Origin: Nonomuraea turcica
GTDB taxonomy: Bacteria > Actinomycetota > Actinomycetes > Streptosporangiales > Streptosporangiaceae
NCBI RefSeq assembly: GCF_030718205.1
Contig: NZ_JAUZQF010000024.1
Span: forward strand, 62,001 to 126,000
Reading direction: 5' to 3'
DNA length: 64,000 nucleotides
Shown: positions 1-64,000 of the stretch, piece after piece
Numbering within the stretch: position 1 is the first letter of the stretch
Layout: each line of letters begins with the position of its first letter
Made by a program: the position numbers and the translations under genes
Notes under the pieces: model-generated
Databases searched by the model: none
Seen by the model: only the letters and a program-made list of their open reading frames with translations
Told to the model about the DNA's origin: nothing

Positions 1-2
1 GC

Positions 3-389
3 AGCGCCGGCCTAGAGACAGCGGCTGAACGGCACGAGGCGGTCGACGTGGCGGTCCGGCTGCTGTTGGAGAAACTGTCGCCCGCCGAACGGGCGGTATA
101 TCTCCTCCGCACAGCATTCGACTACCCCTACCGGCGCATCTCCGAAGTCCTTCATCTGGGCGCCGACCATGCGCGGCAGCTCATGCGGCGCGCCCACGAA
201 CACATCGCCACCGAGCGACGTCAGCCGGTGGACGCCGCGGCACATCGGCGTCTCGTGCGGGTTTTCCTCGCTGCGGCGCAGAACGGCGATCTCGCCGAAT
301 TGGAGGAACTCCTCGCCGCTGACGTGTCCGCGAGGCTCGGCGACCCGAGGGCGAAGCCTGCTTCGAGCCGCCCGTCGTCGGACCGCTGA
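3..389 (+). pseudogene. ECF41/SigJ-like sigma factor, 3' part, C-terminus truncated
   Basis: The frame is open to the left edge, so the gene begins outside the window. The visible part holds sigma region 4 (LSPAERAVYLLRTAFDYPY and the recognition helix around ARQLMRRAHEHI), followed by the opening of a SnoaL-like extension (FLAAAQNGDLAELEELL). ECF41-type sigma factors normally carry about 100-130 residues of SnoaL-like domain that modulates their activity; here it stops about 30 residues in, after a low-complexity RAKPASSRPSSDR tail. I infer a 3' truncation or frameshift, so function is doubtful. Confidence 0.65.
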
Positions 390-401
390 CAGGCAACGTC
401 G

Positions 402-1160
402 TCAACGGATTTCCACGGAGCCGCATTCGTCGTCTGGATTTGCCGGCTCCACGGTCGGTGCGATCTGCAATGGTGCCGCGGCCCCGCCGGCGATCTCGCG
501 CCCTTGATTCAGCGTGTAGTCAAGCTGCCTGGCCAGGAGTGGGAGGGTCGCCGGAGGTAGATACGCATCAGCGCCGGCGTCAAGTAGTCGTCGGACCGGG
601 CCGTGGTACTGAACTCCGAGCTCGTGGTCCTCGATTTCGGTGATGATGACGCGAGCTTTCGGGAACATCGATCGGAGCGCTGCGATCAGCTGCGGGCTGC
701 CTGGAGGTATCAGCAGCACATCGGTTGTCGCGGGAGCCGCATGCATATCGAGCACTACGTAGTCCGCCCCGAGCTGGGTGGATAGCGCAACCCGAGCCGC
801 GGTCGACAGCTCCATCGCGGTGGCCACGACTGTCACGCTCTCGTAGTCGATCGGTGCTTGATCGTTGGCCTCAGCTGGCGCGTCGCGATCGACGATGGCG
901 CCTTGGACCACGTCAATGGTGCTGGAGATCGTCGCGATCGACGCGCCGTCACGCGTGAGGACCACGTTCTCACCAGGCTCGAGGGCGTCGATGAGCGCGA
1001 CGACGTCTTCGGGAAGGCGGGTCACGTCGATTCGCTGCGTGGAGCGCGGAGCGCGTTTGCGGATCACCAGATGATCACATGAGGTCCTTTTTGATGCTGT
1101 GATCTTGTTGGACGCCACTACACGACCATTGGTTCGAGGCCGCGCCGGAGTTTCTCTCAT
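402..1160 (-). CDS. Phd-antitoxin-like segment fused to a pseudo-receiver-like domain
   Basis: About 252 residues from the ATG at 1160; a GTG at 1118 is equally possible and neither has a clear ribosome site. The N-terminal part (TRLPEDVVALIDALEPGENV, then VLTRDGASIATI) resembles the Phd/YefM antitoxin fold. The C-terminal part has the layout of a response-regulator receiver (strands VVLDM, DVLLI, ARVIITEI, then LLDAGADAYLPP), but the expected phospho-acceptor Asp is absent and the usual YLPK lysine is a proline. No toxin gene lies beside it. Domain calls are from pattern only; function unknown. Confidence 0.5.
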   Translation of the reverse strand: MRETPARPRTNGRVVASNKITASKRTSCDHLVIRKRAPRSTQRIDVTRLPEDVVALIDALEPGENVVLTRDGASIATISSTIDVVQGAIVDRDAPAEANDQAPIDYESVTVVATAMELSTAARVALSTQLGADYVVLDMHAAPATTDVLLIPPGSPQLIAALRSMFPKARVIITEIEDHELGVQYHGPVRRLLDAGADAYLPPATLPLLARQLDYTLNQGREIAGGAAAPLQIAPTVEPANPDDECGSVEIR

Positions 1161-1199
1161 CGTCCATGTCCGCGCCCATCGACGGTGACGCGAACGCAC

Positions 1200-1505
1200 A
1201 CGGTGGGTATGGACTGGTCTTCATATTCGCTATGAAACCTGAGCGTCTCTGCCTGATCTCGTCGTGGCGGTGTTCGGGTTGGAGGCGATGGTGAAGTCCT
1301 GGGAAGGATCATCCTGTCAGGCCGGTGCGCGTCGGTGAGGTACCCGCCGATCGGGTTGACCCGTAACGCCGCTGAGCTTTCACGCCCTGCGCCATGCCGG
1401 GCGGTGACCGGTCCTGGCCAGGCAGGCAGGGGCGCTTGCGTTTTAAGGTCGCCGGGAACCGATGTCGTCAGCGACAGGCGCTGGTTCCATCGCGATGATC
1501 GGTGC
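1200..1505. other. non-coding gap of about 300 bp
   Basis: I see no credible gene here. There is a GGAACC...GGTTCC inverted repeat around 1450-1496 with a long loop that could be part of a terminator for the minus-strand gene at 1506 or an unrelated structure. Frames that stay open have no ribosome site and no recognisable composition. Confidence 0.3.
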
Positions 1506-2027
1506 TCAACCGACGGCATCGGCCGCCAGAGTTGTCGCGTACTGCCGGATTCGGGCCGCATCTCCGGGGAAGTAGCTATCCCAGTCCTGGTCAAGTCGCA
1601 TCCAAGCGACTGGCTGTCCGTTCTCGGCCATCAGCGGCTGCGCCGGGTCGGCGATGGCGGCATAGGCCAGCGAGAGCGTCACCGGCAAGTTCGGATGAAA
1701 CGATCGCACCGCCACGGCCGCGGGACGCTTCAGCAGGTGCGGACGCAGCCCAGTCTCCTCGGCCAGTTCCCGGGCCGCGCCCTCGCGCGGTGTCTCGCCG
1801 GGCTCGACCCGGCCACCCGGCGGAACCCAGGCCCGCCATCGATGCCTGACCAGCACGATCTGCTCCACGGCGCGGTCGAAGACCCACACCTCGGCGCCCA
1901 ACGGCTCCATCGGAGCGGTCAAGGCGGTCTGCAGCCACGCGCGCGCCCCCTCGAACTCCAGAGTCGCGACCTCGGCATCGGCAACGGCGGCATCCAATAC
2001 CCGTTGCTCATCACAACCACGGATCAT
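1506..2027 (-). CDS. NUDIX hydrolase
   Basis: 173 residues. A complete Nudix box GX5EX7REXXEEXGU is present at residues 72-94 (GGRVEPGETP through REGAARELAEETGL), so the Mg2+-binding glutamates are intact. The box sits after an antiparallel strand region (AEVWVFDRAVEQIVLVRHRW), as is normal for the fold. These enzymes hydrolyse nucleoside diphosphates linked to another group; the substrate cannot be read from sequence. It appears to be a single-gene unit. Confidence 0.88.
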   Translation of the reverse strand: MIRGCDEQRVLDAAVADAEVATLEFEGARAWLQTALTAPMEPLGAEVWVFDRAVEQIVLVRHRWRAWVPPGGRVEPGETPREGAARELAEETGLRPHLLKRPAAVAVRSFHPNLPVTLSLAYAAIADPAQPLMAENGQPVAWMRLDQDWDSYFPGDAARIRQYATTLAADAVG

Positions 2028-2139
2028 CGCGACAGATTACGACCCGGCACTGACACCGGTGACATCTATGGCTGGTGGTCACAGGTCCTGGTTGATCACG
2101 ATTGGGAGGCGGAGCGGCATGCCGTCGTGACATGAGGGC

Positions 2140-2192
2140 GGCCATCGTTGATCTTCTGTTCTGCGAAGAAACGAAGATCCAAAACGATGGCC
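2140..2192. repeat. long imperfect hairpin beside the IS701-type remnant
   Basis: Positions 2140-2156 (GGCCATCGTTGATCTTC) pair with 2173-2192 (GAAGATCCAAAACGATGGCC) around a 16-base loop, interrupted only by a small bulge. It lies immediately upstream of and overlapping the start of the transposase remnant. It may be the subterminal structure of the element or a barrier to read-through into the transposase. Confidence 0.55.
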
Positions 2193-2900
2193 GTGGGGTC
2201 CAGTATGACGGTTACGCCACTGCGTGCGGGAGTGGCATCGACGACGAGTTCCGAGGCGCTTGACAAGGTTAGGGAGTTCCGGGCGGGCTGGCATGCCTGC
2301 ATGACCAGCCGGAAGGACGCGTTGTTCGAGCTCACCGATGCCGTGTTGTCTGCGCCGACGATCACTTCGTTGCCGTATCTGAGTCTGGAAGCGGTCTTTC
2401 GCCGCAGCTGGGGCAGCTTGTATGACGGGCTGGCCGTGGGCCGCATTGATGGTGATCGGGTGCGTGAGCTGCTGGTGGCAGCGGGGCCGCGGGAGTGGAC
2501 GTTGACGTTCGTGGTGGATGCCAGCACCCATCCGCGCCCGCCGCACCCGAACCGACCTGCACCCCCGCCCACAGGCACGGGACCGCTCCAAGAACCGGCC
2601 CACCCCCAAACGCCCCACCGGCACCCCGAAGAACAGTTCGATGACCTCCAGCCGTGTGCCCGACCGGCGCACGGTGCCCGCCCCACTCCCCGCCGGGAGT
2701 GGACAGCGTCCGGCGGGCCAAGCACCCCAGACGACCCGCCCACCCGCAGGCCGTGCAGGGCTTGTACGCGATCCTCACCAGCGGACCGGCTTCCACCGCG
2801 TCGCGGCCACCCCCGTACTCCCCTGGGACAGTACGCAGACGGCCCGCCACGGCCACGCCCGCCCGATTTGCCTGAAATACCCAGGTAAACACAGAGAATC
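2148..2900 (+). pseudogene. IS701-family (DDE_5) transposase remnant
   Basis: Residues 44-130 of the reading frame match the N-terminal part of actinobacterial IS701/DDE_5 transposases: FRAGWHACMTSRKDALFELT, then FRRSWGSLYDGLAVGRIDGD, ending with FVVDAS, which contains the first catalytic Asp. After about 2540 the frame turns into Pro/Arg-rich sequence with no transposase character, and the second and third acidic residues are missing. The protein is about 130 recognisable residues against roughly 400 in intact members. It is dead and most likely entered an alpha/beta hydrolase gene whose 5' end remains at 2892-3129. Confidence 0.65.
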
Positions 2901-3129
2901 GCAGACGCTGTCGTAGTCGTACGGATGGGAGGAGCCGCCGAAGCCGCGGCGATCGTAGGCGATGACGCGGTACCCCGGCCTCCACCAGCGCGGGAAGTTG
3001 GGCCTCCCACATGCGACTGGACAAGGGCCAGTCATGGAGCAGGACAACAGGACGACCGTGACCGTAGTCCTCGCAGTAGAGCTCGACCGGGGTACGGCCG
3101 TGGTCGACGCCGACTGGCAGGTAGGCCAT
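2892..3129 (-). pseudogene. alpha/beta hydrolase (chloroperoxidase-like) 5' remnant
   Basis: The first 52 residues (MAYLPVGVDHGRTPVELYCE, then GRPVVLLHDWPLSSRMWEAQ) match the start of non-haem chloroperoxidase-type hydrolases. Near 2975 the match jumps by one frame to YRVIAYDRRGFGGSSHPYDY and ends at about 2892, where the IS701-type remnant begins. The nucleophile elbow and the catalytic Asp and His are missing. Both a frameshift and a truncation are visible, so this is not a working enzyme. Confidence 0.7.
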
Positions 3130-3160
3130 GTAGCCGTCGCTTCCTTTCCGATGAATCTGA

Positions 3161-6016
3161 TCAGCCGTCGTGTTCGACGACCAGGCGCGTCAGCTCGACT
3201 CTCGAGTTGACGTCCAGCTTGGTGTAGGCGTGGCGCAGGTGAGTGTTGACGGTGTGCGGCGACAGGAACAGCCGCTCGGCCACCTGCCGGTTCGTGGCGC
3301 CTTGGGCCACCAGCCGAACCACCTGCAACTCCGAGGCGGTCAGCCCGTCCCAGCCATGAGTGGCGCCGGAAGCCGAGCTCCGGCGGCCACGGCGCCGTAT
3401 CCCGGCATCGCGCAACCGCCGCCGCCCCCGCGCCGCGTCCCTCAGCGCGCCGGCCTGCACGTACAGCTCCAGCGCCGTGTCCAGATGGTCGACGGCCGCT
3501 TTCCGGTCGGTCGCCGTCAAGGTGCGGCCTGCGTCCTCCAGCGCCGACGCGCGTACGATCGGCCGGGAGAAGTCCGCGAGTTGCTCGGCAGCCCGTACGA
3601 GCAACGCTGCGTCGTCGTCCATCAACCCGCGGGCGTGCGCCGCGATGGCGGCCAGGAACGGAAAGCCCGGGTTGCGCTCGGCGCGGTCCTCGGCCACCTG
3701 CACCATGTCCGCGGCGACTCCCCGTTCGCCGGCACGCAAGGCCATGCGGACGAACACCACGTCATCTGCCGGGTCCAACGGCGTGGCCGCGGGCCGGCCG
3801 CCGGGGCCGGCCGCGACCGCCGCCGTCGCGTACTTCATGGTGTGTGCCGGATCGTTCTCGCCGTCGGCTGCCAGGGCGAGCATCCAGGCGCCCGTCCTGG
3901 CGACGAAGCGCGCCTCGTCGCGCATCATGCGACGGCCGTCGGCGACGAAGCGTGCGATGCCCTGCCGGTCACCTGAGTACAACGCCGCTCGGCCGAGTGT
4001 GGAGAGGGCGGTCACGTCGGCGCCGCTCCCCGCTCCCCGGTCCTCGACCATGGCGAGCACCGCCTCGGCCTGGGTGCGGGCGTCGGCCAGGCGGCCGGCG
4101 TCGAGCAGGATGCGGGCGCGGTGCATCGACCACACGTCCACGGCGTTCGCTTGTCCGCGCGATCGCGCCTCGCGGAGTCCGGCGTCGACTTCTTCGAGCC
4201 CGCGCAGCGACTCGCCGGCGGAGCTCCACAGAGAGCTCTTCCAGCAGGATTCGGGAACCCACAGCGAGTGAAGGATGCCCGCGTCGGTCGCCAGCCGCAC
4301 CGCCTCGTCCTGCCGGTCGATGGCACGCTGCCAGTCCATGCGGTGGAAGGCGACGGTGGCCTCCACCGCGATCGCCGTGGCCTCGATGGCGCGACTGCCG
4401 CACGAGGCTGCGGTCCGCAACGCCGACTCGACCACGCGAGCGGTCTCCTCCACGTCGTCGGTCACGATCATTGCGAGGGCCTGCAGGGCGAGCAGCTTCG
4501 CCCGGGTCGCCGGTGACAGCCCCGGCAGGGCCAGCGCCAGGCGGCACTGCCGGACCGCCTCGGTGGAGGAACGCTGGCTCGACATCCGGGCCAGGCTGTA
4601 GCGCACCTGCGCTTCGGCTTCCGGCTCCAGCAGGCCGGCCAGGGCGTTGTCGGCCATCGTCCGCGCTTCGACGTCGTGTCCGTTCAACCACAGCAGGATG
4701 ATGGTCTCGGCGACCAATGCCGGGCGGTCGGCGTGGTCCGCCGGAGCCAGTTCCAGGGCGCGGCTGCTCAGGGCGACCGCGGTGGCCGGGGAGGTGGGCG
4801 CGACGTCGGTGGCAGCCCGGCGCAGCAGCGAGACAGCCTCGTGGTCGCCCGGCTGGGCGACCTCCGCCAGATCGGCGGCCACCTCCATGACCGCCGCGCC
4901 ACGCCGCAGACGCACATCGACGGCCTGGCGGCGTACGAGGTTCTTGACAGCGGCCGGCACGCCCACCTGGACGGCCTCGCGGATCAGGTCATGACGAAGA
5001 GTGAGCCGTCCATCGGCGTCGGTCAGCAGGTCAGCGTGGAGCGCCTCCTGCAAGGGGGCCATGAGTTCGACGGGCGAGCATCGCAGCAGTTCGGCGAGCA
5101 CCTCGACGTCGATGTCGCGGCCGAGCATGGCCGCGAAGCGCACGCTGTCGCGGGCCAGTGGAGAGAGCTGGTCGAGCCGGTGCCGGACGGAGGAACGAAA
5201 ACGCATCGGGATGCGCCCGGCGGCTCTCAGGTGTGCCATTCCCTTCTTGATGGTGATGGCGCCTTCCTCGCGCATCCCGTTGAGCAGTTCGACCAGGAAC
5301 AGCGGGCGGCCGTCGGCCTTGCCGGCGAGTTCCAGCAGCGCGGGCTCGGCCACGGCCTGGAGGACGTCCTGGGCCAAGAGCGCGACGGCAGCCGCGGACA
5401 GAGGCCGCAGGATGATTCTGTCCATGGGCCATGCGCGTGCCCGACCGGTATGGGGGTGCTCGCGGGTGGCCATCACCCACAGGATGGGCCGGCCGGACAG
5501 GCGGGTCGGCAGCGTGCGCAGCGCGCTGTGGGTGGCTTCGTCGCACCACTGCAGGTCGTCCATGACGATCACTACAGGAGCGGCTGACGCGGCTTGCTCC
5601 AGCTCGTGCTGGAGCTCCTGCAACAGCCAGAAGCGCTGATCCGCCGCTTCGCTCAACGTCAGGAGCCGATCGCGTGTCATAAGCGGGGCGGAGCCGGACA
5701 GCAACGCGTCCAGCAGAGGGGCGAAGGGGACGGCGTGGCCGCCCGGCACGCCGGCGCCCGCATGGACGCGTAGACCGGCGGTCAAGGCGAGGCCGGAAAC
5801 CTCGGCGAGCAGCCGCGACTTGCCCGCTCCCGGCGGTCCCTCGATCAGGACAGCCCCGCCCTGCCCTTGTGCCAGGGTGCGTAGCCGGTCACGCAGGAGC
5901 AGCATCTCGGCTTCCCGGCCGCGTAGCGGCAGCGTGGGCGCGGCGTCTGGGGTCCGGTGCCGCATGTACGCGGAAGGCGCGGAGAAGGCCGTCGCGGCCG
6001 TACCGTTGCAGCTCAT
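3161..6016 (-). CDS. LAL-type LuxR family transcriptional regulator (first copy)
   Basis: 951 residues from the ATG at 6016, chosen because GGAAGG lies 9 bases upstream; an in-frame ATG at 6094 lacks a site. A Walker A motif (GPPGAGKS, about 60-67) and Walker B (VVIVMDDLQW, about 148-157) mark the STAND-type ATPase, followed by a long helical repeat region. The last 65 residues are a LuxR helix-turn-helix (LTASELQVVRLVAQGATNRQ, then LFLSPHTVNTHL). LAL proteins are ATP- and ligand-dependent activators. It is divergent from the NB-ARC regulator at 6196 and has a paralogue at 10786. Confidence 0.92.
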   Translation of the reverse strand: MSCNGTAATAFSAPSAYMRHRTPDAAPTLPLRGREAEMLLLRDRLRTLAQGQGGAVLIEGPPGAGKSRLLAEVSGLALTAGLRVHAGAGVPGGHAVPFAPLLDALLSGSAPLMTRDRLLTLSEAADQRFWLLQELQHELEQAASAAPVVIVMDDLQWCDEATHSALRTLPTRLSGRPILWVMATREHPHTGRARAWPMDRIILRPLSAAAVALLAQDVLQAVAEPALLELAGKADGRPLFLVELLNGMREEGAITIKKGMAHLRAAGRIPMRFRSSVRHRLDQLSPLARDSVRFAAMLGRDIDVEVLAELLRCSPVELMAPLQEALHADLLTDADGRLTLRHDLIREAVQVGVPAAVKNLVRRQAVDVRLRRGAAVMEVAADLAEVAQPGDHEAVSLLRRAATDVAPTSPATAVALSSRALELAPADHADRPALVAETIILLWLNGHDVEARTMADNALAGLLEPEAEAQVRYSLARMSSQRSSTEAVRQCRLALALPGLSPATRAKLLALQALAMIVTDDVEETARVVESALRTAASCGSRAIEATAIAVEATVAFHRMDWQRAIDRQDEAVRLATDAGILHSLWVPESCWKSSLWSSAGESLRGLEEVDAGLREARSRGQANAVDVWSMHRARILLDAGRLADARTQAEAVLAMVEDRGAGSGADVTALSTLGRAALYSGDRQGIARFVADGRRMMRDEARFVARTGAWMLALAADGENDPAHTMKYATAAVAAGPGGRPAATPLDPADDVVFVRMALRAGERGVAADMVQVAEDRAERNPGFPFLAAIAAHARGLMDDDAALLVRAAEQLADFSRPIVRASALEDAGRTLTATDRKAAVDHLDTALELYVQAGALRDAARGRRRLRDAGIRRRGRRSSASGATHGWDGLTASELQVVRLVAQGATNRQVAERLFLSPHTVNTHLRHAYTKLDVNSRVELTRLVVEHDG

Positions 6017-6195
6017 GTGCTCATCCCTTCCGTGGATTGCCGCTCGGCGGATGACAGGGAAGACGTCATGGCTTCCTGATCCGCTTGGGTGCACAGGACA
6101 ATGGAAGCAAGCGTGGTGGCGCTGGGGCGAGGCAGAACAACAGGCAGAAGTAGCCGGCAGATTCCGCCTCTCTCCGGGATGAGGAGGACAAGGGG

Positions 6196-8460
6196 TTGAG
6201 CGAGGAAGCGTCCTTCGGAGCGCTGCTGAGAGCCCACCGGCAGGCGGCGGACCTGACGATCGAGGAGCTTTCGCATGCCTCCGGGGTGAGCGTGCGGGCG
6301 ATCGGCGACATGGAGCGAGGCGTCAGCCGCGGCCCGCAACGCCGTACCGTCGCCGCGCTGGCCGAGGTGTTGCGTCTGCCACCGGATGACCACGACGCCC
6401 TCATCGCGGCCGCCCGGGCCGGACGGCCGCGCCCTGCCCCCTCCACCGCCGGGGTCTGTGAGCTGCCCCGGGGCATCGGCGACTTCACCGGCCGCGAGCA
6501 TGAGCTCGGCCTGTTGCGCGAGCTGGCCGCCCGGCACACCGGTGACGACGGTCCAGCCGTCACCGCGACCCTCTGGGGGACAGCGGGGATGGGCAAGACC
6601 GCGCTGGCCGTACACGCCGCCGGCCGGCTGGCTGACCTGTTCCCCGACGGCCGGTTCTTCCTCGACCTGCGCGGCATGGACGCCACACCACTGGAGAGCG
6701 GGAACGGTCTGGCACGGCTGCTGAAGGCGCTGGGCGTGCCCGAGCCGAGCATCCCCGCCGACGAGCAGGAACGCGCGGGGCACTACCGGGCCCTGCTGAA
6801 CGAGCGGCGCTGCCTCATCGTGCTCGACAATGCGGCCAGCGAAAGCCAGGTACGCCCCCTGCTGCCAGGCGGCGGACCCAGCATGACCTTGATCACCAGC
6901 CGTCGCCCGCTGGCCGGGCTGGAGGGCGTTCACCAGGTCCCACTCGCCCAGCTCGCCGACGTGGAGGCCGCCGATCTGTTGCGGGCCATCGTGGGCGACA
7001 TCCGCTCGGCGGCCGAACCGGACGCGGTCGATGAACTCGCCCGGCTGTGCGGCCATCTGCCACTGGCCATGCGCATCGCGGGCAACCGGCTGCAGAGCCG
7101 GCCGGGCTGGACCATCAAACAGCTCACCGGACGGCTCAGTGACGAGGAGCGCCGCCTTGACGCCCTGGCAGCCGGGGACCTGCACGTCGCCGCCGCTTTC
7201 GCGCTCTCGTACGACCAGCTCACCCCGACCGCCCGGCAGACCTTCCGCTGGCTCGTGCTGGCCGCCGCGCCGGACTTCGGCGCGCCCCTGGCCGCGGTGC
7301 TCACCCAACTCGACCTGGACGACGCCGAGGACGCGCTGGAGGAACTGGTCGAGCTCGGCCTGCTGCAGTCTCCCTACCCTGCCCGCTATCGCTTCCACGA
7401 CCTGGTCCGGCTGTATGCGCGCGCCCAGCTGTCGAAGGAGGAGCCGGTCGAGGCGCAGCAGGAGGCACGCCGGCGCATGGAGGCCTGGCTGCTGGAGGTG
7501 GCAGTTGTCGCCGGGCGCTGGTTCGAGCCGGGGTACGGCGCGCCGGCACCGGATTGGCGATCGCTGGTCACGCTCCGCAGCCGGCAGGAGGCGAGCGATT
7601 GGCTGCAGGCGGAGGGGACGGCCTGGCTGGAGGCGTTGCGCTCGGTGGCTCGTCAAGGCGAGCACGCGACGGTGGTCGAGGTGGCCGAGTCCATGCACTG
7701 GTTCTCCGACCAGTGGATCCCGTGGGGGCACTGGCGCGAGGTGTTCGATCTGTCCTCCAGCGCGGCGCGAGCCATGGGCGACCGGCTGCAGGAGGCGGTG
7801 CATCTCAACTATCTGTCCTGGGCGCTGCATCGGTGTGAGGGCCGTGCAGAGGATGCGGAGGCGGCCGCGTTGCGGGCCTTGGACCTGGCCCGCGAGGTCG
7901 GCGACGTACGCCAGCAAGGGTGGGCGCTGGTGTATGCCACCTGGGCCATCCGGGATGATCCGGCGAACCTGGAGCGTGAGTTGGACTACATTCGGCGCGC
8001 CGCTGATCTCCTGCTGCAGGCCGGGGATCTGGAGGGCTATCCCCAAGCCATGACGGCCTATACCAGCGCCCTGCGGCGGGCGGGCCGGGTGGAGGAGGCC
8101 GTGGAGCGCTGCCTGGAACTGGTGACCATGCTGCGTGACCCCGGCTACGGCGGTTCCCCAGCCATCGTCAGCTTCAGTCTGGGGACCGCCCTGGGCAGGC
8201 TCGGCTCGGCCTACCTCGCGCTGGAACGCTGGGAGGAGGCGGTCGACGCCTTCCAGCAGGCACTGCCCGAGCTGCGCGCCCACCCGATTGCCTTGGCCTT
8301 GGGCGGCACCCAGCGCGGCCTGGGCACCGCACTGCGGCAGGTGGGCCGGGTCGAGGAGGCCCGCCACGCGTTGACGGAGGCGGTACGCCTGTTCGAGGCA
8401 TCCGGTGACACCGAGCCGGCCGCCGAGGCGCGCCGTGAGCTTGAGGCACTGACGAGCTGA
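6196..8460 (+). CDS. XRE-HTH / NB-ARC / TPR regulator
   Basis: 754 residues with a TTG start preceded by GAGGAGGACAAGGGG. An XRE helix-turn-helix occupies about 8-65 (LTIEELSHASGVSVRAIGDM). The NB-ARC ATPase follows: P-loop GTAGMGKTAL at 128-137, kinase-2 strand LIVLDN at 207-212, TLITSRR at 231-237 and a GLPLA-like CGHLPLAMRIAGN. The C-terminal third is a tetratricopeptide-like helical array. This is the AfsR-like STAND architecture without a BTAD domain. Its signal and targets are unknown. A minus-strand open frame across the same DNA is a GC-rich shadow. Confidence 0.9.
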   Translation: MSEEASFGALLRAHRQAADLTIEELSHASGVSVRAIGDMERGVSRGPQRRTVAALAEVLRLPPDDHDALIAAARAGRPRPAPSTAGVCELPRGIGDFTGREHELGLLRELAARHTGDDGPAVTATLWGTAGMGKTALAVHAAGRLADLFPDGRFFLDLRGMDATPLESGNGLARLLKALGVPEPSIPADEQERAGHYRALLNERRCLIVLDNAASESQVRPLLPGGGPSMTLITSRRPLAGLEGVHQVPLAQLADVEAADLLRAIVGDIRSAAEPDAVDELARLCGHLPLAMRIAGNRLQSRPGWTIKQLTGRLSDEERRLDALAAGDLHVAAAFALSYDQLTPTARQTFRWLVLAAAPDFGAPLAAVLTQLDLDDAEDALEELVELGLLQSPYPARYRFHDLVRLYARAQLSKEEPVEAQQEARRRMEAWLLEVAVVAGRWFEPGYGAPAPDWRSLVTLRSRQEASDWLQAEGTAWLEALRSVARQGEHATVVEVAESMHWFSDQWIPWGHWREVFDLSSSAARAMGDRLQEAVHLNYLSWALHRCEGRAEDAEAAALRALDLAREVGDVRQQGWALVYATWAIRDDPANLERELDYIRRAADLLLQAGDLEGYPQAMTAYTSALRRAGRVEEAVERCLELVTMLRDPGYGGSPAIVSFSLGTALGRLGSAYLALERWEEAVDAFQQALPELRAHPIALALGGTQRGLGTALRQVGRVEEARHALTEAVRLFEASGDTEPAAEARRELEALTS

Positions 8461-8480
8461 CGACGCGAGCCGCTGACGAA

Positions 8481-8502
8481 ACATCGCAGATTCGTGCGAT
8501 GT
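8481..8502. terminator. short hairpin downstream of the NB-ARC regulator
   Basis: ACATCGCA at 8481-8488 pairs exactly with TGCGATGT at 8495-8502 around a 6-base loop, 20 bases after the stop codon at 8460. There is no T-run, which is usual for actinobacterial terminators. It could equally be an operator for the SDR gene that starts at 8576. Confidence 0.4.
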
Positions 8503-8575
8503 GGCCTGTCGCGCCCGCTGACACGGTGTCCTCACCGTCTCCCAGCAGGGGAGGCCGACATCGGGGCGGGTATGC

Positions 8576-9376
8576 ATGGCTGTTTGGTTCGTTACGGGCG
8601 CGGCACGAGGCATCGGGCACCGTGTCGCCCGTGAAGCGCTGCGGCGAGGACACCGGGTGGTCGCCACCGGCCGCGACCTGGCCGCGGTCACGGACGCCTT
8701 CGCCGGGGTCGGCGGCGAAGTGCTGCCCTTGGAGCTGGATCTGCTGGTGCCGGAGGCGCCGGCGGCGGCGGTCGAGCAGGCGATGCGCCGCTTCGGCCGG
8801 ATCGACGTGCTGGTCCACGACGCGGCCAGGACCGTCCGCGGTCCTCTTCGGGAGGCGACCCACGCGCAGGCGCACGCTCTGTTCGACGTCAACGTCCTCG
8901 GGATGCTCGCGGTGACCCGCGCGGTGCTGCCGGTGCTGACCGCGCAGCAGGCCGGGCGGGTCATCGCCGTCGGCTCGGCCGCCGGGTTCGCTGCCCCGGC
9001 CGGTTCGGGTCTGTACGGCGCGTCCCTGGCGGCCGTCGAGGCGCTGTGCGAGACGCTCCGCGCTGAACTGGACGAGCTCGGCGTCTGCGTGACCGTCGTC
9101 GAGCTCGGCCGATTCGCCACCTTGCCGACGGCCTTCGATCGCGGCCCCTTCCTGCCAGGGGATCCTGGCAAGGCAGCCGCCGCGATCCTCGACCTCCTGG
9201 CCGTCGACGATCCTCCGCTGCGGTTGCAGCTCGGCGCCGACGCCGTCGCCCATGTCGAAGCCCACCTCGAGCACGTGGCTCAGGAGCTCGACCTGTGGCG
9301 GCCGGTCTCGCTCAGCACCGCCTCCGACCACGACCTGCCAGGGCAGAACGGTCACCGGCCGCCAGGCGGCACGTGA
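8576..9376 (+). CDS. short-chain dehydrogenase/reductase with altered active site
   Basis: 266 residues. The NAD(P) motif TGAARGIG (7-14) is intact and the classical SDR fold continues through DVNVLGMLAVTRAVLPVL. The structural NNAG is replaced by HDAA (81-84), and at the active site the tyrosine (Y147) is followed by GASL instead of xxxK, so the catalytic lysine is a leucine. Serine 134 is present. This suggests a non-catalytic or atypical SDR, for example a cofactor-binding regulator. It lies between regulators and faces the NmrA-like gene at 9446 tail to tail. Confidence 0.8.
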   Translation: MAVWFVTGAARGIGHRVAREALRRGHRVVATGRDLAAVTDAFAGVGGEVLPLELDLLVPEAPAAAVEQAMRRFGRIDVLVHDAARTVRGPLREATHAQAHALFDVNVLGMLAVTRAVLPVLTAQQAGRVIAVGSAAGFAAPAGSGLYGASLAAVEALCETLRAELDELGVCVTVVELGRFATLPTAFDRGPFLPGDPGKAAAAILDLLAVDDPPLRLQLGADAVAHVEAHLEHVAQELDLWRPVSLSTASDHDLPGQNGHRPPGGT

Positions 9377-9445
9377 TTCCGGGCCCCAGACAGGTCCGGC
9401 CGGCATGGCGTGCCGGGGCCGCGATGACCACGGTCATCGCGTGGG

Positions 9446-10198
9446 CTACTTCCCGGCGTTCTGGGCAGACCAGTCGCGGTAGCGGATCGTGCCGAGGGCG
9501 GCGCCGTCATTCGGCACCAGCGACCGCTCCAGCAGCTCTTGCCCGAAGTAGAGCGCGTGCGGGTCGGTGACCACTTCGCGCGGATCGCCCCAGGACGCCA
9601 GCGTGTCGCGGAAGAACTCGTCCATCCGGGACTGCTCGGGTCCGCCGATCTCGATGCGGCCGTTCAGCGGCGTGCCCACCGAGACCCTTCCGACCGCCTG
9701 CGCCACGTCGTCGCCCGCCATGGGCTGGAAGAGCACGGGCGCCATCCGCACCTTGTCGCCTTCGGTGGCCTCGTCGGCGATGCGCCGGACGAACTCGAAG
9801 AACTGGGTGGCGTGCACAAGGGAGAACGGGATCGACGAGTTCTCGATCAGCTTCTCCTGGGCGATCTTCGCGCGGAAGTAGGGGTTGCCGGGCGGGCGCT
9901 CCGTACCCACCACCGACAGCGCGACGTGGTGGCCGACACCGGCCGCGGCTTCGGCGGCGAGCAGGTTGCGGGTGGAGGTCTCGAAGAACTCCAGCACGGC
10001 CTTCTCCTCGAAGGACGGGGAGTTCGACACGTCGATCACCACCGACGCGCCTTTCAGCACCTCGGCCAGTCCTTCACCGGTGAGGGTGTTCACGCCGGTG
10101 TCAGGCGCCGCCGCCACCGCCTCGTGACCGTGCTCGCCCAGCTTCGTCACCAGCTTCGAACCGATCAGCCCGGTCCCGCCGACTACCACAATCCTCAT
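9446..10198 (-). CDS. NmrA/atypical-SDR NAD(P)-binding protein
   Basis: 250 residues from the ATG at 10198, which has GAGAGG 7 bases upstream; a TTG two codons earlier is less likely. The N-terminus MRIVVVGGTGLIG carries the GXXGXXG dinucleotide motif, and a YFRAK segment provides a YxxxK-like pair around residue 108. The length and the short C-terminal domain fit atypical SDRs of the NmrA/YwnB type, which act as redox sensors or NAD(P)H-dependent reductases. It is convergent with the SDR at 8576. Confidence 0.8.
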   Translation of the reverse strand: MRIVVVGGTGLIGSKLVTKLGEHGHEAVAAAPDTGVNTLTGEGLAEVLKGASVVIDVSNSPSFEEKAVLEFFETSTRNLLAAEAAAGVGHHVALSVVGTERPPGNPYFRAKIAQEKLIENSSIPFSLVHATQFFEFVRRIADEATEGDKVRMAPVLFQPMAGDDVAQAVGRVSVGTPLNGRIEIGGPEQSRMDEFFRDTLASWGDPREVVTDPHALYFGQELLERSLVPNDGAALGTIRYRDWSAQNAGK

Positions 10199-10413
10199 GG
10201 CCAATCCTCTCTGTCCACCGGGGCACGTGCTGCTACCCGGACGTAGCTAAGACAAGACAGCCCTCCAGACTCGTGACAGCTACCGCGAAATTCTTTTGAG
10301 ACCACCCAGGCAGCGGTCGGCAGGCACAGAACTCACGCCTTCGTGCGATGTGCGCGGCGATGCGGCAAGAGAGCGTTTCATCCGCAGGGCCGTACTTCGT
10401 GGAAAGGCGCAAC
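10199..10413. other. divergent intergenic region
   Basis: About 215 bp between the NmrA-like gene (minus) and the UBP zinc-finger gene (plus). It must contain both promoters, but I can assign no -35/-10 pair with confidence. GGAAAGG at about 10399-10405 is the ribosome site of the downstream gene. Confidence 0.35.
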
Positions 10414-10764
10414 ATGATCATGGAGCTCCCAGGTTCGTGTCCCCATGTGCAGGGGACACATCCGCCCGTTCCGGCCGGTCATGCCGACGGCTGTGAGGAG
10501 TGCCTGCAGACGGGTGGCCAATGGGTGGAACTGCGTGAATGCCTGACCTGCGGCCATGTCGGCTGTTGTGACACCTCGCCCGGCCGACACGCCGCCGCGC
10601 ACTGGGCGACCACCGCCCATCCGGCAACCGCGTCCTTGGAGCCCGGCGACCTGTGGGGATGGTGCTATGCCGACCTGCGCTATCTCGGGTCCGTTCGGCA
10701 GGGCCGGGCACCGCGGCGGAGAAGAACCCGGATCGCAAGGGCTTCCGGCAGTTCCCGATCTTAG
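10414..10764 (+). CDS. UBP-type zinc finger protein
   Basis: 116 residues starting at the ATG that follows GGAAAGGCGCAAC. Zinc ligands of a UBP (ZnF-UBP, PF02148-like) finger are visible: C9, H11, C27, C30, C43, C46, with C51/C52 and H59/H63, in the pattern CEEC...CLTCGHVGC. Eukaryotic relatives bind free ubiquitin C-termini; actinobacterial stand-alone versions have no settled role. The last 25 residues are Arg/Ser-rich (GRAPRRRRTRIARASG) and look unlike the family, perhaps a replaced C-terminus. It is convergent with the second LAL gene. Confidence 0.78.
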   Translation: MIMELPGSCPHVQGTHPPVPAGHADGCEECLQTGGQWVELRECLTCGHVGCCDTSPGRHAAAHWATTAHPATASLEPGDLWGWCYADLRYLGSVRQGRAPRRRRTRIARASGSSRS

Positions 10765-10785
10765 GCACAGCCGGCAGCGGTCCGA

Positions 10786-13599
10786 TCACTGCATGGCCGC
10801 GTCGTGTTCGAGGACGAGCCGGGTCAGCTCGACGCGTGAGCTGATCCCGAGCTTGGTGAAGGCATGCCACAGATGTGTGCTGACCGTGTGAGGGGACAGA
10901 AAGAGCCGGTCGGCGACCTGCTTGTTGGTCGCGCCGCCCGCGACCAGCCTGACGATCTGCAGCTCAGAGGCGGTGAGACTGCCCCAGCCCTCGGTCGGCC
11001 TGCTGGAAACGGCGCGTGATCGGCGCTCACCCATGCCTTTGAGACGATCGCGTACGCGGACCGCGTCGCGTTCGGCCTCCGACTGCTCGTACAACTGCAG
11101 TGCCGTATCCAGGTGGGGGATCGTGCCGGTGTCCTCCAGGGCTCCCGCCAGAGCCAGTGGCCGGGGGATGTCCTGATACAGCTCAACGGCGCGAGCCAGC
11201 AGGCCGGCGTCGCCGTCCACCAGGGCACGTGCGTGCAAGGCCGTGGCCGCGTAGATCGGGATGTCGGGGTTGTGGTGGTGACGCGTCTCGGCGAACTCGG
11301 TGACCAGGGTGGCGCGGGCGCGGTCTCCGGCCCGCAACGCCATCCGGACGAGGACAGGCTCGTCGGCCGGGTCGGCAGGGTGGGACAGTGATGAGGTGGG
11401 CCGATAGTAGGAACGGCCGCCCTCGGCGGTCAGCTCCATGGCCCGGGCGTGGTCGCCGTCGTCGGCGGCGGCCTGGGCGGCCAGCCACGCTCCTGCCCGC
11501 CGGGTCTGCCCGGCTTCGACCTGCATGAGGGCGTCGGCGAATTCACGGCCGCGCGCCAGTTCCCGCGGGTCGCCGGTGTGCAGGGCGACGCGGCCGAGCA
11601 CGTATCGGACCGTGGCGTCGTCGAACGAACGGGGACCGAGTTCGTCGGACATGGCCAGAACCGCTTCGGCCTCGGCTCGGGCGTCGGCCAGCCGGCCGGC
11701 GTCCAGATACACCCGGCAGCGCGCGATGCCCCACAGCCGCAGCAGGTTGGCCTGGCCGTGATGCTGGGCCTTACGTACGCCGTCATCGGCCTCGGCCAGC
11801 GCCTCCTCCACGCGCCCCAGCATGCTGAGCAAGCCGGCCTTCCAGACGCCGGGCATCCACAGCACGTCGGTGTGGGGGACGTCGCGCAACGCGGCGCCCG
11901 CCTGGTCGGCGAGGTCGAGCGCACGGCGGACGTCGAGCCGATGGTTGGCGATGATCGAGCCCACGCTCAGCAGAGTGGCACGCGAAGCCTGGTCGTCCGC
12001 CTGATCAGCGGCGGCCAGCGCGGCCGGGAGCAGTCGTTCGGCCTCGACGATCTCCTCAGCGCCGACGAGGGCGAGGTTGAAGGCCAGCATGGCCATCAAC
12101 TGAGCGCGGATGCGGAGCGGCAGGCCGGGCAGTGCGACTCCGGCGCGGCTCTGCCGTATGGCCTCGGTGAGGGAATACTGGTTGGCCGCGAGCGTCAGCC
12201 CCAGCCTGATGCCTGCCTCGACATCGACCGGCAGTGGCCGGCGCAGCGCGGTCTCGGCCAGTGCAAGGGCTTCGCCGGCGCGGCCCGTCTGGCTGAACAG
12301 AGGCAGGGCCTCGGCGATGAAGCCGGCTTGCCGCAGCGGGTCAAGGGCGGCAAGTTCGATCGCGCGGCGGCTCATCTCCACGGCGGCCGACGGCGCGGTG
12401 ACCGCCAGGTCGCGGGCGGCCTGGCGAAGCAGTGCGGTGGCCGTGTCGTCGCCGGGCTCGGCGGTCTCCGCGAGGTCGGCGGCGATCTGCGTGACCGGGA
12501 TGCCGTGCGCCAGTCGAAGGTCCACGGCCTGGCGGCGGAGCGCCTTGCGGAGCGTCGCCGGCAAAGCCGCCTGGATGGCCTCGCGGATCAGGTCATGGCT
12601 GAACAGCAGCGTGCCGTCGCTCTCGGCCAGGAGGTCGGCCGACAGCAGTTCCTCCAGCGGCTCAAGCAGCGTGACGGCGGACTCTCCGGTGAGTTCGGCA
12701 AGCTGCTCGAGGGAGACGGTCCGGCCCAGAACCGACGCGATCTGCGCGGCCTTCTTGGCCAGCGGGGAGACCTGTTCCAGGCGGTGCTGGACGGAGACAT
12801 GGAAACGCAGGGGCAGACGCCGCTGAGTCAACCGCGCGACGCCATCGGAGATGGTGACCACCCCCTCATCGAGCATGCCGTTGATGAGTTCGGTGAGCAG
12901 GAGCGGGCGTCCCTCTGCTCGCTGCGCCAGGTGGAGGATGCCTGGCTCCGGGGTGGCCGTCAGCAGGTCGCCGGTCATCGCCTCGACCGCCTTGTCCGAT
13001 AAGGGGGCCAAGGTGAGCAGGTGGCCGCCCGGCAGACTCAGTGCGGAGATCGTGGTGCGTACGTCCGGGGTGAGCGGGCCCGTTCGTGCGGCGAGAATCC
13101 AGGCGATGGGATGCATGGACAGGCGCTGCGGCAGGGTTCGCAGTGCCAGGAGGGTGCCCTCGTCGCACCATTGGAGATCGTCGATGGCGATCACCAGCGG
13201 TGCGGTCAGGGCAGCGCGTTCCAGGTGCTCGTGGAGCTCCTGCAGCAACCAGTAGCGTTTTGCGGTCGCCTGCGCGGCCTGGACCTCGTCGGCCGGGAGA
13301 ATCGGGTCGGGGCTGGAGTGCAGGGCTCCGAGCAGCGCGCCGAAGGGGATCATCTGCCCGTCCGGGTCACCTCCGCCGTACATCACGCGGAGTCCTGTCT
13401 CCTCGGCCATGTGGCGCGCCTCGGTGAGCATGCGGGTCTTGCCGATGCCGGGACTGCCTTGGATGAGCACCGTCGCGCCCCTGCCGGAGGACAGCGCGGC
13501 CAAGTGGGTCCGCAGAGTGGCGACCTCGGGCTGTCGTCCGCGCAGCCTGTAACGGCCGAACTCGGCGGCGGCGCCGACCTCCGCTTCACGCGCGTTCAT
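10786..13599 (-). CDS. LAL-type LuxR family transcriptional regulator (second copy)
   Basis: 937 residues from the ATG at 13599, which has GGAGGG 4 bases upstream. Walker A is GSPGIGKT at 48-55 and Walker B LVIAIDDLQW at 135-144; the C-terminal HTH is LTASELQIVRLVAGGATNKQ, then LFLSPHTVSTHL. It is clearly homologous along its length to the LAL protein at 3161-6016, so the two are paralogues about 5 kb apart on the same strand. Its start codon overlaps the stop of the small gene at 13596-13811 (ATGA), implying translational coupling. Confidence 0.92.
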   Translation of the reverse strand: MNAREAEVGAAAEFGRYRLRGRQPEVATLRTHLAALSSGRGATVLIQGSPGIGKTRMLTEARHMAEETGLRVMYGGGDPDGQMIPFGALLGALHSSPDPILPADEVQAAQATAKRYWLLQELHEHLERAALTAPLVIAIDDLQWCDEGTLLALRTLPQRLSMHPIAWILAARTGPLTPDVRTTISALSLPGGHLLTLAPLSDKAVEAMTGDLLTATPEPGILHLAQRAEGRPLLLTELINGMLDEGVVTISDGVARLTQRRLPLRFHVSVQHRLEQVSPLAKKAAQIASVLGRTVSLEQLAELTGESAVTLLEPLEELLSADLLAESDGTLLFSHDLIREAIQAALPATLRKALRRQAVDLRLAHGIPVTQIAADLAETAEPGDDTATALLRQAARDLAVTAPSAAVEMSRRAIELAALDPLRQAGFIAEALPLFSQTGRAGEALALAETALRRPLPVDVEAGIRLGLTLAANQYSLTEAIRQSRAGVALPGLPLRIRAQLMAMLAFNLALVGAEEIVEAERLLPAALAAADQADDQASRATLLSVGSIIANHRLDVRRALDLADQAGAALRDVPHTDVLWMPGVWKAGLLSMLGRVEEALAEADDGVRKAQHHGQANLLRLWGIARCRVYLDAGRLADARAEAEAVLAMSDELGPRSFDDATVRYVLGRVALHTGDPRELARGREFADALMQVEAGQTRRAGAWLAAQAAADDGDHARAMELTAEGGRSYYRPTSSLSHPADPADEPVLVRMALRAGDRARATLVTEFAETRHHHNPDIPIYAATALHARALVDGDAGLLARAVELYQDIPRPLALAGALEDTGTIPHLDTALQLYEQSEAERDAVRVRDRLKGMGERRSRAVSSRPTEGWGSLTASELQIVRLVAGGATNKQVADRLFLSPHTVSTHLWHAFTKLGISSRVELTRLVLEHDAAMQ

Positions 13600-13811
13600 G
13601 CCGCCCTCCGATCCTCGGCCTCGATCGCTTCTCCGAGGACGCGGCACGCGACCGCTAATACCTGAGGCCCTGTGGTGACGAACACCGAAGCGGCAGTGTC
13701 AAACTCGCTGATCAACTGGTCAACGACTGCGGAGACCGTCGGACTGGTCTGCGCCGCGTCGTCTCTGTGCGACTCCAACACCTTCGTGGTCACTCGCGAC
13801 TCCATGCGCAC
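13596..13811 (-). CDS. small protein coupled to the second LAL regulator
   Basis: 71 residues (an ATG two codons later, at 13805, is also possible). Its stop overlaps the LAL start by ATGA, the best evidence that it is translated. Visible sequence is mostly helical (VSAVVDQLISEFDTAASVFV, then VLAVACRVLGEAIEAEDRRA) with no signal peptide or known motif. It may be a small partner or a leader peptide that sets the LAL translation rate. I do not recognise a family. Confidence 0.55.
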   Translation of the reverse strand: MRMESRVTTKVLESHRDDAAQTSPTVSAVVDQLISEFDTAASVFVTTGPQVLAVACRVLGEAIEAEDRRAA

Positions 13812-13984
13812 ACGGCATCCCGGCTGATGCCACTGCGATCACAGTCGCTCTTTGGGCCTGTCCATCGCGCCCTGGGGAGACCCTAGTCCGTACCCTGGTC
13901 CACGGTTGCGGCTGCCCACGATCTTGGGAGGGTCAGGCGCAGCACGCAGGAGCCGAACCCGACGCGGGCGCTTGATCTAGCTGA

Positions 13985-14632
13985 TCAGCGCCCCCGATCG
14001 GGGTCGGGGTTCGCGAGGGGCAGGCGGTGTGGCGGTGGATGCGGAAGGCTTCGCCCCGTTGAGGTGGTGATGCCGTCGAGGATCAGCTCCAGGTACCGGC
14101 GCCACGCCTGCGGCTCGGTGGTCAGCAGCGGCGCCGCCGTGTGCTGGATGCCGGCCAGCAGGAGGGCGACATCGGTGCCGGTGAGGTCAGGGCGGACGAC
14201 GCCCTGTTGGCGGGCGCGATCGGTGAGCGCTTCCGCGGCCTCGCACAGGCGATCGATCGCGTCACGTACCTGCGCGTTCTGCAGGGACGGGCGCCCGATG
14301 ACCTCGCAGAACGCCCGATCTCTGACGAAGGTCTCCACGCCGGCGGTCATGAACTCGCGCAGCGCCAGGCCGGGATCGTCGGCCGTGAGCAGCGCGGTGG
14401 CGGTGTCCACGAGCTCGTCGAGCATGCCGAGCATGATCGCCGCCAGTAGCTCCTCCTTGGAGGAGAAGTGGCGGAAGACCGTCCCCTTCCCCACTCCGGC
14501 ACGTTGCGCGATCTCACCGATGGACACCTCGGCTCCGCACTCGGCGAACGCTTCGGCCGCGGCGTCCAGAAGCAGCCGACGGTTGCGCACCGCGTCACTG
14601 CGCGACGGGACAGCGGACGTCGTTCCAGTCAT
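13985..14632 (-). CDS. TetR family transcriptional regulator
   Basis: 215 residues. The N-terminal HTH is typical (LDAAAEAFAECG, SIGEIAQRAGVGKGTVFRHF at about 38-57). The C-terminal ligand domain is of ordinary length, with a Pro-rich tail. The gene is divergent from the SDR at 14763, and the 130-bp gap contains two palindromic sites, so I infer that it represses that SDR and itself. Confidence 0.9.
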   Translation of the reverse strand: MTGTTSAVPSRSDAVRNRRLLLDAAAEAFAECGAEVSIGEIAQRAGVGKGTVFRHFSSKEELLAAIMLGMLDELVDTATALLTADDPGLALREFMTAGVETFVRDRAFCEVIGRPSLQNAQVRDAIDRLCEAAEALTDRARQQGVVRPDLTGTDVALLLAGIQHTAAPLLTTEPQAWRRYLELILDGITTSTGRSLPHPPPHRLPLANPDPDRGR

Positions 14633-14670
14633 GCCTCTCCCTCCCGTTCATCAGTGTACTTCCTAAGATG

Positions 14671-14690
14671 ACCAACCGGTCCGGTTTGGT
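14671..14690. promoter_or_regulatory. candidate TetR operator
   Basis: ACCAACCGGTCCGGTTTGGT is a near-perfect 20-bp palindrome midway between the divergent TetR and SDR genes. A related shorter palindrome, GACCGGCTGGTC, lies at 14704-14715. Two sites of this size fit a pair of TetR dimers. Confidence 0.6.
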
Positions 14691-14762
14691 GCTAAACTAA
14701 GGTGACCGGCTGGTCCGCTTAGCGGGCTGCGGAACACGTGAGCCTCTTCGGAAAGGAAGAAC

Positions 14763-15500
14763 ATGAACAACACGTTGGCCGGAAAGGTCGCCCTCGTCAC
14801 TGGAGCGTCGTCGGGCATCGGCGAGGCCACTGCGCTGGCCCTCTCAGCGGAAGGGGCCCGAGTCGCAGTCGGGGCACGGCGCGCCGACCGGCTGGACACC
14901 CTGGTGCACAAGGCGGCCGGCGAGATGCTGGCCCTCGAACTCGACGTGACCGACCAGGAATCGGTGCGGGCCGCGGTCGCGAAGACCGTCGAGCGCTTCG
15001 GCGCCCTGGACATCCTGGTGAACAACGCCGGGGTGATGCTCGCCGGCCCCATCGCGGGAGCGGACACCACGGAATGGACGCGCATGGTCGAGACCAACCT
15101 GCTCGGGTCGATGTACACGGTCCACGCGGCATTGCCGCACCTGCTGGAGGGCAAGGGCGCCGTCGTGCAGGTCTCCTCGACCTCGGGCCGGATCGCGTCG
15201 GCCGCCAGCGGCGTCTACGCGGCGACGAAGTTCGGCATCACCGCCTTCTCCGAGGCGCTGCGACAGGAGGTCACCGCCCAGGGCGTGCGGGTCGTGGTCG
15301 TCGAGCCCGGCTTCGTCGCCACCGAACTGGCCGACCACATCACCGACCCCACGATGCGGGCCGCCGCGCAGCAGATGGCCACCTCTATGCGCACCCTGCA
15401 GCCCGAGGACATCGCCAATGCTGTCGTGTACGCGGTCACCCAGCCGCAGCACGTCGCGGTCAACGAGATCCTCATCCGCCCCACCGACCAGACCCGGTAG
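14763..15500 (+). CDS. classical SDR oxidoreductase
   Basis: 245 residues preceded by GGAAAGGAAGAAC. All catalytic features are present: TGASSGIG (13-20), NNAG (87-90), S139, Y152 and K156 (YAATK). The sequence resembles the clavaldehyde-dehydrogenase-like/YdfG type. The substrate is unknown. It is divergent from, and probably repressed by, the TetR protein at 13985. Confidence 0.88.
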   Translation: MNNTLAGKVALVTGASSGIGEATALALSAEGARVAVGARRADRLDTLVHKAAGEMLALELDVTDQESVRAAVAKTVERFGALDILVNNAGVMLAGPIAGADTTEWTRMVETNLLGSMYTVHAALPHLLEGKGAVVQVSSTSGRIASAASGVYAATKFGITAFSEALRQEVTAQGVRVVVVEPGFVATELADHITDPTMRAAAQQMATSMRTLQPEDIANAVVYAVTQPQHVAVNEILIRPTDQTR

Positions 15501-15563
15501 GCGCTGTCGAGGAGAATGGATGGCCGGCTCGTTCGGCCTGCTCCTGCGGAGTTTGCGGCGCGG

Positions 15564-16592
15564 TTATGCGGGAGCGGAGGCTGTGGTGCCGCGGATGATG
15601 AGATGCGGCGCGATAACGATCTCCTTCTCGGCCACCGGCTTGCCCTCCAGTCGTGCGATGGCTCGCTCCACCGCCAGGCGCGCCAGGCGCGGGATGTCCT
15701 GCCCGACGGTGGTGAGGTCGATGTGGGCCAGGCGGGCCAGGTGGCTGTTGTCGAAGCCCACGACCGAGATCTCGCCAGGAACGGCCAGGCCGGCGCGCAG
15801 GAACGTGTCCAGGACGCCAGTGGCGCAGCGGTCGTTGAAAACCAGGATGGCGGTCGGCCGGGGATCGCCGCTGAGGAGGGCGCGCGCGGCCGCCGCCCCA
15901 TCGTCCTCGGTCAGCCCACCGGGCACGATCCGGATATAGCGGTTCAAATCGTGCCGGCTCATGGCGGTCCGATAGCCTCGGCGCCGGTCCGCGGCGCCCG
16001 GCGCCCGGCCGCCGTCGATGTGGGCGATGTCGCGATGGCCGGCCGCCACCAGGTGGTCGACGGCCTGGCGGGCGCCTTCGTCGTCGGCGGTCCGTACGAC
16101 GTCCACCCCGGCCGTCGTCCCGCGCAGCCGGCGGGCCACGGAGACGACCGGCAACTGGGTCGCGAGCTCGGCCAGCTGGGCGGCCGGGGCCTGCGGGCCG
16201 AGCAGGATCAGGGCCTCGCACCGATCGGCGAGCAAGGTCTCGACGGCGTGCCGCTCGCTGCGGCCGGCCGTGACGGCGCTGAGGGCGACCTGGTAGCCGG
16301 CCGGCTCGGCCGCGGCGTAGATGCCCTCCACCAGATCGGTGTGGAACGGATGCTGGAGCCCGAACTGCACCCCGAGCAGCCGTGAGCGGTTGCTGCGCAG
16401 CAGCCGCGCCCGGGCGTCCGGCCGGTAGCCGATCTCCTTCGCGGCCTGCTGCACCCGCTCACGTGTGTCGGCACTGGCGCCCTTGGCCCCTCGCATGACG
16501 ATGGAGACCAGCGCCGTGGACACGCCCGCCCGTGCCGCGACGTCGGCCAGGGTCGGTCGTCTCCCCTCCGAGCCCGCGGGGCTTCGTGGCAC
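15564..16592 (-). CDS. LacI family transcriptional regulator
   Basis: 342 residues with a GTG start after GAGGAGGGCAGCAA. The N-terminal HTH is TLADVAARAGVSTALVS (14-30), followed by a periplasmic-binding-protein-like sugar domain (LLGVQFGLQHPFHTDLVEGI, then ISVVGFDNSHLARL). It is divergent from the isomerase gene at 16743. Two matching palindromes with an AACGTT core flank the gap, one next to each start, so it very likely controls the downstream carbohydrate operon and itself. Confidence 0.92.
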   Translation of the reverse strand: MPRSPAGSEGRRPTLADVAARAGVSTALVSIVMRGAKGASADTRERVQQAAKEIGYRPDARARLLRSNRSRLLGVQFGLQHPFHTDLVEGIYAAAEPAGYQVALSAVTAGRSERHAVETLLADRCEALILLGPQAPAAQLAELATQLPVVSVARRLRGTTAGVDVVRTADDEGARQAVDHLVAAGHRDIAHIDGGRAPGAADRRRGYRTAMSRHDLNRYIRIVPGGLTEDDGAAAARALLSGDPRPTAILVFNDRCATGVLDTFLRAGLAVPGEISVVGFDNSHLARLAHIDLTTVGQDIPRLARLAVERAIARLEGKPVAEKEIVIAPHLIIRGTTASAPA

Positions 16593-16643
16593 TTGCTGCC
16601 CTCCTCGATGGAACCGTCCTGTGAAGACGCTGCTCCACCATAC

Positions 16644-16728
16644 TGCAACGTTCTAGTCACCGGCACCGCGAACCCTTGACAAGGCCGTCCGCCTGCTGGC
16701 CTACTGCTAAAAGACTAGAACGTTATAG
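16644..16728. promoter_or_regulatory. paired LacI-type operators and promoter region
   Basis: CTGCAACGTTCTAG at 16644-16657 and CTAGAACGTTATAG at 16715-16728 share the core AACGTT and a CTAG arm; LacI-family sites typically have this central-CG palindrome. A TTGACA box lies at 16676-16681 between them on the plus strand. The -10 is unclear: a TACTGC-like sequence follows with a long 20-bp spacer. The second operator sits just downstream and would block elongation or initiation of the isomerase operon. Confidence 0.7.
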
Positions 16729-16742
16729 ACGGATGGGTGACG

Positions 16743-17525
16743 ATGTACACGTTGGCGGTCTGCGCCGAGATGGTCTTCACGGACGTGTCGATTCAGGAGC
16801 GCGCGCGGCGCATCCATGACGCCGGGTTCCAGGTCGAGATCTGGGACTGGAGCCGGCACGACCTGGCCACGCTGGCGCGTACGGGCGCCGTCTTCTCCTC
16901 GATGACCGGCTACCTGCGCGGCAGCCTTACCGATGAGGAGGGTGCGGCGGAGCTGCTGCGCACCGCCGAGGAGTCGGTCAAGGCCGCCGAGCGGCTGGGC
17001 TGCCACCGGCTCAACCTGCACGGCACCGGCCTCGACGACAAAGGCCTGCCGGTGACGCCGGTGACCGGCGAGGCCACCGGACCGATGTGGATGGCCGCCC
17101 ACCGCACGCTCACCCGCCTCGCCGAGCTGGGCGAACGGGCCGGTGTGATGTTCACCCTGGAGAATCTCAACACCGCCGTCGACCACCCCGGCGTGCCGTT
17201 CGCCACGGCCGCTGACACCCTGGCCCTGGTCGCCGCCGTGGACAGGCCAGGCCTGCGGATGAACCTCGACCTCTACCACGCGCAGATCGGCGAGGGAAAC
17301 CTGATCGAGCTGGTCCGCCGGGCCCATGCCGCGGGCCTGATCGGTGAGATCCAGGTGGCCGACGTGCCCGGCCGCCGCGAACCGGGGACGGGGGAGATCA
17401 ACTACCCGGCCGTCGCCCGTGCTCTGGCCGACCTCGGCTATGACGGCACGGTCGCGATGGAGGCGTGGGCCTCCCGCGACAGCGCCCTGGCCCTGGAGCG
17501 TTTCCGCTCCGCCTTCACCCTCTGA
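16743..17525 (+). CDS. hydroxypyruvate isomerase-like sugar isomerase (TIM barrel)
   Basis: 260 residues from the ATG at 16743 (a GTG two codons upstream is possible; GGATGGG precedes both). The xylose-isomerase-like TIM barrel carries metal-ligand positions in FTLENLN (Glu), MNLDLYHAQIGEGNL (Asp, His) and IQVADVPGRREPGTGEINY, the strongest signature of the Hyi/IolE-type family. It is the first gene of a LacI-controlled locus with a dehydrogenase and a binding lipoprotein. The true sugar or inositol substrate is not readable. Confidence 0.85.
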   Translation: MYTLAVCAEMVFTDVSIQERARRIHDAGFQVEIWDWSRHDLATLARTGAVFSSMTGYLRGSLTDEEGAAELLRTAEESVKAAERLGCHRLNLHGTGLDDKGLPVTPVTGEATGPMWMAAHRTLTRLAELGERAGVMFTLENLNTAVDHPGVPFATAADTLALVAAVDRPGLRMNLDLYHAQIGEGNLIELVRRAHAAGLIGEIQVADVPGRREPGTGEINYPAVARALADLGYDGTVAMEAWASRDSALALERFRSAFTL

Positions 17526-17548
17526 AACCCGACATACGGAGACCGCGC

Positions 17549-18574
17549 ATGACCAACCAGCAGCCCCTCGCCATCGGCCTCGCCGGAGCCGGACGGATGG
17601 GCGCCCTTCATGCCGAGACCCTGGCCCGCCGCCTTCCCGGTGTCCGGCTCGCCGCGCTGGCCGACCCGGTCCCCGGCGCCGCGCAGCGCCTGGCCGACCG
17701 GCTCGGCTGCCCCAAGGTGACGACCGACGTCGGCGAGTTGTTCGACGATCCGGACATCGACGCCGTGGTGATCGTCACCCCGGCGCGCACCCACGCCGAC
17801 CTCGTCGAAGCGGCCGCCCAAGCAGGCAAGGCCGTCTATTGCGAAAAGCCCATGGCCGTCACGCTCGCCGAGGCCGACCGCGCCATCACCGCCGCAGCCA
17901 AAGCGGGCGTGCCTCTCCAGGTGGGCTTCAACCGGCGGTACGACACCGGCTTCCGCGCGGCCCACGACAAGATCGCCGCCGACGCCATCGGCACACCTCA
18001 ACTCCTGCGCTCCCTCACTCGCGACCCGAAACTGGCCGACCCCGCTCGCGTGCCGCCGTGGACGATTTTCCTGGAGACCCTCATCCACGACTTCGACACC
18101 CTGCGCTACCTCAACCCCGGCGCCGAAGCCGTCGAGGTCTTCGCCATGGCCGACGCCCTGGTCCGCCCCGACTTCAAAGCCGGCGGCCTGCTCGACACCG
18201 CCGTGGTCACCGTCCGCTTCGACAACGGCGCCATCGCCACGGCCGAGGCCAGCTTCCAGGCCGTCTACGGCTACGACGTACGCGGCGAGGTCTTCGGATC
18301 GGCGGGCATGCTCACCATGGGCGACCTCCGCAGGACCCACCTCACCGCGTACGGCCCGGACGGCGCCGCCGCCGAGTGCGTCACCTACGACCAGGACCTC
18401 TTCCACGACGCGTACGTGGCCGAACTCGCCGACTTCGCCGACTGCGTCCGCACCGGCCGCACTCCCGCGGTCACCGGCGAGGACGCCCGCGCCGCCCTGA
18501 CCATCGCCCTCGCAGCCATCGAGTCGATCACCGCCGGCGGCCCCGTCCGCGTCGGCGATCGCGAACACCTGTGA
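17549..18574 (+). CDS. Gfo/Idh/MocA family oxidoreductase (inositol dehydrogenase-like)
   Basis: 341 residues from the ATG at 17549, 24 bases after the isomerase stop, with ACGGAG upstream. The Rossmann motif GLAGAGRMG is at 10-18, the family hallmark EKP at CEKPMAV (about 106), and the substrate-side helix at LETLIHDFDTLRYL, where the catalytic His is expected. Close relatives act as myo-inositol 2-dehydrogenases or other polyol dehydrogenases with NAD. With the isomerase next door it suggests oxidation followed by isomerisation of a cyclitol or sugar. Confidence 0.88.
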   Translation: MTNQQPLAIGLAGAGRMGALHAETLARRLPGVRLAALADPVPGAAQRLADRLGCPKVTTDVGELFDDPDIDAVVIVTPARTHADLVEAAAQAGKAVYCEKPMAVTLAEADRAITAAAKAGVPLQVGFNRRYDTGFRAAHDKIAADAIGTPQLLRSLTRDPKLADPARVPPWTIFLETLIHDFDTLRYLNPGAEAVEVFAMADALVRPDFKAGGLLDTAVVTVRFDNGAIATAEASFQAVYGYDVRGEVFGSAGMLTMGDLRRTHLTAYGPDGAAAECVTYDQDLFHDAYVAELADFADCVRTGRTPAVTGEDARAALTIALAAIESITAGGPVRVGDREHL

Positions 18575-18742
18575 CCGCGGCAGCCGATCATCCACGGTCT
18601 CCCACTGACGATCCCGCACTGGGGGGTGCGGGGACGAGGCGTCGCCGACGCACACGGCGCCGGCAGCACCTGACAGCTAGAGAGCATGACCCACCCCCGA
18701 CCCGCCCTCAACTCCCCGGGGCGGACAGAAAGGCAGAGAACA

Positions 18743-19732
18743 ATGGCCCGCACATCAAGCATCGCCATAGCGGTGACCAGCGGCATGATGGCGCTCGCGT
18801 TGGCGGCGTGCAGTTCCAGCGGAGGCAAGCAGAGCACCGAAGCGGCCTCCGCGCCCGCCTCCGCCTCCGGCGCGCCGACGATGACGGTCGCCTTCATCAC
18901 GCACGCGGCTCCCGGTGACACCTTCTGGGATTTGGTGCGCAAGGGCGCCGAGGCCGCGGCGGCCAAGGGCAACATCAAACTGGAGTACCAGTCGGATCCG
19001 GACGGCGCGAACCAGGCCAACCTCGTTCAGACGGCCATCGACAAGAAGGTCGACGGCATCGCGGTCACCCTGGCCAAGCCCGACGCCATGAAGGCCAACG
19101 TGGAGAAGGCGCTGGCGGGCGGCATCCCGGTCGTCGCGCTGAACGGCGGCATCGACCAGTGGAAGAGCATGGGCGTGCTCGAATACTTCGGCCAGGACGA
19201 GAAGATCGCCGGTGAGGCGGCCGGCGCGCGGCTGAAGACCGACGGCGCGAAGAAGGCGCTGTGCGTCATCCAGGAGCAGGGCCACGTCGGCTTGGAAGCC
19301 CGCTGCGACGGCACGAAGGCGTCCTTCCCCGACACCGAGAAGATCTACGTCACCGGCACCGACATGCCGAGCGTGCAGGCGGCCATCACCTCCAAGCTCC
19401 AGCAGGACCCTGGCATCGACCGGGTGCTGACCCTCGGCGCGCCGTTCGCGCTGACCGCCGCCAAGTCCGTCAAGGACGCCAGCAGCTCGGCCAAGGTCGT
19501 CACCTTCGACACCAACAAGGAGCTCGTGACCGCCATCAAGAACGGCCAGGTGGAGTGGGCGGTCGACCAGCAGCCCTTCCTGCAGGGCTACCTCGCGGTG
19601 GACAGCCTGTGGCTCTACAAGACCAACGGCAACGTCATCGGCGGCGGCCAGGCGACCCTGACCGGGCCGGCGTTCATCGACAAGACCAACGTCACCGCGG
19701 TGGAGCAGTTCGCCGCGGGCGGCACGAGGTGA
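18743..19732 (+). CDS. sugar ABC transporter substrate-binding lipoprotein
   Basis: 329 residues from the ATG at 18743. A lipoprotein signal ends at the lipobox LAAC (20-23), followed by a Ser/Ala-rich linker. The mature protein is a ribose/inositol-type periplasmic-binding fold (MTVAFITHAAPGDTFWDLVR, VDGIAVTLAKPDAMK, VVTFDTNKELVTAIKNGQVE). It should deliver a sugar or polyol to an ABC importer, but the permease that follows is truncated and no ATPase gene is present, so it is probably orphaned. Confidence 0.9.
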   Translation: MARTSSIAIAVTSGMMALALAACSSSGGKQSTEAASAPASASGAPTMTVAFITHAAPGDTFWDLVRKGAEAAAAKGNIKLEYQSDPDGANQANLVQTAIDKKVDGIAVTLAKPDAMKANVEKALAGGIPVVALNGGIDQWKSMGVLEYFGQDEKIAGEAAGARLKTDGAKKALCVIQEQGHVGLEARCDGTKASFPDTEKIYVTGTDMPSVQAAITSKLQQDPGIDRVLTLGAPFALTAAKSVKDASSSAKVVTFDTNKELVTAIKNGQVEWAVDQQPFLQGYLAVDSLWLYKTNGNVIGGGQATLTGPAFIDKTNVTAVEQFAAGGTR

Positions 19733-19738
19733 GGTGAC

Positions 19739-19909
19739 ATGACTGCTGCGGCAACAGAGCCGGGCAGAACGGAGGCGACCCTGGACGACCGGGTCGCCAC
19801 CCGTTCGCTCGCGGTACGGATGCTGAGAAGGCCCGAGGTCGGCTCCCTCGTCGGCGCGGCCACCTCCTCACGCGAGGACACATCGACCACAAGGGGCGTG
19901 ACCTGGTAG
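19739..19909 (+). pseudogene. sugar ABC permease 5' remnant (RbsC type)
   Basis: The frame opens 6 bases after the binding-protein stop and reads like the cytoplasmic N-terminus of an RbsC-type permease (TLDDRVATRSLAVRMLRRPE, then VGSLVGA), the point where the first membrane helix should start. Instead, after residue 40 it runs into unrelated sequence and stops at 56 codons. No membrane segment survives. At the junction, about 19858, the DNA becomes antisense to an SDR fragment on the other strand, so a deletion fused two loci. Confidence 0.75.
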
Positions 19910-19936
19910 CCCTCGCCGCGCAACGATCCGCGACAT
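19858..19936 (-). pseudogene. SDR remnant divergent from TetR
   Basis: An ATG at 19936 with GAGGGGAGTGATC upstream starts MSRIV, then after a frame change the sequence reads LRGEGYQVTPLVVDVSSREE, a typical SDR segment after the first alpha helix. The glycine-rich TGxxxGxG motif and everything after residue 40 are missing. The intact neighbour is a TetR gene with two operators in between, so this was probably its regulated target. Confidence 0.6.
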
Positions 19937-19976
19937 GATCACTCCCCTCGCCGGGCGCACAATGAATCACCAATCT

Positions 19977-20008
19977 CCAACACTCGTTGGTTGTCCAACA
20001 TGCGTTGG
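19977..20008. promoter_or_regulatory. tandem TetR operators
   Basis: Two copies of CCAAC-N4-GTTGG lie at 19977-19990 (CCAACACTCGTTGG) and 19995-20008 (CCAACATGCGTTGG). Arms are exact and the centres are 18 bp apart, placing two dimers with related helical phase. They lie 20 bp before the TetR start codon at 20028 and between it and the SDR remnant. Confidence 0.75.
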
Positions 20009-20027
20009 ATAGTAATACGATGGCGCC

Positions 20028-20666
20028 ATGCCTGCGCAACCCTCGGATCCACGCACCCGTCGCTCCCGATCGGCCCTGGAGGCCGCGTTGTGGGAGCTCA
20101 TCGCGGAACGCGAGCTGACCCAGATTGCGATCGCCGACATCACCAAACGCGCAGGCGTCAACCGATCAACGTTCTATGAGCACTACACCGACGTGCACGA
20201 CCTGGCCGCCTCCGCGTGCACCGCGACGTTCGACGAACTGGTCGCCGCCACCCCCATGTTCGGCCTGCACCTCATATCCAGCACCGAGCCCGCGGACAAC
20301 CCGCTGACGCCGATGTTCTCCCACGTCGCCGAGCACGCCCACCTCTACCGGACCCTGCTCGGCGCCGACGGCAGCGCCCGGGTGATCAATCACCTGCTCC
20401 AGCGCATCGCGGTTGCCTCCCACGTCAACCGCAGACTCACTCACACCGGACCATCCACCCACGCCGACGACCCCGCTGACATTTCCCACGATCCGGAGGC
20501 CGCGTTCATCGCCGGCGCCGTGCTCGGCGCCGTCATCGGCTGGCTCCGCCGCGACTGTCCCGGCACCCCCGAGGAGTTGGCCGCCGCCATCTGGCCCCTC
20601 CTCATCAAGGCCGCGTCGGTCACCGGTTTCCCGGCTCTGCCTCAGATTCGAACGTCCACCGAGTAG
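20028..20666 (+). CDS. TetR family transcriptional regulator
   Basis: 212 residues. The N-terminal HTH is ITKRAGVNRSTFYEHYTDVH at about 40-59, preceded by an Arg-rich tail. The ligand domain ends with GAVLGAVIGWLRRD and resembles the TetR_C_33/DhaS-like type. Tandem operators lie just upstream. Its likely target, an SDR on the minus strand, has been destroyed, so it may now only regulate itself. Confidence 0.88.
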   Translation: MPAQPSDPRTRRSRSALEAALWELIAERELTQIAIADITKRAGVNRSTFYEHYTDVHDLAASACTATFDELVAATPMFGLHLISSTEPADNPLTPMFSHVAEHAHLYRTLLGADGSARVINHLLQRIAVASHVNRRLTHTGPSTHADDPADISHDPEAAFIAGAVLGAVIGWLRRDCPGTPEELAAAIWPLLIKAASVTGFPALPQIRTSTE

Positions 20667-21136
20667 CCCTCCGCTGAGGGTGCCGGAGCCCGCCCCCGGC
20701 ACCGCCTCCAAGACCGCTTGGCAGCGCGCTTCCGGCGAGCTGAAGGGACGCCCGGGACGGCGCGATTCCCGGCATCTGATTCCCCCGACACCACAAGCCT
20801 GATCAGCAAGGAGCACTCCGATGACCGCAGGACAATCCCGTCAGTCCGCCGAACCCGAGGTCCGGACCACTGGGGGGACCACGACTTCGCGGCTCTGCCT
20901 CTGCTGACCGCCTAGCAGTTCGCTAAGCTCCCGGCGGACCAGCGGCCGGCTCCACTGCTCTTTGCCCATCAGAGCCGCAGACCGACCTCACCGACCACGT
21001 CACCCACGGTCAGCCCCATGTCACCCATCCCTCATGGGTAGCAAACTTCTACGATGCCTGACCAGGCGCGGGGCTGAGCCGCCCGGTCCTTCGAGGGCGC
21101 GATCGGACGTCGTGTTGTCCCTGGGAACGCTGCGTA
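20667..21136. other. 470-bp stretch with a short broken reading frame
   Basis: At 20821-20907 a 28-codon frame with a good ribosome site (AAGGAGCACTCCG) starts MTAGQSRQSAEPEVRTTGG and stops early. A neighbouring frame continues DHDFAALPLLTA, a stop codon, then QFAKLPADQRPAPL, which looks like protein sequence with an in-frame stop. I take it as the start of a decayed gene whose family I cannot name. Nothing else is recognisable. Confidence 0.35.
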
Positions 21137-21202
21137 ATGTCGATACTTGCCCCAATGGTCGATGTGTCCGCCTTCGGATCACCGCTCCGATACGTTGGGC
21201 AT

Positions 21203-22402
21203 ATGGCGACCGCCCACCTTAAAGCCCCCCAAACCGTGCAGGCGGCGCCTTCCAGGCTCGCGTGGCTGGATGCGCTGCGCGGTATCGGTGCGCTCGCGGT
21301 CGTCGGCGAACACCTGACGACCTGGGCCATGCCCTGGCTACGGCCCACCGCGTTCAACCTGGGCATGTACGGCGTGCTGGTGTTCTTCCTGGTCAGCGGA
21401 TACATCATCCCGACCTCGCTGGAACGACACGGCGACGTGCGGGCCTTCTGGATCGGCCGCCTTTTCCGCCTCTACCCGCTCTACCTCACGGTCATCGGCC
21501 TGGTCCTGGCCCTGGCGTGGTGGATCCCGATCCGTCCGGAGGTGGCCCGCGACGCTTCTTCGGTGGCCGCGCACGCCACGATGCTGATGGACGCGGTAGG
21601 AGCGGCCGGTGTGCTGAACACCATGTGGACGCTGTCGTACGAGATGCTCTTCTATCTGCTGGTCGTCGCGCTGTTCGTGACCGGCTGGCGCGGCAGACGC
21701 GGTGCGCTCCCGGTTCTGTTCGCCTTGATCGCTCTCATCGCAGGCCTCGTGCTATCCGGGCCGCCGCTGTCGGGCACCTGGCTGGCCTGGCTGTCGCTGG
21801 CCGCGTTTGTCATTGGCCTGACCTGTGTGATCTCCGGGCGCGCGGGTACCGCCGGAGCCTGCGTCCTGGGCGTCATGGCGCTGACATTGATCCTGAGCAG
21901 CCGCGTGCCATGGTTCGCCGCGGCGATGCTCGCCATCATGTTCACCGGCACCGCGATCCGCCGGTGGGAGCATGGCCAGGGCCGGCTGTGGCCGGTGGCC
22001 ATCGCCGCCTTACTAGTGACGTCGACGCCTGTCTGGGCGACCAACGCCGGCTGGTGGTGGGTCCAGCCGGACGTGTGGGGCCTGACCATCGTCCTTGCCG
22101 GCACCACCTTCGCCGGCGCGATGGCCTGGCGGGGCCGCCGCGTTCCCGCCTTCCTCGCCTGGCTCGGCACTATCAGCTACTCCCTCTACCTGGTACACCT
22201 GCCGATCCTCCTCATCGTCATGCAGCTGACGGGAGAGATGCGCTGGTCACCCATGCCCCTGCAGATCGGCATCAGCGTCGCCTTCCTCAGCGTGCTGCTG
22301 CCGAGCAGTTGGCTGACCCATCGATTGGTCGAGCAGCCCTTGCAGCGCGTCGGCCGCCGCCTGGCCGACCGGCACGCCGGCGCCGCCCGCGCGACGGCAT
22401 GA
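21203..22402 (+). CDS. acyltransferase 3 family membrane protein (OafA/YrhL-like)
   Basis: 399 residues from the ATG at 21203; an ATG at 21137 would add 22 residues. The start LDALRGIGALAVVGEHL contains the family RxxA-type motif and the catalytic His in helix 1, followed by FFLVSGYII and FWIGRLFRLYPLYL. About ten membrane helices follow. Such proteins O-acetylate cell-wall or secreted glycans from the cytoplasmic membrane. The last codons (QRVGRRLADRHAGAA) contain a 33-bp sequence repeated exactly at 40245-40277. Confidence 0.85.
   Translation: MATAHLKAPQTVQAAPSRLAWLDALRGIGALAVVGEHLTTWAMPWLRPTAFNLGMYGVLVFFLVSGYIIPTSLERHGDVRAFWIGRLFRLYPLYLTVIGLVLALAWWIPIRPEVARDASSVAAHATMLMDAVGAAGVLNTMWTLSYEMLFYLLVVALFVTGWRGRRGALPVLFALIALIAGLVLSGPPLSGTWLAWLSLAAFVIGLTCVISGRAGTAGACVLGVMALTLILSSRVPWFAAAMLAIMFTGTAIRRWEHGQGRLWPVAIAALLVTSTPVWATNAGWWWVQPDVWGLTIVLAGTTFAGAMAWRGRRVPAFLAWLGTISYSLYLVHLPILLIVMQLTGEMRWSPMPLQIGISVAFLSVLLPSSWLTHRLVEQPLQRVGRRLADRHAGAARATA
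22355..22387. repeat. 33-bp exact repeat, copy A
   Basis: The 33 bases CGCCGCCTGG...GGCGCCGCC recur without mismatch at 40245-40277 in the same orientation. Here they encode RRLADRHAGAA at the C-terminus of the acyltransferase. A 33-bp exact match is far beyond chance, even in GC-rich DNA. Confidence 0.8.
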
Positions 22403-22429
22403 CTTCGCCATGAGCATCGGCGCTGTGCT

Positions 22430-23854
22430 TTACGCGTCGATGGGACGCAGTCTGAGTTCTTGGTCGGCGGCGAGTGCGAGGAGTTCGTCGTCGTGGCTGA
22501 TGAGGAGGACGACCGCGCCGTCGTCGGCGAGATCGCGCATGACCTGGGTGATGGAGTGGAGGTGGCGGCGGTCGACGCCGGAGCTGGGCTCATCGAACAC
22601 GACGATCCGGCGGGCGCTGAGCCGGGCCGCGGCGACGACGAGTCGCTGCTGCTGGCCCCCGGAGAGGGAGAGCGGGTGGCGGTCCGTCAAGGCGGCGAGG
22701 TCGAGGTCGTGCAGGAGCGCGCCGGAGCGCTCATTGGTGAGGGACACGCCGAGCCGGAGTTCGGCGTCGACGCTGTCGGTGAATAGCTGTCGTTGCACGT
22801 CCTGCATGACGATCGCGCTGGCCCGCTGCCGTTGTGCCCGGCTGAGCCGGCGCCCGTCGAGGAGTACCTCGCCTTCGTGACGTTGCAGGCCGGTGAGGAT
22901 GCGGGCGAGCGTGCTCTTGCCGGCGCCGTTCGGGCCGGTGACGGCGGTGATCGCTCCGGCAGGGAGACGGGCCTCGTCGATGTCGAGCACGCGGCGGCCA
23001 TGGAAGGCGCAGCGGATGTTGCGTAGGTTCACACCGGTCGTGATGCTCGTGGGGACGGCGTCGCGGTCGATGCTGGGCCCGTACGCCTGTACCTGGAGGG
23101 TTGTTGGGCGTGGGGGAGGGCTGAGGCTGCGGAGTCCTTTCGCGCGGACGGTGTCGTCGTCGAGGGCGGCGAACTCCTCGCCGAACCATTCGGCGTCGAT
23201 ACGGCCGTCACGCATGACGACGACCCGGTCGGCGATGCCGCGCAGGTAGTGCAGCCGGTGCTCGGCGATGACGATGGTCGCTCCACCGGCCCGGAGCCGG
23301 GCGAGTGTGGCGGTGAAACGTTCGATCGCGGCGGCGGAGAGGTTCGAGGTGGGCTCGTCGAACAGCAGCAGTGACGGGTGGTGGGCGGTCGCGGCGGCGC
23401 AGGCGACCTGTTGCTGCTGGCCGCCGGAGAGGTCCTGCAGTCGCCGGTCGGTGAGGTCGCGTAGCCCGTGTTCGTCGATCCCCGTGGCCACGCGGTCCCG
23501 GATGCGTTCAGCCGGTTCGCCGAAGTTCTCCAGCGCGAAGGCGAGTTCGGTCTCGGTCGTGTCGGTGAAGAACTGGCGGCGGGGATGTTGCAGGACGGTC
23601 CCTGTGCGGTGGCCGAGCCGGTCGAGTGACAGGTCGGCGACGACCTGCCCGTCGAGGAGGACGGAGCCTTCGAGCTTGCCCTCGTGGAAGTGGGGGATGA
23701 GGCCGTTCATGAGCCTGAGCGCGGTGCTCTTGCCGGAGCCACTCGGACCGCACAGCACGAGCGTCTCTCCGCGCCGCACGTGCAAAGTGAACCCGTCGAG
23801 AGTGGGGGTGTCCGCGCCGGAGTAGGTCCAGCGCACCCCTTTGGCGCGGATCAC
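22430..23854 (-). CDS. ECF transporter energy-coupling ATPase, double domain (EcfA-EcfA')
   Basis: 474 residues from the GTG at 23854, whose GTGA overlaps the stop of the EcfT gene. Two complete ABC domains are fused: Walker A GPSGSGKST (36-44) and GPNGAGKST (about 285), signatures LSGGQQQQV and LSGGQQQRL, Walker B LLLFDEP and IVVFDEP. It would power the T and S components encoded upstream. It is the last gene of a five-gene coupled operon led by two half-ABC proteins and preceded by a metal-type operator. Confidence 0.92.
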   Translation of the reverse strand: MIRAKGVRWTYSGADTPTLDGFTLHVRRGETLVLCGPSGSGKSTALRLMNGLIPHFHEGKLEGSVLLDGQVVADLSLDRLGHRTGTVLQHPRRQFFTDTTETELAFALENFGEPAERIRDRVATGIDEHGLRDLTDRRLQDLSGGQQQQVACAAATAHHPSLLLFDEPTSNLSAAAIERFTATLARLRAGGATIVIAEHRLHYLRGIADRVVVMRDGRIDAEWFGEEFAALDDDTVRAKGLRSLSPPPRPTTLQVQAYGPSIDRDAVPTSITTGVNLRNIRCAFHGRRVLDIDEARLPAGAITAVTGPNGAGKSTLARILTGLQRHEGEVLLDGRRLSRAQRQRASAIVMQDVQRQLFTDSVDAELRLGVSLTNERSGALLHDLDLAALTDRHPLSLSGGQQQRLVVAAARLSARRIVVFDEPSSGVDRRHLHSITQVMRDLADDGAVVLLISHDDELLALAADQELRLRPIDA

Positions 23855-24591
23855 CACAGCACCGTGGCCGCGGCCAGGGCCGCCGCGACGAGCGCGGCGG
23901 CGAGGTCGGCGACGCCGAGGCGCGGCGGGTGCATGGCGGTGGGCCGCGACGTCGAGCCGAGCCCACGGAGCAGGGCCGCGGCGGAGAGGTCCTCGGCCAC
24001 GCGCAGGCTGGAGGAGATGAGCGGAACCGTGAAGCGCTCGATGCTCAGCACCGGGTGGCGGAGCAGGCCGCCCCAACCGCCGATCCCGCGCAGCCGCATG
24101 GCGTCGTGCACGGCGCGGGCCTCGGCGATGATCGTGGGGAGGAACCGCAGCATCACGGCCGCAGACACGGTGATGGCGCGGGGGACGCGGGCGGCACGCA
24201 GCGCGGCGGTGAGCTCGGTGGGCGAGGTGGTGCTCATCAGGTGCAGGGCGATGCCGCCGATGGCGACGAAGCGGACCAGGTACGCGGCCATGGTGGCGAC
24301 GACGCCGACGGCGGGATGCGGCATGGCCGGCGGCAGCAGATAGGCGACGGCCGCGATGCCGGCGGCGCCGACCGGCAGGGCGACGGCGCGGGCCCAGGCG
24401 CCTTCGTTGAGTGCGAGCAGCACTCCGAGGACGAGAGCCGCGGGGATGAACGACGCTCCGTCCGGCGCCATGACGACCAGGCTCGTCGCGAGCACGAGCA
24501 GCGCCTTCGTCCGGGGGTCCAGCCCGAGCACCGGGCGGGCACGGGCCGCCGCGGCGGCCCGCTCCCCGACCGCCACCGGGGTTGCGGTCAC
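23851..24591 (-). CDS. ECF transporter T component (EcfT)
   Basis: 246 residues with five or six membrane helices (LVLATSLVVMAP, AALVLGVLLALNEG, AVGVVATMAAYLVRFVAIGG). The cytoplasmic coupling helices carry AMRLRGIG and AALLRGLG, the two Ala-Arg-Gly signatures that dock onto the ATPase. It overlaps the S-component gene by ATGA upstream and the ATPase gene downstream. Confidence 0.92.
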   Translation of the reverse strand: MTATPVAVGERAAAAARARPVLGLDPRTKALLVLATSLVVMAPDGASFIPAALVLGVLLALNEGAWARAVALPVGAAGIAAVAYLLPPAMPHPAVGVVATMAAYLVRFVAIGGIALHLMSTTSPTELTAALRAARVPRAITVSAAVMLRFLPTIIAEARAVHDAMRLRGIGGWGGLLRHPVLSIERFTVPLISSSLRVAEDLSAAALLRGLGSTSRPTAMHPPRLGVADLAAALVAAALAAATVLW

Positions 24592-25205
24592 GCCAGCCCG
24601 GCCTTCTCGAAGTGCTTGCGCATCAGCCGCAGGCCGAGAAGCCCGCCGAGCAGGCCGAAGACGATCGTGGAGAGGTCGAACGCGACGAGCACCCCAGGGG
24701 AGAGCAGGGCCTGCATCTGGCTGACGTAGTCGGCTCCCATCATCTGCATCGAGGGGCCGGAGAAGTAGGCCTCACGGTCAAAGAAGATCGGCATCATCGG
24801 CCCGACGTACCAGGCGGAGTAGACGCCGTAGGCGAGTACTCCCAGGCGGCGGGAACGGTACCGGCCCGCCCAGATGATCGCCTCGGCGACCAGCGCGCAG
24901 CCGACGCTGATCAGGAAACTGATCAGCGGGTGCCCGCTGAGCATGAGGAGCCCCGCGGTGACGATCGCGAAGATCGTGACCATGCCCGCGTGCCGCACCC
25001 GGGTGAGGAACAGCATGAACGGGATCCCTCCCGCGACGATGCTCGCGACGAGGGAGACCAGCATGACGGCCGGGTTGATGAACCCGAGCATGTTGATCCC
25101 GAACACGACGACGAGATAGAGGGCGCCGAAGACGCCGATGTTGATGAGGTCCTTCGGGCTCATACGCACGTCGAAGCGGCGCTCGGCCGGGGTGATTGCG
25201 GTCAC
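24588..25205 (-). CDS. ECF transporter S component, MptD/Trep_Strep family
   Basis: 205 residues with about six membrane helices and the N-terminal signature KDLINIGVFGALYLVVVFGI seen in the MptD/TIGR02185-type putative substrate-binding subunits. Known relatives occur in operons with two YbtPQ-like ABC proteins, for example in the equibactin locus (family knowledge, from memory). The substrate is unproven; the operon context suggests a metallophore or its metal. It is coupled by ATGA overlaps on both sides. Confidence 0.85.
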   Translation of the reverse strand: MTAITPAERRFDVRMSPKDLINIGVFGALYLVVVFGINMLGFINPAVMLVSLVASIVAGGIPFMLFLTRVRHAGMVTIFAIVTAGLLMLSGHPLISFLISVGCALVAEAIIWAGRYRSRRLGVLAYGVYSAWYVGPMMPIFFDREAYFSGPSMQMMGADYVSQMQALLSPGVLVAFDLSTIVFGLLGGLLGLRLMRKHFEKAGLA

Positions 25206-26956
25206 GGGGTTCCTTTCGAGGCGAGTTGCCAGCCGCGGGCGCGGAGGCGCTCGTTCCAGAAGCGCGCGTACGTGCCCCCGGAGGTGAGCAGGGCGTCATG
25301 ATCGCCGTGCTCTGTGATCCGTCCCCGGTCGAGGACGAAAATGCGCTCCGCGGCCACCACGGTGGACAGGCGGTGGGCCACGACGATGACGGTGCGGTCG
25401 CGGGCGAGCTCGGCGATCGCGTCGGCGACGGCGGCCTCGTTGGCCGGGTCGAGCGCGGCCGTGGCCTCGTCGAACAGCACGATGGGGGCGTCCTTGAGCA
25501 GGGCACGCGCGATCGAGACCCGCTGCTTCTCCCCGCCGGACAGAGTGGATCCCGCCTCGCCGACCCGGGTGTGCCAGCCGTCCGGGAGGCGCTCGACGAC
25601 CTCGTCGAGCCGGGCGATGCGAGCCACCCGGTCGAGGTCGGCGTCGCTCGCGTCCGGGGCGGCCATGCGGAGGTTGTCGGCGATCGTGCCCTCGAACAGG
25701 TAGACGTCCTGGAACACCTGCGCTGTCAGCCGGGAGACACCGGCGCTGCCGAGCTCGCGGACGTCGCGGCCGCCGATGAGGATCGCGCCCTCGTCCACGT
25801 CGAAGAAGCGGCCGATGAGCTTGAGCAGGGTGCTCTTGCCCGAGCCCGACGGGCCCACAATGGCCGTGAAGCTGCCGGAGGCGATCTTCACGTCGACCCC
25901 GTCGATGACCGCAGGGCCGTCGTAGCCGAAGCGCACCCCACGCAGCTCGAGGTCGGCACCTGCGGGTTCGGCGGGATGTTCCGGTTCGGGCAGCGGCGGC
26001 ACCGCGAGCAGCGCTCGCACCCGGCCGATGGCGTCGGCGTTGATCTGTACGTGACCGGCGAGCCCGCCGAGTTGGGAGATCGGGTCGAGCATGCGGAGGG
26101 TGACGATCAGCACGCCGATCATGACCGGGACCGTGATGGTGCTCTGCAGAGTGAGGGCGGCCGTGAGTGCGATGACGGCCGTGACGACCAGTTGCAGGGT
26201 GCCGAAGAACGCGATCATTCCCCAGGCTCCGCGGATCGTGAGCCGCGACTGGGACCCGTGCTGGCGGACCAGGGACTCCTCCAGCGTGCTGAGCTCCGGC
26301 CGGTCGAGCACGCCGTAGGCGCGCAGCGTCGGCTGCTGGCGGGCGTACTCGACGATGCGGGATGCGGTCACGCCGATGTCGTGCTCGTAGTCGTCGTCGT
26401 TGCGGCGCACGATCACCATGAGCAGCCGCAGCGCCAGCGCGCACAACACCGCCCCGGCGGTGAAGGCGACGCCGATCCGCCAGTCGAGCAGGAAGCTGCC
26501 GACGATCATGGTGGCCGGCGCCGCCAGGCCGACGATGACGTGACGCAGCAGATGCGCGGGGATGTTGGCCACATCCATCGTGCCCTTGCCGAGCATCCGC
26601 CCGATCGGCCCGGTCCGGTCGCCGTGGAACCAGCCGATCGGCAGCGTGGCGAGGTGGTTGCCGATCCGCTCATGGAAGCTGGTGAGTACGTCCGTACCGA
26701 CGAGGTAGCCCAGCGACGTGCTCCAGGCCAGCAGCACGTGATGGGCGGCGACCGCGGCGACGATCGCCCCCAGCCAGAGCCAGAACCGGCCCCAGTCCAC
26801 GGGCGGGCTCGTCAGAGTGGCGATGAGCGGGGCCACGAACAGGAATCCGAGACCCTGCAGGACTCCTTGCGCCGCCTGCACCACGAGCATGACGCGCAGA
26901 TGCCGGCGGCCGCGCTCGTCGAGGAGCTCGAACAGGTATCGGATCATGGCGATCAT
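25202..26956 (-). CDS. half-size ABC transporter (YbtPQ/IrtAB-like), second subunit
   Basis: 584 residues: a six-helix ABC transmembrane domain (about 1-320) and an ATPase with Walker A GPSGSGKST (368-376), signature LSGGEKQR (472-479), Walker B IVLFDEA (492-498) and the H-loop VAHRLST. The start overlaps the upstream ABC stop by one base (TGATG). Exporter-fold pairs next to siderophore systems often act as importers (IrtAB, YbtPQ); the ECF partners here support uptake. Heterodimer with the next entry is inferred. Confidence 0.88.
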   Translation of the reverse strand: MIAMIRYLFELLDERGRRHLRVMLVVQAAQGVLQGLGFLFVAPLIATLTSPPVDWGRFWLWLGAIVAAVAAHHVLLAWSTSLGYLVGTDVLTSFHERIGNHLATLPIGWFHGDRTGPIGRMLGKGTMDVANIPAHLLRHVIVGLAAPATMIVGSFLLDWRIGVAFTAGAVLCALALRLLMVIVRRNDDDYEHDIGVTASRIVEYARQQPTLRAYGVLDRPELSTLEESLVRQHGSQSRLTIRGAWGMIAFFGTLQLVVTAVIALTAALTLQSTITVPVMIGVLIVTLRMLDPISQLGGLAGHVQINADAIGRVRALLAVPPLPEPEHPAEPAGADLELRGVRFGYDGPAVIDGVDVKIASGSFTAIVGPSGSGKSTLLKLIGRFFDVDEGAILIGGRDVRELGSAGVSRLTAQVFQDVYLFEGTIADNLRMAAPDASDADLDRVARIARLDEVVERLPDGWHTRVGEAGSTLSGGEKQRVSIARALLKDAPIVLFDEATAALDPANEAAVADAIAELARDRTVIVVAHRLSTVVAAERIFVLDRGRITEHGDHDALLTSGGTYARFWNERLRARGWQLASKGTP

Positions 26957-28722
26957 CAGCGTGTCTCCATCCCGGTCACGGCGTCCTCACGGATGCGCTG
27001 GTCGTGTTCCCACAGCCGCGCGTAGAGGCCGTCGCGGGCAAGTAGCTCCTCGTGCCTGCCTTGCTCGACCACGCGGCCGGCGTCCAGCACGACGATCCGG
27101 TCCACGCCCCGGATGGTGCTCAACCGGTGCGCGATGACCAGCACGGTGCGATCGCGTGTGACCTCGCTCAGCGCGTCCTGAATGTGCGCCTCGTTCTCCG
27201 GGTCGGCGCTCGCTGTCGCCTCATCCAGCACGAGCACCGGCCGGTCGGCGAGGATCGCGCGGGCGATGCACACCCGCTGCCGCTCGCCCCCGGACAACTC
27301 GGCGTCCTCGCCGGCCACGGAGTCCAGTCCGCGCGGGAGCTCCTCGAGCCGGTCGAGGATCCGCGCTTTGGCGGCCGCCGCGCGGACGGCCGCGTCGTCG
27401 GCGTCCGGGCGCGCGAGGCGGATGTTGTCCCGGATGCTCATGCGCAGCAGCGCGGAGTCCTGGAACACGAAGGCCACGTGCCGATACAGCTCGGCGGGGT
27501 CGATGTGGCGCAGGTCGACGCCGTACAGCTGGACCGAGCCCTGCTGCGGGTCGTCGAACCGGGGCAGCAACTTGGCGAGAGTGGACTTGCCGGACCCGGA
27601 CGGGCCGACCAGTGCGGTCACCGTGCCGCGTTCGAGGTCGAGGTCGACGTCGTCCAGCGCGACCGTGTCGCCGTAGGTGAAGCGGACGCCGCGCATCCTG
27701 ACCACCGGACCGGGCGCGTTCGGGTCGGGCACGACGGGTTGGGCCGGGACGGGCAACTCCGGGCTGGAGAGCACCTCACGGATGCCGCGCGCCACGCCCA
27801 GAGCCGTGACCAGCGGGTGCACCGACATCATGATCGTCATGAAGCCCGCCGTCGTGACAGTACCGAACACGAGGAACGCGATGAGGCTCGCCACTGGCAG
27901 CGCGCCCGTCGCGGTGAGCGCTCCTCCTGCGGCAGCCATGACGACGAGCACGCTCGGCGGCGAGAGGAGGATCTCCGCGATGACGCTCGCCGCGGTCGTC
28001 GCCCTGGCCCAGTCCAGGAAGAAACGTGCGAAGCTGCGCGACACCTCCTGGAAGCGGCGGCTCGCCACCCCCGGGGTCCCGAACGCCTTGACGACCCCGA
28101 TGCCGTTGACGAACTCGACCGCGGCGCCGCTCAACCGGGTGAGCCACTCTATGAACTCGGGGTATTTCGTGTTCGCCCCCGCCATCGCCCGCTGGTACAC
28201 GATCAGGCCGACGGCCAGTGGAAGCAGGCTGATCAGCGCCATCCGCCAGTCGACGGCGAAGAGGTAGGCGATCGCCACCAGCGGCGGGACCGCGGCGGCC
28301 GTGACCTCCACCACGGAATGAGCGATGAGCTGGTGCAGCGCCGCGACGTCGTCCTCGACCGTCTTCTTCACGGTGCCGGAGTTGCGGTCGGTGAACCAGC
28401 CGAGGGGAAGCCTGCGCAACTTGGCCAGCAGGTCCCGGCGGATGCCGAACGACACCCGGATGTCGGCGAGGTGCGTCAGCACGCCCGCGCCGAACGTGCC
28501 GAGCTGCTTGACCGCCAGGGCCACGAGCGCGACGACGATGATCGGCCACACATCCGTGTCTCCATGCAACAGCCGCCGGCTGATCTCCACGACGGCCACC
28601 AGCGGCGCTATCCCGGCCAGAGCGCTGACGGCGGTCAGGACGGCGCAGCCGATCAGGGTGGCACGCGCAGGAGCCAGCACGGAAGGCGCCCCCTGCGTCG
28701 ATAAGACCGTGGAAGTGGACAT
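26956..28722 (-). CDS. half-size ABC transporter (YbtPQ/IrtAB-like), first subunit
   Basis: 588 residues from the ATG at 28722 (AAGGG upstream); longer in-frame starts would run through the operator. It has a six-helix domain and an ATPase with Walker A GPSGSGKST (373-381), signature LSGGERQR and the D-loop context VLDEATASADPENE. It is the first gene of the transporter operon. A 17-bp metal-type site at 28777-28793 lies 55 bases upstream, so the whole operon should be derepressed when the metal is scarce. Confidence 0.88.
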   Translation of the reverse strand: MSTSTVLSTQGAPSVLAPARATLIGCAVLTAVSALAGIAPLVAVVEISRRLLHGDTDVWPIIVVALVALAVKQLGTFGAGVLTHLADIRVSFGIRRDLLAKLRRLPLGWFTDRNSGTVKKTVEDDVAALHQLIAHSVVEVTAAAVPPLVAIAYLFAVDWRMALISLLPLAVGLIVYQRAMAGANTKYPEFIEWLTRLSGAAVEFVNGIGVVKAFGTPGVASRRFQEVSRSFARFFLDWARATTAASVIAEILLSPPSVLVVMAAAGGALTATGALPVASLIAFLVFGTVTTAGFMTIMMSVHPLVTALGVARGIREVLSSPELPVPAQPVVPDPNAPGPVVRMRGVRFTYGDTVALDDVDLDLERGTVTALVGPSGSGKSTLAKLLPRFDDPQQGSVQLYGVDLRHIDPAELYRHVAFVFQDSALLRMSIRDNIRLARPDADDAAVRAAAAKARILDRLEELPRGLDSVAGEDAELSGGERQRVCIARAILADRPVLVLDEATASADPENEAHIQDALSEVTRDRTVLVIAHRLSTIRGVDRIVVLDAGRVVEQGRHEELLARDGLYARLWEHDQRIREDAVTGMETR

Positions 28723-28776
28723 ACGGCACCCTTCGCGACAGAACCGGATCAAACCAAGCGACCTAACAAAGAAATA

Positions 28777-28793
28777 GTAACGATAATCGTTTC
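28777..28793. promoter_or_regulatory. metal-type operator (Zur/Fur-like), transporter operon
   Basis: Reads GAAACGATTATCGTTAC on the minus strand, an inverted repeat around ATTAT. It matches the sites at 28963, 33655, 37184, 38342 and 39984 in the pattern GAAANNNNTTATCGTT. Actinobacterial Zur boxes are built on TGAAAATNATTTTCA-like sequence, which this resembles more than a DtxR/IdeR box. Confidence 0.7.
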
Positions 28794-28962
28794 CAATGGC
28801 CACCATGTGAGCGCCCGCCGGCCCGGCCTCATGGTCCGCACTGCTCGAGGGCTCCTCCCGTTCAGGCAGGACCTCACACGGGATGACGCCGAAAGACTCC
28901 AAGGTCAGAACGAATGAGCCCAACAGCCGCACTGGCCTCTTCTGAAGCGGGCAGGACGATTT

Positions 28963-28980
28963 GAATATCGTTATCGTTTC
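28963..28980. promoter_or_regulatory. metal-type operator (Zur/Fur-like), protease gene
   Basis: Reads GAAACGATAACGATATTC on the minus strand, 74 bases before the GTG start of the subtilase at 29054. It shares the first half GAAACGATAA exactly with the site at 28777. The two sites together lie in the divergent region 28723-29053, which otherwise holds nothing recognisable. Confidence 0.6.
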
Positions 28981-29053
28981 GTCCAGGATGATCCGTGCTG
29001 TCCGTGGTGGGGGATTTGGACGGCTTCGCAAGCATCCATGGAGAGGAACACCC

Positions 29054-32000
29054 GTGAAGCCAGTCGCGAGAGCGGCTCACTTAGTGCTGGCAGGTACCGT
29101 CCTCGCCGCAATACTCGTCAGCCCCGCGGCCGCCGAGGACCCGGCGGCTCCCGCGAGCAGTCAGGCCGCACCGCCCTCAACGCGCACGATCACCCTGGTC
29201 ACCGGTGACGTGGTGCGGTTGACGACTTTCGCCGACGGCCGGCAGGGCGCGGTGGTCGACAATGACACCGACAGCTGGCAGATCACCGAGCAGGACGGCG
29301 CGGTCTACGCGATTCCGGCCAAGGCCGAGCCGTACCTGGCGGCCGGGGTGCTGGACGAGGAGTTGTTCAACCTCACCGAGCTCGCCGCATCCCGCTACGA
29401 CGACGCCTCCCGGCCGAGCCTGCCGGTCCTGGTGACGTACGGCAGGAGCGTCAAGGCCGCCTCGGCGGACGAGCCCACGGGTGCGGTCAAGGAGCAGAGT
29501 CTGCCCAGCGTCAACGGCGCGGCCCTGGAGGTGGCCAAGAACAAGGCCGATGACTTCTGGGACTCGATCGTGCGTGAGGGCAGCGCCAAGCTGGATGGCG
29601 GCCTGTCGGGGATCTGGCTGGACAGCAAGGTCAGCGCGGTCCTGGACCAGAGCGTGCCGCAGATCGGGGCGCCGCAGGTCTGGGCCGCCGGCTTCAACGG
29701 CGCGGGTGTGCAGGTCGCGGTCCTGGACACCGGCATCGACGACACCCATCCGGATCTGGCCGGACGGGTGAAGAAGAGCAAGAACTTCACCGAGGACCCG
29801 GACGTCTACGACGATCACTCCCACGGCACGCACGTCGCCTCGACGATCGCCGGGAACGGCGACAGGCACAAGGGCGTGGCGCCGGCAGCGGACCTGTTCA
29901 TCGGCAAGGTGCTCAACCACGACGGAGACGGTACCGAGTCGGACATCATCGCCGGCATGGAGTGGGCGGTTGCCGAGGGCGCCGACATCGTGAACATGAG
30001 CCTCGGCGGCGACCCGACCGACGGGACCGACCCCTTGGCGCAGGCCGTGAACCGGCTGTCGGCCTCCGGCACGCTGTTCGTCATCGCGGCGGGCAACAAC
30101 GGCAGGAGCCAGACCGTCACCTCACCCGCCTCCGCCTCGGCCGCGCTCAGCGTGGGCGCCGTCGACGGTGCCGACGCGCTGGCCTCCTTCTCCAGCCGCG
30201 GCCCCAGGCTCGGCGACTACGCGATCAAGCCCGAGATCACGGCACCGGGCGTGGACATCGACGCGGCCAACCCGCATCCCCGCGACCCGAGCCTGCCGTG
30301 GAACCCCTACCGCAGGTCCAGGGGGACCTCGATGGCCAGCCCGCACGTCGCCGGTGCCGCGGCGCTGCTGAAACAGCAGCACCCGGACTGGAGCGGCGAG
30401 CGACTCAAGGCCGCCCTGGTGAGCACCGCCCGGCCCAACCCCGCGAACTCGGTCTACGAGCAGGGCGCCGGCCGCCTCGATGCGGAGAGGGCGCACCGGC
30501 AGAGCGTGCACGCGTCACATGGGGTGGTGGACTTCGGATTCCTGCCGTGGCCGTACGATGCGGCCCAGCAGCCGGTCGACAAGACGCTCACGTACACCAA
30601 CACCGGCGCCCAGCCCGTGACGCTCACGCTGGCGCTGGACAAGGTCACCGGGCCCTTCGCCCTGTCGGCGTCGTCTCTTGAGGTGCCGGCGCAGGGATCG
30701 GCGGAGGTGACGGTCACCTACACCCCGGCGGGCAGTGGCCCGGGGACCCTCGGCGGGTGGGTGAGGGCGACCGCGGGCGACGGCACCGAGCTGCGCACCG
30801 CCATCGGCGCCGCCAAGGAGCAGGAGATGTACGACCTGCGCGTCCCCGTGCTCGGCAGGGACGGAAAGCCGGCCGTCTCGGGGTCGGTGACGCTGTGGGG
30901 CGTCGACGCCCGCTTCTCCAAGGAGGTACGGCTGGCCGACGACCCGGAGCCGGTCTTCCGCGTCCCACCGGGCCGCTACAGCCTGATGGCGATGGTCTCG
31001 ACACTGGACTCCTCAGGTAAGTGGGATCTCGAGGTGTCCGCATTGGGCAACCCGGAGCTCGGCGTCACCGGCGACGCCACCGTGACGCTGGATGCCCGCC
31101 AGGCCAAGGAGATCAGGATCTCCACTCCGCGGGAGAGCACGGTGCAGGATTCCGTGCTGGGCTACCGGCGTGAGGCAGGTGGTCGGACGCTGACCCGCCT
31201 GGCCGCGCCCCTCGGCTCCACTGAGCGGGTTTACGCCACCCCGACGCCCAAGGTCACCGAGGGTTTCTTCGAGTTCTTCACCCAGGTCGACCTGCTGGCC
31301 CCGAGGATTCGGGCCACCGACGCAGGCCGTGCGATTCCGATGTGGGTCATGGGCCTGGGCGAGCACGCCGGGTTCGATGGGCGGCATCTGCTGAGGGTCG
31401 TGGACGCCGGATCGGGCCGGCCCCAGGACTTCCCCAGCAGGAAGATCAAAGGTGCCATCGCGCTGATCAAACGCACCGACGGCGTGGAGTACGCCGACCA
31501 GATCGCGGGTGCCAAGAAGGCCGGGGCGGCGGTCGCGCTGGTCTACGACGACCGCCCCGGGCGGCTGGTGCAGACAGTTGAGGACGCCGCGCTGCCGGCC
31601 TTCTATACCAGCCAGGAGGAAGGAGAACGCCTGCTCGAACGCGCCAGGTCTGGGGAACTGCGGCTGGAGTTGCGGGGCACGATGTACAGTCCGTACTCCT
31701 ACGACGTGATCACCCCGATGCAAGGCGGCATCCCCGAAAACCTCGGCTTCACCGTCGACCGCACCAACGCGGCCAGGACGATCAGCCGCTACACCGCGTC
31801 CGGCACGGGCAACGACACCTACACCTCCACCCGCTTCTTCTTCCGCCCGTGGGACTTCCCGTTGTCCGTGGACACCGCCGATCAGTTCCCGGCGCCCTTC
31901 GTCAGGGAGGAGTGGGTCTCCGCCGGCGACACCAGCTGGCAGCACGACGCCGTCGAAGGCGGCGACCTGATCGACTTCTCTCCGATGTACGAGGTCGACC

Positions 32001-32746
32001 GCGTCTACCAGCCAGGCCAGGAGCTCAGCCAGACCTTCTTCGGCGCCGTGCTGCACCCCGGCACGACCCGCGGCAGCGGCCATTCCTTCTGCAACTGCAC
32101 CGGCGCGTACTGGGACGGCGACGGCCTGTTCTTCACCATCGCCCCCGCGCTCGACGGAGACGCCAACCACTCCACGAACTATCTGGATCACAGCTTGGGA
32201 GTGGACGAAAGCGAAGTGAAGGCACGTGTCTACCGCAACGGCCAACTGATCGCCGAGGAGTCCGGCCTGAACGGGACGTACGTCCCGGCGCAGCCGGAAC
32301 GGGCCACCTACCGGGCGGAGATGACCCAGGCCCGCGACCCCGCCTCGTGGGCTTTGTCGACGAAGACCAGCACCGCGTGGACGTTCACGACCGAGAAGCC
32401 CGCCTCGGATGAGCAACGCATGCTCCCGCTCGTCATGGTGGACTACGCCCTCGACCTCGACCTGTACAACCGGGCCCCGCGTGGCCGGCCGTACTCGTTC
32501 GGGATCTCCCTGCGCCAGACCGACCCGCAGGGTCCACGGATCACGCAGGCCAAGGTGTGGACCTCCATGGACGACGGGACCACCTGGAAACCGGCCGACG
32601 TCTCCGGTGCGAACGGCTCCTACACCGTGCGGCCCCACCACCCGAGCCGGGGCGGGTTCGTCTCGCTGCGCGTTCAGGGGAGTGACGCGGCAGGCAACAC
32701 CGTGGAGCAGACCATCATCCGCGCCTATGGCTTGACCGGACGATGA
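29054..32746 (+). CDS. secreted subtilisin-like serine protease (S8), large
   Basis: 1230 residues from the GTG at 29054 (GGAGAGGAACACCC upstream). The signal peptide ends near VSPAAAEDPA. The catalytic triad is intact: Asp 225 (AVLDTGIDDTHPDLAG), His 257 (HSHGTHVA) and Ser 426 (GTSMASPHVAG), with the oxyanion Asn in AAGNN. A prodomain starting ITLVTGDVVRLTTF precedes it; the long C-terminal half contains a PA-like segment and beta domains. It acts outside the cell. A metal-type operator lies upstream, so it may belong to the neighbouring regulon. No membrane anchor is visible. Confidence 0.93.
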   Translation: MKPVARAAHLVLAGTVLAAILVSPAAAEDPAAPASSQAAPPSTRTITLVTGDVVRLTTFADGRQGAVVDNDTDSWQITEQDGAVYAIPAKAEPYLAAGVLDEELFNLTELAASRYDDASRPSLPVLVTYGRSVKAASADEPTGAVKEQSLPSVNGAALEVAKNKADDFWDSIVREGSAKLDGGLSGIWLDSKVSAVLDQSVPQIGAPQVWAAGFNGAGVQVAVLDTGIDDTHPDLAGRVKKSKNFTEDPDVYDDHSHGTHVASTIAGNGDRHKGVAPAADLFIGKVLNHDGDGTESDIIAGMEWAVAEGADIVNMSLGGDPTDGTDPLAQAVNRLSASGTLFVIAAGNNGRSQTVTSPASASAALSVGAVDGADALASFSSRGPRLGDYAIKPEITAPGVDIDAANPHPRDPSLPWNPYRRSRGTSMASPHVAGAAALLKQQHPDWSGERLKAALVSTARPNPANSVYEQGAGRLDAERAHRQSVHASHGVVDFGFLPWPYDAAQQPVDKTLTYTNTGAQPVTLTLALDKVTGPFALSASSLEVPAQGSAEVTVTYTPAGSGPGTLGGWVRATAGDGTELRTAIGAAKEQEMYDLRVPVLGRDGKPAVSGSVTLWGVDARFSKEVRLADDPEPVFRVPPGRYSLMAMVSTLDSSGKWDLEVSALGNPELGVTGDATVTLDARQAKEIRISTPRESTVQDSVLGYRREAGGRTLTRLAAPLGSTERVYATPTPKVTEGFFEFFTQVDLLAPRIRATDAGRAIPMWVMGLGEHAGFDGRHLLRVVDAGSGRPQDFPSRKIKGAIALIKRTDGVEYADQIAGAKKAGAAVALVYDDRPGRLVQTVEDAALPAFYTSQEEGERLLERARSGELRLELRGTMYSPYSYDVITPMQGGIPENLGFTVDRTNAARTISRYTASGTGNDTYTSTRFFFRPWDFPLSVDTADQFPAPFVREEWVSAGDTSWQHDAVEGGDLIDFSPMYEVDRVYQPGQELSQTFFGAVLHPGTTRGSGHSFCNCTGAYWDGDGLFFTIAPALDGDANHSTNYLDHSLGVDESEVKARVYRNGQLIAEESGLNGTYVPAQPERATYRAEMTQARDPASWALSTKTSTAWTFTTEKPASDEQRMLPLVMVDYALDLDLYNRAPRGRPYSFGISLRQTDPQGPRITQAKVWTSMDDGTTWKPADVSGANGSYTVRPHHPSRGGFVSLRVQGSDAAGNTVEQTIIRAYGLTGR

Positions 32747-32752
32747 TGAGGT

Positions 32753-32787
32753 CCGCGGGGTGGGCGCCGGTGGTGCCCACCCCGCGG
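32753..32787. terminator. bidirectional terminator
   Basis: CCGCGGGGTGGGC at 32753-32765 pairs perfectly with GCCCACCCCGCGG at 32775-32787 around a 9-base loop. It lies 6 bases after the protease stop and 6 bases before the end of the convergent methyltransferase, so it can serve both. No U-tract, as usual in this group. Confidence 0.85.
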
Positions 32788-32793
32788 AGCCGG

Positions 32794-33615
32794 TCAACGG
32801 GGATCGTGGCGGGTCCCCGTTCCGATGAGTGAGGTGGCGTCCAGTTCGCTCAGCTTGCGCTCGTCGAGGAGGCGCCAGAGGGTCGTGCGCACCCGTTCGA
32901 CGGCGGATTCCTCCAAGCCGGCGAGCATGCCGCGAAAGCCGCTGCCGAGCACGAACCGCCAGGCGAGCGGTGGGTCCAGGGGGATGTGCAGGGGTGAGCG
33001 GGTCACGGTGACCTTTGTCAGGCCGCGGGCGGTCAGCCAGGTTGTCAGCTCCGGCTCGGTGTCGATCCTCGACGCCGCCTGCCTGCTGGAGGGCGATCCT
33101 GGCGGGGTTCCCCGTACGTGCTCGACGGCGTCGGCGAGCACCCGGCCGAAACCCTCCATCGCGCCCTCGGCCCATGTGGTGATGACGAGCCGTCCGCCAG
33201 GCCGGAGCAACCTGGCCAGGCGGGAGACTGACGCGTCCATGCCGGGCAGGAAGAAGACGCCGTGGACGCATTGCACCACGTCATAAGGGCGGCCTTCGGG
33301 AGGCTCCCAAGTGGTGGCGTCGGCCTGGACGAAGTGTGCGTTCTCCAGCCCTTCGAGCGCCGCGCGGCGGCGGGCGTGGGTCAGTAGCCCTGGGGCGAGG
33401 TCGATGGCGTCGACGTGCCCCTGCGGCCCGGTCGCTTTCGCCGCCGGTACGGCTGAGGCGCCCGCGCCGCAGCAGACGTCCAGCACGCGTTCGCCCGGCT
33501 GGATCCGGGCCGCCGTGACCGTCGCCTCGCCGATGCGATCCCACAGCACCGGTGAGACCTCGGCGTACTCGGCGGCGGCACGGTCGAAGACGGCGCCTAT
33601 GCCGGCCTGTGTCAT
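32794..33615 (-). CDS. class I SAM-dependent methyltransferase
   Basis: 273 residues preceded by GGGAGAACCTCT. Motif I is VLDVCCGAGASAVPAA (about 45-60), with VDAIDLA (motif II) and RPGGRLVITTWAE (post-motif). The layout matches UbiE/Erg6-like small-molecule methyltransferases. A metal-type site, GAAATGATTATCATCTC, lies 40 bases upstream at 33655, so it may be expressed on metal starvation. Substrate unknown. Convergent with the protease across a shared terminator. Confidence 0.85.
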   Translation of the reverse strand: MTQAGIGAVFDRAAAEYAEVSPVLWDRIGEATVTAARIQPGERVLDVCCGAGASAVPAAKATGPQGHVDAIDLAPGLLTHARRRAALEGLENAHFVQADATTWEPPEGRPYDVVQCVHGVFFLPGMDASVSRLARLLRPGGRLVITTWAEGAMEGFGRVLADAVEHVRGTPPGSPSSRQAASRIDTEPELTTWLTARGLTKVTVTRSPLHIPLDPPLAWRFVLGSGFRGMLAGLEESAVERVRTTLWRLLDERKLSELDATSLIGTGTRHDPR

Positions 33616-33654
33616 AGAGGTTCTCCCGTTGGTGAAGTACGTCCCTTCTGTGTA

Positions 33655-33671
33655 GAAATGATTATCATCTC
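33655..33671. promoter_or_regulatory. metal-type operator (Zur/Fur-like), methyltransferase gene
   Basis: GAAATGATTATCATCTC contains the exact palindrome ATGATTATCAT-like core and fits the shared pattern. It is 40 bases upstream of the start codon at 33615. Confidence 0.65.
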
Positions 33672-33929
33672 GTTTGGTAGCCGCGGGCGGTTGTGCCGCC
33701 CGCGGCCGCGGTCAGATCATTGGACGGTTATCTTGTCCACTTCGACGGTGATCCCACGGACCTGCGGTGTGACCGGGAGCCCTACTGACTTGCCAGAATC
33801 CCGTCGGCAATCCGGCACATTTGACGATCGACACCGCCCACCTTCTGCCGCTCGTCCTGCGGGCGGCAGCGACGAGGTCTCACCACGTGTCCGTGGTACC
33901 GCCAATCAGGCACCGCTGCCGTCGAGCGG
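33672..33929. other. non-coding gap
   Basis: I see no gene or motif in this stretch. It separates the methyltransferase promoter from a series of ABC-transporter fragments. Confidence 0.4.
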
Positions 33930-34050
33930 TCAAAGGGGCGAGTCGAGCAGGCAGCGAGAAGTCCCGTGCAACTCGTCGGTGACCACGCGACCGGCCACCC
34001 CGAACACCTTTGCCAGCAGCTCCGGCGTGATCACGTCCTTCGGCTTGCGC
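33930..34050 (-). pseudogene. siderophore ABC ATPase (FepC/FecE-type) C-terminal remnant
   Basis: The minus strand reads KDVITPELLAKVFGVAGRVV, then TDELHGTSRCLLDSPL and a stop. This is the characteristic end of FepC/FecE/FhuC-type ATPases (VITPELL...VFG). The nucleotide-binding motifs are gone. At about 34050 it abuts a plus-strand fragment of a different ABC protein, marking a rearrangement joint. Confidence 0.65.
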
Positions 34051-34051
34051 C

Positions 34052-34429
34052 CCGGACGCCGACGTGGCGAGCGCCCTGCGTACCGCCCAGCTCGCCATCG
34101 ACCCGGAAGTGCCGGTGGGCGAGCGGGGCGTCACGCTCTCCGGCGGCCAGCGCGCCAGAGTGGCCGTCGCCCGGGCGCTCGCCACGGGCGCGCCGGTGCT
34201 CGTGCTCGACGAGGCGGTGGCCAACCTCGACACCGACAACGAGGCCCGCCTGGCCGAGGCGCTCGAGGAGGCCGCCGCCGGCCGGGCCACGCTCGTCATC
34301 GCGCACCGCCTGTCCACCATCCGCAGAGCGGACCACATCGTGCTCCTGGAGGAAGGACGCGTGGCCGCCGAAGGCACTTACGACGAGCTCAGCGAGCGGC
34401 TGTCCCACCTGTTCGCGCGAGAGTCATGA
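34052..34429 (+). pseudogene. ABC exporter-type ATPase C-terminal remnant
   Basis: About 125 residues with signature TLSGGQRARVAVARAL, Walker B VLVLDEAVANLD, and H-loop VIAHRLSTI, ending LFARES. The transmembrane domain and the Walker A motif are absent; the upstream sequence belongs to another fragment on the opposite strand. Without a P-loop it cannot hydrolyse ATP. It resembles the ATPase part of half-ABC proteins like those at 25-28.7 kb. Confidence 0.8.
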
Positions 34430-34760
34430 AGGCTGGCCCACCCGCATGTCCAGTGCGCCCGCCCGTAGCCCCAGCCACCACCGGGGTGCCCGCCGCGACG
34501 TGCTCGGCCGCGAGCAGGGCGAGGACCAGGCGCCGCGAACGGCGAACAGGCCTGGCGTCCACGGGTCGCGGACCAGCGGCTCCTCAAAGCGCTGATGCTG
34601 CTCAGCCGCGGGGTCGCGTACTGTCATGCGCTGTCCCCCAGCCAGCAGCGCGACGTGCCTGGCGTGCTCGGCCACGAGCTGCAGGTCCTGGGTGACGATG
34701 ACCACGGTCCGGCCCTTGCGCAGGTCATGATCGCGCGGGTGTCGAACCGTCGTACGGACA
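34424..34760 (-). pseudogene. ABC ATPase remnant with a foreign N-terminus
   Basis: A start with GGAG five bases upstream (near 34760) reads MSVRRFDTRAIMT, then in another frame RKGRTVVIVTQDLQLVAEHA and VALLAGGQ, the H-loop and following strand of an ABC ATPase. Neither Walker motif nor signature is present. The downstream part is Pro/Arg-rich with no clear homology. I read it as two deletion fragments fused together. Confidence 0.5.
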
Positions 34761-34771
34761 TGGGGGCTCCA

Positions 34772-35188
34772 TTATGTATCGATAGGATCCGTCGCACGAG
34801 CTGATCGCTGGCCGCCCTCGCAGGCCGCACATACGCCGTACACCTCTTCGGCTCTGAAGCCGTCGACGACGTTCTCCTCTTGCCGTTCAGCCACGAGCCC
34901 GCAGACGCGGCAGACGAGATGGTGGTGTCCAGCGGTTCCGCAGAGCCGGTAGACGGCCTCGCCCGCGTGTGTGAAGACGTGCACGATCCCCGCCTCGGTC
35001 ATCGAGGAGAGGGCGCGGTAGACGGTGGTGAGGCCGATGTTCTCGCCGCGGTCGTGCAGTTCTGCGTGCAGACGCTGGGCCGAGACGGGCAGTCGGTGGG
35101 CCGCCAGGACGTCGAGGACGAGAAACCGTTGACTGGTCGCCCGGATGCCGGCGGCTTCCAGCATCGGACCCCACCGAGCTCTCTCCAC
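34772..35188 (-). CDS. Fur family metalloregulator, probably Zur
   Basis: 138 residues from the GTG at 35188 (GGAGAGG upstream). The winged helix is GIRATSQRFLVLDVLAAH to IGLTTVYRALSSM; metal ligands include HHH (88-90), CRVC (93-96) and CAAC (120-123), the two CxxC pairs that hold structural zinc in Zur/Fur proteins. It is embedded in a set of zinc-sparing ribosomal protein genes and six matching operators, so Zur is the best guess; Fur or another family member cannot be excluded from sequence. Confidence 0.85.
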   Translation of the reverse strand: MERARWGPMLEAAGIRATSQRFLVLDVLAAHRLPVSAQRLHAELHDRGENIGLTTVYRALSSMTEAGIVHVFTHAGEAVYRLCGTAGHHHLVCRVCGLVAERQEENVVDGFRAEEVYGVCAACEGGQRSARATDPIDT

Positions 35189-35232
35189 CTTGCCTCTCCT
35201 CGCCGAAGAGCGGCGGCCGGGCCGCCCCGCGT

Positions 35233-35816
35233 TCAGACGGCTCTGGTGATGAGCCATAGTCCGAGGTCGGCGGGGCCGGTGGGCGCTGCCTGCAGTCCGT
35301 GCTCGGTGAGCTCGGCCTGGAGCTGGTCCTGGTCAAGGACCCACCAGGTGTAGGAGACCTCCACCTCCTCGTCCGGCTCGCCGTCCTGGATGGCGCGGTA
35401 GGTCATGTGCCAGGTGATCAGGCCGGGGCCGGCGGGCTCGGCGCGGCCCCAGCCTTCGTAGCGGCGGCGTCCGATGCGAAGTTCGGAGAAGCGGGTCTGC
35501 GGCACGGTCGTTGGTTCGGCCGGGGGCTGCAGGTTGAGCACGGCCCTGCCGCCGGGCAGGAGGCGTTGGTCGAGCAGTTTCCAGATCGTGTGGCGGTCGG
35601 CGGGGTCGAAGTGGCCGATGACGTTCATGGCGACCAAGGCACGTCGGGGAGAGCCCGCGTGATCGCCCGCGTGCCGTGCCCGCCTCCTGCTCCGACATCT
35701 ACGACCGGCTCAGGGGCTCCGCGAAGCGCCTCGGAGAGCGCCGGACCCAGGACCGTCCAGTGGGGCGCGAGCATCACGTCCACGAACTCGGCGGACCGCT
35801 CGTACTGATCCGTCAT
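35233..35816 (-). pseudogene. SAM-dependent methyltransferase, internally deleted and frameshifted
   Basis: The start (MTDQYERSAEFVDVMLAPHW, motif I VVDVGAGGGHGTRAI) runs to about 35630 and stops. The continuation lies in another frame, LVAMNVIGHFDPADRH through WLITRAV. Roughly 50 codons that should link motif I to motif IV are missing and the frame is changed at the join, so this gene is inactive unless rescued by an unusual event. It ends 45 bases upstream of the Fur-family gene. Confidence 0.8.
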
Positions 35817-35820
35817 GCGA

Positions 35821-36048
35821 TCACCTGGCCTCGCGGGAGGAATAGGGCAGCAGGGCCATCTCCCGGGCGTTCTTGATGGCGCGGGCGATCTGCCGCTGCT
35901 GCTGCACGGTCACGCCGGTCACCCGGCGGCTGCGGATCTTGCCGCGGTCGGAGACGAACTTCCGCAGCAGGCCGGTGTCCTTGTAGTCGATGTAGCCGAT
36001 CCCGATCAGCGGGTTGGTCTTCTTCCTGGGTGGACGGCGGGGCTTCAT
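35821..36048 (-). CDS. rpsR: 30S ribosomal protein S18, zinc-free paralogue
   Basis: 75 residues. [20 protein letters not shown], then [16 protein letters not shown] and [16 protein letters not shown] are the S18 core. No cysteines are present; zinc-binding S18 forms have four. Alternative S18 of this type replaces the zinc form when zinc is scarce. Its ATG overlaps the CobW stop (ATGA), so both are made from the operator at 37184. Confidence 0.93.
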
Positions 36049-37166
36049 GCACTCTCCTTGAGATCCAGCATCGGGGCGAACGGGTCATCGTGCCCGGCCC
36101 ACTCCGCGGCGCCGGGCAGGGCATCGTCGTGGTCGATCAGGCACGAGTCGAGCAGCGAGATAATGCGGTCGCGGTCCAGGTCGGGGCCGGTGAAGACGAG
36201 ATGCTGGACGCGGTCGCCGACGATCGGGTTCCAGTCCAAAGCGGCGGCGGCACGCCGGGCCGGGGCGACCAGATCCCAGGCCGCCTCGGGCAGCGCCGCC
36301 AGCCACGGCCCGGCGTCCTCCACGGAGACCGCCCCGGCCACCGCATCCCAGGCCAGCATGCGCTCGTGCCGGTTGGCCAGCCAGAACCGGCCGCGGGAGC
36401 GGACCGTGGTGGTGACCAGCTCGTCCATGGCCTCGAACAACCGGCTCGGGTGCAGCGGGCGCAGGCGGTGCCAGACGAGTGTGGTGATCTCGCCCGTCTG
36501 GGCGTCGGCGGGGAGCTGGGCGGTGGCCGGGTCGACGCGCTCGGCCAGCTCGTGCACGCACAACGCGGCGCCGGCGATCTCCGGTCTGGTGACGATCGGC
36601 GTGTGCGGCGCCAGATGGCCCAGCACGGCAGTCGACAGCTCGGTGTCCTCGGCGTCGCCGCCGTGCAGGGACAGAGTGGCGGCGTACTCGATCTGCCGGG
36701 CCAGTACCTCGGCCAGATAGCGCTGGTCGCCGGCCGCCGCCTGGCCGGTCTCGCTCAGACGGTCACCCCGGCAGATGTCCACGGGCATGTGCTCGGCGTC
36801 CAACGCGGTATGCACGCACACCAGCCGGACCGTCTCCGCAGCGGCCAGGGCCTCGGCCACCGGGCGCGGCTCGACCGAGTCCCACAGGTCGACGATCAGC
36901 AGGGACGCCGTGCCGGCGCGGCGCAGCAGCTCGGGAAGGAGGTCCTCGCGGACGGTGCAGGTCACGCAGCCGTGCGCCAGGCGTACCTCGGCAACGTCCA
37001 GGACGCCGGAGACGTCACGGACCACGCGCTCGACCCGGCCCGCGCCGATGGTGCGCAGGTCGTGATGGATCGCGACGGCTCCCGGATGACGGCGCAGCAG
37101 CCGTTCGACGGCGGCAGCCCGGGCACTGCGGTGCAGACCCGCGACCAGGGCGACAGGGGTGGGCAC
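36045..37166 (-). CDS. CobW-family metallochaperone-like protein without a P-loop
   Basis: 373 residues from the GTG at 37166, with AAGGAGG 4 bases upstream. The CxCC-like metal motif is reduced to GCVTC (66-70), and the C-terminal CobW_C domain is recognisable ([30 protein letters not shown]). The N-terminal GTPase motif GxxGxGKT of COG0523 proteins is replaced by [12 protein letters not shown] (9-20), so nucleotide hydrolysis is unlikely. It is co-translated with the zinc-free S18. A metal-type operator lies 18 bases upstream. Confidence 0.87.
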
Positions 37167-37183
37167 AGGGCCTCCTTGGCACG

Positions 37184-37200
37184 AAATGAAAATCATTGTC
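37184..37200. promoter_or_regulatory. metal-type operator (Zur/Fur-like), cobW-rpsR
   Basis: GAAATGAAAATCATTGTCGATG spans 37183-37204; its core TGAAAATCATT is the classical Zur-box half. It lies directly upstream of the GTG start of the CobW gene at 37166, where a bound repressor would block initiation. Confidence 0.72.
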
Positions 37201-37398
37201 GATGTCATCGTATGCTGCGTCAACTCCGAAGGGAGTGGAAAGCGCACTCAGAGTCGGCGTCCGGGCTCCGGTTCACGCGATCAAGCGGACGGGGGCCGAG
37301 TACGAACCTGTCCCATACCCTGCTTCCGGCGTAACCTGAAAAGAGGCAGAAAAGCCCTATGAGGCATCTTCGGTGACGAACCGATAGGGAGTTTGGGC

Positions 37399-37701
37399 AT
37401 GTCAGTGACTGCCGAACACCGCCAGCACGTCGAGCACACTCACGAGCACGGACTCGGCTGCGGCCATGTGGCCGTCCCGCATGGCCAGCATGTCGACTAT
37501 GTCCACGACGGTTGCCTGCACCGCGTCCATGAGGATCATGTGGACGAGTGTGAGCCGAAGTCGCACGTCGCGCACGATGCGCATGACCACCAGCACGGGC
37601 CCGAGTGCGGGCACGTGGCCGTGCCGCACGGCGATCACGTCGACTACGTTCACGACGGACACCGTCACGCCTCGCACGAAGGGCATTGGGACGACCACTG
37701 A
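37399..37701 (+). CDS. His-rich tandem-repeat protein, probable metal binder
   Basis: 100 residues from the ATG after AGGGAG. Two near-identical units carry CGHVAVPHGxHVDYVHDG, followed by HRHASHEGHWDDH. More than 20 histidines plus Cys, Asp and Glu give it strong metal-binding character; no signal peptide, so it is cytoplasmic. Such proteins are found near zinc-responsive genes in actinobacteria, which suggests a zinc store or buffer. No operator of the shared type is obvious just upstream. Confidence 0.8.
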   Translation: MSVTAEHRQHVEHTHEHGLGCGHVAVPHGQHVDYVHDGCLHRVHEDHVDECEPKSHVAHDAHDHQHGPECGHVAVPHGDHVDYVHDGHRHASHEGHWDDH

Positions 37702-37784
37702 AAGTTGCGGGGCGCGCACTCGACCTGGTCCTCAACGGCGATGTGCGAGGCGATGGACCGGGTCGAGACGGTCGGCAGTGCCCT

Positions 37785-37912
37785 GTGTGCCCGACGCCGT
37801 CGCTGAGCTTGCCGCGCGGTGCGACCTGGACGAGAGCGCCCTGCGTGCCGTTCCCGCTCAGCTCGCGGCACGGGCCATTGTCGCCGTCGACGGGCAAGGA
37901 CGGCATCCGTAG
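37785..37912 (+). pseudogene. HTH fragment (alkylmercury-lyase-like N-domain?)
   Basis: The frame VAELAARCDLDESALRAVPA, then QLAARAIVAVDGQG reads like a winged-helix N-domain of MerB-like proteins. No start or ribosome site is visible, and the catalytic part is missing because a stop follows at 37912. It may be the end of a longer lost gene. The family assignment is tentative. Confidence 0.3.
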
Positions 37913-37936
37913 GCCGTCGAGTGTTCGGTCAGAGTG

Positions 37937-38299
37937 TTAGGCGGCCTGCCGCCCGAGGCGAAGCCGCGGATTGAGCCGGTCGGCGTCCAGATCAGCGTCT
38001 GCCAGCCAGGCCGCCACGGCCTCGGCGTCCGCTCGGGTGAGAACCGGTCCGATGGGGATCGCCGCACCGCTGGGCCGTCGACGGGCGTCGCAGGGTTGCA
38101 CCACTAGATAACACCCGCGGTCGTGCGCCGCGCCCGGCTGGCAGCGCGGCGCACGAAGCAGGCATCCGGTGCGGACAAGGACGCTTTGAGGGCGCTGCCG
38201 GACGATGGCGGCGAGCTGTGGCAGGAGCGCGAAGCCGGGGTCATGAGGGCGACAAGGATCCGCCTGGCAGACCGCCACGGTGAAGGGCTGGTCGGTCAT
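37937..38299 (-). CDS. Cys-rich thioredoxin-like ferredoxin-type protein
   Basis: 120 residues from the ATG at 38299 (GGGAGGAATC upstream). Six cysteines sit in three pairs: VCQADPC, GCLLRAPRC and GCYLVVQPC. Together with the predicted alpha/beta pattern this resembles small [2Fe-2S] thioredoxin-like ferredoxins; zinc or other metal binding is also possible. An operator with TGAAAATCATTATCGTT lies 43 bases upstream, so it belongs to the metal regulon. Confidence 0.6.
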   Translation of the reverse strand: MTDQPFTVAVCQADPCRPHDPGFALLPQLAAIVRQRPQSVLVRTGCLLRAPRCQPGAAHDRGCYLVVQPCDARRRPSGAAIPIGPVLTRADAEAVAAWLADADLDADRLNPRLRLGRQAA

Positions 38300-38340
38300 G
38301 ATTCCTCCCACCACGCCAGCGATATGGACAACGACTCTAA

Positions 38341-38360
38341 TGAAAATCATTATCGTTGTC
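38341..38360. promoter_or_regulatory. metal-type operator (Zur/Fur-like), divergent
   Basis: TGAAAATCATTATCGTTGTC is the best match to the shared pattern. It lies between the Cys-rich gene (minus) and the binding-protein remnant (plus), and was probably a divergent control site for both. Confidence 0.75.
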
Positions 38361-38388
38361 CATAATTAACTACGGTGTGGCACTCCAG

Positions 38389-38672
38389 ATGCCGACCGCC
38401 TGCTCGCCCTCGGCCTGGCCGACCGGATCGTCGGCATCTCGCGGACGTTCAACGACCCGCCCGCCGACCTCAAAGCGGCCTACGACAAGCTCCCCGCACT
38501 CGCCGAAGACAAGGTCGCGCCCAAGGGAGCCACCCTCGCCGCCAAGCCGAACCTGGTCATGGCCGTGTGGGGAGATGACGACCTCGACGCCTCGCGCGGC
38601 CTGGCCGGCCGCGCCGAAGTGGAGGCGGCAGGTGCGAAGGTGCTCGGCGTGAGCGACCGAGCCAACGTGTAG
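38389..38672 (+). pseudogene. siderophore/metal ABC substrate-binding protein internal remnant
   Basis: The plus strand reads DADRLLALGLADRIVGISRT, then KAAYDKLPALAED and GATLAAKPNLVMAVWGDDDL, a segment of FecB/BtuF-like binding proteins. Signal peptide, lipobox and both lobes' ends are missing; there is no start codon or ribosome site, and it ends at 38672. The intact gene would have been driven by the operator at 38341. Confidence 0.75.
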
Positions 38673-38835
38673 CCGGGATGTCCAGGCCCTTCCGTCGGCA
38701 CCTCGGAGACCGCCAGGTCATTCCGGTTGGCCATGCCGGGTCGCCGCGGGGGGTGGCTCGGCCACCGGGATGCCCCATCATGCTGCCGCACTCGGATGGT
38801 GTCATGCACGGGAGGCGGCCCGGTGACCGGGTACC
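38673..38835. other. gap after the binding-protein remnant
   Basis: About 160 bp with short GC-rich inverted segments (for example around 38738-38770) that may act as the terminator of the ribosomal protein operon on the minus strand. No gene seen. Confidence 0.3.
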
Positions 38836-39003
38836 TCATTCGATCCTGATCAATCCGCGCTGGTAAGCGCGGACGAGACGGCGGGGCACGAGCAACTGCC
38901 GTCCGTTCACGGTGATCGGGACCAGGTCGGGCGCGGTGGCCTTCCACTGGCTGCGCCGGTGGCGGGTGTTGCTGCGCGAGGTCTTGCGCTTGGGTACGGC
39001 CAC
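38836..39003 (-). CDS. rpmF: 50S ribosomal protein L32, zinc-free paralogue
   Basis: 55 residues with a GTG start: [20 protein letters not shown], then [20 protein letters not shown]. The N-terminal part is standard L32; the CxxC...CxxC zinc ribbon is absent. It is the last gene of the five-gene operon, starting 2 bases after the S14 stop. Confidence 0.88.
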
Positions 39004-39005
39004 AG

Positions 39006-39305
39006 CTACCAGCTCGCCTTCGTGATGCCGGGAAGCTCGCCGCGGTGCGCCATCTCGCGGAAGCGCACCCGTGAGAGCCCGAACTTGGTGAGGTGGCCGC
39101 GGGGGCGGCCGTCGACGGAGTCGCGGTTGCGCACGCGGGTGGCGCTGGCATCACGCGGCTGGCGCGCCAGCTCCCGTGCGGCGTCCGCCCGTTCCTGCGG
39201 GGTGCCGACGCGGATGATCTCCTTCAGCTCGGCCCGCCGTTCCGCATAACGCTGGACCACGGCCTTGCGCCGCTCGTTCGCGGCGATCTTGCTCTTCTTG
39301 GCCAT
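39006..39305 (-). CDS. rpsN: 30S ribosomal protein S14, zinc-free paralogue
   Basis: 99 residues starting [20 protein letters not shown] and ending with [20 protein letters not shown]. It is the long, Cys-free S14 type, rather than the about 61-residue zinc form. The start overlaps the L28 stop by ATGA. Confidence 0.94.
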
Positions 39306-39541
39306 CAGACCTTCTCTCCCCGGGCCCGGATGCGGGCGACGGCCTGCTCGATGCCGATCTTGTCGACGGTCTTGATCGCGCGGGCGCTGAGCGTCAGCCG
39401 GACGTAGCGGCCCTCGCTGGGCAGCCAGTAGCGGCGGCTCTGGATGTTGGGGTTCCAGCGGCGCCGGGTGCGCCGGTGGGAGTGGGAGACGTTGTTGCCG
39501 AAGACCGGTTTGACGCCGGTGAGCTGGCACTGAGCGGACAT
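39305..39541 (-). CDS. rpmB: 50S ribosomal protein L28, zinc-free paralogue
   Basis: 78 residues: [20 protein letters not shown], then [20 protein letters not shown]. Only one Cys (residue 5) remains, so the four-Cys zinc site of the C+ form is not possible. The start ATG shares a base with the L31 stop (TGATG). Confidence 0.94.
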
Positions 39542-39786
39542 CAGGTCCTTCCGTAGCGCTGGTTGAACCGCTCGACGCGCCCAGCGGTGTCCAGGACGCG
39601 GCTGCGGCCGGTGTAGAACGGGTGACTCGCCGAGGACACATCGACATCCACCACCGGGTAGGTGTTGCCGTCGGTCCACACGATCGTCTTGTCGCTCGTC
39701 ATCGTGGAGCTCGTGAGGAAGGCGAAGTCCGCGCCGGGATCGCGGAAGACCACCGGCCGATAGTCGGGGTGGATGCCCTTTTTCAT
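39541..39786 (-). CDS. rpmE2: 50S ribosomal protein L31, type B (zinc-free)
   Basis: 81 residues: [20 protein letters not shown], then [20 protein letters not shown]. The type-B insertion and the lack of Cys identify the zinc-independent form, which replaces zinc-carrying L31 and so frees ribosomal zinc. ATGA overlap with L33 upstream. Confidence 0.95.
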
Positions 39787-39947
39787 CGCTCCTCCCGGAA
39801 GAGCACGTGCTGACGGATCGTCGGGTCGTATTTGCGAAGGGTGAGCCGGTCGGGGTCGTTCCGGCGGTTCTTTCTGGTCACGTAGGTGTAGCCGGTGCCG
39901 GCCGTCGATCGAAGCTTGATCACGGGGCGCACCTCGTTTCTCGCCAA
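39783..39947 (-). CDS. rpmG: 50S ribosomal protein L33, zinc-free paralogue
   Basis: 54 residues from a TTG start with GAAAGGAACCGCT upstream: [20 protein letters not shown], then [17 protein letters not shown]. No cysteines. It is the first gene of the L33-L31-L28-S14-L32 operon and is preceded by the operator at 39984, 37 bases away. The UUG start would keep synthesis low. Confidence 0.92.
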
Positions 39948-39983
39948 AGCGGTTCCTTTCTACTGGCGTACCTATGCCATGCT

Positions 39984-40000
39984 AACGATAACGGTTTTCA
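39984..40000. promoter_or_regulatory. metal-type operator (Zur/Fur-like), ribosomal protein operon
   Basis: The minus strand reads TGAAAACCGTTATCGTTAG, matching the site at 38341 in 14 of 17 core positions. It lies between the L33 operon (minus) and the CobW remnant (plus) and could control both directions. Confidence 0.75.
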
Positions 40001-40032
40001 TCGCCTTCGACGTCCGCGCATCTGGAGGCTCA

Positions 40033-40149
40033 GTGCCAACCCCCGTCGTCCTCATCGCGAGCCTGTACGGCATGGCCCGCGCCGCCACCGTCGAACGGCT
40101 GATACGGCGCCGCTTCGGCTGCCTTCGCCTTCGCGGATGGAGGCGATGA
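40033..40149 (+). pseudogene. CobW-like N-terminal remnant
   Basis: A GTG with GGAGG 4 bases upstream starts VPTPVVLIASLYGMARAATV, then ERLIRRRFGC, and stops after 38 codons. It aligns with the first 30 residues of the CobW protein at 36045 ([20 protein letters not shown]), including the missing P-loop. The rest, including the metal motif, is lost. It sits on the other side of the operator at 39984, so a second CobW gene once shared that site. Confidence 0.75.
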
Positions 40150-40314
40150 TCAGAGTTCCGAGGACCTCGACCGGTATCCCGAGCCCCTGATTCCCCTCGC
40201 GTGGCGGGTCGGCTTCGAAGACGAAGCGGAGCTGCGCCGCCTGGCCGACCGGCACGCCGGCGCCGCCAACCATCCCTTCCTTGACGGCGAAGGTGATCGC
40301 CGTCATCTAGTTGC
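40150..40314 (+). pseudogene. unidentified protein fragment containing repeat copy B
   Basis: One frame reads SEDLDRYPEPLIPLAWRVGF, then EDEAELRRLADRHAGAANHP and FLDGEGDRRHL, which has normal protein character but no start or ribosome site. I do not recognise the family. The 33 bases at 40245-40277 are identical to the 3' end of the acyltransferase gene at 22355-22387, coding RRLADRHAGAA in both. Confidence 0.4.
40245..40277. repeat. 33-bp exact repeat, copy B
   Basis: Same orientation and sequence as 22355-22387. The flanks differ on both sides, so it is not part of a longer duplication. A short gene-conversion or deletion footprint is possible. Confidence 0.8.
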
Positions 40315-40340
40315 ACCGTACAACGAGATGGTTGTACGGT
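40315..40340. promoter_or_regulatory. perfect MarR operator
   Basis: ACCGTACAAC-GAGATG-GTTGTACGGT: two 10-base arms match exactly, separated by 6 bases. It ends 6 bases before the ATG of the MarR gene at 40347, overlapping the place where the ribosome site should be. Autorepression is inferred. Confidence 0.85.
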
Positions 40341-40346
40341 CGAACC

Positions 40347-40775
40347 ATGGCGGATGAGCGTGACCTTCAGGAAGCCGTGGGCCGGTTCGTCCGCGCCTTC
40401 GGCCTGCATCAGCCCGACCAGACCCCCTGCGGGCGGCCCATCCCGGTGTCGGAGGCGCACGCGCTGGGCGAGCTGGCCAGGGACGGCGCCCTGCGGCAAA
40501 GCGAGCTGACGCACCGGCTGCGCCTGGAGAAGAGCACCACCAGCCGCCTGGTCACCCAGCTCATCAACCGGGGCTGGGCCGAGCGCATCCCGGCCCCGGA
40601 CGACGGGCGCGGTGTCCTCGTCCAGCTCACCTCCGCCGGAAGGAACGCCGCCGAGCAACTGGCCAAGGCCAGAGCGGCCCGCTTTTCCTCGATCTTGGAC
40701 CGTGTGCCGGAGAACGAACGCGCCGGCGTCCTGCATGCCCTGGAAATCCTCACGGAGGCCATAGATGATCCTTAA
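40347..40775 (+). CDS. MarR family transcriptional regulator
   Basis: 142 residues. The winged helix is LRQSELTHRLRLEKSTTSRL, followed by the wing ERIPAPDDGRGVLVQLTSAG. No ribosome site is seen; a perfect palindrome directly precedes the ATG, so translation may be leaderless. The last 11 bases overlap the start of the exported protein gene at 40765, a co-translated pair. The effector is unknown. Confidence 0.9.
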   Translation: MADERDLQEAVGRFVRAFGLHQPDQTPCGRPIPVSEAHALGELARDGALRQSELTHRLRLEKSTTSRLVTQLINRGWAERIPAPDDGRGVLVQLTSAGRNAAEQLAKARAARFSSILDRVPENERAGVLHALEILTEAIDDP

Positions 40776-41289
40776 GAAGCGACGTATCCCGCTGCTACTG
40801 GCCGGCCTGGCGGTGATCGCCGCCGCGTCGGCCGGGTACGCGCTGGGCGGCCAGAACGGCGGCAATGAGGCTCAGGCGCTGGGCGCCCGCCAGGCGGAGG
40901 TCGCGGCCAAGAGCCGGCGGGTGATGCCGTTCGACCTGGAGCGCACCACGCACCGCTTCACCAAGTGGGCCACCGGCGGCCTGCAGACCGTCACCGCGGA
41001 CGACCCCGCCGACGCCCAGCAGGTCACGCTCATCCGCGAGCACCTGACCGAGGAGGCCGTGGGCTTCAGCAAGGGCGACTACGTCGACCCCGCGTCCATC
41101 CATGGCGGCAAGATGCCAGGCCTGCAGGAGCTCGAGGCGGGCCATGACCGGATCGACATTCGCTACGCGGAGGCTCCCGCCGGGGCGCAGATCACCTACA
41201 CCACCTCCGACCCGGCTCTCATCAAGGCGCTGCACGCCTGGTTCGACGCCCAGGTCACCGACCACGGGCAGCATGCCGAACACGGATGA
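40765..41289 (+). CDS. membrane-anchored/exported protein paired with MarR
   Basis: 174 residues. After KKRR a hydrophobic segment (IPLLLAGLAVIAAASAGYAL) forms a signal peptide or N-terminal anchor. The outside domain contains PFDLERTTHRFTKWATGGLQ and LIKALHAWFDAQVTDHGQHA. Homologues of this type occur next to MarR genes and are sometimes mislabelled as carbamoyltransferase; I see no such enzyme motif. Conserved His and Asp near both ends could bind a metal or ligand. Function unknown. Confidence 0.65.
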   Translation: MILKKRRIPLLLAGLAVIAAASAGYALGGQNGGNEAQALGARQAEVAAKSRRVMPFDLERTTHRFTKWATGGLQTVTADDPADAQQVTLIREHLTEEAVGFSKGDYVDPASIHGGKMPGLQELEAGHDRIDIRYAEAPAGAQITYTTSDPALIKALHAWFDAQVTDHGQHAEHG

Positions 41290-41417
41290 CCCACCCCCAA
41301 CGCCCGACTACCTGAACCCGTCGCGCGGGTCACCGTCAGCCCTCCCTTCCCAAAATCCGCGGACCGTCGCTCAACTACACGCTGCGCTGCGTGTTCGGCC
41401 GTTCGGTGCCGGCCACC

Positions 41418-42011
41418 TCATCTGATGCGTAGTGCGTCCAATAGCTGAGCCAGGGCGGCCTGCGTGGCCGGCAGATCGGCGGGGTCGTCCGACTCGGCGA
41501 GCCACAGCGCTGCCTCGTTCATCGCGCCCGACAGCAGGTGGGTCAGTGGTGCGACCGGCTGAGGCGCGATCGTCCCCTGTTCGATCAGGACGGTGAGCAC
41601 GTCGGCCAGGTGGCGGGCCGAGGCGGCCTCGTCCATCGCGCGCCATTCGTTCCAGCCGAGTACGGCGGGGCCGTCGATGAGCATGATCCGCTGAATGCCG
41701 GGGGTGGTACTGGCGGTCAGGAACGCCTGGCAGCCGGCGGTCAGACGCGTCCAGAGGTCGTCGTGGACGTCGGCGGTCTGCGCCACCGTCTCGGCCACCT
41801 CTTGCTGCACCTGCTCCAGGACGGCACGGAACAACGCGGCCTTGCTGTCGAAGAGATGGTAGAGCGCGCCCTTGGTCACCCCGGCCTCGGCGACGATCTC
41901 TGACAGGCTCACCGCGCCATACCCCTGGGCTGCGAACAGGCGCCTGCTCTCCCGCAGGAGGGCCTGCCTGGTCTGCTCCCGCTGCTGTGCTCTGACGCCG
42001 CGTGTCTCCAT
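41418..42011 (-). CDS. TetR family transcriptional regulator
   Basis: 197 residues from the ATG at 42011 (GGGAGGGAAGC upstream). The HTH is [20 protein letters not shown] at about 35-54; the C-domain resembles TetR_C regulators of the SmcR/AcrR type. It is divergent from the VOC gene at 42086, with two matching palindromes between them, and should repress both. Confidence 0.9.
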
Positions 42012-42024
42012 GCTTCCCTCCCTT

Positions 42025-42072
42025 GACATACCGATGGTACGTCAAATACATATTGGCGTACCGATGGTACGC
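42025..42072. promoter_or_regulatory. two TetR operators (TACCGATGGTA core)
   Basis: GACATACCGATGGTACGTC at 42025-42043 and GCGTACCGATGGTACGC at 42056-42072 share the core TACCGATGGTAC; the second is a perfect palindrome. Their centres are 30 bp apart between the divergent starts at 42011 and 42086. Confidence 0.82.
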
Positions 42073-42085
42073 GAAAGGGGTTCAT

Positions 42086-42508
42086 GTGGAACTGACCAGC
42101 TTCTATCCGGTGATCTGCACCACCCGGATCGAGGAGTCCCGCGACTTCTACACCGGGCTGCTCGGGTTCGAGACGACATTCGAAGCCGACTGGTACGTCA
42201 GCCTGCGGCGTCCGGGGACACCGTCCTATGAGCTCGCGCTGCTCGACCACGCCCACCCGACGCTGCCCGAGGCGTATCGCCTTCCTGTGCGCGGGCTGCT
42301 GCTGAACTTCGAGGTGGAGGATGTGGACGCCGAATGGGAGCGGCTCGTCGTCGGCGCGGGACTGACCGCCGAACTCGAACTGCGCAGCGAGGACTTCGGG
42401 CAGCGGCACTTCATCGTGGCCGATCCCAACGGGGTCCTGATCGACGTCATCACCCCCATCGCACCATCGGCGGAGTACGCCGACCAGTACGTCGATTCCC
42501 GTCGATGA
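42086..42508 (+). CDS. VOC (glyoxalase/bleomycin-resistance) family protein
   Basis: 140 residues from the GTG at 42086, with GAAAGGGG upstream. The paired beta-alpha-beta modules are visible: [56 protein letters not shown] and [20 protein letters not shown]. Potential metal ligands are present, but the reaction is not predictable. The TetR gene next to it may respond to its substrate. Confidence 0.85.
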
Positions 42509-42580
42509 ATCGTGCTCTCGTGACTGACTTTGACCCATCCGGCTCGAAGAAGCTCTGCCCCGGCGCCGCACGCGCCGGGC

Positions 42581-43306
42581 TTACCCGTGCTCGCTCGTCT
42601 TTGGGGTGGCGTAGACCTGGCGCCAGTGCTCGGCCGAGCGGACCAGGTCCTCGCCGACGCTGGTGAGGAACTGGCTCATGTTCTCCAGCCGGACCCCGGC
42701 GGGGGTGGTCGGGCCGAGGGTGTGGGCGCTTTGCCGGGCGGTGTCGGCGAGCAGGGCATTGGCGCGGGCACTGGCCAGCATGGCCTGGTACCAGACGTCG
42801 TCGTCGATGACGTACCGCTCGGCCCGGCTGCGGGGGTCGCGTTCGCGGCGGATGAGCTCCTGTGCTTCGAGGTAGCCGACGGCTTTGGAGATCGAGGCGG
42901 GGCTGACCTGCAGGCGCTGGACGAGTTCGGCGGAGGTGAGGCTGCCGCTGTCGATGGTGTACAACGCCCCTAGCACTTTGGCCATCATCTGCGGAATACC
43001 TCCCTGCACCAGCAGGTCGGTGAGCTGGTCGGCCACCTCGCGCACGGTTTGCAGGTCGCGCTCGCCTGCGTTGGCATCGCCGCGTGCGGTCGCGGGGGTG
43101 GTCCTGCGGCGGTGGACGCGCCGGTCGGCGGCGCGCTGGGCTTGGTCGGGGCGGTAGGCGCCGGGGCCGCCGTTGCGCATCACTTCGCGCGTGACGGTCG
43201 AGGTGGGCCGTTTGAGGCGGCGGGCGATCTCGGCGTAGGTGAGACCGCCGGCCAGCCCGTCGGCGATCTGACGGCGGTCCTGCTGAGTGAGCCTGTCTCC
43301 GGGCAC
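42581..43306 (-). CDS. HTH_38-MarR fusion (GbsR/MarR-like) regulator
   Basis: 241 residues from the GTG at 43306 (CAGGAGG 8 bases upstream). The N-terminus is an IS30-type resolvase-like HTH (LTQQDRRQIADGLAGGLTYA, IARRLKRPTSTVTREVMRNG); the second half is a MarR/GbsR winged helix (LTSAELVQRLQVSPASISKA). Two DNA-binding domains in one chain are characteristic of an actinobacterial GbsR-like subfamily found opposite serine hydrolase genes, as here. Confidence 0.82.
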   Translation of the reverse strand: MPGDRLTQQDRRQIADGLAGGLTYAEIARRLKRPTSTVTREVMRNGGPGAYRPDQAQRAADRRVHRRRTTPATARGDANAGERDLQTVREVADQLTDLLVQGGIPQMMAKVLGALYTIDSGSLTSAELVQRLQVSPASISKAVGYLEAQELIRRERDPRSRAERYVIDDDVWYQAMLASARANALLADTARQSAHTLGPTTPAGVRLENMSQFLTSVGEDLVRSAEHWRQVYATPKTSEHG

Positions 43307-43440
43307 GGCGTCCGCCTCCTGCTCGCTCGACCGCCCGCGCGCGGCCGAGGGGATCTCGGTTGACGCACAGTGTGCATCCAGCGGGCGACGACATGCAACT
43401 CGCGATGACCCGTATTGCATCAATCGGCAACCGTCATGCA

Positions 43441-43521
43441 ACGAATACTGGCAGCTGAGCTGCTAATTCTCTGTTGCTTCGCGTATTCGTGATTGACGAT
43501 CCCGAGTATGCAACGTAGTTT
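43441..43521 (+). promoter_or_regulatory. promoter and inverted repeats of the serine hydrolase locus
   Basis: TTGACG (43493-43498), a 17-bp spacer and TAGTTT (43516-43521) form a good promoter for the gene at 43592. ACGAATAC at 43441-43448 matches GTATTCGT at 43483-43490 as an inverted pair, and GCAGCTGAGCTGC at 43451-43463 is a small palindrome. GTATGCAACG in the spacer echoes CATGCAACG at about 43435, probably sites for the divergent regulator. Confidence 0.55.
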
Positions 43522-43591
43522 TTCGTTTGTCGCGAAGATCGACAACAGAACGGGGGCCCCGATCAGCCCCCACAAGCCCGAAGGAGACCCC

Positions 43592-44546
43592 ATGAACAGC
43601 CAGGCCACCACCCCCGCGAACGGGATCGTCCCCGGCCAGGCCGAGATCGAGCGCCTGCTGGACGCCGCCGTGACCGAGCAGGGCTACCCCGGCATGATCA
43701 CTGAGATCCGCAACGGCGCACAGCAGTGGTTCGGTTCAGCGGGCGTGGCAACGGCCACGACGGAAGCAAGATCACCATCCGGCAGCTGCTCAACCACACC
43801 AGCGGCATCTTCGCCTACACCCTGGATGAGGGCATGCTCGAGCGCTACTGGACGCCCAAGCTGCTGGAGCACCGCTTCGACAAGCTGACCCCTGAGGACC
43901 TGGTGAAGATCGCCGTCTCCCACCCGGCCGACTTCCAGCCGGGCCAGGACTGGGGCTACTTCAACACCAACTTCGTTCTCGCCGCCATGATCATCGAAAA
44001 GGCGGCCGGCATGTCGTACGCCGACGCCGTCGCCTACCGCATCGCCCGCCCGCTCAAGCTGACCGGCACCTACGCTCCCGGCGGCGAGACCGGCTTCCGC
44101 GGCCCGCACACAGCAGCTACTCCAAGCTCATGCTGCCCGACGCCGACGCCCCCATCCACGACGTCACCGAGCAGAACCCCAGCTGGGCCTTCGGCGTCGG
44201 CGAGATCATCTCCACCGCCGCAGACCTCAACACCTTCCTCAACGCCCTGCTCAGCGGCTGGCTGCTACCCGCCGCCCAGCAGACCGAGATGTTCACCATG
44301 ACCCCAGTCCCCGACGGCAAATGGCTGGACGGCTACAGCTACGGCCTCGGCATCTCCTCGGTCACCCTGCCCTGCGGCACCACCGTGTACGGTCACGGCG
44401 GCATGATCACCGGCACCTGGTCGTACCTGTACGGCACGCGCGACGGCAAGCGCATCGTCACCCAGAACGTCAACGGCGACTGGGGCATGCCGCCCATGGA
44501 CCTGTTCATCGGGGTCCTCGACGCCGCCTTCCGCCCCGCCGCCTGA
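43592..44546 (+). pseudogene. class C beta-lactamase-like serine hydrolase, broken
   Basis: The start has AAGGAG and reads MNSQATTPANGIVPGQAEIE up to WFGSAGVA. A deletion with frame change near 43748 joins this to GHDGSKITIRQLLNHTSG, losing about 50 residues with the catalytic SxxK. A second frameshift near 44110 moves the end (MLPDADAPIHDVTEQNPSWA onwards) to a third frame. The YxN motif persists as YFN. Its intact sister follows at 44578; nucleotide similarity around the LLN(H/Q)TSG segment is very high. Confidence 0.88.
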
Positions 44547-44577
44547 CCCTCCCCCTTTCGATCAGTAGGAGTTTCTG

Positions 44578-45744
44578 ATGCCCTCTTTGATGACCTTGCG
44601 AACGCTCGTGGCCGCGGTGACGTTGGTGGGAGCCACCACCGTGGCGGTCGCCCCGGCGAGCGCCGTGACCCGTCCGGCGGTCCAGGCCGTGCTCGAGCAG
44701 ACGGTGGCCGCCGGGATACCGGGCATGGTCGCCGAGGTGCGCGACAGCGGCAGGCGTACGTTCGCCGCGGCGGGAGTGGCCGACACCGCCACCGGTCGCC
44801 GGCGCATGCCGGCCGAACGCTTCCGCGTCGGCAGCATCACCAAGGCATTCACCGCCACGTTGGTGCTGCAACTGGCGGCCGAGCGCAAGCTGAGCCTGGA
44901 CGACACGGTGCACAAATGGCTGCCCGGCCTGGTCACGGGCAACGGGAACGACGGCAGCAAGATCACCATCCGGCAGCTGCTCAACCAGACCAGCGGGCTC
45001 TACAACATGTATCTGGACGAGAAGATGCTCTACAAGTACTCAGGACCAGGCTTCCTTGAGCATCGCTTCGACAAGGTCAAGCCGGAAGAGTTGATCGAGG
45101 TCGCGATGGCGTACCCGCCCTATTTCGAGCCCGGCACCGCCTTCCGCTACTCCAACGCCAACTACGACCTCGCCGGAATGATCACCGAGAAGGCGACCGG
45201 CCAAACCTACGCCGAGCAGCTCGCCCGGCGGATCGCCCGCCCGCTCGGCCTATCCGGGACGTACCTGCCGGGCAAGGAGATCAGGATCCGCGGACCGCAC
45301 CCGCGGCACTACTCCAAGCTGTGGTCAGCCGACCCCGACGCCACGACTTACGACGTCACCGAGCAGAACGCCTCCTACGCCTGGGCGGCCGGCGGCGTCG
45401 TCTCCACCACCGGGGACCTGAGCCGCTTCCTGACCGCACTGCACGACGGCACGCTGCTGCCACCGGCCCAGCAGAAGGAGATATGGAACACCAGCATCTC
45501 GACCGAGGGCTCGGGCTGGATCCCCGGCGCCCGGTACGGCATGGGCACCTGGCAGCAGCAACTGTCCTGCGGTGAAACCGTCTGGGGCATGGGCGGCGCC
45601 ATCAACGGCTCCTACACCTACGCCATGGGCAGCCGCGACGGCACGCACACCATCGTCACCAACATGAACGGCGACTGGAACGACCCGATCACCGCCCTCA
45701 CCAAGGCGGTCGAGGCCGAGTTCTGCAAGTCCACAACCCACTGA
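44578..45744 (+). CDS. secreted serine hydrolase (beta-lactamase/D-Ala-D-Ala carboxypeptidase family)
   Basis: 388 residues with a signal peptide ending near APASAVTRP. Motifs of the serine-transpeptidase fold are SITK (the nucleophile in FRVGSITKAFTA), YSN (RYSNANYDLAGM) and a C-terminal WGMGG in place of HxG/KTG. It probably acts on peptidoglycan precursors or on esters or beta-lactams outside the membrane. It follows the broken paralogue and shares its promoter region; the divergent HTH-MarR regulator is the likely controller. Confidence 0.88.
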   Translation: MPSLMTLRTLVAAVTLVGATTVAVAPASAVTRPAVQAVLEQTVAAGIPGMVAEVRDSGRRTFAAAGVADTATGRRRMPAERFRVGSITKAFTATLVLQLAAERKLSLDDTVHKWLPGLVTGNGNDGSKITIRQLLNQTSGLYNMYLDEKMLYKYSGPGFLEHRFDKVKPEELIEVAMAYPPYFEPGTAFRYSNANYDLAGMITEKATGQTYAEQLARRIARPLGLSGTYLPGKEIRIRGPHPRHYSKLWSADPDATTYDVTEQNASYAWAAGGVVSTTGDLSRFLTALHDGTLLPPAQQKEIWNTSISTEGSGWIPGARYGMGTWQQQLSCGETVWGMGGAINGSYTYAMGSRDGTHTIVTNMNGDWNDPITALTKAVEAEFCKSTTH

Positions 45745-45778
45745 CACCGCTGACGCCACACAACGCCCCAACCACAGC

Positions 45779-45802
45779 CCCGGCCGAACGACATCGGCCG
45801 GG
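45779..45802. terminator. terminator between convergent genes
   Basis: CCCGGCCGA (45779-45787) and TCGGCCGGG (45794-45802) form a perfect 9-bp stem with a 6-base loop, followed by CAAAACG. It lies between the serine hydrolase stop (45744) and the end of the minus-strand gene at 45825. Confidence 0.75.
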
Positions 45803-45824
45803 CAAAACGTTGCGCGCTTCGCCC

Positions 45825-46283
45825 TCACACCGGCAAGCGGCGATCACCGTTTCGCCGGACTCGATAGTGAAAACGCAGGTGCAAACGGGTGATGCCGTCG
45901 CTGCCGTCGAGACTGATCTCGTCACACAACTGGCGCATCAGCCAGAACGCCACTCCCCGGCCGGCGAGCGGATCCGGATCGGGATCGGGATCGACGGTCA
46001 GATACGCCATGGTCAACACGCCAGTCGCGTCCACGATCTCCAAGCTCACCCCGCCCGGGTCACTCCAGGCGATCAAAAAGCCATGTCCGCCGTGTTCCAG
46101 CACCTTGGCGGCGGCCTCACTCGCCGCGATCACCAGATCCGTCAGCCGCCGGTCGGCCAGACCGGCACCAGTGCCGAACGCCCGCACAGCCGCTCGCAAC
46201 GTGACGAGGTCCTCCGTGATCGGCCATTCCAACCGGAACCCCGAGGCCACGTCGATCGCCACCTTCCGTCGCAAGCGCGCCAT
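45825..46283 (-). CDS. anti-sigma-factor-like ATP-binding protein (HATPase_c_2)
   Basis: 152 residues if started at the ATG at 46283; an ATG at 46334 adds 17. The Bergerat fold appears as LVIAASEAAAKVLEHGGHGF (N-box) and a glycine-rich GRGVAFWLMRQLCDEIS. In the N-box the Asn usually needed for Mg-ATP is a Lys (EAAAKVLEH), so kinase activity is doubtful. RsbW-like actinobacterial proteins bind sigma factors or anti-sigma antagonists. An odd PDPDPDPD run is present. Confidence 0.68.
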   Translation of the reverse strand: MARLRRKVAIDVASGFRLEWPITEDLVTLRAAVRAFGTGAGLADRRLTDLVIAASEAAAKVLEHGGHGFLIAWSDPGGVSLEIVDATGVLTMAYLTVDPDPDPDPLAGRGVAFWLMRQLCDEISLDGSDGITRLHLRFHYRVRRNGDRRLPV

Positions 46284-46378
46284 CGTTGGGAATAGCCCTG
46301 CCCCGCTGGCGAACCTGGTACACATGCGCAGCACGTGACCCGTCGCATAAGCCGCAATCTACTCGAATCAAACACCCC

Positions 46379-47242
46379 TTAGATACCGTCGAGCAGCAGG
46401 TCCACATAGACCAGGTTGGTCACCACATGAATCAGGATGGGAATCCAGATGTTGCGGTAGCGGGCCCAGAGGTAGCCGGTCATGAGGCCGAACACGCCTT
46501 GGACGGCGACGATCGAGGAGAGCCCGGGGAGGGGATCGGTGAGGTCGACCCGGCCTGCGTGCATGGCGGCGAACAACAGTGCCGAGAAGGTTATCGCCGG
46601 CCACCGGCCGTAGAGGACTTCCAGCCGGGTCTGGAGCCAGCCGCGGTAGAAGATCTCCTCGAGGACGCTCGCCGTCAGCAGGGTCACCAGGGAGGTGATG
46701 GCGAGGGTCACCGGATCGGGCAGTGCCTGGGTCAGGGGCGGGTCGAACGGCCCGATCTCGGTGAGCGCGAACCATGCCGCCACGGCGGGCAGCGGAGCCA
46801 GCCAGACGACCGGCCGCGGGATCGCACGCGCCCGAGGGCCGCCGCCGCGTGACAGGCGGAACATCACGAGCGGGAAGACGAGCAGCAGCAGGACTTTGAG
46901 CAGCGGGTACCAGTCGCCGCGCGCCCGCCCGGCGACGAGCAGCGCGAACGCGACCGCCGCCGCGACCAGCAGCCATGTCTCACGCCGGAGCCGAGGCCGG
47001 GGCAGACCGGTCAGGGGCGGGGACGGTGCGGTCGCGGACGGGATCAGGCGGGCGAGCGCCATCACCGCCAGGGCCGGCAGCAGGGCCGCCCACAGGCTCT
47101 CGCCGGGCGCGCCGGGGTCGGCTGAGGACCTGATCTCCGTGGTACCCGTGACCAGAAACCATCCGTACGCCAGGACGAAGATCGCGAGACCTACCCCGGT
47201 CACGATCATGCGGCCGCGTGAGCGGGCGTCGGTTGTCACCAT
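46379..47242 (-). CDS. CPBP family intramembrane metalloprotease
   Basis: 287 residues from the ATG at 47242 (weak site; an ATG at 47278 is possible). About eight membrane helices. The CPBP/Abi motifs are EEIFYRGWLQTRLE (EExxxR), FSALLFAAMHA (FxxxH) and a C-terminal HVVTNLVYVD. These proteins process prenylated or other membrane peptides, or give bacteriocin immunity; the target is unknown. Single gene. Confidence 0.88.
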   Translation of the reverse strand: MVTTDARSRGRMIVTGVGLAIFVLAYGWFLVTGTTEIRSSADPGAPGESLWAALLPALAVMALARLIPSATAPSPPLTGLPRPRLRRETWLLVAAAVAFALLVAGRARGDWYPLLKVLLLLVFPLVMFRLSRGGGPRARAIPRPVVWLAPLPAVAAWFALTEIGPFDPPLTQALPDPVTLAITSLVTLLTASVLEEIFYRGWLQTRLEVLYGRWPAITFSALLFAAMHAGRVDLTDPLPGLSSIVAVQGVFGLMTGYLWARYRNIWIPILIHVVTNLVYVDLLLDGI

Positions 47243-47317
47243 GGGTTCGATCTTGCCCGTTTCCGGAATTTTCGGCATCGGACCGGAGGAGGGACGACCC
47301 GTAAACACTTCGATGTA

Positions 47318-47403
47318 GGCTCCGCCGGCACCTGACCGCCGCCCTGGGCGTGTTCCCAACGATGTACCGCCGGACCTTCCGGCTCACCGAGCCCGCCGCC
47401 TGA
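47318..47403 (+). pseudogene. AraC/GlxA-type regulator C-terminal remnant
   Basis: The plus strand reads RLRRHLTAALGVFPTMYRRT followed by FRLTEPAA and a stop. LRRHFxxxxGxxPxxYRRxF is the end of the second AraC HTH in GlxA-type regulators. Nothing of the ThiJ/PfpI or first HTH domain is nearby. Confidence 0.65.
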
Positions 47404-47770
47404 CGTTCACTCCCGCACGGCCGCGAGGCCGCCGGCGCGGAGCCGTACCGCATCCTCCCGAGAGACCACCCAACGGCCCTCTACCGCGCTCAACGTCAAG
47501 TCGTTCTCGCAGGTCAGTGGACCGATATTTGACAGGACGCCTTAGAACGACCGCCTTTCCCCTCGAATTCAGGCTCGTGACGGCCATTCCATCGTTCCAA
47601 GTTCCCGATTCGGTCCTGACCGAAGTCGTGTGTCTAGGGAGGACCCGCACCAGCCGGCTGCTTGTCGACCGGCCGGCCCAGCATCTGGTCGTCCACCCCG
47701 ACGGCCGCCTCTTCCTCGCCGAGGACACCGTACTGACACGCCTGTGAACGATCACCCAGGAGGCAGCGGA
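47404..47770. other. gap with one unassigned open frame
   Basis: A 76-codon plus-strand frame at 47517-47747 ends VHPDGRLFLAEDTVLTRL, which resembles a beta-propeller strand and could be a broken upstream part of a propeller gene. It has no ribosome site. Otherwise only the leader of the gene at 47771 is here. Confidence 0.3.
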
Positions 47771-49810
47771 GTGTTGACGAACGCATCGAGACATTGGTTA
47801 CGCCTGCGGCGCGTGCTGGCCGTCAGCGTGGGCGGCCTTCTGGCGAGCGGGTCGCTCCACCCGCAGCCGGCGGTCGCGGCGGACGAGCCCGTGCCCTGGA
47901 TCAGGGACGCCGGAGTCATCCCGCTGACCGCCACCACGACGGCCGGCGGCGCCACCGCTCGGATGCCGGACGGCTCGACGCGGATGTGGCTGGTCGTCAG
48001 CGGCAGACCGGCTTACCTGGCCGAGATCGACCCCGTCCAGCGCCGTCTGGTCAAGGCGCACCCGCTCGGGGCTCGGGCGCAAGGCGGCTGGGGCGTCGAC
48101 GTCGCGCGTGACGGTACGGTCTACGCGGCCACGTACGGAGCCGGAGAGCTCTACCGCCTGGCGTGGGGCGCGGGCAAGGCCGAGAACCTCGGAGCGCCTA
48201 CACCCGACACCAGCTTCCTGTGGCAGGTCGACACCACGCCGGATGGCGTCGCCTGCACCGGCACGTTCGAGGGTGCCCGCCCGGGCGTGCTCCCGCCGGC
48301 CCACCTGGCCTGCTGGAGCCCGCAGACCAGGCAGTGGCGTGACTACGGGACCTTCGGCGACCACAACACCTACGTGCGGTCCACCGCCGTCGTCGGGAAC
48401 ACGGCATACATCGGTACCGGGTCGGTCAAGAAGGAGATGTGGGCGGTCAATCTCGCGACCGGGAAGACACGGCAGATCGCCGTCCCCGACGAGGTGCCCG
48501 ACGGTACGGGCTTCACCTACGAGATGGACGCCGACCACCGCTACGTCTACGTCAGGTGGTCGCCCGGTGGCGGCTACGTCTACGACACGCTGCACAGCCG
48601 CTGGACCGGGTCGCTCGGTGCCTTCAGCGGCCAGTCGGTCTCCCGCCGGGACGCCAAGGGCGAGGTCTACCTGGTCAGCGGCGATCGGCTGTCGCGCTAC
48701 GACGTCGGCAAGGACACACTCACGCCAACCGGCTTCGCGACCGGTGGCAGCCGTGGTGTGGAACGGGTCGTCGATCCAGGCTCCGGCCGTACTCTGGTGG
48801 TCGGGGCGCTCAGCGACGGGCGGATGTGGCAGTACGACCCCGCCACCGACACGGGCTCCCTGGACTATGTCGAAGGCCTCGTGGGGACTCCCGTGACGCC
48901 CCGTGCGATGGCCGTTGGGCCGGACGGCAAGGTCTACCAGGGCGGATACTTCTCCGGCGGGCTCTCCTCGTACGACCCGGCGACCGGCGCCTGGTGGTTC
49001 CGCGGATTCCCGAAGCAGGCCGAGGGCATGGTCACCCACGCCGGCAAGCTCTACCTCGGCACCTACACGGGCGCGGAGATCTTCGCCTACGACCCGGCGG
49101 CGCCGTGGGGCGCGTCGAATCCGCGTCCGGTGTTCTCTCTGCGCGACCACGCGCAGAGCCGGCCGTGGGCGATGGAGTCCGCCGGCCGCTACCTTGCGGT
49201 GGGCACGCAGCCCGACTACGGCAAGCTCGGCGGCGACCTCGCGCTGTACGATCCCGCCGACGACAGCCTCCGCCGCTACCCCGGCCTGGTGACCGATCAG
49301 AGCATCACCGCGCTCACGTACGCCGGCGGTGTCCTGTACGGGGGCACCATGGTCTACGGCGGCAACGGCTCGACTCCCACCCAGACCACGGCCAAGGTCT
49401 TCGCCTTCGACGTCGCCTCCGGCACCAAGCTGTGGGAGGCGGAGCCGCTTCCCGGCGAGCGGGCCATCAGCGGGCTCACCGTGGACGCCGAGGGGCATCT
49501 GTGGGGCATCACCGCCGGCAAGCTCTTCGAACTCGACCCGGCGACGCGGGAAGCGGTGCGAACGCACGAAGTCGCCCCGTTCGACTGGTCGAGCGTCAGC
49601 GAATGGAACCCGCTGGCGGCGAAGGTCCGCTTCGACGCGAGCGACGGGCAGTTGTACGTGACGGCGCGAGGCCGCTTCCACCGACTCGACCCCCAGGCCT
49701 TCACGGACACCGCCCCGCCGGGTACCGCGGGCGCGCAGCTCGTCTCGCACCCCGACGGCGACAAATACTGGATCAGCGGGCAGCGCCTGTACCGGTCCCG
49801 CTGGTACTGA
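47771..49810 (+). CDS. secreted beta-propeller protein
   Basis: 679 residues from the GTG at 47771 (GGAGG 7 bases upstream). A signal peptide runs to about PAVAADEP. The mature part has repeated blades such as GTVYAATYGAGELYRL, GKVYQGGYFSGGLSSYDPAT and GKLYLGTYTGAEIFAYDP, typical of PQQ/YVTN-like propellers, with no catalytic motif. It is probably an extracellular binding or lyase-like protein. Single gene; a minus-strand open frame of similar length is a shadow. Confidence 0.82.
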   Translation: MLTNASRHWLRLRRVLAVSVGGLLASGSLHPQPAVAADEPVPWIRDAGVIPLTATTTAGGATARMPDGSTRMWLVVSGRPAYLAEIDPVQRRLVKAHPLGARAQGGWGVDVARDGTVYAATYGAGELYRLAWGAGKAENLGAPTPDTSFLWQVDTTPDGVACTGTFEGARPGVLPPAHLACWSPQTRQWRDYGTFGDHNTYVRSTAVVGNTAYIGTGSVKKEMWAVNLATGKTRQIAVPDEVPDGTGFTYEMDADHRYVYVRWSPGGGYVYDTLHSRWTGSLGAFSGQSVSRRDAKGEVYLVSGDRLSRYDVGKDTLTPTGFATGGSRGVERVVDPGSGRTLVVGALSDGRMWQYDPATDTGSLDYVEGLVGTPVTPRAMAVGPDGKVYQGGYFSGGLSSYDPATGAWWFRGFPKQAEGMVTHAGKLYLGTYTGAEIFAYDPAAPWGASNPRPVFSLRDHAQSRPWAMESAGRYLAVGTQPDYGKLGGDLALYDPADDSLRRYPGLVTDQSITALTYAGGVLYGGTMVYGGNGSTPTQTTAKVFAFDVASGTKLWEAEPLPGERAISGLTVDAEGHLWGITAGKLFELDPATREAVRTHEVAPFDWSSVSEWNPLAAKVRFDASDGQLYVTARGRFHRLDPQAFTDTAPPGTAGAQLVSHPDGDKYWISGQRLYRSRWY

Positions 49811-49995
49811 CCGCCTCATGAGAAACGTGGCCGCTCACCTGGCCGTATCTCGTCGCCGCAGTATTGGGAGTGACCGTTGAGGTCGTTTCCCGGCGTGGGG
49901 AGTCACGCAAGAGCGGTCCATGAACGTACCAGTGACCTGGGGAAATGCCCTCAAGGGAGGTGACCCGCTTTGATCTGAGTGCAGCGGGGTCGCGG
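49811..49995. other. convergent intergenic region
   Basis: 185 bp between the propeller gene and the minus-strand SDR. No clear terminator stem or gene is seen. Confidence 0.35.
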
Positions 49996-50709
49996 TCAGT
50001 CGAGTGGGACGCCTGTGTGGCTCTCCAAGACGTGAATGAGGCGGGCCTGGAAATCTTCGTCTCGCGATGCGGGGTGCGGTGTCTGCACCTGCTGGTGGTA
50101 CCAGTAGCCGCCGGTGCTTGGGGTCACGTCATGGTGGGTGGCGAGCCACACTTGTGTCTGGTGCCCGGCGGTCAGGTCGTCCGGTGCGCCAGGACCACCC
50201 ATCCGTGTGGGGACCCACCCGGGGTCGACCGCATGGCTGGAGGTTCCTTCCCACCGGGACGCGACGGCAAGCGCGAGGGCGGTGACCCACAGTTTGCTGT
50301 CGCTGTAGGAGGCGGTGCCGGCGGTCAGCCGCCGCAGGCCGGTGGAGCCGGATCGGTGCATAGAACTGCTGAGATAGACGAGCCTGGCCGGCTTGTCCAT
50401 CAGGGCCGTCAGCACGTACGGTGCGACGATGTTGACGTTGATCACGTCGGGAGAGTGCAGGACGCCGGCGTTGTGGATGACGGCGTCGAAGCGGCCGAAC
50501 CTGGAGGCTTGCCGAGCAACACCGCGGATCTCGTCCAGCTCGGCGAGATCCCCGATGACGACGCCCTTCCACCGGGAGGCGTCGTCCGCGTCGGTGAGAC
50601 GGGCCTGGTTGCGGACGTGGATGACCACGTCGTGCCCGTCGTCGGCCAACGCGTTCGCCGTGTTGTGCCCGAGCCCGCTGGATGCCCCGGTCACCAGAAT
50701 CAGTGCCAT
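49996..50709 (-). CDS. SDR family oxidoreductase
   Basis: 237 residues. TGASSGLG (7-14), HNAG and the catalytic YSDSK (about 134-138) are intact. The C-terminal half is short and contains DPGWVPTRMGGPGAPDDLTA, as in daunorubicin C-13 ketoreductase-like SDRs. It is a single gene of unknown substrate. Confidence 0.87.
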   Translation of the reverse strand: MALILVTGASSGLGHNTANALADDGHDVVIHVRNQARLTDADDASRWKGVVIGDLAELDEIRGVARQASRFGRFDAVIHNAGVLHSPDVINVNIVAPYVLTALMDKPARLVYLSSSMHRSGSTGLRRLTAGTASYSDSKLWVTALALAVASRWEGTSSHAVDPGWVPTRMGGPGAPDDLTAGHQTQVWLATHHDVTPSTGGYWYHQQVQTPHPASRDEDFQARLIHVLESHTGVPLD

Positions 50710-50880
50710 CTCAGTCCTTCCCGTCTGTGTGTGATGGGTGCGGCGAACTGGTCGGGAGTTGGCCTCACTGAACCACGCCCCCCTCGCCAGACCTGCCCTT
50801 GGTCGCCGGGGATCCGTCGTGGTCGATGTGTGTTCTACCGCAGCTTTGTCTGCCCACGACTGAGGGGGTCACCCCGCGCT

Positions 50881-51444
50881 TCATCTGGCCAGTGTGACGG
50901 TGACGTCGCCTTTCTCGAGCTGCTGCAGTTGTTCGGCAGTAGCGTTGTAGGTGCCGATATGGATCACCTGGTCTGAGTAGCCGATGCCAGCGGTGTTGTA
51001 ATAGAAGCCGAGGTTGCCCCAGGGGACGAAGTAGATGAGGTCGCCGTCTTCAGGGTCTGAACCCGGTGAGCCGGTGGTGTTCAGCTTCCGGGGGAGGTCG
51101 GCGATCTTCTCGCGGCCGTTGAACTCCTCGAAGGAAAGGGTGAGCGGGAGCATCGCGAGAAAGTCCCGAGCCGTGGCGTTGTCAGCGCCGATGACGACGT
51201 CGACAGAGGTATCGCCGGCAGTGAAGCGCACGATGCTGCCTTCGACCTGACGCGCTGTGGAGGGGACCTGTGTCGGCATGGTGTTCGGGGTGCTCGCCGA
51301 GGTGGGTACCGGCGGCGTGGATGCTGAGGGAGCCGAGGTGTCCGGCTCGGACGCGGCCGGGCTCGCGGCCGTCGTGGCGCAGCCTGTGAGGGCAAGAAGC
51401 GCGGCGAGTGGACCGATGAGCAAGGCGTTCCGTTGCACGAGCAT
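50881..51444 (-). CDS. cyclophilin-like domain lipoprotein
   Basis: 187 residues. The lipobox LTGC (19-22) follows a hydrophobic signal; a Ser/Pro/Thr linker of about 45 residues leads to a small beta-barrel (VVIGADNATARDFLAMLPLT, FNGREKIADLP, GDLIYFVPWGNLGFYY). This matches the bacterial cyclophilin-like (Cyclophil_like/DUF369) family, which lacks prolyl isomerase residues. It should sit on the outer face of the membrane; ligand unknown. Confidence 0.8.
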   Translation of the reverse strand: MLVQRNALLIGPLAALLALTGCATTAASPAASEPDTSAPSASTPPVPTSASTPNTMPTQVPSTARQVEGSIVRFTAGDTSVDVVIGADNATARDFLAMLPLTLSFEEFNGREKIADLPRKLNTTGSPGSDPEDGDLIYFVPWGNLGFYYNTAGIGYSDQVIHIGTYNATAEQLQQLEKGDVTVTLAR

Positions 51445-51573
51445 GTCCTTGAGGTGTTGTCGATATACGCGATCGGGTCCGCGACCCCGGTGACCAGCGT
51501 TCCCTCAGCTGCGTGACTACGCCCCTCCTTGCGGGGCTGTCCGGCCTGCGGCTGGACGACGCGATTCTTGCGG

Positions 51574-52515
51574 TCAACGAGGCCGTTCCTCCTGCACATG
51601 GTCGTGGCGTTGATCCTCCTGCGTGAGGCAGGGCGTGGCGTCGAGGGTGGCGGCCCAGCTTGCGAGCAGGCGCAGGGCGTCGTGGGAGGGCGTGTCGGGA
51701 GCGGCGGTGTAAACGGTCAGGTTCAGGCCGGGGTCGGCGTGCAGATCCATGGACTCGTAGTCGAGGGTGAGGTCGCCGATGGCGGGGTGGTGGAAGGTCT
51801 TGGTGCCGGTGTGGTGGAGGCGGACGTTGTGCTCGGCCCAGCGGGTGCGGAAGTCGGCACTGCGGGTGGACAGCTCGCCGATCAGGTGGGTGAGGTCGTT
51901 GTTGTAGGGGTCGCGGCCGGCTTCGGTACGCAGGAGGGCGACGGTGACGTCGGCTGCGGTGTCCCAGTCGGGGTAGAAGTCGGGTCCGGCCGGGTCGAGG
52001 AACTGGAAGCGTGCGATGTTGGCCGGCTGGCTTGGTTTGGTGCGCGGGTGTGGGCTCCGGCCGGAGGCGGAGTGTTGGAAGACCGGCCAGTACATGGCGC
52101 GGCCGAGGCGGTTGGAGGCCAGGATGTCCATGCGACCGTTGCGGATGATGGCCGGGGCGTCGGTCATGGCGTCCAGCATCCGCTGCAGCCCGGGACGGAC
52201 CTTGTGAGCGGAACGGCGGGTGCGGGGGCCGGGGCCTGCGGCGCGGGCCAGGTCGAACAGGTGAGCGCGTTCGGCGTCATCGAGCTGGAGGGCTCGGGCG
52301 ACGGCGTTCAGGACATCCTCGGAGACACCGCTGATGTGGCCCTTTTCGAGACGGGTGTACCACTCGGTGCTCACACCGGCCAGCACGGCGACCTCCTCGC
52401 GGCGCAGGCCGGGCACCCGGCGGCGCCCGCCGGGGGCCAGCCCGGCCTGCTGCGGGGTGATCCTGGCACGCCGGCTGGCGAGGAAGTCGCGGATCTCGTC
52501 TCGGTTGTCGCGCAC
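51574..52515 (-). CDS. XRE/MmyB-like transcriptional regulator
   Basis: 313 residues with a GTG start. The HTH is RRVPGLRREEVAVLAGVSTE followed by YTRLEKGHISGVSEDVLNAV; the C-terminal MmyB-like domain includes ILASNRLGRAMYWP and FRTRWAEHNVRLHHTGTKTF. Such domains bind fatty-acid-like ligands. It is divergent from the hydrolase at 52781, the usual arrangement for its target. Confidence 0.9.
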   Translation of the reverse strand: MRDNRDEIRDFLASRRARITPQQAGLAPGGRRRVPGLRREEVAVLAGVSTEWYTRLEKGHISGVSEDVLNAVARALQLDDAERAHLFDLARAAGPGPRTRRSAHKVRPGLQRMLDAMTDAPAIIRNGRMDILASNRLGRAMYWPVFQHSASGRSPHPRTKPSQPANIARFQFLDPAGPDFYPDWDTAADVTVALLRTEAGRDPYNNDLTHLIGELSTRSADFRTRWAEHNVRLHHTGTKTFHHPAIGDLTLDYESMDLHADPGLNLTVYTAAPDTPSHDALRLLASWAATLDATPCLTQEDQRHDHVQEERPR

Positions 52516-52780
52516 ATCTTCACTGTATGAAGCGGCCGGGGCGGTATGGGGGTGGAGGTTGTCCCCCCGATAAACGCGACCTCCCGCCCGCGCGATGGAG
52601 CCGGTTTTCTAGGTGTTGTCATACGGCGTGATGGCCTGTCGTCAACGAAAGCTGTCACCAGTGCCGCTCGATCAAGAAGCTACTCACCCTCACCTCTGAG
52701 GGCCAATCGCTTCCGATCAGGGAACTGCTGCATTCCCGTGCCGCCGAAGTTTTCGGCGCGGACCGCAAGGAGCATCAACG
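52516..52780. other. divergent promoter region, XRE/hydrolase
   Basis: 265 bp holding both promoters. A GCCGCCGAAGTTTTCGGCGCGG segment just before 52781 can pair with itself (GCCGAA...TTCGGC) close to the ribosome site of the hydrolase gene (AAGGAGCATCAACG). I can assign no operator with confidence. Confidence 0.4.
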
Positions 52781-53935
52781 ATGAACACGAAGTCTGATAC
52801 CGCCGGACAGACGATGAAAACGGCATCCGCAGGGCGGAACCGCACACGCCGTGGCCTGATCAAACGGGTCGGCGCCGGCGCCGCCGTACTCGGTGTACTT
52901 TTCGCAACAGGTTTCACTTCGACCGCTCAGGCCGCCACGCCCTCGGCGTCGGTGGCCCCTTCAACGCCGAACCTGCCACCTGGGGACACATCCAACGGTG
53001 CGGACAACTTCTACACCAGCGACAGCGTAACGGTCCAGAAGGTTTCCTTTAAGAACCAGTACCGGATGAACGTCGCGGGGAACCTGTTCGTCCCCAAGAA
53101 CCTGAATCGCCGGGCGAAGAATCCGGCGATGGTGGTCGGACATCCCATGGGTGCGGTCAAGGAGCAGAGCGCAAACCTGTATGCCACGAAGATGGCAGAG
53201 CGGGGATTCGTCACCATGTCCCTTGACCTGTCGTTCTGGGGCAAGAGTGACGGCCGGCCTCGCAACGCTGTCTCGCCGGACATCTATGCCGAGGACTTCA
53301 GTGCCGCGGTGGATTTCCTGCGCACCCAGACCTTCGTCGACAAGGAGCGGATCGGTGCGATCGGGATTTGCGGCAGCGGGAGCTTCGTCATCAGTGCAGC
53401 CAAGATCGATCCGCGTATCAAGGCCGTCGCGACAGTCAGCATGTACGACATGGGCGCCGCCAACCGCAACGGGCTCAGGAAGTCCGTCACCCTCGAGCAG
53501 CGAAAGGACATCCTCAAGCAGGCAGCGCAACAGCGCGATGTGGAGTTCGCGGGTGGTCAAACCGAATACACCAGCGGAACGCCTGAACAGCTGAATGACA
53601 ACTCGACTCCGGTCGAGCGCGAATTCTATGACTTCTACCGCACCGCCAGGGGATACAGCCCGAACACCACGACGCATCCCACGCTCACCAGCAACGTCAA
53701 GTTCGTGAATTTCTACCCGTTCGCCGACATCGAGACGATCTCTCCCCGCCCGATGCTCTTCATCACGGGAGAGAAGGCTCATTCCAGGGAATTCAGCGAA
53801 GAGGCCTACCGGCTTGCCGGTGAAGCCAAGGAACTGGTGGTTGTTCCCGGCGCCGGTCACGTGGATCTCTACGATCGCGTCAACCTCATCCCCTTCGGCA
53901 AGTTGACCACGTTCTTCCGGAACAATCTGAAGTGA
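52781..53935 (+). CDS. secreted (Tat-type) alpha/beta hydrolase, YcjY/DLH-like
   Basis: 384 residues with AAGGAG upstream. The N-terminus has a twin-arginine signal (TRRGLIKRVGAGAAVLGVLF). The nucleophile elbow is GICGSGSF, where Cys may replace Ser as in dienelactone hydrolase, with the Asp in FITGEKAHSREF region and His in GAGHVDLYDR. A HPMGAVKEQSANLYATKMAE segment is characteristic of YcjY-like hydrolases. Regulated most likely by the divergent MmyB-type protein. Confidence 0.87.
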   Translation: MNTKSDTAGQTMKTASAGRNRTRRGLIKRVGAGAAVLGVLFATGFTSTAQAATPSASVAPSTPNLPPGDTSNGADNFYTSDSVTVQKVSFKNQYRMNVAGNLFVPKNLNRRAKNPAMVVGHPMGAVKEQSANLYATKMAERGFVTMSLDLSFWGKSDGRPRNAVSPDIYAEDFSAAVDFLRTQTFVDKERIGAIGICGSGSFVISAAKIDPRIKAVATVSMYDMGAANRNGLRKSVTLEQRKDILKQAAQQRDVEFAGGQTEYTSGTPEQLNDNSTPVEREFYDFYRTARGYSPNTTTHPTLTSNVKFVNFYPFADIETISPRPMLFITGEKAHSREFSEEAYRLAGEAKELVVVPGAGHVDLYDRVNLIPFGKLTTFFRNNLK

Positions 53936-53959
53936 CCCAAGCGTGGCCGAGGGGGAGAA

Positions 53960-54060
53960 CGCGCAGCAACAGCGGTCACGGCGGTCCCTCGCCGGTGCGC
54001 CAGGACCTGCCGAAGCTGATCGACCTGATCCGCAACCGCGGGATCGACCCCGGCATTCGC
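53960..54060 (+). pseudogene. zinc alcohol dehydrogenase C-terminal remnant
   Basis: The frame HGGPSPVRQDLPKLIDLIRN, then RGIDPGIRT matches the end of zinc-dependent alcohol dehydrogenases (GGPAPVRxxLPxLIDLIWxRxIDPGK). No start, zinc ligands or Rossmann motif remain. The rest of the gap to 54294 has short open frames but nothing that I recognise. Confidence 0.6.
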
Positions 54061-54294
54061 ACACGGCGGTGCCCGCCCTCCGGCGCTCACGAAAGCGGAC
54101 GCCCGCGTTCCCTCGTCCGGTGAACGGCGGAGGCGAGTCGGGCATGGAACCGCTCAACCATCTCGAACGAGGCCAGGTCACCGTGGAGGTGGCCGAGTAG
54201 CAGCAGGCTCCGACCGCTACGGGGCCGATACGGCCGCTACGACGGGGTGACCAGCATCCGAACGAAAGCCACACCCGCCAGGAGAGAACACGAT

Positions 54295-55062
54295 ATGAAC
54301 CCCACCTACGACTTCACCGGCCAGGTCGCCCTCGTCACCGGAGCCGGCTCCGGGATGGGGCTGGCCACCGCCAGCGCCTTCGCTGAGTCCGGGGCCGCCG
54401 TCGCCCTCACCGACATCAACGCAGAGGCCCTGAACACAGCTGCCAAGGACCTCACCGAGGCAGGCCACCGCGTCCTCGCCCTCACATGCGACGTCAGCGA
54501 CGAGGACCAGGTCGCCGCCGCCGTCGACCGCACCGTCGAGACCTTCGGCCGCCTCGACATGGCTTACAACAACGCGGGCATCCAGATCCCGCCGAGCGAC
54601 GCCGCCGACGAACCCGCCGAAAGGTTCGACCGCGTCAACGCCATCAACCTGCGCGGCGTCTGGGCGTGCATGAAGCACGAACTGCGGCACATGCGCGCAC
54701 AAGGCAGCGGCGCCATCGTCAACTGCTCCTCCCTCGGCGGCCTTGTCGGCCTCCCCGGCCGTGCCTCCTACCACGCTTCCAAACACGGAGTCATCGGCCT
54801 GACCACCAGCGCCGCCCTCGAATACGCCCCACGCGGCATCCGCATCAACGCCGTCTGCCCTGGCCCCATCGACACCCCCATGGTCAGCGACATGATCGCC
54901 AAGGGCGAGCTCGACCGCGCCGAGGCCGAAGCCAACCAGCCCATCAACCGGCTCGGGACCGCCGAGGAGATCGCCCAAGCCGTCCTGTGGCTGTGCAGCC
55001 CCGGAGCCGGCTTCGTCATCGGCGTCGCCCTTCCCGTCGATGGCGGCTACGTCGCCCGATGA
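54295..55062 (+). CDS. SDR family oxidoreductase
   Basis: 255 residues from the ATG after AGGAGAGAACACGAT. TGAGSGMG (16-23), NNAG, the catalytic Ser in NCSSLGGLVG and YHASK are all present, with the C-terminal GVALPVDGGYVAR that marks classical SDRs of the 3-oxoacyl-ACP reductase type. It follows an alcohol dehydrogenase remnant, so the original operon has probably lost a gene. Confidence 0.9.
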   Translation: MNPTYDFTGQVALVTGAGSGMGLATASAFAESGAAVALTDINAEALNTAAKDLTEAGHRVLALTCDVSDEDQVAAAVDRTVETFGRLDMAYNNAGIQIPPSDAADEPAERFDRVNAINLRGVWACMKHELRHMRAQGSGAIVNCSSLGGLVGLPGRASYHASKHGVIGLTTSAALEYAPRGIRINAVCPGPIDTPMVSDMIAKGELDRAEAEANQPINRLGTAEEIAQAVLWLCSPGAGFVIGVALPVDGGYVAR

Positions 55063-55392
55063 ATTCCTCAACGCTGAGGAAGGGACTCGGCGCAGGCTGC
55101 TGGTTATCCTCTCCGAGCAGGTGGCCGACATTTTCGTACTGCCCAACCCGCCCGAACTGCTGATCGCGTTGTTCTTCGCGTGCGCGGCGCTGGCCTGGGC
55201 GCGCTGGGCGGCGGCCATGACACCGCGCACGGCTTGAGAGAAGCGGTCGGCGGCCTGGTCGGGATCGGGCCGGCTGGCGTCCAACCAGGCGATGACGGCC
55301 TCGATGGTGAGCGGCCGGCAGCGCACGGCCGGAGATGCTGACGTTCAGTAAGCCAGGCAGGCGCCGGTTTCACAGTGGACCGGTAGGCGCTG
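55063..55392. other. gap of about 330 bp with a possible minus-strand fragment
   Basis: On the minus strand a frame from about 55326 reads RCRPLTIEAVIAWLDASRPD, then QAADRFSQAVRGVMAA, a plausible helical protein segment that runs into unrelated sequence by 55150. I cannot place it in a family. No terminator is evident. Confidence 0.3.
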
Positions 55393-56574
55393 TCACGCGG
55401 CGGCCGCCTTGATCAGCGCGGTCGCCGCCGTCTCGATGTCCGCAGGCGTGCTCCAGCGGCCCAGTGACAGCCGCACTGTCGCGAGGGCGCGGGCGGTGTC
55501 CAGCCCCATGGCGGTCAGGACCGGGGAGGGGGTGTGGGTGCCGCTGTGGCAGGCCGACCCGGTGGAGGCCGCGATCTCCGGCGCCGCCGCGAGTAGTTCG
55601 TGCCCGAGGACGCCGTCGATGCCGACGTTCAGGGTGTTCGGCAGCCGGCACTCGACGGGACCGTTGAGGTGCACCCGGCCGGGTAGACCGTCGGCCAGCC
55701 TCTGGTGGAGGTCGTCGCGCAGGGCGGCCAGGCGGGCGGGCCCGCCGTCGGCGAGGTCGCGGGCGGCGAGGTCGGCGGCAGTGCCGAGGGCCACGGCCAG
55801 GGCGACGTTCTCGGTGCCGGCGCGCAGGCCGCGTTCCTGGCCGCCGCCGTAGACGACCGGCTCCAGGGTCACGCCGTCGCGTACGTACAGGGCGGCGGCG
55901 CCCTTGGGCGCGTACATCTTGTGCCCGGCCATGGTGAGCAGGTCCACGCCCAGCGCCTCGACATCGAGGGCGATCTTCCCGACGGCCTGGGCGGCGTCGC
56001 AGTGCAGCAGCGCGCCATGCTGGTGGGCGAGGGCGGCGAGGTCGTGGATCGGTTGCAGGGCGCCGGTCTCGTTGTTGGCGGCCATCACCGACACCAACAC
56101 CGTGTCCTCGTCCAAGGCGGCGGCCAGCGCGGCCGGGCCCACCAGCCCGTCGCCGTCGACCGGCAGCACCGTCACCCGAGCGCCGTGCAGGCGTTCCAGC
56201 GCGCGGCAGGTCTGCAGCACGGCCGGGTGCTCGGTGGCCTGGGTGACCACGTGCGGGCGCGGGCGGCCGGACGCGATGACGGCGCCGCGCAGGGCGAGCA
56301 GGTCGGCCTCCGAACCGGAGGCGGTGAACACGACCTCGCGCGGGTGCGCGCCGATCAGCGCGGCGACCTGGCCTCGGGCGTGCTCGAGTGCCGCGCGCGG
56401 TTGCTCGCCGTAGGGATGGTTGCTGGAAGGGTTGCCGAACAGGTCCGTCAGGTGCGCTGCCATCGCCTCGGCCACCCGCGGGTCGACGGGAGTGGTGGCG
56501 TTGTAGTCCAGGTAGACCGGCCCGCCGGCCAGCCCGGGGTGAAGGGGCGCCTGCAGGGCCGGGCGGTTGGTCAT
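55393..56574 (-). CDS. cysteine desulfurase (NifS/IscS-like)
   Basis: 393 residues from the ATG at 56574. PLP-dependent fold: YLDYNATTPVDPRV, the lysine in MAGHKMYAPKGAAALYV, and the catalytic Cys in SACHSGTHTPSP (about 334). The enzyme takes sulfur from cysteine as a persulfide. Its start overlaps the stop of the rhodanese gene (ATGA), so a sulfur-transfer partnership is likely. It is a class-V short version without a clear Fe-S operon. Confidence 0.92.
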   Translation of the reverse strand: MTNRPALQAPLHPGLAGGPVYLDYNATTPVDPRVAEAMAAHLTDLFGNPSSNHPYGEQPRAALEHARGQVAALIGAHPREVVFTASGSEADLLALRGAVIASGRPRPHVVTQATEHPAVLQTCRALERLHGARVTVLPVDGDGLVGPAALAAALDEDTVLVSVMAANNETGALQPIHDLAALAHQHGALLHCDAAQAVGKIALDVEALGVDLLTMAGHKMYAPKGAAALYVRDGVTLEPVVYGGGQERGLRAGTENVALAVALGTAADLAARDLADGGPARLAALRDDLHQRLADGLPGRVHLNGPVECRLPNTLNVGIDGVLGHELLAAAPEIAASTGSACHSGTHTPSPVLTAMGLDTARALATVRLSLGRWSTPADIETAATALIKAAAA

Positions 56575-56783
56575 GCCGGCGCTCCTGCCTCGATGGGCAG
56601 CTCGGACAGCCGCCATTCCAGCATGCCGCCGCTGAGGCGGATCGCGCGCCGTCCGCGGTCGGTCAGCAAGCGCACCGCATCGTAGGCGAGCACGCAGTAT
56701 TCGCCGCGACAGTATACGACGATCTCGCTGTTCTCGAGCAGCTCGTTGATCCGGTCGGCCAGCTCGGTGACCGGGCCCGCGGC
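56571..56783 (-). pseudogene. rhodanese C-terminal part of an ArsR-rhodanese gene
   Basis: ELADRINELLENSEIVVYCR, then GEYCVLAYDAVRLLTDRG and MLEWRLSELPIEAG form the rhodanese domain with the active-site loop CRGEYC. In intact relatives an ArsR winged helix comes first; here it has been replaced by an IS5-type fragment upstream. Whether a fusion protein is made is unclear because no start codon with a ribosome site is visible. Coupled by ATGA to the cysteine desulfurase. Confidence 0.75.
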
Positions 56784-56890
56784 CTTGACGAGCAGGTGGA
56801 GTTTGGTGGTCAGTTCGCCGCGGGAACGTCCGAGCGCCTGCCGGTTTCGCGATTGCTTCGTATCGATCGTCCCGCCGTCGTCCGGCCGTG
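56776..56890 (-). mobile_element. IS5-type transposase fragment
   Basis: The minus strand reads DTKQSRNRQALGRSRGELTT, then KLHLLV, matching the SRGGLTTKIHLAVD strand of IS5/IS4-group DDE transposases. Only about 35 residues survive. It directly abuts and runs in frame into the rhodanese sequence, so its insertion or deletion removed the ArsR part. Confidence 0.7.
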
Positions 56891-57003
56891 GGACCAGCGA
56901 TGACCTGGTGGGTTCCGTGCCGGGCGGTCCGGCGATCGTGGTGGGTCGGGAGCTGCGGGTCCCCCCATCAGATGGGAGGACATCGCCGCGGCGCACGGTG
57001 GGG

Positions 57004-57372
57004 TCAGCAGCGCCGCCAGCCGTCGTAGGTCGGGCGCAGGCCGATGCGGTCGAACGTCGAGGAGCCGGTCGTGCCGTACGGAACCCAGATGCAGGGGCCG
57101 TCCGAGGCGCCGGAGACGATGATTTTGACGTAGTCGAGTCCGGTGCCGCCAGAGCAGTTGTACCAGGTGCCGTAGATGGTGGAGGAGGCGCTGCTCTTCC
57201 GGATCGTCCCTCCGGTGCCGCCATCGCCGCGTCCCAGACAGGGGTTCGGTTCTGCGGCCGCGGGTCCGGCGGCCACCAGGACCGGTGCGCACACCGTCAT
57301 GGCGGCGACCAGGACGGGAACGACCTTCTTGGCGGCGCCCCGGATGCGGCGGCGGTTCGGCGTTCCAAGCAT
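57004..57372 (-). CDS. small secreted protein, two likely disulfides
   Basis: 122 residues, AAGGAG upstream of the ATG. The signal peptide spans about 1-40 (VVPVLVAAMTVCAPVLVAAG, cleavage near AAAEP). The mature domain of about 80 residues has Cys in PCLGR, WYNCSGG, DGPCIWVP and the C-terminal RRC, fitting two disulfides. It resembles small actinobacterial secreted domains of unknown function; I see no enzymatic motif. Confidence 0.75.
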   Translation of the reverse strand: MLGTPNRRRIRGAAKKVVPVLVAAMTVCAPVLVAAGPAAAEPNPCLGRGDGGTGGTIRKSSASSTIYGTWYNCSGGTGLDYVKIIVSGASDGPCIWVPYGTTGSSTFDRIGLRPTYDGWRRC

Positions 57373-57619
57373 GCTCGTACTCCTTCACGGGACACGATGA
57401 GGTTGGTGCATTCGTGAACGCGAGACGTGCTGGACGTATCGTTCATTGCCGGTGCGGGCTTGTCCAGCCGTGGCCATTCGGCGAACCGAGCGCACCGGGC
57501 CTACGTCATTTGTGCGCGAGCGACACGCGCGCATCCCGGAACGGCTGTCTGACGAGCTCCAGCGTCACAGACATCGGCCACCAGGTGCTTAGCGATGCGG
57601 AGGGGACAGCTCGCCGTCC
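57373..57619. other. gap upstream of the small secreted protein
   Basis: Contains the promoter of the gene at 57372 and no coding signal that I can support. Confidence 0.35.
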
Positions 57620-57742
57620 CGGTGGATCCAGGAGCAGCGGCTCGACAAGGCCGCCCGGCTCCTCGCCGACCCGCGCCACGCAGCCCGCACCGTCACGGAC
57701 ACCGCCTTCGGCGTCGGCTTCAAGGACGCCTCGCACCGCCGG
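57620..57742 (+). pseudogene. AraC-family HTH remnant
   Basis: The plus strand reads RWIQEQRLDKAARLLADPRH, then TVTDTAFGVGFKDASH, the linker between the two HTH motifs and the second recognition region of AraC regulators. After DASH the frame changes character. The sensory domain is absent. Between 57743 and 58107 I see no further gene. Confidence 0.7.
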
Positions 57743-58107
57743 CCCCTCCCGCCACCGGCGCTGAACCGTAGGTGTGCGTTGGGACGGACCACCGCCCCGG
57801 CGGGCTGTTGCCCGAGCATCTGAGGCGCGGCGGATCACCGCCGTGCAGCAGCGTCAGCCCGTGCCCAGCGCCACCAGGTTGACCACAGTGCAGGGGTAGG
57901 AGGGAACGGCCTGGCAGTTGCTCGCCGCCAATCCGGGCAGGAAGGGCAGTGGGCGCCGTCTGGACACGGTGCCCGACCCACGCGACGCGGGTGGGCCCCG
58001 GGGCAGGTCAGGCCTTTGGTGAAGAAGGACGGAGGCTGCGGCCAATAGATGGTAGACCGTTGTGACGGTCGAGAAACTCACCTGCCGAGCGCCAGCCGGG
58101 AAGAGGT

Positions 58108-58677
58108 ATGGAGTCCGATCTAGAGCCGTCAGATGCCGTTGTGATCGAGAAGTCTCGACATGACCCCGAGCACTTCTCCCAGATCTTCAACCGCTACTTC
58201 TCCCAGATTCATGGCTATGTCGCGTCGCGGCTGGGGTCGGCGAACGCCGACGACATCGCGGCCGAAGCATTCCTTATCGGTTTCACGGGTCGCCATCGCT
58301 ACGATTTAAGCTGGCCGTCTGCGCGTCCATGGTTGTACGGCATTGCGACCAACCTCATTCGGCAGCACCGGAGAAGTGAAATCCGCAGATATCGAGCCTT
58401 GGCGCGGGCGAGCCCGGGTGACGACTTCGACGAATGGGTCGAACAGGCTACAGAACGCTTATCCGCGCAGCGTATGCTCCCCAGCCTCAGCGCGGGACTG
58501 GCACAGCTGTCACAGGCGGATCGCGATGTGCTGCTGCTGGTGGCCTACGAGCAGCTGAGCTACCAGGAGATCGCGCTGGCCCTGCGCATTCCGGCCGGCA
58601 CTGTGGGTTCTCGACTGAATCGCGCACGACGGCGCCTTCGTCAAGCACTGCAACATTCCGAACCGGCCAAGAGGTGA
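58108..58677 (+). CDS. ECF RNA polymerase sigma factor
   Basis: 189 residues. Region 2 is FNRYFSQIHGYVASRLGSAN through AFLIGFTGRHRYD; region 4 contains LSQADRDVLLLVAYEQLSYQ followed by EIALALRIPAGTVGSRLNRA. No C-terminal extension. The next gene starts 4 bases after its stop and encodes a membrane protein, the usual place for its regulator. Confidence 0.92.
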   Translation: MESDLEPSDAVVIEKSRHDPEHFSQIFNRYFSQIHGYVASRLGSANADDIAAEAFLIGFTGRHRYDLSWPSARPWLYGIATNLIRQHRRSEIRRYRALARASPGDDFDEWVEQATERLSAQRMLPSLSAGLAQLSQADRDVLLLVAYEQLSYQEIALALRIPAGTVGSRLNRARRRLRQALQHSEPAKR

Positions 58678-58681
58678 AGCC

Positions 58682-59443
58682 ATGGATGAGCTGAGGTTAC
58701 TCAAAGACTACCGTGACTCGCTGCCTCCGCCGTCAGACCTCGTCATGGCACAGGCACAGCGACGACTCACCGCTGAAATGGAAGCGGCGGCCACTCTCAG
58801 TGCGAATCGTCACCAGCGCCCGCGTCTTGGGCGGCAATTCCCCGACGGGAGACCGCACCGGCTCTGGTCGGCGAAATTCATGGTCACCGGCGGTGTCGCT
58901 GCCACCGCAATCCTGGTGATCGTCGCCTTCGCCGCCCTTGACGTTCTTCAAGCTCGTACCGCCTACGCCGTGGAGCGCAGGCCGGATGGCACCCTTGCCA
59001 TTCACATCCGAGAACCCACCGAACCCCAGGGCCTTGAGGACAAGTTGCTGACGCTCGGCGTGAACGCGTCCATCACCTACGCGTCGCATCCCGGCCGCTG
59101 CACAAACGAGCCTCGCGGGAGGATGGCCGAGCAGCAGCCAGAAGTCATCGAACACCCCTGGGCACATGACCCGAATCCGACCACGAGATTCGGCGAATGG
59201 GTCTTCATCCTTCATCCGGACCGGATACAGCCAGGTCAGACGCTGATCTGGAACATAGTCTTCGACGAGAACTCACTGTTAAGCGAGGAAGAGTACGCGA
59301 AAGTACACGAACAACAGCGGCAGCAGCAGGGCTGGAGGCGCGCGCAAAGCGTATCCATGAGCAACTACCTCATCGACGGCTCTGCCCAACCCTGCGCATG
59401 GGTCGACTATCCTGCACACACTCCGACCCCGCTCCGGAGCTAG
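58682..59443 (+). CDS. CU044_5270-like membrane protein, probable anti-sigma factor
   Basis: 253 residues, 4 bases after the sigma stop with GAGG in the junction. An N-terminal cytoplasmic part (LLKDYRDSLPPPSDLVMAQA), one membrane helix at about 70-90 (MVTGGVAATAILVIVAFAAL) and an outside domain with two Cys. This layout is common for sigma partners in Streptosporangiales/Streptomyces. It lacks the HxxxCxxC zinc anti-sigma motif, so redox sensing through zinc is not expected. Confidence 0.78.
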   Translation: MDELRLLKDYRDSLPPPSDLVMAQAQRRLTAEMEAAATLSANRHQRPRLGRQFPDGRPHRLWSAKFMVTGGVAATAILVIVAFAALDVLQARTAYAVERRPDGTLAIHIREPTEPQGLEDKLLTLGVNASITYASHPGRCTNEPRGRMAEQQPEVIEHPWAHDPNPTTRFGEWVFILHPDRIQPGQTLIWNIVFDENSLLSEEEYAKVHEQQRQQQGWRRAQSVSMSNYLIDGSAQPCAWVDYPAHTPTPLRS

Positions 59444-59724
59444 CTCACGGGAATTGCCGCCAGTCCGTCCGGCCAGGAGTTCGCCCGCGCCACGGCTTCC
59501 CGATCCCGCAGGAGCAGAGCGTGTCAACGGGCACCTCAGCTCCTCGACGTCGTCCCCAAGGTAGGCCGCCAGCGAGGCGCTCGACTCCAAGCGCTGTTGG
59601 GTGCAGCTCGTTCTGAGGTACAGCCGACCTCGTTGGTACATGGACCCTCCCTCCGCGGCGTCGTCGGCGCGATCAACCACGAGTCGGTATGAAGCCGCAG
59701 GTTGATGTGTGCCATTCTCGCGAC

Positions 59725-60561
59725 ATGACCGAGTTTGAGACGACTCCGAGCCGGGACGGACTCGCCCTGAACCGCGCGTTGTGGGATGTGCGAGCCCACG
59801 TGCATGGTTCGACCGCTGCTGACCGGTTCTATGATGTCGAAACCTTCCTGGCCGGGCGGCAGACACTGTGTGCACTGGAACGGGAGCTGGCCGGCGAAGT
59901 GGTAGGGAAGGACCTCCTGCACCTACAGTGCCACTTCGGCCTGGACACTCTCAGCTGGGCACGGCTGGGCGCCCGCGTCACCGGCGTGGACTTCTCCCCG
60001 GTAGCGATCGCCCGGGCACGAGAGCTGGCCGAGCGCGCTGGTCTCACGGCCACCTTCGTCGAGGCCGACACCCAGCGGTTGCCCGCTACCTTGGCCGGCA
60101 GGTTCGAGGTGGTGGTGGCCACCTATGGGGTGCTGTGCTGGATCGCCGAGCTCGATGCCTGGATGCGTGGGGCGTCCATGGCGCTGCGGCCCGGCGGGAG
60201 CCTGATCCTGGTGGACATGCATCCGGCGTACCAGATCCTGGCCACGATCGATCCACTAGTCGCCGACTGGCCGTACGGCGGCGGCGAACCCCAGGTGGAG
60301 ACGGTCACTGGCACGTACGCCGATGCCGGGTTGCGCCTGCCGGTTCAGCAGACGGTCCAGTACCCGTACTCGCTGGGCGAGATCGTGACCGCCGCCGCGC
60401 AGGCTGGGCTTGTCGTGACGCACCTGGGCGAGCACGTCGCGACAGACATCGATCCCCGCAACCTCCTGCATCCGGATGAGGACAACCTGTATCGGCTGCG
60501 CTTCGGGGACTCCCACCTGCCCATCCTGTACTCGCTGCGCGCGATGTTGCCTCATGTCTGA
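59725..60561 (+). CDS. class I SAM-dependent methyltransferase
   Basis: 278 residues from the ATG at 59725 (a longer start at 59689 is possible). LLHLQCHFGLDTLSWARLGA is motif I, VTGVDFSPVAIARA motif II, and LRPGGSLILVDMHP the post-motif strand. HLQCHFGLDT is typical of a widespread actinobacterial family with unknown substrates. Single gene, convergent with the cobalt transporter gene. Confidence 0.88.
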   Translation: MTEFETTPSRDGLALNRALWDVRAHVHGSTAADRFYDVETFLAGRQTLCALERELAGEVVGKDLLHLQCHFGLDTLSWARLGARVTGVDFSPVAIARARELAERAGLTATFVEADTQRLPATLAGRFEVVVATYGVLCWIAELDAWMRGASMALRPGGSLILVDMHPAYQILATIDPLVADWPYGGGEPQVETVTGTYADAGLRLPVQQTVQYPYSLGEIVTAAAQAGLVVTHLGEHVATDIDPRNLLHPDEDNLYRLRFGDSHLPILYSLRAMLPHV

Positions 60562-60600
60562 ACTGCGTATCCGCACAGGTACGGGATCGCCTAACTAGTG

Positions 60601-60632
60601 TCCTGAGTCAGGATTCGCGCCAAAACTCAGGA
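60601..60632. terminator. possible terminator at the end of the nitrile hydratase operon
   Basis: TCCTGAGT at 60601-60608 pairs with ACTCAGGA at 60625-60632 across a 16-base loop. The stem overlaps the stop of the cobalt transporter (60627) and lies between convergent genes. The loop is long, so confidence is limited. Confidence 0.4.
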
Positions 60633-61724
60633 TCGCTGGGTTACTTCGTCGGCGGCACCTTGCCGGTCGCCGTACTTCTCGGCGAGTCCGCGGTAGCGCC
60701 AGATGGCGGCGGCGGAGAGCCAGGAGGCCGCGAAGACGGCGACGACGACGTAGCCGAGCAGTTCGAATTGGTCGGCCAGGGAGGCGTAGGCGGTGAGGAG
60801 TCCCCCGGCTCCGGTGGCGTCGGCGACGAGCCCCGCGACGTAGACACTGGCGATGAACGCGGCGACGGCCACGGTCATGCCGGTCATGGCGATGTTGTAG
60901 TAGAGCCTGCGGGCGGGGCTGCGGTACGCCCACGAGTACAGGCGTGTCATCAGCATGCTATCGGCGGTGTCGAAGGCACTCATTCCCGCGGCGAAGAGCA
61001 GCGGGAGGGAGAGGACAGCGAGGGTGGGCAGGCCGGACCCGTGGACGGCGGCGCTGGCGGACAGGGTGAGCAGGGTGATCTCACTGGCGGTCTCCAGACC
61101 GAGGCCGAAGAGGATGCCAACCGGGTACATGTGCCATGAGGAACGGATCAGCGCGCGGGCGCGGCGGCCGAGGAGGCGGTTCATGAGGCCCCGGTTGAGC
61201 AGGTGCCGCTCGAGCTCCTCCTGGTGCAGCCGGCCCTGCGCCATACGCCGCCACAGGCCGACAATGCCGGTCAGCACCATGAGGTTGAGCACGGCGACGA
61301 GCAGCAGGAACAGTACGGCCACGATCTGCGAGACCAGGCCGCCGACATGGCGGAAGGAGCCGATGCCCGAGCCTGCGTGGCCCGCGGCGAGCGCGACGAC
61401 GAAGGCGAGGGCGAGGACCACGGTGGAGTGGCCCATGGCGAAGAAGAAGCCCACGCCGACGGGTCTGCGTCCGCGTTGCATCATCAGCCTGGTGGTGTCG
61501 TCGATGGCGGCGATGTGGTCGGCGTCGAAGGCGTGCCGCATCCCGAGTGTGTAGGCAAGGGTTCCGGCTCCGGCGAAGGCCCCGGCGCCGGCCGGGCCGC
61601 TGGCGTAGAAGAGGTACAGGCTCCATCCGATGACGTGCAGGGCGGCGATGACGCCGACGATGCCCGTAATGCGCAGCCGTTCGGCGCGGGTCCATCGGCC
61701 GGGGGTGATGGTCGTTGTGGTCAC
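60627..61724 (-). CDS. nhlF: cobalt transporter NhlF (NiCoT family)
   Basis: 365 residues from the GTG at 61724 (AAGGA upstream). Eight membrane helices; the NiCoT signature HAFDADHIAAIDD (HX4DH) lies in helix 2, with GFFFAMGHSTVV and LGLETASEI as further family motifs. It imports Co2+ (or Ni2+) through the membrane. Next to a cobalt-type nitrile hydratase it should feed metal to the P14K-type activator. A strong hairpin separates it from the upstream gene. Confidence 0.92.
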   Translation of the reverse strand: MTTTTITPGRWTRAERLRITGIVGVIAALHVIGWSLYLFYASGPAGAGAFAGAGTLAYTLGMRHAFDADHIAAIDDTTRLMMQRGRRPVGVGFFFAMGHSTVVLALAFVVALAAGHAGSGIGSFRHVGGLVSQIVAVLFLLLVAVLNLMVLTGIVGLWRRMAQGRLHQEELERHLLNRGLMNRLLGRRARALIRSSWHMYPVGILFGLGLETASEITLLTLSASAAVHGSGLPTLAVLSLPLLFAAGMSAFDTADSMLMTRLYSWAYRSPARRLYYNIAMTGMTVAVAAFIASVYVAGLVADATGAGGLLTAYASLADQFELLGYVVVAVFAASWLSAAAIWRYRGLAEKYGDRQGAADEVTQRS

Positions 61725-61742
61725 GCATACATCCTTGGCAGG

Positions 61743-61821
61743 GGCACCGCGCGGTGCCGTCGTCAGCATCGAGAGGGGGCGGGCCGCACCCGCTGGTGGG
61801 GGAGCCACTCGCGGGTGCGGC
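61743..61821 (-). promoter_or_regulatory. intercistronic hairpins before nhlF
   Basis: GCCGCACCCGC (61783-61793) pairs exactly with GCGGGTGCGGC (61811-61821) around a 17-base loop. Closer to the start of nhlF, GGCACCGCGCGGTGCC (61743-61758) is a perfect 16-bp palindrome. Both are in the 152-bp gap between the activator gene and nhlF, so they may reduce read-through or slow translation of the transporter relative to the enzyme. Confidence 0.6.
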
Positions 61822-61876
61822 GGCCCTGGCGGACGGGCCGGAGCGGACGTCCTGGTGATCCGGGTCTTGGAACGGG

Positions 61877-62185
61877 TTACGCCCCGGGCAGGGCACCCAT
61901 CTCGTTCTCTCCAACCAGACCGTGATCGACCAGTACGTGTTCGAGCGCCGCGAGCCAGTGCTCGTAGTACTGCCAGCTGCCCTGCTCGGCCGTGGGGGCG
62001 GACTCCCATGCGCCGATGGCGGCGATGAGCCGCTGCTGGAATGCGTCCCAGGGGTAGTGGCCGAACTCCGACAGGGCGACGGCGACGCCGAACGCCCGGC
62101 GCTGCCAGTCGGCGTCGAAGGTGGGCGCGTTCATGTCGGTGACGCAGGTTTCGTGCAGGGGTGCGGTGGTGGCGGTGGCCTCCAT
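61877..62185 (-). CDS. nitrile hydratase activator (P14K/NhlE-type self-subunit-swapping chaperone)
   Basis: 102 residues with AGAAAGGGAATCCC upstream. TFDADWQRRAFGVAVALSEF and YPWDAFQQRLIAAIGAWES followed by YYEHWLAALEHVLVDHGL resemble the N-terminal half of the beta subunit, as known for cobalt-type activators that exchange alpha subunits and insert Co(III) while the claw Cys are oxidised. The usual lysine-rich tail is not obvious. It follows alpha after 32 bases. Confidence 0.9.
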   Translation of the reverse strand: MEATATTAPLHETCVTDMNAPTFDADWQRRAFGVAVALSEFGHYPWDAFQQRLIAAIGAWESAPTAEQGSWQYYEHWLAALEHVLVDHGLVGENEMGALPGA

Positions 62186-62217
62186 GGGATTCCCTTTCTC
62201 TGGTGTCCGGGAGCGGC

Positions 62218-62841
62218 TCAGGCGGCGGGTGAAGGAACCTCGGCGATGCCGATCATCGATTCGGTGGTGACCAGGGCGGAGAGTTCCTCCTCGGTCATGC
62301 CGTCGGTTCCGGCGGGCCGCTGCGGAACGACGAACCAGCGAGAATGACCGCTGCTGTCCCACACCCGCAGTTCGACGGACGGGTCGAGGTCCAGGCCGAT
62401 CTCCTTGAGCACCACACGAGGCTCCCGGGCCGCGCGGGCGCGGAAGGTCGGGTCCTTGTACCAGTACGGCGGAAGACCGAGCACGGGCCAGGGGAAGCAG
62501 GAGCACAGGGTGCAGATGACCAGGTTGTGCACGCCGGAGGTGTTGGCCACGGCCTGCAGGTGCTCGCCTTCGGCGCCGTCCATGCCGACGGGCAGGTCGA
62601 GCTCCGCGACGGCGGCCGGCGTGTCCTTGACGAGCCGTTCGGCGAACTCCGGGTCGGTCCAGGCACGGGCGACGATCTTGGCTCCGTTGAGCGGCGTCAT
62701 GTCGGTCTCGAAGTAGCCGAGCACCTTGTCGACGGTCGCGCCGGTGATCACGCCCTTCTCGATGAGCAGGGCCTCCAGCGCCCGGACGCGGGCGGCGCTG
62801 CGGGCTTCGCGGTCTTCGGGGTAACCGAACTGTACGGTCAC
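62218..62841 (-). CDS. nhhA: nitrile hydratase alpha subunit, cobalt type
   Basis: 207 residues from the GTG at 62841, overlapping the beta stop (GTGA). The metal claw is ICTLCSCFPWP with C110, C113, S114 and C115; Thr at 111 indicates the low-spin Co(III) type, where Fe enzymes have Ser. VWDSSGHSRWFVVPQRPAGT is the C-terminal signature. The enzyme hydrates nitriles to amides in the cytoplasm. No amidase or nitrilase gene is in view. Confidence 0.96.
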   Translation of the reverse strand: MTVQFGYPEDREARSAARVRALEALLIEKGVITGATVDKVLGYFETDMTPLNGAKIVARAWTDPEFAERLVKDTPAAVAELDLPVGMDGAEGEHLQAVANTSGVHNLVICTLCSCFPWPVLGLPPYWYKDPTFRARAAREPRVVLKEIGLDLDPSVELRVWDSSGHSRWFVVPQRPAGTDGMTEEELSALVTTESMIGIAEVPSPAA

Positions 62842-63590
62842 TGCTGTTCCTCCGTGGCGGGGGTGAGGTAGGCCTGGTAGAGCTCGCCGTAGAGCACGGC
62901 GCCGGGTTCGGCGAGCTCTCCCCAGATGTCGGTGGGTTCGAAGCGGACGGCGTAGACCGGCATGGGCTCTCCGATGCCATCGGGGCCGGTGGAGCAGAAG
63001 TAGCCGTAGTTGCCCTCGAAGACGCGCTCCACGGTGCCGGTACGGCCGCGCAGATTGCCCGGCAGCCGGGTGTGTTCGGTGGGCGGCACGTCCTTGACGG
63101 TCACCCGGTCGCCGACGGTGAAGGCCGGGGACCCAGCCGGACCCTGGCGGGGGGAGTCGCCCTCGCGCAGGTAGCGGATGACCTGGTCGTCGATGCGTTC
63201 GTCTCCGCCCTCGGGCAGTGCGAGTCCCAGATCCTGGAGGTACTCCGCGGCCTTCGCCTCCAGCTCCTCCGCGGTGATGTAGCCCTGGGAGACGAAGAAC
63301 CCGCTGATGCCGCCGAGCCACTTCTCGTAGTAGCGGTACTGGAAGTAGGCGAAGGGGTGCATCGCCTCGGCGCCCTTGCGCAGGTCCGCCCAGGTCCAGA
63401 CGGAGGAGAAGGCAGTGGGCACGTCCTCGATCGGGTACTGGGGCACGGCGTCGCAGAGGTGGGCGCTCAGGCCCATCATCGCGACGTGGATGCCGAAGAT
63501 GCGCTGCTCCCAGTCCTCGACGAAGACACGGGGTTCGTAGTCGACGGGGCCGAGGTTTTCCAGGCCTCCCAGGTGGTGCTGTAGTTTCAT
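62838..63590 (-). CDS. nhhB: nitrile hydratase beta subunit
   Basis: 250 residues with GGAAGGAC 4 bases before the ATG. MKLQHHLGGLENLGPVDYEP and FEDWEQRIFGIHVAMMGLSA-like N-domain, an internal YYEKWLGGISGF, and a C-terminal SH3-like barrel (FTVGDRVTVKDV, RTGTVERVFEGNYGYF) match the family. The beta arginines hold the oxidised alpha-claw sulfurs. The order beta-alpha-activator is that of cobalt-type operons. Coupled to the upstream membrane gene by ATGA. Confidence 0.95.
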   Translation of the reverse strand: MKLQHHLGGLENLGPVDYEPRVFVEDWEQRIFGIHVAMMGLSAHLCDAVPQYPIEDVPTAFSSVWTWADLRKGAEAMHPFAYFQYRYYEKWLGGISGFFVSQGYITAEELEAKAAEYLQDLGLALPEGGDERIDDQVIRYLREGDSPRQGPAGSPAFTVGDRVTVKDVPPTEHTRLPGNLRGRTGTVERVFEGNYGYFCSTGPDGIGEPMPVYAVRFEPTDIWGELAEPGAVLYGELYQAYLTPATEEQQ

Positions 63591-64000
63591 GACTGTCCTT
63601 CCGGGGTCGGCTCGGCGGCCGGGCGTGCGGTCATCGCGGCTCCCCACCACTCCGAGGCGATGCCGAACACCGCGCCGAGGACCATGGACAACGCCGCGAC
63701 GAGCGCCGGGTTGCTGATGGATGCGGTGGTGATGCCGTGGCCGGTGGCGGCCACCGTGCCCACCGTGGAGGCGAAGCCCCACACGATGGCCGGAATCTTC
63801 GAGAGCAGGGGGAGCTTCGACGCCTGCACCATGGCGGCGCTGCCGACACCCACGGCGACGACGGCGATGGCGGTGCCGCCGCCCAGCGCGTGAATGACCA
63901 GCAGTGTCAGCGAGGCGATGACGATGCCGGTCAGGTTCGAGGCGATCGACCTCACCATGCCGCCGGTGCCGGCTCCGAGGATGAAGAAGGAGGCCCAGGC
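63587..64000 (-). CDS. DUF1097-like membrane protein (5' end outside the window)
   Basis: 137 residues visible, with the frame open to the right edge. Four membrane helices (NLTGIVIASLTLLVIHALGG, TAIAVVAVGVGSAAMVQASK, ALVAALSMVLGAVFGIASEW) separated by small loops resemble DUF1097/YcdZ. The stop overlaps the beta-subunit start (ATGA), so it is co-translated with nitrile hydratase. Such a protein could take up small substrates or act in urea/amide movement, but that is inference. Confidence 0.7.
   Translation of the reverse strand, partial: AWASFFILGAGTGGMVRSIASNLTGIVIASLTLLVIHALGGGTAIAVVAVGVGSAAMVQASKLPLLSKIPAIVWGFASTVGTVAATGHGITTASISNPALVAALSMVLGAVFGIASEWWGAAMTARPAAEPTPEGQS

What the first reader, a model, noticed from the sequence alone, without database searches (positions are those of the whole stretch)
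63587..64000. DUF1097-like membrane protein coupled to cobalt nitrile hydratase
The ATGA overlap ties a small membrane protein to the beta subunit; no such partner is standard in nitrile hydratase operons. It may move nitriles, amides or metal, or relate to urea-like products.
Basis: partly seen in the sequence, partly recalled or inferred. Interest (0 to 1): 0.6.

Follow-up and report, generated by a model that had tools for sequence, protein, structure and literature searches.

The report
Membrane partner of cobalt nitrile hydratase
A small membrane protein of unknown function sits beside nitrile-degrading enzymes in three bacterial phyla, and a cousin sits beside an amide-degrading enzyme, which suggests that it lets small amides or nitriles cross the membrane.

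Summary
The gene is real and longer than the window shows: 172 aa, starting 106 bases past the window's end. It is a DUF1097 protein (PF06496, E 2.4e-31). Its stop overlaps the start of the Co-type nitrile hydratase (NHase) beta gene by four bases (ATGA).

DUF1097-nthB-nthA-accessory-cobalt transporter recurs in Actinomycetota, Pseudomonadota and Cyanobacteriota, with changing transporter types. All 48 plasmid DUF1097 matches adjoin NHase genes (41 are Rhizobium), though 11 of 58 such NHases lack it. Of 105 actinobacterial places, 76 lie within 3 kb of NHase alpha and 15 more within 6 kb of a formamidase/acetamidase-family match. Gene order varies; whether the link arose once or several times is unresolved.

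Best reading: a permease or channel for small neutral amides/nitriles, in the role of AmiS/UreI but without detectable sequence kinship. A metal role is less likely: no conserved His, Cys, Met or Asp, and a cobalt transporter is usually present. Transport is inferred, not shown; the structure prediction failed.

The parts
63587..64000 (-). DUF1097 membrane protein, first gene of the presumed operon; 137 of its 172 codons lie in the window, the ATG is 106 bases beyond the window end (L006:6106)
   Evidence: hydropathy gives 5-6 membrane spans
63587..63590 (-). ATGA stop/start overlap between DUF1097 and nthB
   Evidence: same in 5 of 5 copies
62838..63590 (-). nthB, nitrile hydratase beta subunit (250 aa)
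   Evidence: PF21006, PF02211, TIGR03888
62218..62841 (-). nthA, nitrile hydratase alpha subunit (207 aa), metal motif CTLCSCF (cobalt type); four-base overlap with nthB
   Evidence: PF02979, TIGR01323; motif
61877..62185 (-). nitrile hydratase accessory protein (activator / subunit-swapping chaperone type)
   Evidence: TIGR03889 E 4.3e-25
60627..61724 (-). HoxN/HupN/NixA-type nickel/cobalt transporter, presumed cobalt supply
   Evidence: PF03824, TIGR00802

Best explanation
DUF1097 in this operon is most likely a small (5-6 membrane spans) permease or channel for the uncharged small molecules of the pathway: the nitrile substrate, or more likely the amide that nitrile hydratase makes and amidases use. 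A GlxA-type regulator beside the operon probably senses an inducer and turns on one transcript; DUF1097 passes the solute, NHase (alpha and beta, given cobalt by the NicO transporter and loaded by the accessory protein) hydrates nitrile to amide, and an amidase elsewhere completes the path. Shown: the gene, its family, its overlap with nthB, the conserved neighbourhood with NHase and of a paralogue with formamidase, purifying selection, lack of strictly conserved metal ligands. Inferred: membrane location, transport, cargo, direction, co-transcription, the regulator's role.
For: (1) Conserved neighbourhood in three phyla: in 8 of 8 annotated plasmid loci that I chose from 48, a GTP-binding protein gene, DUF1097, nthB, nthA, accessory gene and Co transporter follow one another; 7 of the 8 are followed by a regulator (GlxA, DJ-1/PfpI or helix-turn-helix by annotation), the cyanobacterial one not. 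The transporter is HoxN, CbtBA, HupE/UreJ or an energy-coupling-factor permease, while DUF1097 stays. (2) 76 of 105 actinobacterial DUF1097 places within 3 kb of NHase alpha, 15 more within 6 kb of an FmdA_AmdA match, 14 neither, one of these untested (from 37, 38, 74, 75, 78, 79). Random placement would give about 0.25 NHase links among the 73 of one genus sample, where 71 were seen; these genomes share ancestry and are not independent. (3) The NHase-linked DUF1097 proteins, with one unlinked row (G702), form one group (95/93), while the gene order around them differs in at least three ways. (4) A paralogue in this same genome sits with an AmiC-like binding protein, an FmdB-like zinc ribbon and formamidase FmdA; the second NHase arrangement carries an AmiC-like protein, MarR, CbtA and an FmdA relative. 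Small amides are the common theme. (5) No column of 52 NHase-linked sequences is 95% or more His, Cys, Met or Asp; Trp, Phe, Gly, Pro and one Glu are. (6) 0 of 9 AmiS_UreI genes in the 8 genomes seen in both and lie by an NHase alpha, and this genome has none, so AmiS does not fill that place there.
Against: 11 of 58 plasmid NHases of the same alpha clade lack DUF1097, so the enzyme does not need it. Small nitriles are thought to cross membranes unaided (general knowledge). Ten of the 17 over-cut-off places in the class sample are not by NHase; four have alcohol dehydrogenase, DUF59-type or amidohydrolase neighbours (Pfam on L107, L108, L110; L109 by likeness) and one an NMT1-type ABC binding protein, so the cargo may be broader than amides. 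Five of the 11 Streptomyces FmdA links rest on partial FmdA matches (65-82 bits). E. coli YcdZ, same family, was proposed as a nucleoside transporter NupT on regulatory grounds (PMC3454398, passages). No relative with a solved structure and no usable model.
Confidence: 0.5

Rival explanations
1. DUF1097 helps cobalt supply: an auxiliary subunit of the cobalt transporter or a membrane dock that hands cobalt to the GTP-binding protein and accessory protein.
For: All 8 DUF1097 plasmid loci read hold a cobalt transporter gene, and DUF1097 stands between a GTP-binding protein gene (cobW type in the one scanned, PF02492 and PF07683) and nthB; in one arrangement it overlaps the accessory-like gene and precedes cbtA.
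Against: It is kept while the cobalt transporter changes among four types, so it is no fixed subunit of one. No His/Cys/Met/Asp conserved in 95% of 52 sequences, though Cys56, His72 and His132 occur in 24, 22 and 25 of them. A paralogue accompanies formamidase, where none of the five neighbours scanned is a cobalt gene.
Confidence: 0.18
2. DUF1097 is a membrane anchor or assembly factor that holds NHase or the amidase at the membrane, so that product is channelled or the complex is matured there.
For: Overlap with nthB or with the accessory-like gene; co-inheritance with NHase.
Against: Relatives sit by other enzymes (formamidase, alcohol dehydrogenase cluster), which a specific anchor would not predict; NHases of the same clade occur without it.
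Confidence: 0.14
3. The link reflects shared regulation only: DUF1097 moves another small solute, for example an inducer, a nucleoside or nucleobase (as proposed for YcdZ/NupT) or ammonium.
For: YcdZ is predicted to be CytR-regulated (PMC3454398, passages); unlinked family members occur; one Streptomyces locus (L174) has an amidohydrolase and an amino-acid-kinase-family gene near by, which could be nucleobase or ureide genes.
Against: No nucleoside gene is annotated in the eight plasmid loci and none was among the neighbours scanned of the formamidase type; links to nitrile/amide enzymes dominate.
Confidence: 0.13
4. Chance adjacency or hitch-hiking without function.
For: The operon seems to move between genera: 2 of 54 genomes of this genus have it, and DUF1097 is 91-94% identical to copies of Streptomyces, another family. 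A single ancient link inherited by all is not excluded.
Against: Purifying selection, survival of the link across three phyla, and several gene orders.
Confidence: 0.02

Closest known systems
AmiS/UreI family (PF02293): amide permease of amidase operons, proton-gated urea channel of Helicobacter
   Same: Similar size (family profile 166 positions), several membrane spans, a place beside amide-hydrolysing enzymes and AmiC-like sensors (the amidase operon order is recalled); UreI binds urea with aromatic residues (PMC10392092, passages); an AmiS/UreI gene beside an amidase is described in PMC9420511 (passages).
   Different: No detectable sequence kinship: profile-profile probability 0.9%; the AmiS profile finds the urea channel structures 3ux4, 6nsk and 6nsj, the DUF1097 profile finds none. 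This genome has no AmiS_UreI member.
E. coli YcdZ (NupT), DUF1097
   Same: Same Pfam family (131 bits); five predicted spans according to PMC3454398 (passage).
   Different: No nitrile or amide gene in the 7 kb read around it; on a very long branch outside the NHase-linked group; function also untested.
Rhodococcus rhodochrous nhh/nhl operons (nhlBAE, cobalt transporter NhlF, AmiC-type regulators; names recalled)
   Same: Order beta-alpha-accessory-cobalt transporter; one R. rhodochrous plasmid locus shows nthB-nthA-accessory-HoxN transporter-amidase.
   Different: No DUF1097 annotated in that 12.6-kb locus and its alpha lies outside lineage A in the tree.
Fe-type NHase with COG0523 activator Nha3 / P44K / P47K
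   Same: In the plasmid loci a GTP-binding protein gene stands by NHase, as Nha3 does.
   Different: Here it goes with Co-motif NHase plus an accessory gene, while PMC2770081 (passages) states that Nha3 is found exclusively with Fe-type genes; whether this GTPase belongs to Nha3 was not tested. The operon in the window has no such gene next to it.

Membership tests
DUF1097 (PF06496) | Profile match over the gathering score across the whole domain | tested here: met
   109.3 bits against 24.6, profile positions 1-141 of 142
DUF1097 (PF06496) | About five membrane spans, as reported for YcdZ | tested here: met
   Hydropathy windows: six peaks over 1.3, four of them over 1.6; no experiment
Co-type nitrile hydratase operon | alpha and beta subunits, cobalt motif CTLCSC, accessory protein, cobalt transporter | tested here: met
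AmiS/UreI (PF02293) | Match to the family profile | tested here: not met
   Pfam scan up to E 1 lists only DUF1097; profile-profile probability 0.9%
AmiS/UreI (PF02293) | Amide or urea channel activity; hexameric ring | not testable with these tools
   Needs transport assay and structure; the model was unusable
Metal transporters (cobalt/nickel) | Conserved His/Asp/Cys/Met metal ligands in membrane spans | tested here: not met
   None at 95% in 52 NHase-linked sequences; Glu152 in 50 of 52; Cys56, His72, His132 in about half or fewer
Metal transporters (cobalt/nickel) | Profile match to a known metal transporter family | tested here: not met
   Only DUF1097 in Pfam up to E 1; no NCBIfam match up to E 0.1

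The most novel reading that the evidence does not exclude
DUF1097 is an unrecognised family of small-solute channels for amides and related neutral molecules, unrelated in sequence to AmiS/UreI, which cobalt nitrile hydratases of three phyla and actinobacterial formamidase operons have kept as their permease through changes of gene order and of cobalt transporter.
Probability: 0.4. Interest if true: 0.7.

Novelty: new variant of a known kind. Interest (0 to 1): 0.56.

Why it matters
DUF1097 is a family of unknown function that includes an E. coli protein. A strong link to nitrile hydratase in three phyla, and of a paralogue to formamidase, gives it a testable function and a short list of candidate cargoes. 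Nitrile hydratase is an industrial biocatalyst used mostly as whole cells; PMC7193024 (passage) names poor permeation of some nitriles as a limit, so a dedicated permease would be of direct use. The same loci show a GTP-binding protein gene of cobW type beside Co-type NHases, whereas the 2009 survey PMC2770081 (passages) reports its NHase-linked subgroup exclusively with Fe-type genes.

Tried and rejected
Frame mistake: I first gave window:63587-63998:-, which is out of frame. Replaced.

Claim withdrawn on checking: a draft of this report said that DUF1097 was taken up by three separate NHase lineages. The quick NHase alpha tree shows three groups, but its backbone is open, and holding the three together gives a higher likelihood than the free tree (p-AU 0.846). 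One ancient association with later losses and rearrangements is therefore as good a reading. Odds of the best explanation are unchanged, since they rest on the company the gene keeps and not on the number of origins; the novel case was reworded, its interest lowered from 0.72 to 0.70 and the overall interest from 0.57 to 0.56.

Metal transport was considered and put second (see rivals). Shared ancestry with AmiS/UreI was tested and not found at sequence level. Structure: ColabFold on five near-identical sequences gave mean pLDDT 44.3 and pTM 0.29, so no fold search was run; the tool admits few sources, and the viral contig scan gave no relative. The paralogue finds no plasmid relative. No Rfam match around the start. 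The promoter scan gave nothing on the operon strand. PHROGs and NCBIfam: no match.

Rows dropped before counts. One search counts only places over the Pfam cut-off: 20 weaker rows and G855 were left out. G906 is counted as 'neither' though it was not searched. The FmdA list was cut off, and I entered only rows that lay near a DUF1097 place, so FmdA links are lower bounds. The plasmid search used an NHase-linked protein as query and so favours that subfamily; 41 of its 48 records are Rhizobium. tree: 75 distinct of 112 DUF1097 matches; copies that missed E 1e-5 or 100 aa (among them L034-L036, L038, L042) are not in it; some branches are very long and the bootstrap had not settled; lineage A alone has weak support (54/11). 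tree: 79 of 88 alpha rows, nine type-B rows left out by me, quick method without bootstrap. Of the 12 stretches I read four (L170, L172, L174, L176) and listed the ORFs of L179; the others served only in the search.

Full report
WHAT IS THERE. The minus strand at the right end of the window carries a presumed operon that starts outside it. Taking DNA beyond the window, the first gene runs from L006:6106 to 5588, that is to window base 63587, and codes for 172 aa. Pfam places it in DUF1097 (PF06496, E 2.4e-31). Its TGA overlaps the ATG of nthB in the four bases ATGA at 63590-63587. nthB (62838-63590) overlaps nthA (62218-62841) by four bases too. After them come the accessory gene (61877-62185, TIGR03889) and a NicO-type nickel/cobalt transporter (60627-61724). 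NHase alpha carries CTLCSCF, whose CTLC is the cobalt form (PMC2770081, passages). Upstream, 687 bases away and divergent, lies a GlxA-type regulator (DJ-1/PfpI plus AraC HTH, L006:6794-7861). The gap is conserved at 80% mean column identity among five copies; no Rfam family matches there.

REAL GENE, REAL COUPLING. Four Streptomyces copies keep the gene, its start and the ATGA overlap with GGAAGG(A/G)C in front of nthB. dN/dS is 0.20-0.35 for DUF1097 and 0.13-0.27 for nthB. Two of 54 genomes of the window's genus have the NHase-linked gene, yet it is 91-94% identical to Streptomyces copies, from another family (G530, family f3, shares its contig length with Streptomyces sp. LUP47B), so the operon has probably moved between them.

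CONSERVED LINK, PLASMIDS. tblastn of the full protein found 48 plasmid records, 41 of them Rhizobium. In 47 an NHase alpha gene of 60% identity or more lies 1.3-1.5 kb away by lower record coordinates; the 48th, CP090202.1, has nthB and the accessory gene but no annotated alpha. I read eight of the loci: in all eight a GTP-binding protein gene, DUF1097, nthB, nthA, accessory gene and cobalt transporter follow one another, and seven are followed by a regulator annotated as GlxA (five), DJ-1/PfpI (one) or helix-turn-helix (one); the cyanobacterial one is not. The transporter differs (HoxN, CbtBA, HupE/UreJ, energy-coupling-factor permease). One of the GTPases was scanned and is of cobW type (PF02492 and PF07683). 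Conversely, 178 records hold an NHase alpha; of the 58 at 60% identity or more, 11 lack DUF1097: five Azospirillum, two Methylocystis, Bosea, Pseudanabaena, Gloeocapsa and Gloeocapsopsis; by subtraction at most one of the other 120 has a DUF1097 that could see. I read six of the 11: in Azospirillum, Bosea, Pseudanabaena and Gloeocapsa the GTPase gene runs within about 40-120 bases of nthB, in Gloeocapsopsis transposase genes lie between, and in Methylocystis the alpha gene is in two pieces and unannotated. So DUF1097 is usual in this clade, rare outside it on plasmids, and dispensable.

CONSERVED LINK, GENOMES. In a class sample of 345 genomes DUF1097 passes the cut-off at 17 places in 14 genomes. 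Seven are beside NHase, ten not. Adding samples of two genera (198 and 295 genomes) and the window's genus (54), I tallied 105 places against NHase alpha and FmdA_AmdA in 80 genomes: 76 within 3 kb of NHase alpha, 15 more within 6 kb of an FmdA match only, 14 neither, one of which (G906) was not tested. In the genus of G481 (unnamed; I take it for Mycobacterium, which no call says) 71 of 73 are beside NHase, 45 in front of it and 26 behind it. In the genus of G530 (Streptomyces) 14 of 14 tested are beside NHase (3) or an FmdA match (11, five of them partial matches of 65-82 bits). Chance placement gives about 0.25 NHase links for the first and 0.09 FmdA links for the second, though these genomes share ancestry and do not count as independent. 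Of 145 NHase alpha rows in the 80 genomes, 76 have DUF1097 within 3 kb.

HOW OFTEN DID THE LINK ARISE? The NHase-linked DUF1097 proteins lie on one side of a supported branch (53 rows, 95/93), together with one unlinked row, G702, whose neighbours include a carbon-nitrogen hydrolase and a glutamine-synthetase-like gene. Gene orders differ: A (this window), DUF1097-beta-alpha; B, beta-alpha-accessory-DUF1097-MarR-AmiC-like binding protein (L116), with divergent cbtA and an FmdA relative (L176), an FmdA match lying within 6 kb in 22 places; third (L170), carbon-nitrogen hydrolase-alpha-beta-accessory-like gene-DUF1097-cbtA, with a four-base overlap of accessory-like gene and DUF1097. The NHase alphas of A, B and the third fall in three groups of a quick tree whose backbone is open. 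Holding the three together is not rejected and gives a better likelihood (p-AU 0.846), so one ancient association, kept through rearrangement and lost in some, is as good as several gains. Either way the partner was kept while its position changed, which argues for a working link.

THE AMIDE THREAD. The window's genome has a second DUF1097 gene (G000:C38:470334-470783), not near NHase. Its neighbours are an AmiC-like binding protein (Peripla_BP_5/6), an FmdB-like zinc ribbon, FmdA (E 3.3e-179) and an alpha/beta hydrolase. FmdA lies equally near in three other genomes of the genus and, with full-length or partial matches, in Streptomyces. One Streptomyces locus (L174) has a partial FmdA match, an amino-acid-kinase-family gene and an amidohydrolase near DUF1097. 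NHase makes amides and FmdA-type enzymes hydrolyse the smallest ones; the AmiC-like proteins resemble the urea-binding protein UrtA below its cut-off. The shared denominator is small amides. Other settings are less clear: alcohol dehydrogenase, DUF59-type or amidohydrolase neighbours in four genomes (resembling propane monooxygenase clusters by recall; Pfam on three of the four loci), an NMT1-type binding protein in one, short-chain dehydrogenases in the window's genus.

MECHANISM. I favour a passive or proton-linked permease for small neutral amides or nitriles. For: the company it keeps, 5-6 predicted spans, W31, F34, W37, F40, G60, P105, G110 and F111 in 52 of 52 and N57 and Glu152 in 50 of 52 sequences. 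Against metal: no His, Cys, Met or Asp at 95%, although Cys56, His72 and His132 occur in 24, 22 and 25 of 52, and a cobalt transporter is usually there already. AmiS_UreI genes do not take this place: 0 of 9 in the 8 genomes common to lie by an NHase alpha. It works like AmiS/UreI only by inference; it is not a member of that family by sequence. E. coli YcdZ was proposed to be a nucleoside transporter from its predicted CytR site (PMC3454398, passages), also untested, and sits on a remote branch. Structure prediction failed for want of a deep alignment and no relative is found in the PDB copy.

PRINT. Five held papers contain 'DUF1097' (passages of two read), none with 'nitrile hydratase'. Searches on NHase with GlxA / cobalt transporter, COG0523, nitrile transporter, AmiS/UreI, CbtA/CbtB/HupE and gene neighbourhood, and on ycdZ, showed no description of this operon in the listings (those show 20 of 42 and 15 of 55 papers) or in the passages read. 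The library lacks most subscription papers, so this is no proof of novelty.

VERDICT. Observation confirmed; the link is the usual state of this NHase clade, not an oddity; the cargo is most likely small amides or nitriles (0.5); novelty lies in giving DUF1097 a testable role.

Noticed in passing
G000:C38:464500-476500 (L112): Second DUF1097 gene of the same genome by a formamidase set (AmiC-like protein, FmdB-like zinc ribbon, FmdA, alpha/beta hydrolase), with a 728-aa ORF without Pfam match next to it.
   Followed up: partly
L013-L020, L098, L100-L102 (plasmid loci): A GTP-binding protein gene (cobW type in the one scanned) stands upstream of Co-motif NHase genes, whereas PMC2770081 states that its NHase-linked COG0523 subgroup is found exclusively with Fe-type NHase.
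   Followed up: partly
L170:4232-9352: A third DUF1097-NHase arrangement: 589-aa carbon-nitrogen hydrolase, alpha, beta apparently in two genes (N part by Pfam; C part 6245-6604 by eye only), accessory-like gene, DUF1097, cbtA. Separate beta parts recall thiocyanate hydrolase; a frameshift is not excluded.
   Followed up: partly
L107-L110: DUF1097 in four genomes near a zinc alcohol dehydrogenase, FeS_assembly_P (DUF59-type) protein or amidohydrolase, like the end of a propane monooxygenase cluster by recall.
   Followed up: no
L172 (G702:C24): DUF1097 gene without NHase within 3 kb but near a carbon-nitrogen hydrolase, a glutamine-synthetase-like and a glutamine-amidotransferase-like gene.
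   Followed up: no
L099, L168: Broken or unannotated NHase alpha genes: in two pieces in Methylocystis rosea; none annotated between nthB and the accessory gene in CP090202.1 of Rhizobium leguminosarum.
   Followed up: no
window 62218-62841: NHase alpha also scores weakly against peptide-precursor families (Frankia_peptide, NHLP leader), a kinship that I recall as known.
   Followed up: no
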